IMG/VR virus record: IMGVR_UViG_3300032291_001261
Span: 1-25,704 of that record
Origin: a virus
Direction: 5' to 3' (one strand)
DNA: 25,704 nt
Shown: one piece after another, positions 1 through 25,704 of the stretch
Layout of the letters: each line of letters begins with the position of its first letter
Numbering within the stretch: the first letter of the stretch is position 1
The notes under the pieces: model-generated
Told to the model about the DNA's origin: nothing
What the model saw: the letters and a program-made list of their open reading frames with translations, nothing else
Database searches by the model: none
Made by a program: the position numbers and the translations under genes

Positions 1-1
1 C

Positions 2-1060
2 AATCAAACACTAACTAATAAAACAAATGAATATAACAACTCAGTTTTAAATGTTGCAACGGCACTCCAAAATAAAAATAATGCAATCAGCGCATACAAT
101 CAAGCAATTAGTAATGTTAACAGTGCAATTAATGACGCATGGCGTTACTATGATGAACAATCACAAAGAGAAATTCAATCTGCTATTGCTCAAGCAGCAG
201 CCAATGCTGCAGCCAATCAGCCTACCCCAGAACCAAGCCCAGAGCCAACTGCTGAAGAGCCACCTACTCCTGAGCCAAGTCCAGAACCAACTGCTGAGGA
301 ACCACCAACACCAGAGCCAAGCCCTGAACCTACACCAGAAGAGCCTCCTACCCCAGAGCCTTCTCCAGAGCCTACAGTGGACCCTACAGACCAGCCTACA
401 CCTGAGCCTACCCCAGAGGAACCCCCAACTCCAGAACCAACTGAAGAGCCTGCTCCAGAACCATCTCCAGAACCTGGACCAGATCCAGAACCAGAAGAGA
501 ATCCTTGGACTGAGCCAGATGTAGAAATTAAAGATGAGGTCTTAGCAGCATTGGTTCCTGAAAAAGGAACTGGAACATCAGAAGATTTATCTGGAGTTAT
601 TGCTAACCTTACAAGCAAAGATAATAAGTTAGTTACTCTTTCTGCTGAACAAATCACAGCAGTTAGCCAAACACTTAGAGCCTTGACTCAAGAAGCAAAA
701 CAAGAAGTTGCAAGTGATCTTGGTATTAAGCCTTCAGAAGTTGCACAGATTGCTGAGCAGATGAAGTCTAACCCAGCACTTGCTTCAGCATTTGTTGAGT
801 TCTCAGAAAGATCAGGGGATGCGGGACAAACCCCAATGCCATTTACATTAGCAGATGCAGTAACAGAGGTACAAACAGAAGCATTCTTAGCAGATCCACT
901 TGCAGCAGTATTTGAGGTGGATGTTACAGAACTCCTATCTAATTTCTCTGAATTAGGTATGGACATGACAGACGATCAGAGAGAGAAAGCGCAAGAAGTA
1001 ATTGTCCCAGTGGTCATTGCATCACAAATTGCGGCATCAGTAATAAGGAGGAACAAATGA
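2..1060 (+). CDS. Pro/Glu/Thr-repeat virion-type protein (5' partial)
   Basis: The frame is open from base 2 to the TGA ending at 1060, about 352 codons, so the start lies outside the window; internal ATG codons such as 377 are not credible starts because coding continues upstream through them. The N-terminal visible part is rich in Asn, Ala and Gln and looks helical. It is followed by about 95 residues of PTPEPSPEPTAEEP-type repeats, then a mostly alpha-helical C-terminal domain of about 180 residues with no family I recognise. Pro-rich repeats between folded domains are common in phage tail fibres and other extended virion proteins, and the next genes are lysis-type, which fits a late structural role. 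This role is inferred. The Thr/Ser/Pro content also makes it a possible O-glycosylation target for the glycosyltransferases in this window. Confidence 0.7.
   Translation, partial: NQTLTNKTNEYNNSVLNVATALQNKNNAISAYNQAISNVNSAINDAWRYYDEQSQREIQSAIAQAAANAAANQPTPEPSPEPTAEEPPTPEPSPEPTAEEPPTPEPSPEPTPEEPPTPEPSPEPTVDPTDQPTPEPTPEEPPTPEPTEEPAPEPSPEPGPDPEPEENPWTEPDVEIKDEVLAALVPEKGTGTSEDLSGVIANLTSKDNKLVTLSAEQITAVSQTLRALTQEAKQEVASDLGIKPSEVAQIAEQMKSNPALASAFVEFSERSGDAGQTPMPFTLADAVTEVQTEAFLADPLAAVFEVDVTELLSNFSELGMDMTDDQREKAQEVIVPVVIASQIAASVIRRNK
221..388 (+). repeat. 14-residue (42 bp) Pro-rich tandem repeat
   Basis: Three near-perfect copies of the peptide PTPEPSPEPTAEEP start at 221, 263 and 305, and a degraded fourth copy runs to about 388. 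Looser PEP/PT motifs continue to about 515. At the DNA level the copies differ at synonymous positions (cca/cct, gaa/gag, agc/agt/tct) while the protein stays the same, so selection appears to hold the peptide rather than the DNA. Confidence 0.85.
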
Positions 1061-1284
1061 AAATAATCAACAAAGCCATTAATCTAATAGGTAAAATCTT
1101 AAAAGGATTAATCAAATGGTTTAAAGATGCAGGAATGGAATTAATTGCACAAGCATTCACCCTCCTTGGCTTCTTTATCGCATGGCTAACTTTGACGGGA
1201 TCAGCAAGAGACATCGTTGGTATTGCAGTATTAATAACAACAGTAATCTGGCTAATCACAATTCCACTAAGAAAGGATAAATAA
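1057..1284 (+). CDS. Small two-segment membrane protein, holin candidate
   Basis: 75 residues. The ATG overlaps the upstream stop (ATGA at 1057-1060) and is preceded by AAGGAGG, so translation is coupled to the repeat protein. The N-terminal third is an amphipathic, Lys-rich helix. Two hydrophobic segments follow at about residues 24-46 and 50-69, and the protein ends with charged RKDK. Size, charge pattern and position just before another holin-like gene and an endolysin suggest a holin or a lysis-accessory membrane protein. No family is recognised, so the role rests on context. Confidence 0.55.
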   Translation: MKIINKAINLIGKILKGLIKWFKDAGMELIAQAFTLLGFFIAWLTLTGSARDIVGIAVLITTVIWLITIPLRKDK

Positions 1285-1285
1285 A

Positions 1286-1570
1286 ATGGCAACTAAAAAA
1301 ATAGTAGAACCCCCTAAAAATGAACACCCACAAAAAGCAATAACAAATATATTAATGAGAATTCTTGCGGTATTTGCAGCATCAGGATTATCGGTCTTGG
1401 GAGCGGGAGCCGTTGTAGGAATTGATACTATTCAGGCAGTTATGCTTGCAGGACTATTGGGTGTAGCAACAGTTATAGAAAGACTGGCTAGGGCTTTTTT
1501 GGACGATGGAAAACTTTCATTGTCAGAAATCAATGATGCGTTTAAATCAGTAGACAAAAAGGCTAATTAG
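1286..1570 (+). CDS. Holin-like membrane protein
   Basis: 94 residues, beginning 1 base after the previous stop. Lys-rich polar N-terminus (to about residue 22), two hydrophobic segments rich in Ala/Gly/Val (about 24-45 and 49-66), then a charged C-terminal tail. This is the layout of small actinophage holins. Another protein of similar design is encoded at 13393-13659. The endolysin lies 2.2 kb downstream. Holin is the best guess from architecture and context; it could also be a structural membrane protein. Confidence 0.55.
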   Translation: MATKKIVEPPKNEHPQKAITNILMRILAVFAASGLSVLGAGAVVGIDTIQAVMLAGLLGVATVIERLARAFLDDGKLSLSEINDAFKSVDKKAN

Positions 1571-1586
1571 TTATATTTAAACCTGC

Positions 1587-1616
1587 TTGACACCCCTCCT
1601 ATGGCAATGATATACT
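1587..1616 (+). promoter_or_regulatory. Sigma-70 type promoter for the HslV-like gene
   Basis: TTGACA at 1587-1592 and TATACT at 1611-1616, 18 bp apart. The expected start is near 1623, giving a leader of about 24 nt that holds the ribosome site GGAGGGG (1634-1640) ahead of the GTG start at 1647. Confidence 0.75.
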
Positions 1617-1641
1617 TAAATATACCTAGTCTGGGAGGGGT
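1592..1641 (+). promoter_or_regulatory. Inverted repeat that can hide the HslV ribosome site
   Basis: ACCCCTCCTA (1592-1601) can pair with TGGGAGGGGT (1632-1641): ten pairs, one of them G-T, with a 30 nt loop. The right arm is the ribosome-binding site of the gene at 1647. The left arm lies upstream of the expected transcription start, so only read-through RNA from upstream would contain both arms. Confidence 0.55.
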
Positions 1642-1646
1642 TTCTT

Positions 1647-2171
1647 GTGACCTGTATTGCTGTAGTTCGCCATGAAGATAAAGTTTATATGGCTGGAGAT
1701 CGTGGAGCATCAGATGATGGAACCATTCTAGCACTTGAAGCACCAAAGGTTTGGAAGATAGGACCTTATCTTATTGGGTATGCAGGATCAATGGACGGAG
1801 AAAGAATCCGTTATAACTTTAAGCCAACACCTCCAAATATTAAAGACACAGATAAATTTATGCAAACCAAGTTTGTCAAAGAATTAAAAGAATTTTACAA
1901 TGAGTTTTGGATTGATACATCAAAAGATGGCGATCTTGGATTAATAATTGCCGTTCGTGGAGAAATCTATGAACATAGTTCTGCAGACATGTCTTTATCT
2001 AAATACACACTACCATATCTTGCTATGGGTTCTGGCGCTGAATATGCATATGGAGTTCTATATGCAACAGATAAACAAAAAAATGCAAGAAATAGAGTTG
2101 TACAGGCAGTAAATGCTGCAATTAAATTTAATCCCTCTTGCATGGGGCCAGTTGACGTAGTAAGCCTTTAG
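1647..2171 (+). CDS. HslV-like Ntn-hydrolase (proteasome-type threonine peptidase)
   Basis: 174 residues, GTG start after GGAGGGG. Seen: it begins M-T-C-I-A-V-V-R and, counting the Thr as residue 1, has Asp17 (in MAGDRG) and Lys33 (in APKVWKIG), exactly the Thr1/Asp17/Lys33 set of HslV. A GYAGS turn follows, then MGSGAEYA, like the IGSGG motif of HslV. Length matches bacterial HslV (about 175). Known: HslV is a dodecameric peptidase that needs removal of the initiator Met to free Thr1 and is gated by the HslU AAA+ unfoldase. No unfoldase gene lies in this window. Inferred: an active self-assembling peptidase used in host takeover, virion maturation or lysis timing, alone or with a host partner. 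A related Ntn-hydrolase of other specificity remains possible. Confidence 0.8.
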   Translation: MTCIAVVRHEDKVYMAGDRGASDDGTILALEAPKVWKIGPYLIGYAGSMDGERIRYNFKPTPPNIKDTDKFMQTKFVKELKEFYNEFWIDTSKDGDLGLIIAVRGEIYEHSSADMSLSKYTLPYLAMGSGAEYAYGVLYATDKQKNARNRVVQAVNAAIKFNPSCMGPVDVVSL

Positions 2172-2180
2172 TAGTATACT
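2152..2180 (+). promoter_or_regulatory. Leaderless promoter for the gene at 2187
   Basis: TTGACG (2152-2157), 17 bp spacer, TATACT (2175-2180), 6 nt, then ATG at 2187. The predicted start point falls on the A of ATG. The promoter lies in the last codons of the HslV-like gene. Confidence 0.75.
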
Positions 2181-2186
2181 AAATAT

Positions 2187-2405
2187 ATGGAAGAATTTGA
2201 CGACATATTAAAAAAGATTCAAGAAACTGAGTCAGACTTTAATGAGTTTGAGATTTGGTTTGAAAACGGTATTGAACGGGGATGGATAACAGAACCGTTC
2301 TGTAATACTCATGATGGTGATCCATATATGAGCGAAGAAGAAGAAGCAGAATGGGAAGCAGGGGGCGACCCATGTCAAGTAGTATTTAAAATAAAGGAGA
2401 TATAA
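2187..2405 (+). CDS. Small acidic protein of unknown function
   Basis: 72 residues, strongly acidic (an EEEEAEWE run), with two Cys (in PFCNTHDGDP and GDPCQVVF) and several Asp, so metal binding is conceivable. There is no ribosome-binding site; it is served by a promoter whose start coincides with the ATG. It is followed after no gap by the subtilase gene, whose ribosome site AAGGAG lies in its last codons, so the two are probably co-expressed. No family recognised. Confidence 0.7.
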   Translation: MEEFDDILKKIQETESDFNEFEIWFENGIERGWITEPFCNTHDGDPYMSEEEEAEWEAGGDPCQVVFKIKEI

Positions 2406-3236
2406 GTGAAAAAAGTAGTGGGGATTTTTACAGTTCTATTTGCAGTTGCATTTTTACCAGCGGTACATGCTGAAGAAAAGGTTGCAATTGCAATTATTGA
2501 TACAGGTGTAGATACATCAAAAGTAAATGTATTTCATGAGGTATGCATCATGGAAGAAAAGCGTTGTCCAAATAAGCAGACCTTCATGGAAGGTCCTGGA
2601 TCTGCAACACGTTCTGCAGTAAATGGTTTTGAGCATGGTACACGAATGGTAAAGGTTGCACAAGCAATTAATCCAAATGTAAATATTGTTTTTATTCGTA
2701 TTGTTCCAGCAGATAAAAATGATAAGAATCCTATGTTTGCTGCTGTAAATTCTAACAGTACTGTAAAGCAGGCTCTTGATTGGGTAGTTAAGAATAAGAC
2801 AAAGTTTAATATTGTAGCAACATCTACATCTTTTTCTGAGTACTCTAAGTTTAAAAAGGGTGCTAACTATTGTCCAGTAAATGGTCCGTTACAAAACACA
2901 ATTGTTTCTTTGCAAAAGGCTAATGTAGGAACATTCTTTAGTGCTGGTAATGACTATAAGGCTGATCAAATTGGATACCCAGCCTGTATTTCTGAATCAA
3001 TTGCGGTAGGTGCTTCTAATGCTGACCATAGAGTTGAACTCTACAGTAATAGGGCTCCACAGATTGATTTCTTTGCTCTTGGTACATATGATATTTTAGG
3101 AGAAAGAATTATGGGAACCTCTCCTTCTACCGCTGCACTTGCAGCACATTGGGCTAAAAATTATAAGGGAACATATCAAGGTACATATGACTATCTTAAG
3201 TCATTGTCAATCAACCTTGTGGTACCTGTAGCATAG
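2406..3236 (+). CDS. Secreted subtilisin-like serine protease (S8)
   Basis: 276 residues, GTG start with AAGGAG 6 bases upstream. Seen: a signal peptide (KK, hydrophobic core, cleavage near HA-EE at about residue 22), then the S8 triad Asp32 (AIIDTGVD), His77 (FEHGTRM) and Ser239 (MGTSPSTAALAAHWA), plus the oxyanion Asn182 (FSAGND). Known: S8 proteases are often secreted and calcium-stabilised. This one has no long propeptide between the signal and the catalytic domain, so it would be mature directly after secretion. Inferred: it may act at the cell envelope, clearing surface proteins during lysis or release. Secreted proteases are unusual phage cargo. Confidence 0.85.
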   Translation: MKKVVGIFTVLFAVAFLPAVHAEEKVAIAIIDTGVDTSKVNVFHEVCIMEEKRCPNKQTFMEGPGSATRSAVNGFEHGTRMVKVAQAINPNVNIVFIRIVPADKNDKNPMFAAVNSNSTVKQALDWVVKNKTKFNIVATSTSFSEYSKFKKGANYCPVNGPLQNTIVSLQKANVGTFFSAGNDYKADQIGYPACISESIAVGASNADHRVELYSNRAPQIDFFALGTYDILGERIMGTSPSTAALAAHWAKNYKGTYQGTYDYLKSLSINLVVPVA

Positions 3237-3245
3237 TGATATAAT
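3217..3245 (+). promoter_or_regulatory. Promoter for the small heat-shock gene
   Basis: TTGTGG (3217-3222), 17 bp, TATAAT (3240-3245) preceded by TGA (extended -10). It overlaps the end of the subtilase gene. Expected start is about 3252, giving a leader of about 52 nt. Confidence 0.7.
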
Positions 3246-3250
3246 AGGTA

Positions 3251-3275
3251 GTGCACCTGCCTTATGGGGGTGCAC
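3251..3275 (+). promoter_or_regulatory. 5' hairpin of the hsp20 leader
   Basis: GTGCACC (3251-3257) pairs with GGTGCAC (3269-3275), loop 11 nt. It begins at the predicted transcript start, so it would cap the 5' end of the mRNA; the ribosome site AAAGGGG (3291-3297) stays outside. There is no T-run, so it is not an intrinsic terminator. Likely a stabilising hairpin. Confidence 0.5.
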
Positions 3276-3303
3276 TAACTTATTCGCTTGAAAGGGGAAT
3301 AAA

Positions 3304-3732
3304 ATGGTAACAAAGTACGCTATGGATCTATTCAATGATCCTTTTTTTATTGGCTTCAACAGAGAGTTGAGCCGTCTAAACACAGCACATCAAACAAACT
3401 CACAGTCATACCCTCCATACGATCTTCTTAAACTAGATGAAGATACATATAGGCTATCTCTTGCTATTGCAGGATTTACAAAGGAAGACTTGAAAATCTC
3501 TATAGACAATGGAACTCTTGTTATTAAGGGTGAGATTGTTGAAGTAATAGATGCGGAAGTAGTTCATAAGGGTATTGCTGGTCGTAAATTTGTACGATCA
3601 TTTGCTCTTGGAGAATATATGGAAGTAACTGGGGCAGAAATGAAGGACGGTATGCTACATATTGATATAGACCGTGTTGTTCCTGAAGAAAAGAAGCCAA
3701 AAGAAATCGCTATCAAGGTTGCTAAAAAGTAG
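3304..3732 (+). CDS. Small heat-shock protein (Hsp20/IbpA type)
   Basis: 142 residues. Seen: N-terminal arm DPFFIGFNRELSRL, then an alpha-crystallin domain (about residues 33-130) with YPPYDLLKLDEDTYRLSLAIAGF, DLKISIDNGTLVIKGE and FVRSFALGEYMEVTGAEMKDGMLHIDI, and a basic C-terminal tail. All are typical of IbpA-like holdases. Known: these ATP-independent chaperones bind unfolding proteins; Hsp20 genes are also found in T4-like cyanophages. Inferred: it protects capsid or tail proteins during assembly, or offsets proteolysis by the protease pair just upstream. It has its own promoter and a hairpin leader. Confidence 0.92.
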   Translation: MVTKYAMDLFNDPFFIGFNRELSRLNTAHQTNSQSYPPYDLLKLDEDTYRLSLAIAGFTKEDLKISIDNGTLVIKGEIVEVIDAEVVHKGIAGRKFVRSFALGEYMEVTGAEMKDGMLHIDIDRVVPEEKKPKEIAIKVAKK

Positions 3733-3747
3733 CCAATAAGATATAAT
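3719..3747 (+). promoter_or_regulatory. Promoter for the endolysin gene
   Basis: TTGCTA (3719-3724), 17 bp, TATAAT (3742-3747). Start expected near 3754, leader about 49 nt with the ribosome site AGGAG (3792-3796) and an 8 bp palindrome GTTTAAAC (3770-3777). It overlaps the end of the hsp20 gene. Confidence 0.65.
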
Positions 3748-3802
3748 AGATATAGACACCTGAGTACGTGTTTAAACTGCTCACTAATATTAGGAGATAA
3801 AA

Positions 3803-4447
3803 ATGGCAATTAAGGGATCAGTAGAAGCAATCATTGAGATTGCAAAGAAAGAAATTGGAACCATTGAAGGTCCAAAGGATAACGAAACAAAGTATGGTGC
3901 ATGGATAAAGGCTAACTTTCAGCCATGGTGCCAGTCATTCGTTTCTTGGTGCGCTATGACTTCAGGAGTTGCAAAGTTTCCAAAGTCTGCTTCAACAGTA
4001 GCAGCATCAGATCAGTTTAAGAAGGAAGGTCGTTGGTCAGATGCACGTAATGATGACCCAATGCCAGGAGACTGGATTTATTTTGATTTCCCAGATGATG
4101 GTGTAAATCGTATTTCGCATGTTGGTCTTTGTATCAAGAACAATGGAGATGGAACAATTCAAGTTATTGAAGGAAACACTTCAGGAACTGCAAAGGGAGA
4201 TCAAAGAAATGGCGGAATGTGCGTTGAGAAAACTCGTGGTTATGTAAAGAACAACAAGAAAAAGTTGCTCAATGCTGTAGTTGGTTGGGGCCGTCCAGTC
4301 TATGCTGGTGAAGAAAATGCTCCACTTCTTAACAAGATTAATGCTGCTTCTGCAACTCCAGTAAAAACAACATCAGCAGATGTTGCAAAGAAGTCACAAA
4401 ATATTAAAAAGACTTCTAATGGTTCAAAAGGATCTGCAGTTAAATAA
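3803..4447 (+). CDS. CHAP-domain endolysin
   Basis: 214 residues with a good ribosome site. Seen: a CHAP (amidase/peptidase) fold at about residues 5-165 with Cys43 in PWCQSFVSWC, His106 in RISHVGL and Glu123/Asn125 in EGNTS, and a GDWIYFDF strand before the His. A Lys/Ser/Thr-rich tail of about 45 residues follows instead of a defined cell-wall-binding domain. Known: CHAP enzymes cut peptidoglycan stem peptides or cross-bridges. Inferred: the lytic enzyme released by the holin candidates upstream; the basic tail may bind the acidic wall polymers. A virion-associated hydrolase is the alternative. Confidence 0.88.
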   Translation: MAIKGSVEAIIEIAKKEIGTIEGPKDNETKYGAWIKANFQPWCQSFVSWCAMTSGVAKFPKSASTVAASDQFKKEGRWSDARNDDPMPGDWIYFDFPDDGVNRISHVGLCIKNNGDGTIQVIEGNTSGTAKGDQRNGGMCVEKTRGYVKNNKKKLLNAVVGWGRPVYAGEENAPLLNKINAASATPVKTTSADVAKKSQNIKKTSNGSKGSAVK

Positions 4448-4623
4448 TGCCAAAGTATGATTACAAATGCACGGTGTGCTCTATGTCTATTGAATTTGAA
4501 AGAGGATTTGGTGAAGACAGAGAGCCATCGTGCTGTAATGAAATGATGCAAAGACAGTGGACAGGCTCTGTCGGTGTAATATTTAACGGTTCAGGCTTCT
4601 ACTCAACGGACAATAAAAAATGA
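4447..4623 (+). CDS. FmdB-like zinc-ribbon microprotein
   Basis: 58 residues; the ATG overlaps the endolysin stop (TAATG). Seen: MPKYDYKCTVC near the N-terminus, a second pair (SCCNE) about 20 residues later, then MQRQW and a GSGFYSTD tail, which together match the FmdB/Zn_ribbon_8 layout. Known: FmdB-type ribbons are widespread in bacteria and phages, with no settled function. It is coupled to the endolysin upstream and to the gene at 4620, whose ATG overlaps its stop. Confidence 0.75.
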   Translation: MPKYDYKCTVCSMSIEFERGFGEDREPSCCNEMMQRQWTGSVGVIFNGSGFYSTDNKK

Positions 4624-5276
4624 AAATAACTTTCGTACCTGGCACAAAAGAAATAAATGATAGTGTTCCGCTTCCAGAACCAGCAAAAAACTTTATACCC
4701 GAATGGTATAAAAATATAAAAGCAGGTAAAGATATAGTTAATGTAAAAAAATGTATTCCATTTTTAGACTCTATGTCCAATGGGTATATTCAAAAAACAT
4801 GGTGTGATATTAATGTTATAAATGAAAAAGATGGACTAAAAGTTGTTTTTGACAGCAATGTGTCACTATTTAATTACAGAGAAGTATCTCACATGCCAAT
4901 GGATGACACTTTTCATAGCATTGAGTTTGTGTGGCAAAGACCATGGTCTACAATATTGCCAGAAGGATACTCTGCACTTGTAGTACACCCCTTAAACAGG
5001 AATGATTTGCCATTTATAACGCTTTCAGGAATCGTTGATTTTGATAAATCAATACATGCTCAAATAGGAAATATACCTTTTTATATTAAAAAGGGCTTTA
5101 CTGGAACTATTCCTGCTGGAACCCCAATGTTTCAAATAATACCTATTAAAAGAGAAGCCTGGGTGTCTGAAAGTCAAGAGTATAGCAGTGGTTTTTGGCA
5201 AAGAAAAATAGGTGAAAGAAATGGAATTATTGAGTTCTATAAGAAAAAAATTTGGCAAAAAAAGTCATTTGATTAA
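4620..5276 (+). CDS. Conserved phage-type protein of unknown function
   Basis: 218 residues, coupled to the FmdB-like gene. Seen: MKITFVPGT start, PEPAKNFIPEWYKNI, KKCIPFLDSMSNGYI, HPMNR-like strand VVHPLNRNDLPF, and a C-terminal beta-rich part with IPAGTPMFQIIPIKREAW. The last motif looks like a cupin or double-stranded beta-helix strand pair. It resembles a family that recurs in phages of marine and freshwater bacteria (DUF6065-like, from memory, not verified). Not assigned a function; a small-molecule-binding or oxygenase-like cupin is possible, but I see no HxH...H metal set. Confidence 0.6.
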   Translation: MKITFVPGTKEINDSVPLPEPAKNFIPEWYKNIKAGKDIVNVKKCIPFLDSMSNGYIQKTWCDINVINEKDGLKVVFDSNVSLFNYREVSHMPMDDTFHSIEFVWQRPWSTILPEGYSALVVHPLNRNDLPFITLSGIVDFDKSIHAQIGNIPFYIKKGFTGTIPAGTPMFQIIPIKREAWVSESQEYSSGFWQRKIGERNGIIEFYKKKIWQKKSFD

Positions 5277-5321
5277 AACCATACAATACAAGTTTAAAAC
5301 TACAGAAATTGGGAGTATACT

Positions 5322-5552
5322 ATGAATACAATGATTACAGAAGAGGTTGTATCAAAAGAGTGGGAACTGGGTGCAACAGACCGTTGTGACTCATGTGCAG
5401 CAGAAGCCTTGGTAAGAGTAACTGGTCTATCTGGGTACTTAATGTTTTGTGGACATCACTATAATAAAATCATGGATAATCCTGAAGGATATAAGAAAAT
5501 GATGTCTTTTGCATTAACTGTTATTGATGAACGAGAAAAGTTGGCGGTATAA
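5322..5552 (+). CDS. DUF7455-like zinc-binding microprotein
   Basis: 76 residues, ribosome site GGGAG (5311-5315). Seen: ATDRCDSCAAEALVRV, then LMFCGHHYNKI: a CxxC pair and a CxHH pair spaced about 23 residues apart. Known: small proteins of this pattern (DUF7455) occur mainly in actinobacteria and their phages, so it is a host-lineage marker. Function unknown; a structural zinc site is likely. Confidence 0.75.
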   Translation: MNTMITEEVVSKEWELGATDRCDSCAAEALVRVTGLSGYLMFCGHHYNKIMDNPEGYKKMMSFALTVIDEREKLAV

Positions 5553-5554
5553 AT

Positions 5555-5962
5555 ATGTATGAATATTATGTAAGAAAAGTAGAAAATATTGTAGATGGAG
5601 ATACCATTGATGTGCTAATTGACTTGGGATTTGATATTTTATTTCAATCACGAGTAAGACTTGCTGGTATTGATACCCCTGAGTCTCGCACAAAAGATCT
5701 TGCTGAGAAGGCTCTTGGTCTTGAGTCTAAAGAATATCTAAAGAAGTATCTTAAAGATGCCAAGTCTGTTGTAATCAAGACTGAGAAGATGGACTCATCT
5801 GAGAAGTATGGTCGTATTCTTGGCTGGGTATATGTTAATGGAGATACAGAATCACTTAATGATAAGATGATTAATGATGGATATGCTTGGGGCTATATGG
5901 GAGACACAAAGGTTAAAGACTTTGAAGCACTTAAAAAGGCAAGAGCAAAGTCAGGTAAGTAA
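5555..5962 (+). CDS. Thermonuclease (SNase family)
   Basis: 135 residues, 2 bases after the previous stop. Seen: VDGDTIDV and RVRLAGIDTPE with the conserved Arg, Asp and Glu, KYGRILGWVYVNG with the second Arg, and NDKMINDGYAWGY near the end: the full staphylococcal-nuclease OB-fold signature. No signal peptide, so it acts in the cytoplasm. Known: Ca2+-dependent cleavage of DNA and RNA 5'-phosphodiester bonds. Inferred: host DNA or RNA breakdown during infection. Followed immediately by thioredoxin (TAATG overlap). Confidence 0.9.
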   Translation: MYEYYVRKVENIVDGDTIDVLIDLGFDILFQSRVRLAGIDTPESRTKDLAEKALGLESKEYLKKYLKDAKSVVIKTEKMDSSEKYGRILGWVYVNGDTESLNDKMINDGYAWGYMGDTKVKDFEALKKARAKSGK

Positions 5963-6243
5963 TGTCACACGTTTTATATTTTACAGCAGATTGGTGTAAT
6001 CCTTGTCAAAAGGTAAAGCCAATTGTTGAGGAAATGAATAAAGATAGTGTAACTAAATTTCAAATGATTGATGTTGATTCAGAGATGGAACTTACCAAGA
6101 AGTTTGAGATCCGCTCTGTTCCAACGTTTATATTAATTAAAAACGGTACAGAAATTAAAAGAACTACTGGGGCACAAACAAGAGAGCAACTAGAGGAATT
6201 TATAAATTATGAAAAAAATATTCAAGATGATCTTCAACCCTGA
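5962..6243 (+). CDS. Thioredoxin-like protein
   Basis: 93 residues. Seen: VLYFTADWCNPCQKVKP with active-site Cys12/Cys15 (WCNPC in place of WCGPC), and a cis-Pro loop IRSVPTFIL. No signal peptide or membrane anchor, so a cytoplasmic dithiol reductase. Known: phage thioredoxins or glutaredoxins feed ribonucleotide reductase or keep structural proteins reduced. No reductase gene lies in this window. The ATG overlaps the nuclease stop, and the 3' end overlaps the next gene by 35 bases. Confidence 0.88.
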   Translation: MSHVLYFTADWCNPCQKVKPIVEEMNKDSVTKFQMIDVDSEMELTKKFEIRSVPTFILIKNGTEIKRTTGAQTREQLEEFINYEKNIQDDLQP

Positions 6244-6592
6244 TGGTAAAAACATGATACCTGAAGAACAAGATTCAATCGACTACCTTCTTTTAAATGG
6301 TGGCCTTGAAGTTGTTGGATTAGACTCAGATAGCGGTGAGTTCTTATATGCTTTTACCCCAAAGATTAAAGACCTAATGCCAGAACTATATGAAGAACAC
6401 ATCAGTGATGTAAATAAAAATGTATTAAAACTGTGGGAAATGGGATATCTGGAGATTGATTTTATGCAAGAAGACCCTGTAATAACTGTTGGGGCAAAGG
6501 CTCTTGATTCCTTGGAAATGTCTAAACTATCTAAAGATGATCAGTGGCATCTTAATGAGATAAAGCGCCTGCTTAAAAGGCGAGAAATCTGA
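6209..6592 (+). CDS. Hypothetical protein
   Basis: 127 residues. The start overlaps the thioredoxin gene by 35 bases and is preceded by GAGGAA. It begins with a short Lys-rich hydrophobic stretch (KKIFKMIFNP) and continues with a mixed alpha/beta part, acidic in the middle and with a basic end (KRLLKRREI). The spacing LWEMGYLEIDFM...GAKALDSLE hints at a winged-helix-like fold, but I cannot assign a family. The promoter of the next gene lies over its stop codon. Confidence 0.65.
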   Translation: MKKIFKMIFNPDGKNMIPEEQDSIDYLLLNGGLEVVGLDSDSGEFLYAFTPKIKDLMPELYEEHISDVNKNVLKLWEMGYLEIDFMQEDPVITVGAKALDSLEMSKLSKDDQWHLNEIKRLLKRREI

Positions 6593-6598
6593 TATAAT
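6590..6598 (+). promoter_or_regulatory. Leaderless extended -10 promoter for the gene at 6605
   Basis: TGA-TATAAT (6590-6598), 6 nt, then ATG at 6605. No good -35 is seen (TGCTTA at 6570-6575 is weak), but the TGn extension compensates. Confidence 0.6.
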
Positions 6599-6604
6599 CG
6601 GTAT

Positions 6605-8068
6605 ATGATAAACATAAAAGAAGGCGATTTCGTCATGGGCATGACATCCGAAGGGATGATTCATGGAGTTGTAGAGCATATAATGATTGAAGGTGGAACC
6701 TATGGCGTTCCTGGAACAGAATATGCAATTGAATCAATGCCCCCAGATAACCCAGCAATGGCTGTTAGAATCTATAAAGAAGATGATGGCAAGTGGAAAC
6801 CAACTGCCTACAGCATTGGAATGATGTATAAAGATGCAAAAATTGCAGACATAAACAATCATACTATGGAAGATGATGAAATGGATTCAGAGGTTGCTAT
6901 GGCAATGTATGATTCTTCAATTGGTAAAAGAGAAATGGCCAATGCTCCATACGAAGATGCAGAAGAAATGAAGTCTTATTATTCAGATGATGAAGAAATG
7001 GATAAATGGGATAACATGACAAAAGCATGTTGGGTTGGATATGAGCAACAGGGTGTAAAAGAAAAAGACGGACGAATGGTTCCAAATTGTGTACCAGTTG
7101 GTAAAACATACAACATGGATGATGAAATTGAAAAAGCAAAATCAGTATCTGTCGGAGATCACGTTACTTTTGCTGTTCCAAAACCACCAGATAAAACAGA
7201 GTCTGCACACGGTGTTGTAGAAAGAATTGAAAGATCTGGAACGGTAAAACTTCCTGGAACTAATGAAAGTGTTGAAGCCTCTTCAGATAGTCCAGTAGCA
7301 GTTATTAGAGTTTATGCAACAAATGAGGGTGGAACAAGAACAAGAACTGATAGACGTGTTGTAAAACCTTTTAGTTCTTTAAGAATATCTTCTGAGCCAA
7401 TTGATAATGAAAAAATGTATGATAGAGATGAAGAAATGGAAAAAGTTTCTTCAGCAAGACTACAAGAATTAGCAGATGCTTATAATAAAGGTAAAGAAGG
7501 CGATAATAGAATTACAGTAGGAGCCTTAAGACAGGTATACAACCGTGGTATTGGAGCATACAGAACAAATCCTTCATCGGTGCGTGGAACTGTGTCTAGT
7601 GCAGAGCAATGGGCTATGGGAAGAGTCAATGCTTTTATGGCTGGATTACGAGGAAGATTTCCAAGAAAGCCTTTTGATTTAGATTTATTTCCAAAAGGAC
7701 ATTCAAGATCAACAAAGAAGTCTATTTTTGAAGGATTTGGACAAGAAATTAATGGTCCAGCAACGCTGACGGAGGTGTTTAAAATGGAAAAGAGAGAGTT
7801 CTCTGAGGAAAGTCGTGAAAGAATGGCAGGTGCTGGAACAGCAATGCCTGATGGATCGTTTCCAATTGGTAATCGTGAAGACCTAATGAATGCAATTAGA
7901 GCAGTTGGTCGTGCAAAAGATTATAACAAGGCTAAGATGCACATCATTGATCGTGCTCGTGCACTTAACGCAACAGACATGTTGCCTGAAGATTGGCGCA
8001 ATAACGCAACAAAAGGCATGGGGCAGTGGAGTGGATCAATCTTTGATCTTAATCCATTTGTAAAGTAA
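6605..8068 (+). CDS. Multidomain phage structural or morphogenesis protein with duplicated barrel
   Basis: 487 residues, leaderless start. Domains in order: a small beta-barrel at about 5-82 (GDFVMG...IHGVVEHI...VPGTEY...DNPAMAVRIY); an acidic Met/Asp-rich linker; ACWVGYEQQGVKEKDGRMVP and PNCVPVG at about 141-165; a second copy of the barrel at about 181-262 (GDHVTFA...AHGVVERI...LPGTNE...DSPVAVIRVY); a helical module at about 302-365 (RITVGALRQVYNRGIGAY, EQWAMGRVNAFM, DLDLFPKGHS); and a C-terminal module at about 397-487 (REFSEESRERMA, DGSFPIGNREDLMNAIRA, ARALNATDMLPEDW). These modules recur separately in capsid-region proteins of actinophages and cyanophages. The barrels look like the Tudor-type DUF2945/Hva1 fold. 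The exact role is not established; decoration, scaffolding or DNA binding are candidates. Confidence 0.75.
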   Translation: MINIKEGDFVMGMTSEGMIHGVVEHIMIEGGTYGVPGTEYAIESMPPDNPAMAVRIYKEDDGKWKPTAYSIGMMYKDAKIADINNHTMEDDEMDSEVAMAMYDSSIGKREMANAPYEDAEEMKSYYSDDEEMDKWDNMTKACWVGYEQQGVKEKDGRMVPNCVPVGKTYNMDDEIEKAKSVSVGDHVTFAVPKPPDKTESAHGVVERIERSGTVKLPGTNESVEASSDSPVAVIRVYATNEGGTRTRTDRRVVKPFSSLRISSEPIDNEKMYDRDEEMEKVSSARLQELADAYNKGKEGDNRITVGALRQVYNRGIGAYRTNPSSVRGTVSSAEQWAMGRVNAFMAGLRGRFPRKPFDLDLFPKGHSRSTKKSIFEGFGQEINGPATLTEVFKMEKREFSEESRERMAGAGTAMPDGSFPIGNREDLMNAIRAVGRAKDYNKAKMHIIDRARALNATDMLPEDWRNNATKGMGQWSGSIFDLNPFVK

Positions 8069-8202
8069 TGCCAAAGAGAAAAGCACAATCTTTTAATTCA
8101 ACACAGATTAAAGATGGAATGATTGTTCGTATGAATAAAAACGGTACAATTAAATCTGTTCTTGGTCCATATGAAGTAAAAAACCCAAAGAAGGATAAAT
8201 AA
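8068..8202 (+). CDS. Basic microprotein
   Basis: 44 residues, reading MPKRKAQSFN...IKDGMIVRMNKNGTIKSV. The ATG overlaps the previous stop and its own stop overlaps the next ATG, so it is embedded in a coupled chain. Lys-rich with two short strands. No family recognised; a small nucleic-acid or virion component is possible. Confidence 0.6.
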   Translation: MPKRKAQSFNSTQIKDGMIVRMNKNGTIKSVLGPYEVKNPKKDK

Positions 8203-8567
8203 TGGCAGAGACATATTCACCTAATGCTGGAATGAAAGCCGCAGCAAGACGTGCTTTAAAGTGGAAAGAAGATGGCAAAGCAACTGGTGCTGGTACTCCT
8301 GTAGGTTGGGGTAGAGCAACAGATATTGTTAATGGTTCTGCTATGTCTCTTGATACAGTTAAAAGAATGTATTCATTTTTTTCTCGTCATGAAGTAGATA
8401 AAAAAGGTAAAGGTTTTTTTGATGGTCCAGAGTTTCCATCTAATGGAAGAATTATGTGGGATGCCTGGGGTGGAGACGCAGGGTTCTCATGGAGTCGTGC
8501 AATTGTAGAAAGAGAAAAAGCAAACAAAGCATGGGCAAATAGTCCATTCAGTTTTAGAAAGGGGTAG
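8202..8567 (+). CDS. Conserved phage head-region type protein
   Basis: 121 residues. Seen: NAGMKAAARRALKWKEDGKATGAG, VGWGRATDIVNGSAMSLDTV, KRMYSFFSRHEVDKK, IMWDAWGGDAGFSWSRAIV. This pattern (R-A-L-x-W...A...S...V-x-R-M...FFxRHxVD...AWLxWGGDAGxxW) recurs in many phage proteins, often linked to capsid or portal-region genes, and in larger fusions. The reaction is unknown. It follows the multidomain protein in the same coupled chain, so they probably work in one structure. Confidence 0.65.
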   Translation: MAETYSPNAGMKAAARRALKWKEDGKATGAGTPVGWGRATDIVNGSAMSLDTVKRMYSFFSRHEVDKKGKGFFDGPEFPSNGRIMWDAWGGDAGFSWSRAIVEREKANKAWANSPFSFRKG

Positions 8568-8570
8568 AGT

Positions 8571-8741
8571 ATGGAAGACATGGGGATTGAAGAAGTTAAA
8601 CAGTTGGTTAACTTTTATAGACAAAAAGCATCTGATCTGGAGTTTCAGTTATTGCAATCACAACTTAAGTTAAATAGATTAGTTATGATGCAATCTGCAC
8701 CAGTTCCTGCTACAAAAATAACCAAAACAAAATCTGAATAA
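8571..8741 (+). CDS. Coiled-coil microprotein
   Basis: 56 residues, starting MEDMGIEEVKQLVNFY. Residues 5-40 form a likely amphipathic helix or coiled coil (QLVNFYRQKASDLEFQLL); the tail is Pro/Thr/Lys-rich. AGGGGTAG just before the ATG provides the ribosome site. Could be a scaffold or chaperone fragment; no family recognised. Confidence 0.6.
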   Translation: MEDMGIEEVKQLVNFYRQKASDLEFQLLQSQLKLNRLVMMQSAPVPATKITKTKSE

Positions 8742-8749
8742 TAGATAAA

Positions 8750-9169
8750 ATGGAATATGTTTTAGCCATCGGCTTGACATTGGTCCTGTCTTGGTCTATA
8801 ATTGAATTAAGCAGGTATAAGGCTTTAAAGAATTTGAGTAATGTCAAGTATAGACAGAGTGACATGCATCAAACTATTATAAATCTTATACCGCAAAAAT
8901 TAAATAGCAAAAAAGAAATTGAGTCTCAATCAGTAAAACATGCTGCTAGCACAATGATAAAGATTATTGTTATAGACAGCAAGGCTTACTGGATAAAAGA
9001 TAATATATTTTATTCTGCAGAAACAAGAAGTGGTGACATAGTAGAACATACTACAGAGCCAGTAAATGTTTCAACTATGTCTAAGAAAGACATGGATAAG
9101 ATGCTTTTTATATTAGATAACTTACGAAAAGGAAAAAACGATGATAGTGGTAGTACAGGGAACGAATGA
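8750..9169 (+). CDS. Membrane-anchored hypothetical protein
   Basis: 139 residues. One N-terminal membrane segment (about 3-20), then a cytoplasmic-type mixed region with TMIKIIVIDSKAYWIKDNIFYSA that reads as a beta-sheet, and a polar tail. The last 29 bases overlap the next gene. Unknown function. Confidence 0.65.
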   Translation: MEYVLAIGLTLVLSWSIIELSRYKALKNLSNVKYRQSDMHQTIINLIPQKLNSKKEIESQSVKHAASTMIKIIVIDSKAYWIKDNIFYSAETRSGDIVEHTTEPVNVSTMSKKDMDKMLFILDNLRKGKNDDSGSTGNE

Positions 9170-9491
9170 GTTTAGTGACTACAGCGTATTCATTCGTGCT
9201 ATGGGTGTTGCGCTATCTGGCATGAAAGATGATGATCAAGAGTTTTCAATTTACTCTGTTGGTCCTGTAAAAATTAATGCCATGGTTTCTGAATTTTCAA
9301 ATCTTTCAGAACGTGGAATGAAAGCAAGAGGAAAGAAAATTAAATACTACAAAGTTCCTGGCCAATGGGTTGAAGAAAACATGATGCATGTAAATTACTT
9401 TGCATTCTTATGTAACCCAAAGCAAACACCATCAAAGTTGGTTGCTAAGGCTGAATTAGAAAATATTGAAGTTGGAATTTTTAGATACTAG
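9141..9491 (+). CDS. Rossmann-like hypothetical protein
   Basis: 116 residues. Begins MIVVVQGTNEFSDYSVFIRA: a strand, then a turn and a helix, followed by FSIYSVGPVKINAMVSEF, KKIKYYKVPGQW and MMHVNYFAFLCNP. The order resembles a small SLOG/DprA-like Rossmann unit (first strand with a nucleotide-binding turn, later strand ending in a hydrophobic segment). That reading is tentative. GGAAAAAACG serves as the ribosome site inside the upstream gene. Confidence 0.55.
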   Translation: MIVVVQGTNEFSDYSVFIRAMGVALSGMKDDDQEFSIYSVGPVKINAMVSEFSNLSERGMKARGKKIKYYKVPGQWVEENMMHVNYFAFLCNPKQTPSKLVAKAELENIEVGIFRY

Positions 9492-9499
9492 GGGGAAGT

Positions 9500-9709
9500 A
9501 TGATTGTAACAAGTTTAGAAAAGATGGAAAAGATTGTAAAGGGTAATAACAATCTTTCTTGGATTGGATGGGATGTTGTAGATCTAAAGAGATCTGATTC
9601 TGCACGTACTGCCGTTAATGGTGTGAGAGTAAAGGGTCTTTGGTATATGCAAAGAGTTTATAAGGTCACTCGTAACGGATGGGATATTCCAAACAGATAT
9701 AGGGGCTAA
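9500..9709 (+). CDS. Small hypothetical protein
   Basis: 69 residues, strong ribosome site GGGGGAAG. Contains SDSARTAVNGVRVKGLWYMQ, then VYKVTRNGWDIPNRY. The final VY...NGWDIP motif recurs in small phage proteins of unknown role. Aromatic and basic; possibly nucleic-acid binding. Confidence 0.6.
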   Translation: MIVTSLEKMEKIVKGNNNLSWIGWDVVDLKRSDSARTAVNGVRVKGLWYMQRVYKVTRNGWDIPNRYRG

Positions 9710-9711
9710 AC

Positions 9712-9996
9712 ATGAAACAACATCTATGGAAAGATGCTGCAGAATGTTTAGGTTCTGACACAAATATATTCTTTGATGAATATGAAGAAAAACCAGAAAG
9801 TAGGGCCTTTGTTGATTCACTTTGTAGAACATGTCCAGTAGCAAAGACATGCTTTGCAGTTGGTGTATCTGGTAAAGAGTGGGGAGTTTGGGGCGGTATT
9901 TACCTAGAAGGTGGAGAAATCTCAAGAGAGTTTAGTAATCATAGATCAAAGCAAGAATGGTCTTTAACTTGGCAATCATTAACAATGGAGCAATAA
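9712..9996 (+). CDS. WhiB-family Fe-S transcriptional regulator
   Basis: 94 residues. Seen: the four WhiB cysteines Cys12, Cys38, Cys41 and Cys47 (C...CRTCPVAKTC) and the turn GVWGG at 58-62, followed by a basic stretch with HRSKQEW. Known: WhiB proteins bind a [4Fe-4S] cluster, contact the domain-4 part of the principal sigma factor and are confined to actinobacteria and their phages; some phage versions block host WhiB2 or alter superinfection. Inferred: it tunes host RNA polymerase for phage or against host promoters. The host needs Fe-S assembly; note the A-type-carrier-like gene at 22512. Confidence 0.93.
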   Translation: MKQHLWKDAAECLGSDTNIFFDEYEEKPESRAFVDSLCRTCPVAKTCFAVGVSGKEWGVWGGIYLEGGEISREFSNHRSKQEWSLTWQSLTMEQ

Positions 9997-9997
9997 T

Positions 9998-10210
9998 ATG
10001 TGGTCATGGGTATTAGCAGTAATAGGAGTAACGGGCATCTTCTTTGTTGGTCGTAAGACTATTTGGGGATGGTTTGTACTACTATTTAATGAAGTACTTT
10101 GGATAGCATATGCATTGATAACTAATCAATACGGTTTTATATTTTCTGCATTAGCATATGCAGCGGTATATATTAAGTCATATTTACATTGGAAGAGAGA
10201 AGAAGAATGA
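9998..10210 (+). CDS. Small three-segment membrane protein, PnuC/MtN3-like unit
   Basis: 70 residues, three hydrophobic segments (about 3-18, 24-41 and 45-60) with Trp/Tyr at the interfaces (WGWFVLLFNEVLWIAYAL) and a charged end. The pattern resembles one repeat of PnuC/SWEET-type transporters, which work as repeats or dimers. Its stop overlaps the start of the kinase/NMN-adenylyltransferase gene (ATGA), so NAD-precursor uptake is an attractive idea, but this rests on linkage and weak similarity. Confidence 0.55.
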   Translation: MWSWVLAVIGVTGIFFVGRKTIWGWFVLLFNEVLWIAYALITNQYGFIFSALAYAAVYIKSYLHWKREEE

Positions 10211-10968
10211 TTATACAAATTATTGGGTTGCCAGGTTCTGGAAAAACAGAATTGGCAAAAGCATTAAAAGAGCGCATCAATGCAATTCACCTTAATGCAG
10301 ATGAGGTACGTGCAACAGTTAACTCAGACTTAGGTTTTGCACCAGAAGATAGATTAGAGCAGGCACGTCGTATGGGTGAGATGGCAAGACTTATCTCTAA
10401 GCAAGGAGTTGCTCCAGTAGTTGTTGACTTTGTTTGTCCAACAGATCTAACTCGTGTAGCATTTGGTAAGCCAGATATTTTGGTATTTATGGACACAATC
10501 GCAGAGGGTAGATTTGAAGACACAAACAAGATGTTTGAACGACCAACAGAGTTTGATGTTTCATTCATTAGTCACAACTTAGATGCAGAAGCAAAGGCAT
10601 CTCACATCATTGATAAGTTTAGTCTTCATGATTGGTCTGCACCTACAACTCTTATGCTAGGTAGGTACCAGCCATGGCACGAAGGCCACCATGCCCTTTA
10701 CAAAGAGGCTGGTAAAAGAACTGAGCAAGTACTTCTTGGAGTACGTAATACATACAACACAAGTGAGAAAGATCCACTTAAGTTTGACCAGGTTAAAGAT
10801 TATATTGCCAAAGATGAATTTATGGATGGAGCATTAGTATTAAGACTGCCAAACATTACTAACATTGTTTATGGCCGTGATGTAGGATATAAGATTGAAC
10901 AAGTAGATTTAGGGGCAGATATTCATGCTATTTCTGCTACACAAAAGCGTAAAGAGATGGGTATTTAA
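10207..10968 (+). CDS. P-loop kinase fused to nicotinamide-nucleotide adenylyltransferase
   Basis: 253 residues from the ATG at 10207, preferred over 10189 because it gives an ATGA overlap with the upstream stop and has GAGAAGA before it. Seen: N-terminal Walker A GLPGSGKT (7-14) with an APS-kinase/ribosylnicotinamide-kinase-like fold (HLNADEVRATV...DFVCPTDLTR); then a nucleotidyltransferase domain with GRYQPWHEGHH (HEGH at 158-161) and ISATQKRKEMG at the C-terminus (the ISxTxxR motif). Known: NadR-type proteins pair these two activities in the opposite order (adenylyltransferase first). Inferred: phosphorylates nicotinamide riboside and converts NMN to NAD, a phage NAD-salvage or anti-NADase enzyme. 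The kinase substrate is not proven. Confidence 0.85.
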   Translation: MIIQIIGLPGSGKTELAKALKERINAIHLNADEVRATVNSDLGFAPEDRLEQARRMGEMARLISKQGVAPVVVDFVCPTDLTRVAFGKPDILVFMDTIAEGRFEDTNKMFERPTEFDVSFISHNLDAEAKASHIIDKFSLHDWSAPTTLMLGRYQPWHEGHHALYKEAGKRTEQVLLGVRNTYNTSEKDPLKFDQVKDYIAKDEFMDGALVLRLPNITNIVYGRDVGYKIEQVDLGADIHAISATQKRKEMGI

Positions 10969-11079
10969 ATGGTAGAGAATGCTGTTGCAGTTATTGCTTC
11001 TCTTATAATTGCTGGAATTATGGTTTATGTTGTAGACAAAAAGTTTGCTGGAACAGACGATAGCGATATTAACACATGA
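10969..11079 (+). CDS. Single-pass membrane microprotein
   Basis: 36 residues, reading MVENAVAVIASLIIAGIMVY and then a charged tail. One membrane helix (about 5-22). It starts immediately after the NMN-adenylyltransferase stop and overlaps the next ATG (ATGA). Unknown role. Confidence 0.55.
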   Translation: MVENAVAVIASLIIAGIMVYVVDKKFAGTDDSDINT

Positions 11080-11279
11080 ATGTATCTAAACAAAGATCAG
11101 CAGTAAAGGCTATTACATGGCGTGTAATTGGAACAGCAGATACGTTTGTTATATCTTGGGTAATAACCAAAGAGCCAGTGACAGCAGGTGCAATTGCAAG
11201 TTTTGAGGTAGTTACAAAAACAATTCTTTATTACTTCCATGAGCGTGGTTGGAACAAGGTTCGGTGGGGTAGAAAATAG
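11076..11279 (+). CDS. DUF2061 membrane protein
   Basis: 67 residues. Seen: SAVKAITWRVIGTADTFVIS, ITKEPVTAGAIASFEVVTKT and YYFHERGWNKVRWG: a full match to the DUF2061 pattern (VKaitWRxxGTxDTfxxs...A...E.xtKxxLYYxHERxWxxxxwG). Two membrane segments. Known: DUF2061 genes are common next to sulfate-activation (APS kinase) genes in bacteria and occur in phages; function unknown. Here an APS-kinase-like domain is encoded just upstream, an echo of that linkage. Confidence 0.85.
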   Translation: MNVSKQRSAVKAITWRVIGTADTFVISWVITKEPVTAGAIASFEVVTKTILYYFHERGWNKVRWGRK

Positions 11280-11512
11280 TGTATACAGATGCAATGCGTA
11301 GGGCTTTTCATTCAGTTATGCCACCAAAAGGATTTGGTGTAAACATAATTGATAATGAACATTTTTTAACTATTAAGTTAGATGAAAAGCACTTTGCTGG
11401 ACTTGTTCATGATGATAAGATCCAGGCATTGCAGTATGTATTAACACTTAAGAACGCTCTTGAAATGGAAGGTGCAATTGTTTTAGTCACTAGAGAGGCA
11501 GTTAAGCAGTGA
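11279..11512 (+). CDS. Small hypothetical protein
   Basis: 77 residues, GTG start overlapping the previous stop (TAGTG), with the stop overlapping the next GTG (GTGA). Alternating strands (FGVNIIDNEHFLTIKLDEKH) followed by a helix rich in Leu/Ala (QALQYVLTLKNALEMEG). Unknown. Confidence 0.6.
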   Translation: MYTDAMRRAFHSVMPPKGFGVNIIDNEHFLTIKLDEKHFAGLVHDDKIQALQYVLTLKNALEMEGAIVLVTREAVKQ

Positions 11513-12441
11513 CTATCTTTATATCAATTGCTAGTTATAGAGATCCAGAATTGGAAAGAACCATTCATTCTGCTCTGGATAATGCAGTAAATCCACAAGA
11601 TTTACATTTTGGTGTAATGCTTCAAGAGTTTGAAAGATTTGCACCAGATTTATCTTGGGTTCCAAACCTTACGCTAAACACTATACACCCTAAGATGGCA
11701 AGAGGTGCTGGGTATGCAAGAGCACAAATTGTTCCAATGTATTCTGGACAAGACTACTTTCTTCAAATTGATTCACATACAATATTTGAAAAGAACTGGG
11801 ATCAAATTTGTATTGATCAATATAAAAAAGCACAAGATATATCAAACAACAACAAGATAATTCTTTCTTACTTTCCTCCTCCATTTTATGTAGAGCCAGA
11901 TAAAACTATTAGTATCATAAAGAACTCTAAAACACAACTGCCATATGCTACAAAGCAAAAGCCGATGCTTACAAAACGTGGCGAGTGGACTGCAGAAAGA
12001 GTTAAGTTAACAAATAAAAATCTTCCAGAGCAATCAACAACCATATTAGCAGGCTTTGTATTTTCTAAGGGAGAACTTATACAAGAAGTTCCATATGACC
12101 CAGAGATTAGTTTCTTTGGTGAAGAACTATGTTTTGCCATAAGGGCTTGGACTAGGGGCTGGGATATTTATTCCCCATGTGTAACAATTGCATATCATTT
12201 TTATATGCGTGAAGGATATAACAAGGTTTGGAAAGATAGGAACCTTAGAGAAATATCATGGAAAGAGTTAGAGGTTATTTCTAAGGAAAAGCAAAAGCGT
12301 GTTCTGTGCGGAATAGAGGGCGGTATATGGGGAGCAGGGCCTATCAGAACTATTGCTGAATACGAGAAACTAACAGGCTTAGACTTTAAAAAAATGTATA
12401 ATGCTAGCAGTGATACAATAGTAGTAAGAGAAAAGGAATAG
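11509..12441 (+). CDS. GT60-like polypeptide N-acetylglucosaminyltransferase
   Basis: 310 residues, GTG start coupled to the previous gene. Seen: IFISIASYRDPELERTIHSA, GARGAGYARA-type loop (ARGAGYARAQIVPMYSGQ), the metal-binding DSHTIFEKNWD (DxH), and FFGEELCFAIRAWTRGWDI then YHFYMREGY: the pattern of the PF11397 (GlcNAc-transferase) GT-A family. Known: relatives (Dictyostelium Gnt1, trypanosome mucin transferases) add alpha-GlcNAc to hydroxyproline or Thr of proteins. Inferred: it glycosylates a protein, possibly the Pro/Thr-rich repeat protein at 2-1060. The enzyme is cytoplasmic (no signal peptide). Confidence 0.8.
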   Translation: MTIFISIASYRDPELERTIHSALDNAVNPQDLHFGVMLQEFERFAPDLSWVPNLTLNTIHPKMARGAGYARAQIVPMYSGQDYFLQIDSHTIFEKNWDQICIDQYKKAQDISNNNKIILSYFPPPFYVEPDKTISIIKNSKTQLPYATKQKPMLTKRGEWTAERVKLTNKNLPEQSTTILAGFVFSKGELIQEVPYDPEISFFGEELCFAIRAWTRGWDIYSPCVTIAYHFYMREGYNKVWKDRNLREISWKELEVISKEKQKRVLCGIEGGIWGAGPIRTIAEYEKLTGLDFKKMYNASSDTIVVREKE

Positions 12442-12442
12442 A

Positions 12443-12868
12443 ATGAGAATAGCGATTATAGTACTTAGTTTATTTTCAGTGTCATTTGCCATGGCATATT
12501 TTTCTGTACTCAAAAGGCTTGAGGTAATTACCAAGGCATTTGCACAGTTAGTTGTTCTTAACTCTACTATTCAAGAAGCATTTGAAGCAAACATTCAGTC
12601 TCCAGTAAGCAAAGAAGATCAAGACATACATAAAGAAAACTTTATTAAGTTTCTTTCTGATTCTCGTGATTGGGCATTTGAGTATATTGAAGATGTGCAA
12701 ACACAATTAGAGACTTTTGTTAGAGATATTGAACCAGAGATTATGTACTTTGATGAGTATGGACTTGTTGGAGATGCTTATCCACACTACCACTCAATGA
12801 AAAAAATATCTGCAGCGTATAAAGATTTAAAGAAGTTGCTTCCAGAGGAAGTCGATGATAGACGCTAG
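12443..12868 (+). CDS. Membrane-anchored hypothetical protein
   Basis: 141 residues, ribosome site AAAGGAA. One N-terminal membrane segment (about 3-21; it could be a signal peptide), then a long helical region (QLVVLNSTIQEAFEA, WAFEYIEDVQTQLETFVRDI) and a Lys/Glu-rich end. No family recognised. A spanin-like or lysis-regulator role would fit size and topology but is a guess. Confidence 0.6.
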   Translation: MRIAIIVLSLFSVSFAMAYFSVLKRLEVITKAFAQLVVLNSTIQEAFEANIQSPVSKEDQDIHKENFIKFLSDSRDWAFEYIEDVQTQLETFVRDIEPEIMYFDEYGLVGDAYPHYHSMKKISAAYKDLKKLLPEEVDDRR

Positions 12869-13064
12869 AGGCATCCCAACTTGTGAGTGCCCAAGTTGTG
12901 GTGGTACATTGTTTAGAGCCCTAGTTTCTTTTGATTCAAGCACATATATGGTAGGCATGTATCACCTAGATATACAATGTAATGACTGTGGTGCTCTTTG
13001 TACAGCACCAACACCTGTAGACCACCCTGAGAACCCAAGCCAAGATCATGGGATGAAAGAATGA
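12855..13064 (+). CDS. Zinc-ribbon protein, paralogue of the gene at 25433
   Basis: 69 residues. Two Cys pairs (ECPSCGG and QCNDCGA) form a zinc ribbon; the protein also holds RGIPT near the start, FDSSTYMVG in the middle and TAPTPVDHPE at the end. The leftward gene at 25433-25621 has the same order (RGIPTPACPCCG, FDPDTYEIS, CVECK, TAPTPLDHPDY), so they are clear paralogues. The 14 base overlap with the previous gene indicates coupling. Function unknown. Confidence 0.75.
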   Translation: MIDARGIPTCECPSCGGTLFRALVSFDSSTYMVGMYHLDIQCNDCGALCTAPTPVDHPENPSQDHGMKE

Positions 13065-13228
13065 TTATTCCAAAATTAAAAAGTTTTGAACAAAGCATAA
13101 GATATGATTATGCTGTTTGTGAAATAGAAGAATGTGTTAACGAAGCCACAGTACTTTCAATGACAGATACAAGATATGTAGATTTTTGTAAAAGTCATCA
13201 TAAAGAATATATATGGGGAGAAAAATGA
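13061..13228 (+). CDS. CxxxxC/CxxHH zinc-binding microprotein
   Basis: 55 residues. Contains AVCEIEECVNEATVLSMT, then YVDFCKSHHKEY. The C-x4-C plus CxxHH pattern resembles the CxxC/CxHH of the 5322 gene. The ATG lies 4 bases before the upstream stop, and its own stop overlaps the next ATG. Unknown function, probably a zinc site. Confidence 0.65.
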   Translation: MIIPKLKSFEQSIRYDYAVCEIEECVNEATVLSMTDTRYVDFCKSHHKEYIWGEK

Positions 13229-13383
13229 AAGACATTGTGTTATCAATACTAACAGGTTTTGGATGTGGTTTAGTTTTTGCTGCATTCAAATTGCCAGTTC
13301 CAGCACCACCTGTTTTTGCGGGTGTTGCAGGTATCATAGGCCTATGGGCTGGCTACTACATACTAACGAAAGTTATATCCTAG
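13225..13383 (+). CDS. XapX (DUF1427) family membrane microprotein
   Basis: 52 residues. Two membrane helices separated by KLPVPAPPVFAGVAGIIGLW, which is the XapX signature (k/lPiPAPp.laGi.Gi.G). Known: XapX proteins are tiny bacterial membrane proteins of unknown function. Start overlaps the previous stop (ATGA). Confidence 0.75.
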   Translation: MKDIVLSILTGFGCGLVFAAFKLPVPAPPVFAGVAGIIGLWAGYYILTKVIS

Positions 13384-13392
13384 GAGGAAATA

Positions 13393-13659
13393 ATGAATGA
13401 AAAAATGAAGCAAATGCTAGCATCATGCGGACGATCAGTTCTTGGTGCAGCAACTGCAATGTACGCATCTGGTGTGACAGATCCAGAGACATTGGCTTAC
13501 TCACTACTTGGAGCACTAATTCCCGTAGCATTAAGAGCAGTCAATCCTAACGACAAGGCATTTGGACGTATGCCTGCTGAATCAGATATTGAGGCAGCGC
13601 TAAAGAGTGCTAAGGTTGTTAAGAAGAAGGCTGCAAAGAAGCCTGCTGACAAGAAGTAA
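13393..13659 (+). CDS. Holin-like protein, last gene of the rightward block
   Basis: 88 residues with a perfect ribosome site (AGGAGG). Polar start (NEKMKQMLASCGR), two weakly hydrophobic Ala-rich segments (about 14-26 and 35-50), then a long Lys/Ala tail (VVKKKAAKKPADKK). This resembles holin-like proteins of actinophages and the layout of the protein at 1286. The basic tail could also bind DNA. Followed by the terminator at 13679. Confidence 0.55.
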   Translation: MNEKMKQMLASCGRSVLGAATAMYASGVTDPETLAYSLLGALIPVALRAVNPNDKAFGRMPAESDIEAALKSAKVVKKKAAKKPADKK

Positions 13660-13678
13660 GTTTATCTTACATAGAAGG

Positions 13679-13702
13679 GCGGGTCTTCGGACCCGCTTTT
13701 TT
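13679..13702 (+). terminator. UUCG-loop intrinsic terminator
   Basis: GCGGGTC (13679-13685), loop TTCG, GACCCGC (13690-13696), then TTTTTT. A textbook rho-independent terminator with an extra-stable tetraloop. It closes the rightward block; the leftward block ends here as well (stop codon at 13701), but the hairpin lacks a T-run in that direction. Confidence 0.93.
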
Positions 13703-14735
13703 ATTTCTCTAAAATATCTAGATACTTTTGTTTTAAGTTTTCTGCAGCAAAGTTATTCATAGCAATTTCAAAAGCCTGTTTCTTTTGTTCAATCTTAGAT
13801 TTTTGTTTCATATAATCATCCACAATTGTTGCAAGATTTTTAGGGTCTGCGTTATGTACATCAAGCACTGCTCTAGTTCTAAGTATACCAATCTTGTTAG
13901 ACTTTGCTAGCCACTCTTGGGGAAGAATCTTGTTGTTTGGAGATATGTCTGTCATAAATACTGGAAGCCCAGACATAAGCGCTTCGTTCATAGGCAGGCA
14001 TAGTCCAGCATATCTTCTTGGCAATATCATTGCATCAAAGCCATCATACATATTCTCACGGCTTTCTGAATCTGTATTGTCTATTACTAATCTTGGATCA
14101 TCGCACTTTATATCTAGCGGTGTCTGCGTTCTGATTACAACCTGAAAGTCTTCTTCCGCATACTTAAGCATATCTACTACAGAATTTGTACCATTTCTAT
14201 CTTCAGAAGCAGCCTTTCCTCCAATGTGCAGTATTCGATTGTGATTTTTAGAAAGGTTGTTATCTCTTACTTTATCAAACAGTGTATGGTCTGTTGGCGG
14301 CGGTAGATAGGTAACATTAGTTTTACTACCAAATAACTCAGTCATATGATCAAAATTCCATAGACTAGGCCCAAGAAATACATCTGGTAAAGCAAAATCA
14401 GATCTATTTAAATGATCTAAGTACTCATAGTTATATTGCAATACAGTCTTAACTCCAACACGCCTAGCAAGGTCTATAAACTGATTACTATAAAATGTTT
14501 CACAGGTTAATACAACATCTAATCCACGAAGAAAAGATGTTATGTCTCCATTTCTAGGAAATCCTCTAACTGGCTGTATATCATATCCGTTATACCATTC
14601 TGGATGTTGCTTATTCTTATTAAAAGATGTTGAATTAATAAGCATAATCTTTGTTGGATTAAGCATGTTTACAAGTTCTCTTGTCTGGTTGCCAAGGCCA
14701 CTATTATCTGATCTTGCAATAATTCCTAATCTCAT
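13701..14735 (-). CDS. GT4-type glycosyltransferase (GT-B fold)
   Basis: 344 residues. Seen: N-terminal GNQTRELVNML and DVVLTCETFY, and a C-terminal nucleotide-sugar domain with HIGGKAASEDRNGTNSVVDM, LPRRYAGLCLPMNEALMSGL and PVFMTDISPN (the E-x7-E-like signature of GT4 donors is LCLPMNEALMSG). No membrane or signal segment. Acts on a sugar acceptor in the cytoplasm. Coupled to the upstream gene by ATGA (14732-14735). Donor and acceptor not deduced. It is the last gene of the leftward glycan cluster. Confidence 0.85.
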   Translation of the reverse strand: MRLGIIARSDNSGLGNQTRELVNMLNPTKIMLINSTSFNKNKQHPEWYNGYDIQPVRGFPRNGDITSFLRGLDVVLTCETFYSNQFIDLARRVGVKTVLQYNYEYLDHLNRSDFALPDVFLGPSLWNFDHMTELFGSKTNVTYLPPPTDHTLFDKVRDNNLSKNHNRILHIGGKAASEDRNGTNSVVDMLKYAEEDFQVVIRTQTPLDIKCDDPRLVIDNTDSESRENMYDGFDAMILPRRYAGLCLPMNEALMSGLPVFMTDISPNNKILPQEWLAKSNKIGILRTRAVLDVHNADPKNLATIVDDYMKQKSKIEQKKQAFEIAMNNFAAENLKQKYLDILEK

Positions 14736-15463
14736 TCTTTATATCCCCAAGCATCATCATCTGTTGTAAATTTTCTACCACCTTCACGTCCATCTAAATG
14801 ATAGGAACGTTTAATGTCACCCTCTGGATGATATATCCAAAGTTTATGTTTGATCCAGCCATCATCTTGAACAACTCCATGAAACTTATCTTCAATAAAA
14901 GTTTTTTCATCTGAAACTCGCAACACTTCCTCACGATAATAATCAACACGAGATAAGTGTGGTCTTTGACTCCATTGAATTGTTTTTAAAAAGTTTCCCT
15001 TTTTCTTAAGCATTAGGTGGCTATGGTCTGGAGGAATTGATGCTTCAAAGTGAAATCTAATTGTATTTGCTTTACCAAACTCCAACATATCTAAGCATTC
15101 ATCCCAATGAATATGTCTGTCACCAGTAATTGGAGCATCGCCTTCAACATAAAGCATTATAGGTGTTTTAATTAAGTCTATTGTTTTTTTCATCATTGTT
15201 GTTTGATGGCTATGCTCATCAAATATTATTGGTAGAACATTTTTCCATTCATGCAAACATTTCCATAAAACACGACTTTTAAATTCATCATAGTCTGTTT
15301 TTCTATTAAGTCTTTCTTCACGAAGACCATCTACTTGTAAGATTATTTCGCTTTCTGGAAGTTGCATTCTTATTTGTCTAATTGTTTCATCAAGTATTCC
15401 TGTATCAGGATGGCTTGGTAGCACAGAAGTTACAACAATAACAGTCACATCATTTTTATTCAT
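14732..15463 (-). CDS. GT2-like glycosyltransferase (GT-A fold)
   Basis: 243 residues. Seen: VTVIVVTSVLPSHPDTGILD, then ESEIILQVDGL, and KTPIMLYVEGDAPITGDRHI with an acidic EGD motif in the place of the usual DxD metal site, followed by WDECLDMLEFGKAN. C-terminal part rich in His and Trp. GT-A assignment is good; the sugar is unknown. Starts in the same short overlap pattern as its neighbours. Confidence 0.7.
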   Translation of the reverse strand: MNKNDVTVIVVTSVLPSHPDTGILDETIRQIRMQLPESEIILQVDGLREERLNRKTDYDEFKSRVLWKCLHEWKNVLPIIFDEHSHQTTMMKKTIDLIKTPIMLYVEGDAPITGDRHIHWDECLDMLEFGKANTIRFHFEASIPPDHSHLMLKKKGNFLKTIQWSQRPHLSRVDYYREEVLRVSDEKTFIEDKFHGVVQDDGWIKHKLWIYHPEGDIKRSYHLDGREGGRKFTTDDDAWGYKE

Positions 15464-16304
15464 TAACTTGCTCCATAATCTTTATACCTAGATCTCTTTT
15501 ATATTTAATCCACCAAGCAACCATCCTGTGCATATTTTGTGGATAATCCTCCAATAGTCTTGGAACTAAGTTATTCAGTTCAGACCAATCAGAAACATAT
15601 GCAGTTGGCGGCTCATATCCAAAAACATCTTTATAAAACTCTAGATACACACCCTTTGAGTTTATCATATCTCCAATTGGTAGGCAAAGCATTTCAATTG
15701 CCTCAAAGAATCTAAATGTATCTAAAGTTGCAGCACCAGCAGGGGCAGGAGCGATCTTAGCACTGGATAGGGCCTTGTAGTAGTCTTTAGGCTCTCCGCC
15801 CTGTGCAAAGCCTGCTGTGAGGGTAAAAAGGGCATTTGGCAGGGTAGGTAGAACCTTTGCTACCTGTTGTCTTCTTTCATGTGTTATTTGACCACTAAAA
15901 TATACATCATAGTTTTTTAATGGATAGTCTGGAAGTAAATTCTTTAAATGTTGGGGTACGCCAATTGGGAGTTTATTTAACTTACTATGCTTAGCATATG
16001 GATACTGAACCCATATTTCAGCATTAGGGTGTTTAATTTTAGTTATATCAAATCTACCTTCTTCGTCACCATTAATAAATAAAACAAGTCTTGATACGTT
16101 TTGTATTTCTTGATTAATATATTCTTCATGTCTAATGTTTTGAGGTCCAGGAACAACAACAATGGCTCTTTCTTCTTGTGGCAAAGAAGTTACCTTAACT
16201 TGCTCTATCTTATATTTAGTAAATATTTCTTTTAACAATCCATAGTCCCACTTGTCAGCAGCACAATCGTTTTCGCTAAAAGATAAAAGATATGCTTTAA
16301 TCAT
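15456..16304 (-). CDS. Exostosin-like glycosyltransferase (GT47 type)
   Basis: 282 residues from the ATG at 16304, which overlaps the upstream stop (ATGA, 16301-16304) and has GGAAAG upstream; a GTG at 16319 would add five residues and is less likely. Seen: NYDVYFSGQITHERRQQ, SSAKIAPAPAGAATLDTFRF and FEAIEMLCLPIG: the exostosin C-terminal donor-site pattern (FCLxPxG...S.R..EA...GC.PV) in a bacterial form. Known: the family joins sugars in heparan-like and bacterial polysaccharides. Confidence 0.75.
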   Translation of the reverse strand: MIKAYLLSFSENDCAADKWDYGLLKEIFTKYKIEQVKVTSLPQEERAIVVVPGPQNIRHEEYINQEIQNVSRLVLFINGDEEGRFDITKIKHPNAEIWVQYPYAKHSKLNKLPIGVPQHLKNLLPDYPLKNYDVYFSGQITHERRQQVAKVLPTLPNALFTLTAGFAQGGEPKDYYKALSSAKIAPAPAGAATLDTFRFFEAIEMLCLPIGDMINSKGVYLEFYKDVFGYEPPTAYVSDWSELNNLVPRLLEDYPQNMHRMVAWWIKYKRDLGIKIMEQVNE

Positions 16305-16888
16305 TTTATAACTTTCCACAAGTTTTCTTCAACTAATAGTTTTTCTATAAGGTTTTCATCTATCTGTGAATCATATTCTTTTATTGCGTTTAGTTTTTCT
16401 TTTGTAAATTTTGTTGAAATTTTTTCTAGGCTATATTTTGATTTAAACTTATTTAATCTTTCTTCATAAAGTTGTGGGTATAGAACTCTATAAGGAAGTT
16501 CTGAATAAAAAAAATATTCTTTTACAAAATTATCCATAACACTAAATATAGTATCTGATAATAAGATATGGTCTGGATGATGGATTCCTAGTGGGATATA
16601 AATATGATCAAAATCTTTAATGATACTTATAACCCAATTAGTCAATACATTCTTGTCTTGCTTACCATAAACATCATCTAGCAAATCATTGTTAATTACT
16701 TTTGCATTAACAACTGCACAGGCCTTGTCATGTTCTTGCCTTAATAGTGTATGCTTCTTGTATCCAACATCGTCTGTAGGCACACCAGAAAATGCAGAGG
16801 CTATAGTAATTCTTTCGTTATCAAGAATATAATCACCTAAAGAAAATATAGCATCATCTGTATGTGGACTAAAAATTAAATTACTCAT
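16301..16888 (-). CDS. PIG-L family N-acetylglucosamine deacetylase
   Basis: 195 residues from the ATG at 16888 (MSNLIFSPHTDDAIFSLG), which puts the catalytic motif at the N-terminus as in the family; an upstream ATG at 16939 would run into the preceding gene. Seen: FSPHTDDA (PHxDD) and HHPDH, the zinc and acid-base residues. Known: PIG-L enzymes remove acetyl from GlcNAc-linked substrates such as GlcNAc-Ins (MshB) or glycan GlcNAc. Inferred: it unmasks an amine on the glycan made by this cluster. Confidence 0.85.
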   Translation of the reverse strand: MSNLIFSPHTDDAIFSLGDYILDNERITIASAFSGVPTDDVGYKKHTLLRQEHDKACAVVNAKVINNDLLDDVYGKQDKNVLTNWVISIIKDFDHIYIPLGIHHPDHILLSDTIFSVMDNFVKEYFFYSELPYRVLYPQLYEERLNKFKSKYSLEKISTKFTKEKLNAIKEYDSQIDENLIEKLLVEENLWKVIK

Positions 16889-17588
16889 AAAATAAATGAA
16901 CCTCGTGTTGGTAGTCAAGAAGTGTTTCTTTATATCCAAGTTCTTTGATCCAATGTCTTACCTCAGATAGATACTCGCCAAACTGATGAAACATAAATTC
17001 TGGGTGTCCAGATAACCAAATCTTTGGCTTATACTCTTTAAGTACGCCTTCTGCTCCTTTAAGAACTTTCCACTCACTACCCTCTACGTCAATAGATATT
17101 GCAGTTGGTGCCTCCAGTTTATGTTCATACACAAGGCTATCTATTGTTATCTGACCATAACTATCTCCTTCAAGGTACAACTCTTTAAATCCATGTGCCT
17201 TGTTTAGATTTTCATCTGATACTGGTGGAAAACCATTACGATATATTTCTGTTTTATTATTGTTTATGTTAGATGCAAATGCTGCTATTGTTGCTATAGG
17301 TGGTTCAAGTTTATTTGCGGACCAAAGTATTGGATAGTGTGACCATACTTGCGGGTTTGGCTCAAACAAAACTACTCTTGCCCCCCACAACTGGCATAAA
17401 GCAGGGAACTCCCCCTCTTCTGCTCCTACATAATAAACAACATCATCTTTGCCAATATTATCAGACATAGACTTGGTTCGGATCTTCTCCCAACCTTCTG
17501 GCTCATACCATTCTGGTCTATCTGCACGATGTTGTGGCAGAACTATCTTAAACTCTCCATTAATAACTACTTCAACCATCTCTGTCAT
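16881..17588 (-). CDS. FkbM-family methyltransferase
   Basis: 235 residues, start coupled by ATGA at 17585-17588. Seen: SAM-fold strands DDVVYYVGAEEGEFPALCQL (a degraded glycine loop, GAEEGEF instead of GAxxG), VVLFEPNPQVW, ITIDSLV and AISIDVEGSEWKVLKGAEGV, the FkbM hallmark. Known: FkbM enzymes O-methylate sugars or polyketides. Inferred: caps a sugar hydroxyl in the phage glycan. The missing classic glycine-rich loop is modest and does not rule out activity. Confidence 0.87.
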   Translation of the reverse strand: MTEMVEVVINGEFKIVLPQHRADRPEWYEPEGWEKIRTKSMSDNIGKDDVVYYVGAEEGEFPALCQLWGARVVLFEPNPQVWSHYPILWSANKLEPPIATIAAFASNINNNKTEIYRNGFPPVSDENLNKAHGFKELYLEGDSYGQITIDSLVYEHKLEAPTAISIDVEGSEWKVLKGAEGVLKEYKPKIWLSGHPEFMFHQFGEYLSEVRHWIKELGYKETLLDYQHEVHLFYE

Positions 17589-18514
17589 TGGTTATCCATA
17601 TAAAAATTAACTATTTCTTTCATGCTATCTTTCATATTACGTTGTGGCTTCCATCCAGTTTTTTCTTGCAAAAGAGAGGAGTTCATGAATTGTTTTTTAA
17701 TTTCAAATCCATCGCTTTCAATAATTTCATGTCTAACATTTTGTCCAATTGAATCTTGTATAATGTTAAATACTTCTAAAGTAGAATATCTTTCTCCAGA
17801 AGAAATGTTAAATGAAGGTATGTTGTTAATGTGTTCTCCATAAGACAAGATCTTATCGTATGCTAAAACAACATCCTCAACATTAATGTATTCTCTAATG
17901 TCTCTGCCACCATTTCTGATAGTAAACAATGTGCCATCTTTGTGAGCCTTTACAACTCCAGGAACTAGTCTTTGTATGTTGTTATCTCCAGGCCCATAAA
18001 TATTACAAGCACGGGTAGTTACTACAGGCATATCATATGTGTTTCTGTATGAGTTACAGATGATATCGGTAATAGATTTAGATGCATCATATGGATATAT
18101 ACCATTAAGAATATGATCCTCAAAGTACTCATCCTTAGTTAGTTCACCGTAGGCTTTATCACTAGAGGCAACTATGGTTGATTTGCATTCTTTATATTCT
18201 CTCAAGGATTCAAGAACATTTAAAGTTCCCACCAAGTTGGTGTAAAAAGTATTATATGGGTATTTGATTGAGTCATATGCTTGAGTTTGTGCTGCAAGAT
18301 GAATGAAGTAGTCTGGTCTTGACTTTTCTATAAAGAAATCAATATCTGTTTTGTTGTTGATACTTCCATATACTTTGTTAACCTTGTCTGATAACTGCGT
18401 TCTACTGTGCTCATCTTTTAATAAAACAAAAACGTCCCATCCAAGAGACAAATAATAGTTTGACAGGTGTGATCCTAGTAGTCCAGTTGCTCCAGTAATT
18501 GCTATGCTTTTCAT
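17585..18514 (-). CDS. NAD-dependent nucleotide-sugar dehydratase/epimerase (extended SDR)
   Basis: 309 residues. Seen: nucleotide-binding GATGLLGSH (7-15), HLAAQTQ, SSDKAYG, the catalytic YDASK (YxxxK) and RACNIYGPGDNN: the pattern of CDP-glucose or GDP-mannose 4,6-dehydratases. Known: such enzymes open deoxysugar pathways. Inferred: makes the activated sugar for the transferases around it. It uses NAD(P)+ and so links to the NAD-salvage gene at 10207. Confidence 0.88.
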   Translation of the reverse strand: MKSIAITGATGLLGSHLSNYYLSLGWDVFVLLKDEHSRTQLSDKVNKVYGSINNKTDIDFFIEKSRPDYFIHLAAQTQAYDSIKYPYNTFYTNLVGTLNVLESLREYKECKSTIVASSDKAYGELTKDEYFEDHILNGIYPYDASKSITDIICNSYRNTYDMPVVTTRACNIYGPGDNNIQRLVPGVVKAHKDGTLFTIRNGGRDIREYINVEDVVLAYDKILSYGEHINNIPSFNISSGERYSTLEVFNIIQDSIGQNVRHEIIESDGFEIKKQFMNSSLLQEKTGWKPQRNMKDSMKEIVNFYMDNQ

Positions 18515-18526
18515 TTCATGAGTATC

Positions 18527-19192
18527 CTATTCTTCGTATCTAACTTTTTTAATAAAACTAACATGGTTCTTGTCATCTTCTTTTGGGCAGTATTTAAAAT
18601 CTACATCTGGTAAGTTAAATGGAGTTGGATAGAGTTTCTCAACACTGTACCCACCTCCAGGATATTGACCCCACTTGTTATAAAAATATTGATGCAATAA
18701 ATTATCATTTGACTTTACTCCACCCAGTTTAATACTATGACCCATAATGGTATCTGAAACATCAAATAAAATTTTTTCCCATTTAACATTAGGAATTGCT
18801 TTTGTAATTCTAATACTATAATCTAGGTCATCATATCCATATGGTGTAAAGTTTTCATCCCAACCGCCAACAGTATCAATAACATCTTTTCTAAAAGCCA
18901 TTAAATGCCAACCATAAAGTTGGTAGCCTTCTACAATTTGAGCGTCAGTTTTTTCTAAATGTTCAATAATATCCAATCCACCCTTATCACCAAACCTTAT
19001 TGCTGCACTCATAATGATAAGCCAATCAGCATTATCTTCGTAAAGTTTTTTGATGCCAAGGTTATGACTAGCCATTATGCCTATATTATTAACTGTATTA
19101 TCAATCTCTAAAATATTTTTTAATTTGCAATTAGACATAAACTCATCACGAAACTTTTGCACACGAAATGGAAGACAGACTACATATTTCAT
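18527..19192 (-). CDS. GT2-like glycosyltransferase
   Basis: 221 residues. Seen: a short N-terminal GT-A part (NNIGIMASHNLGIKKL, ADWLIIMSAAIRFGDKGG in place of a clear DxD), QLYGWHLMAFRKDVIDTVGGW and WDENFTPYGYDDLDYSIRI, the acceptor-loop signature of GT2. Missing the usual N-terminal AxVxVxxYN strand, so the enzyme is short or divergent. Start codon overlaps the upstream stop (TAATG). Confidence 0.75.
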   Translation of the reverse strand: MKYVVCLPFRVQKFRDEFMSNCKLKNILEIDNTVNNIGIMASHNLGIKKLYEDNADWLIIMSAAIRFGDKGGLDIIEHLEKTDAQIVEGYQLYGWHLMAFRKDVIDTVGGWDENFTPYGYDDLDYSIRITKAIPNVKWEKILFDVSDTIMGHSIKLGGVKSNDNLLHQYFYNKWGQYPGGGYSVEKLYPTPFNLPDVDFKYCPKEDDKNHVSFIKKVRYEE

Positions 19193-20148
19193 TAAAGTCC
19201 TAACTCATTCATTATTGCTGTCCATCTATTTAAATAAGTATGCTCTGTTTTTGTTCTTTTGTGTCCAGCCATTCGAATCTTTTCACGTTCTACATCATCT
19301 TCTAAATACTTATCTATTTTATTTGACAGATCTTCAAAGTTTCCATGTTCATAAAACACAATTTCTTTTTCATCTTCAAAGTATTCTTCAAGACCCTTGA
19401 TGCGAGGGTAGATAGTAAAACCACCACGACCAGTACTTTCAAACAGTCTGTCACTTGTATAGTATGGATAGTTAAAGCCAATATTCAAACTATCTCCAAT
19501 TGCTATTTTAGTTTTTGCATACACCTTGTTTAATTCTTGACCACGAACAGTTCCAGTATCTCCATCTCCACCAACGTGAAGAAATCTTTTGCCATATGTT
19601 TTCTTTAAATATTCTATTAACTGTGGCCTGTATGGATATTCGTGATGATATCTTTTGCTTCCAACAAAAATAATATCGTGCTCAAAAGATTCTTTATTGT
19701 AGTCTTCATGAATATAACATTCTTTATCATATACCCCCGCAGGAATAAAGTGTCCTTTTACCTCTGTGTTTTCATTAAACCAATCTGCCATTAATTTATC
19801 TACTGTAAAGAAATGTCCAATTGTTTTATAAAAGTTATCCTTGCTTAGATCCTGTTGTCTGTCTAGGCCAAACCATAAATCAAGGTGATATGTCATTGTT
19901 GGAACACCAGCCTTTTTTAATCTGGCCAATACTGAATCCATTGTCATCTTTCCAGTAGTTTTCCAACCATGCGTGTGCACCCATATAAAAAGGTCGCTGT
20001 TTAATGCATGGTGTAGGATTACTTCTGTTCTTGCTACACGCTCTTGCAACTTTTCAACGGTATGACCAAGAGCCTCTAAAGACTTAGCATGATGATTCTC
20101 ACTACTATACTCTACTTCAAAATTACCCAAGAAAACTATACGTGCCAA
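19192..20148 (-). CDS. GT-B glycosyltransferase (CgeB-like)
   Basis: 318 residues, TTG start with AAAGGGG upstream. Seen: FLGNFEVEYSSENHHAKSLE, PTMTYHLDLWFGLDR, HDIIFVGSKRYHHEY, AIGDSLNIGFNYPYYTSDRL, TSDRLFESTGRGGFTIYPRI: the CgeB-like (spore maturation-type, Glyco_trans_1_2) pattern. First gene of the glycan run after the tRNA array, with a TATAAT just upstream. Confidence 0.8.
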   Translation of the reverse strand: MARIVFLGNFEVEYSSENHHAKSLEALGHTVEKLQERVARTEVILHHALNSDLFIWVHTHGWKTTGKMTMDSVLARLKKAGVPTMTYHLDLWFGLDRQQDLSKDNFYKTIGHFFTVDKLMADWFNENTEVKGHFIPAGVYDKECYIHEDYNKESFEHDIIFVGSKRYHHEYPYRPQLIEYLKKTYGKRFLHVGGDGDTGTVRGQELNKVYAKTKIAIGDSLNIGFNYPYYTSDRLFESTGRGGFTIYPRIKGLEEYFEDEKEIVFYEHGNFEDLSNKIDKYLEDDVEREKIRMAGHKRTKTEHTYLNRWTAIMNELGL

Positions 20149-20170
20149 GATTACCCCTTTGTTTTAATCT

Positions 20171-20176
20171 ATTATA
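20171..20176 (-). promoter_or_regulatory. Candidate -10 element before the glycan cluster
   Basis: TATAAT on the minus strand at 20171-20176, starting 1 base beyond the 3' end of tRNA-Arg. No convincing -35 (the position falls in the tRNA T-arm). It would start a transcript near 20164, 15 bases ahead of the TTG start, with AAAGGGG between. Confidence 0.4.
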
Positions 20177-20177
20177 G

Positions 20178-20249
20178 CATCCCTGGCAGGGATCGAACCT
20201 GCGACCTACACCTTAGAAGGGTGTCACTCTTCCGCTGAGTTACAGAGAT
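20178..20249 (-). tRNA. tRNA-Arg (anticodon TCT)
   Basis: 72 nt. Acceptor ATCTCTG/CAGGGAT (one T-G pair), anticodon stem ACACC/GGTGT with loop CTTCTAA (anticodon TCT, codon AGA), T-arm GCAGG-TTCGATC-CCTGC, discriminator G, no encoded CCA. AGA is a common Arg codon in this AT-rich phage. Its 5' ten bases overlap the end of the endonuclease VII gene. Confidence 0.92.
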
Positions 20250-20596
20250 AAATATTTAATTGCTCTTTGAAGTCTTTCAATGTTATCTTGAAAAACACCA
20301 AGTCCACGGTTACAGTTGTGACAAATATGTCCCCTAAACCTATCTGTATCATGATCATGATCAACTACCCAAATACTAGCATTTCCTCCAGTACCCTTTA
20401 ATTCATCTTCATTCTTTAAACATATTGGGCAAAGATAATCATTAACAGGATAACCAAACTCTTTTTTTAATTCTTCTCTACGCTTTGCTAATTTTTTTGC
20501 ACACTGCTTACACTCAGGTCTTAAATATTTACCACCAGAAGATGGTGAAAACTCTGAGTTGTTTAAATCAAGTTTACACTTGCTGCATGTTTTCAT
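20240..20596 (-). CDS. Endonuclease VII-like HNH (homing-type) nuclease
   Basis: 118 residues. Seen: two zinc-binding Cys pairs (CSKCK and CPIC, with CKQC) and the HNH core VVDHDHDTDRFRGHICHNCN then RGLGVFQDN, the T4 gp49-like recombination endonuclease VII signature. Known: enzymes of this family resolve branched DNA or act as homing nucleases. The ATG sits 2 nt after the tRNA-Gly 3' end with no ribosome site, and the TAA stop is inside tRNA-Arg (bases 8-10 of that tRNA). Inferred: a mobile gene inserted into a tRNA array. Confidence 0.9.
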   Translation of the reverse strand: MKTCSKCKLDLNNSEFSPSSGGKYLRPECKQCAKKLAKRREELKKEFGYPVNDYLCPICLKNEDELKGTGGNASIWVVDHDHDTDRFRGHICHNCNRGLGVFQDNIERLQRAIKYLSL

Positions 20597-20598
20597 TG

Positions 20599-20669
20599 AG
20601 GAGATAGCGAGAATCGAACTCGCACATTAACCTTGGCAAGGTTACGCACTACCACTATGCAATATCTCC
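20599..20669 (-). tRNA. tRNA-Gly (anticodon GCC)
   Basis: 71 nt. Acceptor GGAGATA/TATCTCC, anticodon stem TAACC/GGTTA with loop TTGCCAA (anticodon GCC, codons GGC/GGT), T-arm GCGAG-TTCGATT-CTCGC, discriminator T, no encoded CCA. The endonuclease VII ATG follows 2 bases after it. Confidence 0.92.
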
Positions 20670-20672
20670 GTG

Positions 20673-20745
20673 CTGGTCTGGTAGGACTCGAACCTACGAC
20701 TTGGAAATTAACAGTTTCCCACTCTGCCAACTGAGTTACAGACCA
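20673..20745 (-). tRNA. tRNA-Asn (anticodon GTT)
   Basis: 73 nt. Acceptor TGGTCTG/CAGACCA, anticodon stem GGAAA/TTTCC with loop CTGTTAA (anticodon GTT), T-arm GTAGG-TTCGAGT-CCTAC, discriminator G, no encoded CCA. Confidence 0.93.
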
Positions 20746-20749
20746 ATTG

Positions 20750-20823
20750 TAGGGCAACTAGGACTTGAACCTAGGATAGCCGAATTATGAGTTCGGTGCC
20801 TTAACCAACTTGGCTATTGCCCC
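20750..20823 (-). tRNA. tRNA with CAT anticodon (Met, or Ile if lysidine-modified)
   Basis: 74 nt. Acceptor GGGGCAA/TTGCCCT (first pair G-T), anticodon stem CCGAA/TTCGG with loop CTCATAA (anticodon CAT), T-arm CTAGG-TTCAAGT-CCTAG, discriminator A. Elongator Met is the default reading; CAT also occurs in tRNA-Ile2, and the sequence alone does not settle it. Confidence 0.88.
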
Positions 20824-20831
20824 AAGTGTCT

Positions 20832-21599
20832 TTAAGACACACCATCTTTTTCTTTAGTCGGTTCTTTGTCAACTAAACCACGTCCTGGCTTTCTGATCTT
20901 TCCATCAGCAATACCACTCCAATAAATATTGTAGTAGTTCTTATCAAATGAGAATTTTTTCATGTGTGGAACAACTGCACCAGTGTGTGCATACAACTGA
21001 ATACCAGCCTTCTTTACATAACGGCAGAAAGCAACATCTTCACTAACAAACTTAGCACCAGGGTTTTGCTTCTCTCCAAAAACGGAATAGCCTTCAGCAG
21101 CCTGTCTTACTGGTTCAATAATAGATCTATGCATAAGCATTAAGCCAAAGCCAGCAACATCTACTGGAATAACTTTGTTCTCTGGAAGTGGGTGAACAAT
21201 CTGTGTTTGAAATTCATCGCCTGTTTCCATGTACAAAGAAGGAACTGGCTCCATCAATGTCTGTTCGTTTTGGCTGGAAACAAAGTATGTACCTGTAACG
21301 ATTGGCTTTGTTTTCTTGTCTGCAACTTCCCACAACATCTTCACAATTTCATGGTTTATAACAATGTCTGAGTCTACCCAGAGCAACCATTCACTCTTTG
21401 ACACGTCTGCCCAGAAATCAAACAAAGACTGTCTTTGTCGTGCAATTTGATTACCATTTACACGAATAGTATTATCAATATTAATTTTATGCTTTGGTGC
21501 TTCAATTATTGTATTAGCAATACCGCTTGCAAAGCGACCTTCAACAATACCACCATCACACCAACCTAGTGTGATTGTTTCTTTAACGCTGTGTGGCAT
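20832..21599 (-). CDS. GT2-type glycosyltransferase
   Basis: 255 residues from the ATG at 21599, preferred over 21653 because GGGGTGGG sits just upstream of it and the promoter overlaps the longer version. Seen: ITLGWCDGGIVEGRF, ARQRQSLFDFWADVSKSEWL, LLWVDSDIVINHEIV with the DxD metal motif (DSD), FVSEDVAFCRYVKKAG and FSFDKNYYN. GT-A fold of unknown donor. It leads the tRNA-bearing transcript; tRNA-Met begins 8 bases after its stop. Confidence 0.83.
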   Translation of the reverse strand: MPHSVKETITLGWCDGGIVEGRFASGIANTIIEAPKHKINIDNTIRVNGNQIARQRQSLFDFWADVSKSEWLLWVDSDIVINHEIVKMLWEVADKKTKPIVTGTYFVSSQNEQTLMEPVPSLYMETGDEFQTQIVHPLPENKVIPVDVAGFGLMLMHRSIIEPVRQAAEGYSVFGEKQNPGAKFVSEDVAFCRYVKKAGIQLYAHTGAVVPHMKKFSFDKNYYNIYWSGIADGKIRKPGRGLVDKEPTKEKDGVS

Positions 21600-21624
21600 T
21601 TGCCCACCCCTTTTCTCTATATTA

Positions 21625-21653
21625 ATTGTACTACAACTGTCCATATAAGTCAA
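21625..21653 (-). promoter_or_regulatory. Strong promoter for the GT2 gene and tRNA array
   Basis: TTGACT (-35, 21648-21653), 17 bp spacer, TACAAT (-10, 21625-21630), leftward. Start near 21618 gives a leader of about 19 nt carrying GGGGTGGG. It probably drives GT2, four tRNAs and endonuclease VII. Confidence 0.8.
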
Positions 21654-21667
21654 GTGAGCAGTTTATG

Positions 21668-21716
21668 TAGCGACATGCTCAGGTCGTCGCCTATGTTTAT
21701 ACTGCAGGCGGTGCAG
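21668..21716 (-). ncRNA. Structured non-coding segment between two promoters (candidate small RNA)
   Basis: The gap 21654-21748 holds no gene. It contains a hairpin CTGCA-loop-TGCAG (21702-21716) and a second stem GCGAC/GTCGC (21670-21674 with 21686-21690, extendable). The first loop can also pair with the GGCG/CGCC strand of the second stem, so a kissing or pseudoknot fold is possible. The leftward promoter at 21743-21771 would transcribe it. No known RNA family recognised. Confidence 0.4.
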
Positions 21717-21742
21717 ATCTATCAATAAAGACTAGAAAAACC

Positions 21743-21771
21743 ATTATATCACTTTTCATGATTACCTACAA
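21743..21771 (-). promoter_or_regulatory. Leftward promoter reading into the non-coding gap
   Basis: TTGTAG (21766-21771), 17 bp, TGA-TATAAT (-10 at 21743-21748), overlapping the end of the GT25 gene. Expected start about 21736, with no gene for 137 bases, so its product may be a non-coding leader or RNA. Confidence 0.6.
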
Positions 21772-22501
21772 AATCCTTTAAAGACAGTGTATTTTGTTTC
21801 CAAAAAAGAAGAACCGTGTCTCTTGATCTTTTATGAAGTCTTTCTCCACTTGGATTTACGTCAGAAACGGTATCGGTATCATAAGTAAATAAACCACAAG
21901 AATAAGCCTTGTTCGTATTACCAAAAATAACGGTATGATCTGCCAAAACCTTTGACCTATGATTATTAACCTTATACTTACCATTATAAATCATTCTATC
22001 TAAGATACCCTTGGCATGTTCACGCTTTAAAATATATAGACCTGCACTATAGTCATGACCCATTCTCTTATGGATTTTATAATCTATCTTTGTAAACTGG
22101 GTCTGGCATAACTGAAGAACATCGTAATCAAAATTTATACCAGAGATAAATTCTTTCCATGTCCATGGCCAATACTTAATTGTTTCATCAGACAAATCAT
22201 CTTCTGCAAAAATTGCGTACTCACTATCTGATGTGTTGATCCAATGCTCTATTGCTTTTATATGAGAAATTGTTGTTGCAATCTCAGCATCTTTTGGAAT
22301 TGCACGATGTCTGTTCTCAACATTGTCTATTAAGTGATCAATGTTTTCTTGACTATCTACTGCCTCAATAAAGGTATAATCAGTTATGTTGTTGTTGTTA
22401 ATTATATTCATCATGCGCTCATACCTATCAGTACGTCGCTTTAGATTAATTATATAGAGTGGTCCAAAACCATCTAACTTATTAGTCAAATCTTTGTCCA
22501 C
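21749..22501 (-). CDS. GT25-family glycosyltransferase
   Basis: 250 residues, GTG start at 22501 with no clear ribosome site. Seen: LYIINLKRRTDRYERMMNII, FIEAVDSQENI, EIATTISHIKAIEHWINTSD, FAEDDLS (the EDD metal motif) and HDYSAGLYILKREHAKGIL: the GT25 (LgtB/LPS galactosyltransferase) pattern, also found in collagen galactosyltransferases. Soluble, cytoplasmic. It follows the A-type-carrier-like gene by 10 bases. Part of the phage glycan set. Confidence 0.88.
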   Translation of the reverse strand: MDKDLTNKLDGFGPLYIINLKRRTDRYERMMNIINNNNITDYTFIEAVDSQENIDHLIDNVENRHRAIPKDAEIATTISHIKAIEHWINTSDSEYAIFAEDDLSDETIKYWPWTWKEFISGINFDYDVLQLCQTQFTKIDYKIHKRMGHDYSAGLYILKREHAKGILDRMIYNGKYKVNNHRSKVLADHTVIFGNTNKAYSCGLFTYDTDTVSDVNPSGERLHKRSRDTVLLFWKQNTLSLKDFVGNHEK

Positions 22502-22511
22502 TGGAGTACGA

Positions 22512-22811
22512 CTATTCTTTGTTTGGGTTGTCTATAATAAATTCAACGGTACCGTTTGATTCTAAGTAATCAATGGTAGCCTCATCAAGATAAGGCAATG
22601 ATAACTTATCTATTCTAAGATCAAAACCAGGATAGGCAACGATTGCATCATCTTCTCTTGTTTCGTAATCAAAATATGTTTGGTGCTTTATTTTAGAACT
22701 ATCATCTAAAATAGCAGTGATTCTTAAAAATAACTTATAATCTGGCATTGCTTCTTGGCTAATCAAAATTAACTCTGCTATCTTTTTTCGTGCTTTAACT
22801 GTAATCATCAT
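22512..22811 (-). CDS. A-type Fe-S carrier-like protein lacking cysteines
   Basis: 99 residues, leaderless promoter at the first ATG. Seen: ITVKARKKIAELI, KLFLRIT, YLDEATIDYLE and FIIDNPN, in the order and spacing of IscA/ErpA/HesB (vitamin-like motifs ITLTxxAAxKI, YLxGxxIDY, FxFxNPN). The Gly-Gly-Cys segment after the LRV strand and the C-terminal CGCG are replaced or absent, and the protein has no cysteine at all. Known: A-type carriers pass Fe-S clusters through three cysteines; virus-encoded versions exist. Inferred: it has lost cluster binding and may act as a structural or regulatory partner, or a decoy. Confidence 0.75.
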   Translation of the reverse strand: MMITVKARKKIAELILISQEAMPDYKLFLRITAILDDSSKIKHQTYFDYETREDDAIVAYPGFDLRIDKLSLPYLDEATIDYLESNGTVEFIIDNPNKE

Positions 22812-22817
22812 ATTAAA

Positions 22818-22845
22818 AGTATACCCTATCGTTTTTTTCTATTAA
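22818..22845 (-). promoter_or_regulatory. Leaderless promoter for the Fe-S-carrier-like gene
   Basis: TTAATA (22840-22845), 16 bp, TATACT (22818-22823), 6 nt, ATG at 22811. The start point falls on the ATG. Confidence 0.6.
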
Positions 22846-23050
22846 CTGCCCTATAAGCAGCACCAGCAACTATTTCAGCAAACTGTTGTGAGTCCAATGA
22901 TTCCAGAAATGCGCCAGGAAGGTCAACACGCACACCAACCATATCTAGTTCTTGAAGAATTAATGCTCTTTGGTTTGCAAGATAAAGTTCAGGGGAGAGC
23001 GGAATATTGTTTGCTTCCGCCCACCCCTCTAACTCTTGTTCGCTATTCAA
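22826..23050 (-). CDS. Small hypothetical protein
   Basis: 74 residues; overlaps the gene upstream by 8 bases. Helical, Ala/Glu/Leu-rich, with a basic end (RAVNRKKR). The WAEANNIPLSPELYLANQRA segment and the later QQFAEIVAGAAYRAV look like two helices. No family recognised. Confidence 0.6.
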   Translation of the reverse strand: MNSEQELEGWAEANNIPLSPELYLANQRALILQELDMVGVRVDLPGAFLESLDSQQFAEIVAGAAYRAVNRKKR

Positions 23051-23261
23051 CTATCTTTTCATTTAAGCCTCTTGCAATATCTGCACAGACTTCAAATGCC
23101 TTTTTAGTTCTACGACTTTTTGCTTTACCATGAGTTGCCCATACTTCGTATGTGTACTCAATGTCATTAGCAATTTGTTCTCTAATCTCTTTCACAGTTA
23201 AAATAACTAAGTTCATTACCTGTGACTTTTGATCATCGTTTAGATCATCAAAATTAGACAT
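23043..23261 (-). CDS. Small hypothetical protein
   Basis: 72 residues from the ATG at 23261 (MSNFDDLNDDQKSQV), which overlaps the SSB stop and has GAAGGT just upstream; a longer start at 23300 lies deep in SSB and is less likely. Helical with two Arg/Lys patches (GKAKSRRTKKAFEVC). No family recognised. Coupled to SSB, so a DNA-replication accessory role is possible. Confidence 0.65.
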   Translation of the reverse strand: MSNFDDLNDDQKSQVMNLVILTVKEIREQIANDIEYTYEVWATHGKAKSRRTKKAFEVCADIARGLNEKIVE

Positions 23262-23661
23262 TGACCTTCGTCCATGGATCTTCTGATGGCTCAGAAGCAA
23301 CCTTTGGTGCTGAAGGAGTAATGCCTGGCATGTCCTTAGTAAGCGTATGCATAGTCAAAGCAAGTGACTCTGCGTTAATTTCATAAGATGTTTTTGTTGC
23401 GCCAGTACTATCTGTCCAACTTTCTTGATAGATGGTTCCAACAATAATTACTTCTTGGCCCTTCTTCAATGTTGCCTTTGCCTGCTCAGCAAGAGTCTTC
23501 CAAGCCTTTACAGTCCACCAAGATGTATCACGGTCTTCCCATGCACCTGTTTGTGGATTCTTTACACGATCATTTGTTACTACACGCATACGCACACCGC
23601 TTGTTCCAATTGCTTCTGGATCTGCGCCAATACGTCCTACTACTGTTACCTTTGGATTCAT
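23254..23661 (-). CDS. ssb: Single-stranded DNA-binding protein
   Basis: 135 residues. Seen: OB-fold order PKVTVVGRIGADPE, VRMRVVTNDR, DTSWWTVKAWKTLAEQA, GQEVIIVGTIYQESW, SYEINAESLAL: a full SSB core. The tail reads SEPSEDPWTKVNV, so the usual acidic DDDIPF tip is replaced by EDPW plus four residues. Known: the tip docks partner proteins. Inferred: phage replication SSB with altered or host-independent partner binding. It has its own strong promoter. Confidence 0.9.
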   Translation of the reverse strand: MNPKVTVVGRIGADPEAIGTSGVRMRVVTNDRVKNPQTGAWEDRDTSWWTVKAWKTLAEQAKATLKKGQEVIIVGTIYQESWTDSTGATKTSYEINAESLALTMHTLTKDMPGITPSAPKVASEPSEDPWTKVNV

Positions 23662-23688
23662 TTATTTCTTCTCTCTACTCGTTTATAT

Positions 23689-23717
23689 ATCATATCATCA
23701 ATCGTCTTCATTGTCAA
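23689..23717 (-). promoter_or_regulatory. Promoter for ssb
   Basis: Perfect TTGACA (23712-23717), 17 bp, TATGAT (23689-23694), within the end of the upstream gene. Start near 23682 gives a leader of about 21 nt with GAGAAG before the ATG at 23661. Confidence 0.8.
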
Positions 23718-23802
23718 ACTCTTTTAATGCTTCTCTGTTATCATAACAGTATAAGCAGGCATTGCCTTGTAGCGGGGTATTGCAGAAATCACAAAACTTC
23801 AT
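23698..23802 (-). CDS. Zinc-ribbon microprotein
   Basis: 34 residues. CDFC at the start and CLYC 13 residues further give a compact four-Cys zinc site; a short acidic helix follows (DNREALKEFDNEDD). It overlaps the gene upstream (ATGA) and carries the ssb promoter in its last codons. Too short for most gene finders but in a coupled chain. Confidence 0.6.
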   Translation of the reverse strand: MKFCDFCNTPLQGNACLYCYDNREALKEFDNEDD

Positions 23803-23897
23803 GCAACTAAAACACCAAGCAAGAATGATAAGATAGCCACAACAATAAGTATTTCTTTCCAATATGTATGTGGATCATTTAAGTCTTCATCCTTCAT
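23799..23897 (-). CDS. Single-pass membrane microprotein
   Basis: 32 residues: an acidic N-terminus with YWKE, then one membrane helix (about 15-32, ILIVVAILSFLLGVLVA). Its ATG overlaps the end of the upstream gene and its stop overlaps the next ATG (ATGA). Could be a small lysis or superinfection membrane factor. Unknown. Confidence 0.5.
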   Translation of the reverse strand: MKDEDLNDPHTYWKEILIVVAILSFLLGVLVA

Positions 23898-24030
23898 CAG
23901 ATAACTCCTTTTCTGGAATCTCGTTTACTGAACGGTATCCCTTATGTACTAAAACAAAAGCAATATTAATTGTAGCAATAAGATAGCCAGCCAAGGTACC
24001 CCATAAGAATATAAGTAAATTATTTATCAT
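23887..24030 (-). CDS. Small membrane protein
   Basis: 47 residues: one membrane helix (about 4-28, ending FVLVHKG), then a polar tail with a Glu/Lys-rich end. Overlaps the upstream gene's stop (ATGA) and the downstream ATG. No family recognised. Confidence 0.55.
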   Translation of the reverse strand: MINNLLIFLWGTLAGYLIATINIAFVLVHKGYRSVNEIPEKELSDEG

Positions 24031-24203
24031 TGTCTATGTCTTTTCTTATTCCCATATTTAACCTTTACTTGAGCCTTAGCCCTATCAACTATAGATTTTG
24101 CAGGACACCAGATATTGCCATCTGCCATTGTTTGATGTGTATCCCAAAAGTTTTCATTATCTTTTGATATGGTGCAACAGTTAGTATCCACCTGTGCACT
24201 CAT
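24027..24203 (-). CDS. Cys-containing WhiB-neighbour-type microprotein of unknown function
   Basis: 58 residues with three Cys (TNCCTI and IWCPAK) and a basic end (VKVKYGNKKRHRQ). The basic tail suggests nucleic-acid contact. No WhiB or zinc-finger pattern is complete. The start overlaps the gene upstream by 23 bases and the stop overlaps the next ATG. Confidence 0.5.
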   Translation of the reverse strand: MSAQVDTNCCTISKDNENFWDTHQTMADGNIWCPAKSIVDRAKAQVKVKYGNKKRHRQ

Positions 24204-24420
24204 TTCTTGTATGAAATAGTCTGATCTTTGTCATAATCTTGCGGGTAGGTGCAGACATATCTTCCTTACAAGTCAAACACTTATAAGACCAGTCACCTGT
24301 AAAGAAATCAAATATATATCCTTTAGCATTAGCATACTTCTTAGATACAAATATCTGGAAAGGATCTGGTATGTCGTAATGTTTATTCAAAATCAACTTG
24401 ACACTCAAACATGTTGGCAT
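24181..24420 (-). CDS. Small Cys/His protein (possible zinc site)
   Basis: 79 residues from the ATG at 24420 (MPTCLSVKLILNKHYDIPD); a longer start at 24465 lies within the upstream gene, and TTG codons about 10 residues further in are alternatives. Contains SYKCLTCKEDM and, 16 residues on, LFHTRNEC, so a C-x2-C...H-x4-C zinc site is plausible. It overlaps the upstream gene by 38 bases. Confidence 0.55.
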   Translation of the reverse strand: MPTCLSVKLILNKHYDIPDPFQIFVSKKYANAKGYIFDFFTGDWSYKCLTCKEDMSAPTRKIMTKIRLFHTRNECTGGY

Positions 24421-24550
24421 CTCCTCTTGCAACCTTTGCAGCAAGCATACGCATACCAACACCATTTAGTTGGGCATTGTCTTCGCCAAGCGGTATAGCC
24501 TCAATAGCCCTGGCAATCTCTTCTCTTAATAACATATCATCTAGACTCAT
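24383..24550 (-). CDS. Small helical protein
   Basis: 55 residues: LDDMLLREEIARAIEAI, then GVGMRMLAAKVARGDANMFE. Two amphipathic helices. Its ATG overlaps the stop of the leading gene (ATGA). Function unknown. Confidence 0.6.
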   Translation of the reverse strand: MSLDDMLLREEIARAIEAIPLGEDNAQLNGVGMRMLAAKVARGDANMFECQVDFE

Positions 24551-24690
24551 AGTTTAGCCACCAATTTAGATGCCATCTTAAGACCTTTAACCAGTCCATC
24601 ATGATAGTCCTGATTCTTAATAACCTTAGTTGTGTCCCAAATGCGATAGGATTCTTGATCTAATAGTTCGGAAATTTCTTGATTTGTCAT
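24547..24690 (-). CDS. First gene of the leftward microprotein operon
   Basis: 47 residues, reading MTNQEISELLDQESYRIWDT and then LVKGLKMASKLVAKL. Helical, no Cys, basic C-terminal helix. It is leaderless: the -10 ends 6 nt before the ATG. As the first product of the strongest promoter in the window it may be an early regulator, possibly the binder of the repeat pair in its own promoter. That is speculation. Confidence 0.6.
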   Translation of the reverse strand: MTNQEISELLDQESYRIWDTTKVIKNQDYHDGLVKGLKMASKLVAKL

Positions 24691-24696
24691 AACTCA

Positions 24697-24725
24697 ATTA
24701 TACAGTTCGGCGGCAGGTATGTCAA
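24697..24725 (-). promoter_or_regulatory. Consensus leaderless promoter of the microprotein operon
   Basis: TTGACA (24720-24725), 17 bp, TATAAT (24697-24702), then 6 nt and ATG at 24690. A perfect match to the sigma-70 consensus at both hexamers, the strongest promoter in the window. Confidence 0.9.
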
Positions 24726-24734
24726 GTTCGGCGG
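24704..24734 (-). promoter_or_regulatory. Phased direct repeats, candidate operator
   Basis: Two copies of CCGCCGAACT (minus strand; AGTTCGGCGG on plus) at 24704-24713 and 24725-24734, 21 bp apart: two helical turns. One copy runs into the -35 hexamer and the other fills the spacer just before the -10. The GC-rich 10-mer stands out from its AT-rich surroundings. Bound protein would block RNA polymerase. Confidence 0.65.
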
Positions 24735-24756
24735 AAAATAGAGTACCCAAACCACC

Positions 24757-25104
24757 TTACGAGTCTTTCGACTCGCTATCGGTTACTTTCTCCCAATATG
24801 CTATACCATCTTCATCATAGTCATCCCAATTTTTACCTGATACATCTGTTTTAATTTGATCTAACCAAGCCTTAGTATCTACTAAATAATATGTTCCCCA
24901 CCATTCATAAGGCTTATTTAAATAATGCCAAACCTTACTATGGAATTTAAAGCGGTATCCAAAATCACCATCTTCATCTAGATCAAAAGCCTTAACTAGA
25001 CTATTACCTGCAATACCACCAAGATAATTACCAATCCATCTAAGAGGAAGGATCTTGGTCCTTTGTATCTTCTTTGATTTGAGGAACCCATCTGAGTCTG
25101 CCAT
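24757..25104 (-). CDS. Hypothetical protein
   Basis: 115 residues. Contains IQRTKILPLRWIGNYLGGIA, DLDEDGDFGYRFKFHSKVWHY, NKPYEWWGTYYLV and a long acidic tail. The ILPLRW...YRFKFHSKVW...NKPYEWWGT order recurs in actinophage proteins of unknown function. A 6 bp hairpin with a GAAA loop overlaps the stop (24760-24775) but has no T-run. It overlaps the gene upstream by 65 bases. Confidence 0.65.
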   Translation of the reverse strand: MADSDGFLKSKKIQRTKILPLRWIGNYLGGIAGNSLVKAFDLDEDGDFGYRFKFHSKVWHYLNKPYEWWGTYYLVDTKAWLDQIKTDVSGKNWDDYDEDGIAYWEKVTDSESKDS

Positions 25105-25168
25105 TTACATAAGTCCTTTCATAGCCAAGTGCTTTCCAATCCATCTGCATAATTCTTGGTTCTTTCAT
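25040..25168 (-). CDS. Leaderless microprotein overlapping the next gene
   Basis: 42 residues, MKEPRIMQMDWKALGYERTY then VNGRLRWVPQIKEDTK. It has its own promoter with the ATG 6 nt after TATACT. Its last 65 bases overlap, in another frame, the start of the 25104 gene; the ribosome site of that gene (AAAGGAC) lies inside this one. A basic middle suggests nucleic-acid contact. Confidence is moderate because of the large overlap. Confidence 0.5.
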   Translation of the reverse strand: MKEPRIMQMDWKALGYERTYVNGRLRWVPQIKEDTKDQDPSS

Positions 25169-25174
25169 ATATCA

Positions 25175-25203
25175 AGTATACCCGATATGGCCAGGGTATG
25201 CAA
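25175..25203 (-). promoter_or_regulatory. Leaderless promoter for the gene at 25168 (leftward of a divergent pair)
   Basis: TTGCAT (25198-25203), 17 bp, TATACT (25175-25180), then 6 nt and ATG at 25168. Confidence 0.7.
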
Positions 25204-25211
25204 GGGCGGTA

Positions 25212-25220
25212 TGCTAAAAT
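25212..25220 (+). promoter_or_regulatory. Leaderless extended -10 promoter for the gene at 25227
   Basis: TGC-TAAAAT (25212-25220), then 6 nt and ATG at 25227. The -35 region overlaps that of the leftward promoter, so both may be controlled together. Confidence 0.6.
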
Positions 25221-25226
25221 AGACTT

Positions 25227-25430
25227 ATGTGCCCTATATGTAATACCTATCTTACTCCTATAGTATATACAAAGACTATAGATGATGTCTTAATTGGTAT
25301 GGATAAAATAGGACAGATTATCCTGGTTGAAGGAAATCCCAGAAGTAAGGCTCCTAGATCATATTGTGGTAAATGCCATACGGGATATAGCCATGAAGTT
25401 GCTCTGGATAATACCCTGAAAAATTTATAA
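25227..25430 (+). CDS. Zinc-ribbon protein
   Basis: 67 residues. CPIC at the start and CGKC about 43 residues later form a zinc ribbon around a small beta-rich part (DVLIGMDKIGQIILVEG) and a helix. No ribosome site; leaderless. It converges with the leftward zinc-ribbon gene, leaving only 2 bases between the stops. Possibly a transcription or RNA-polymerase accessory factor. Unverified. Confidence 0.65.
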   Translation: MCPICNTYLTPIVYTKTIDDVLIGMDKIGQIILVEGNPRSKAPRSYCGKCHTGYSHEVALDNTLKNL

Positions 25431-25432
25431 AA

Positions 25433-25621
25433 TCATACATAATCTGGATGGTCTAATGGAGTAGGTGCTGTTATTAAACACTTACACTCAACACACTGAG
25501 CATCATCTAATAGATACCCTGAAATTTCATATGTATCTGGATCAAATTGAACTGTTAGCCTTAATAATGTAGAGCCACAACAAGGACAAGCAGGTGTTGG
25601 AATACCCCTTAGATTTACCAT
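25433..25621 (-). CDS. Zinc-ribbon protein, paralogue of the gene at 12855
   Basis: 62 residues: MVNLRGIPTPACPCCGSTLL, VQFDPDTYEISGYLLDDA, CVECKC and TAPTPLDHPDYV. Two Cys pairs form the ribbon, and the RGIPT start and TAPTPLDHP end match the rightward gene at 12855-13064. Leaderless start from a promoter that carries a DnaA box in its spacer. As the gene nearest the DnaA-box cluster it may be part of an early or replication control circuit. Inference. Confidence 0.75.
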   Translation of the reverse strand: MVNLRGIPTPACPCCGSTLLRLTVQFDPDTYEISGYLLDDAQCVECKCLITAPTPLDHPDYV

Positions 25622-25627
25622 ATATAC

Positions 25628-25656
25628 AGAATATCAGATACTTATCCACATGTCAA
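25628..25656 (-). promoter_or_regulatory. Leaderless promoter of the zinc-ribbon gene
   Basis: TTGACA (25651-25656), 17 bp, TGA-TATTCT (-10 at 25628-25633), then 6 nt and ATG at 25621. The DnaA box at 25642-25650 occupies most of the spacer. Confidence 0.8.
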
Positions 25657-25695
25657 TAGCCTAAAAAGAGATAGTTATCCACACCTTTATCCACA
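25642..25695 (+). other. Cluster of three perfect DnaA boxes, possible replication origin
   Basis: TTATCCACA occurs three times in the same orientation at 25642-25650, 25675-25683 and 25687-25695 (33 and 12 bp apart). It matches the DnaA consensus TTATNCACA exactly. The one other copy in the window (15538-15546, leftward) is inside a gene and isolated. Host DnaA binding here could open a phage origin or control the promoter at 25628-25656. The cluster may continue past the window edge. Confidence 0.7.
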
Positions 25696-25704
25696 ATATG
25701 AGAC

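Follow-up and report, generated by a model that had tools for sequence, protein, structure and literature searches.

The three DnaA boxes at the right end of the window (the whole linear viral record of 25,704 bases, whose right edge is the contig end) are most likely the outer portion of a large tailed actinophage's replication origin, which is oriC-like and would be opened by host DnaA. Judged by sequence, these viruses probably borrow the DnaA protein of their hosts to start copying their DNA. Loading of host DnaA at a phage origin had been put forward in the original prediction and is well supported by comparison: at least 120 viral contigs share the box array, a DnaA-trio-like element adjoins it, the element occurs once per genome, and no phage DnaA was found.

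All three boxes are perfect copies of TTATCCACA on the + strand. Box 1 lies at 25642..25650, box 2 at 25675..25683 (33 bp from box 1) and box 3 at 25687..25695 (12 bp from box 2), start-to-start spacings that approximate three and one helical turns. The claim that three perfect boxes in a single orientation lie far above chance was confirmed, as none of 400 first-order Markov shuffles gave even two same-strand copies of TTATCCACA within 60 bp and three boxes in 46 bp have a Poisson expectation of ~2e-8. Across the whole window ~0.37 perfect copies are expected, and two additional copies are present elsewhere, at 12778 (+) and 15538 (-). The final bases of the contig, ATATGAGAC (25696..25704, +), have the same letters in two relatives, L005 and L070. 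Because the record stops at 25704, inside the array, the element is truncated in the window, and its trio region is unreadable there since the contig ends before the trios.

Relatives were gathered with the zinc-ribbon protein encoded beside the array (64 viral loci with homologues), the SSB protein (80 loci retained) and the sequence of the box pair (23 stretches). L005 (contig G003) shares ~80–91 per cent identity with the window across most of the window's right two thirds. As the original prediction had proposed, extension to the right by way of relatives revealed that the boxes continue next to an AT-rich, DnaA-trio-like element: in L005 and L070, sequence comparison shows that the window-ending TTATCCACAATATGAGAC continues as AAG-TTATCCACA-TG-TTATCCACA, adding two more boxes, and is followed by an AT-rich stretch with TTACTGATTATAT, then GTGGAGGAAAATGGAGGGAAATGGGG-type (GTGGAG) repeats and then CGTAAT, all outside the window. 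From these relatives we infer an array of about five boxes, of which the window holds the first three.

A scan for a box pair followed after 5–9 bp by TTACTGAT matched at least 120 viral contigs, and the element lies in the interior of many independent contigs, the longest about 119 kb. Its parts are, in order, a helically phased box array of one orientation, a spacer of ~5 bp, a trio-like run, 10-bp GTGGAG repeats and CGTAAT, and the core was found exactly once per genome in all 14 core-bearing relatives that were searched whole. Among the matches listed, 105 distinct elements were analysed; these contain 84 additional upstream boxes compared to 0.07 expected, at offsets that are multiples of ~11 bp (vector length R 0.85 at period 11), and no opposite-strand boxes from -150 to +120. 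The same scan of a bacterial and archaeal collection (84,980 genomes) returned one match, L209 (CANGYR010000020.1), a MAG contig of 22.9 kb recorded under Chitinophagaceae. Since 65 per cent of its fetched stretch aligns to these phages, L209 is probably a misbinned phage contig, and with this as the only bacterial-collection match we rejected the idea that the element is a copy of a bacterial oriC, host DNA or a prophage. DNA comparison with isolated phages gave no relatives or short box matches only, and comparison with plasmids gave weak matches only.

The sequence that follows the array resembles the basal unwinding system (BUS) of bacterial oriC, in which one or two tandem DnaA boxes with few mismatches are separated by a spacer of 0–16 bp from the first of at least three consecutive trinucleotides with a conserved middle A, (.A.){3,}, consensus 3'-GAT-5' (PMC8287927). 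On the TTATCCACA-bearing strand such DnaA-trios read as NTN (NAN on the other strand). Perfect tandem boxes are present in the window and its relatives, and in 25 distinct elements from relatives a gap of 2–5 bp separates the last box from 4–8 NTN trinucleotides in a row (such as ATG TTA CTG ATT ATA TTA TTA), parts that lie past the contig end in the window. The NTN run had a shuffle P-value below 0.05 in 22 of these 25. As TTACTGAT had been used to select the elements, the trio test was limited to the bases after it; in the trios beyond, the middle T is kept at 94, 83 and 71 per cent (105 distinct elements). The bases flanking it vary more at most positions, with the exception of the fourth selected trio, whose first base is 98 per cent T. 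The mean trio run beyond TTACTGAT was 2.3 in the trio frame; the other two frames gave 0.55 and 0.83. These statistics retain some bias from AT-richness, in that NTN runs are easier to obtain in AT-rich DNA. Furthermore, in four relatives the trio stretch ranks among the least stable 2–9 per cent of 25-mers within 1.4 kb. The element thus matches the bacterial unwinding system, and DnaA-dependent opening is predicted.

The gene content of the relatives bears on which proteins would act at such an origin. WhiB, an actinobacterial family, is encoded in 21 of 22 relatives, which points to actinobacterial hosts, and the SSB protein finds its best matches among isolated phages in those infecting Propionibacterium and Mycobacterium. 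A DnaB-type helicase is present in 11 of 22 relatives, including most contigs above 80 kb, and in the relative G006 a DnaG-like primase gene lies beside the DnaB-type helicase gene. DnaA domains (PF08299, PF00308) were found in none of 22 and none of 24 relatives and a Rep_3 initiator (PF01051) in none of 24, with controls matched (for Rep_3, in two genomes), absences that are suggestive only because many of the records are fragments. Rfam identified no structured RNA at the array site; its matches were tRNAs elsewhere, and the window carries four tRNA genes at 20178-20823 (- strand).

We infer from these features that host DnaA binds here, that the DNA melts here and that replication starts here. 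Briefly, host DnaA would bind the high-affinity boxes, which form an array in helical phase and one orientation, extend from the last tandem pair across the short spacer onto the trio run, and there melt the AT-rich DNA. The phage DnaB-family helicase and DnaG-like primase would then be loaded on the opened region, perhaps helped by a factor that recognizes the 10-bp GTGGAG repeats just past the trios. Cumulative GC skew, proposed as a check on the origin, lent no support: there is no minimum at the array, and the skew follows gene direction. The genes flanking the array are co-directional on both sides, so the skew test is of no help in placing an origin; a divergent gene layout as a sign of an origin was rejected for the same co-directionality. 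For the further suggestion that the phage cycle is tied to the host cell cycle we found no evidence.

On the far side of the trios, 97 of 104 elements among the matches listed have at least two copies of RTGGRG, mostly at 10-bp spacing, and CGTAAT is present in 102 of these 104. On the opposite strand the GTGGAG repeats contain TCCAC; candidate roles are weak DnaA sites in inverted orientation and binding sites of a phage protein. These repeats also raise the foremost alternative, an iteron-type origin, like those of P1, F and RK2, at which most of the opening is done by a phage initiator acting on the 10-bp GTGGAG repeats and box-bound host DnaA has only an auxiliary part. The combination of short direct repeats with DnaA boxes is that of an iteron origin, for which reviewed plasmid precedents exist (PMC4980987), and the recurrence and period of the repeats fit it. 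So does G006 (L057), in which the GTGGAG repeats, a trio-like run and CGTAAT are kept despite the loss of strong boxes, beside a single two-mismatch box, TTGTTCACA, a case that also counts against the reading preferred here. Strong DnaA boxes are therefore not always needed, or another protein replaces them; in G006 either host DnaA tolerates TTGTTCACA or another protein does the job. Against an iteron-type origin stand the Rep_3 result above, the ten neighbouring genes scanned, among which none was recognized as initiator-like, and the trio pattern and box phasing, which are those of a DnaA-led origin. Overall, we consider it improbable that a phage initiator leads the opening.

At the left of the array lies the zinc-ribbon gene (25433..25621, -; 62 aa, CPCCG...CVEC), whose product matched no Pfam family. 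A predicted sigma-70-like promoter, TTGACA-17-TATTCT (25628..25656, -), has a 17-nt spacer and an extended TG, agrees with the sigma-70 consensus at 10 of 12 positions and points into this open reading frame. Box 1 sits within the promoter spacer, in agreement with the original prediction. Most distinct relatives in which the gene adjoins the array keep the promoter and keep a box in the spacer that separates TTGACA from a -10-like TATNNT. L004 and L016, with the gene ~600 bp from the array, still have a box in the promoter spacer, and their -35 element reads TTGACC; in L012 and L057 (G006) the promoter is kept and the box is lost. Joint conservation of box and promoter fits repression of the zinc-ribbon gene by DnaA, and because box 1 overlaps the promoter, DnaA occupancy of this box would also turn the gene down. 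The proposed repression is plausible, with the spacer box kept in most relatives with the adjoining gene.

The placement of box 1 in a conserved promoter spacer would also suit a second alternative, in which the array is no origin at all and instead titrates host DnaA, which would block initiation by the host, or governs early promoters. Isolated perfect boxes are likewise enriched in G001, G003, G004 and G011 (5–6 compared to ~1 expected). However, titration needs no trio run at a fixed distance, conserved TTACTGAT, low-stability element, GTGGAG repeats or single copy, and regulation of the zinc-ribbon gene does not account for an array that persists with this gene ~600 bp off or not adjacent; we regard a purely regulatory or titrating role as quite unlikely. 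A chance cluster or an assembly artefact, which the position at the very end of the contig might suggest, is refuted by the relatives, given the Poisson expectation above and the presence of the array inside many independent contigs, and can be given virtually no credence.

Several further patterns were observed in these and other phages. Palindromes resembling CRP/GlxR sites, TGTGN8CACA (mostly TGTGAN6TCACA), are enriched in G003 (L199:9746-17636; 10 observed, 0.8 expected), G004, G001, G011 and G014; they mostly cluster in one part of the genome, in some cases at most 80 bp from an isolated DnaA box, and a search of 19 relatives for Crp-type regulator genes (PF13545) gave none. Two large WhiB-bearing contigs of another phage group carry 12–15 perfect DnaA boxes in ~500 bp on both strands (L155:1814-2340 and L157:4627-5111). 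At other phage loci (L045-L054 and L094-L104), box pairs 11–12 bp apart are followed by different sequence, and some boxes are opposed.

Well-studied phages with their own helicase mostly bring their own replication start too. In the present case, an entire group of phages appears to have the bacterial unwinding module in its genomes, DnaA-trios included. The module is known from bacteria; its service as a phage origin appears to be new, as we found no tailed phage or phage origin with DnaA-trios in the literature covered, a coverage that is incomplete and leaves most subscription papers outside. If the reading of the array as a DnaA-opened origin is correct, host DnaA is a required host factor for these phages, more than 100 natural mini-origin variants are at hand for testing which bases DnaA needs, and uncultured actinophages gain a ready start-site marker. 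It also predicts that phage and chromosome compete for DnaA. More tentatively, and with distinctly less confidence than we place in the origin itself, widespread large actinophages that have no initiator of their own may use a complete chromosome-type DnaA module, in which the GTGGAG repeats load the phage helicase and the same boxes shut off an early gene once occupied by DnaA.

Three known systems allow comparison. Streptomyces phage Kenrey (OQ995430), also a large actinophage, has two TTATCCACA boxes 12 bp apart on the same strand in an intergenic position; unlike the element described here, the Kenrey pair is followed by no NTN trio run and no GTGGAG repeats and carries no origin annotation. 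The pair belongs to a set of three perfect TTATCCACA boxes (L208:2748-3024) in a 1.8-kb stretch of Kenrey without annotated genes. Phage P1 uses its DnaA-box iteron origin for plasmid maintenance. Plasmid origins including that of P1 hold DnaA boxes, and P1 and the iteron plasmids (F, RK2 and pSC101) share with these phages a mobile-replicon origin in which host DnaA boxes lie beside short direct repeats (PMC4980987); here, in contrast, no Rep_3 initiator was found, the boxes form an array with a trio run, and the phages are large and have their own helicase. The likeness to the bacterial oriC unwinding system (Bacillus subtilis boxes 6/7 and relatives) extends to tandem same-strand boxes, a short spacer, three or more trinucleotides whose middle base is conserved and an AT-rich stretch of low stability (PMC8287927). 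It differs in that here the element, known from sequence alone, belongs to phage genomes in which no phage DnaA gene was found, conserved 10-bp GTGGAG repeats follow the trios, and the large relatives encode helicase and primase themselves.
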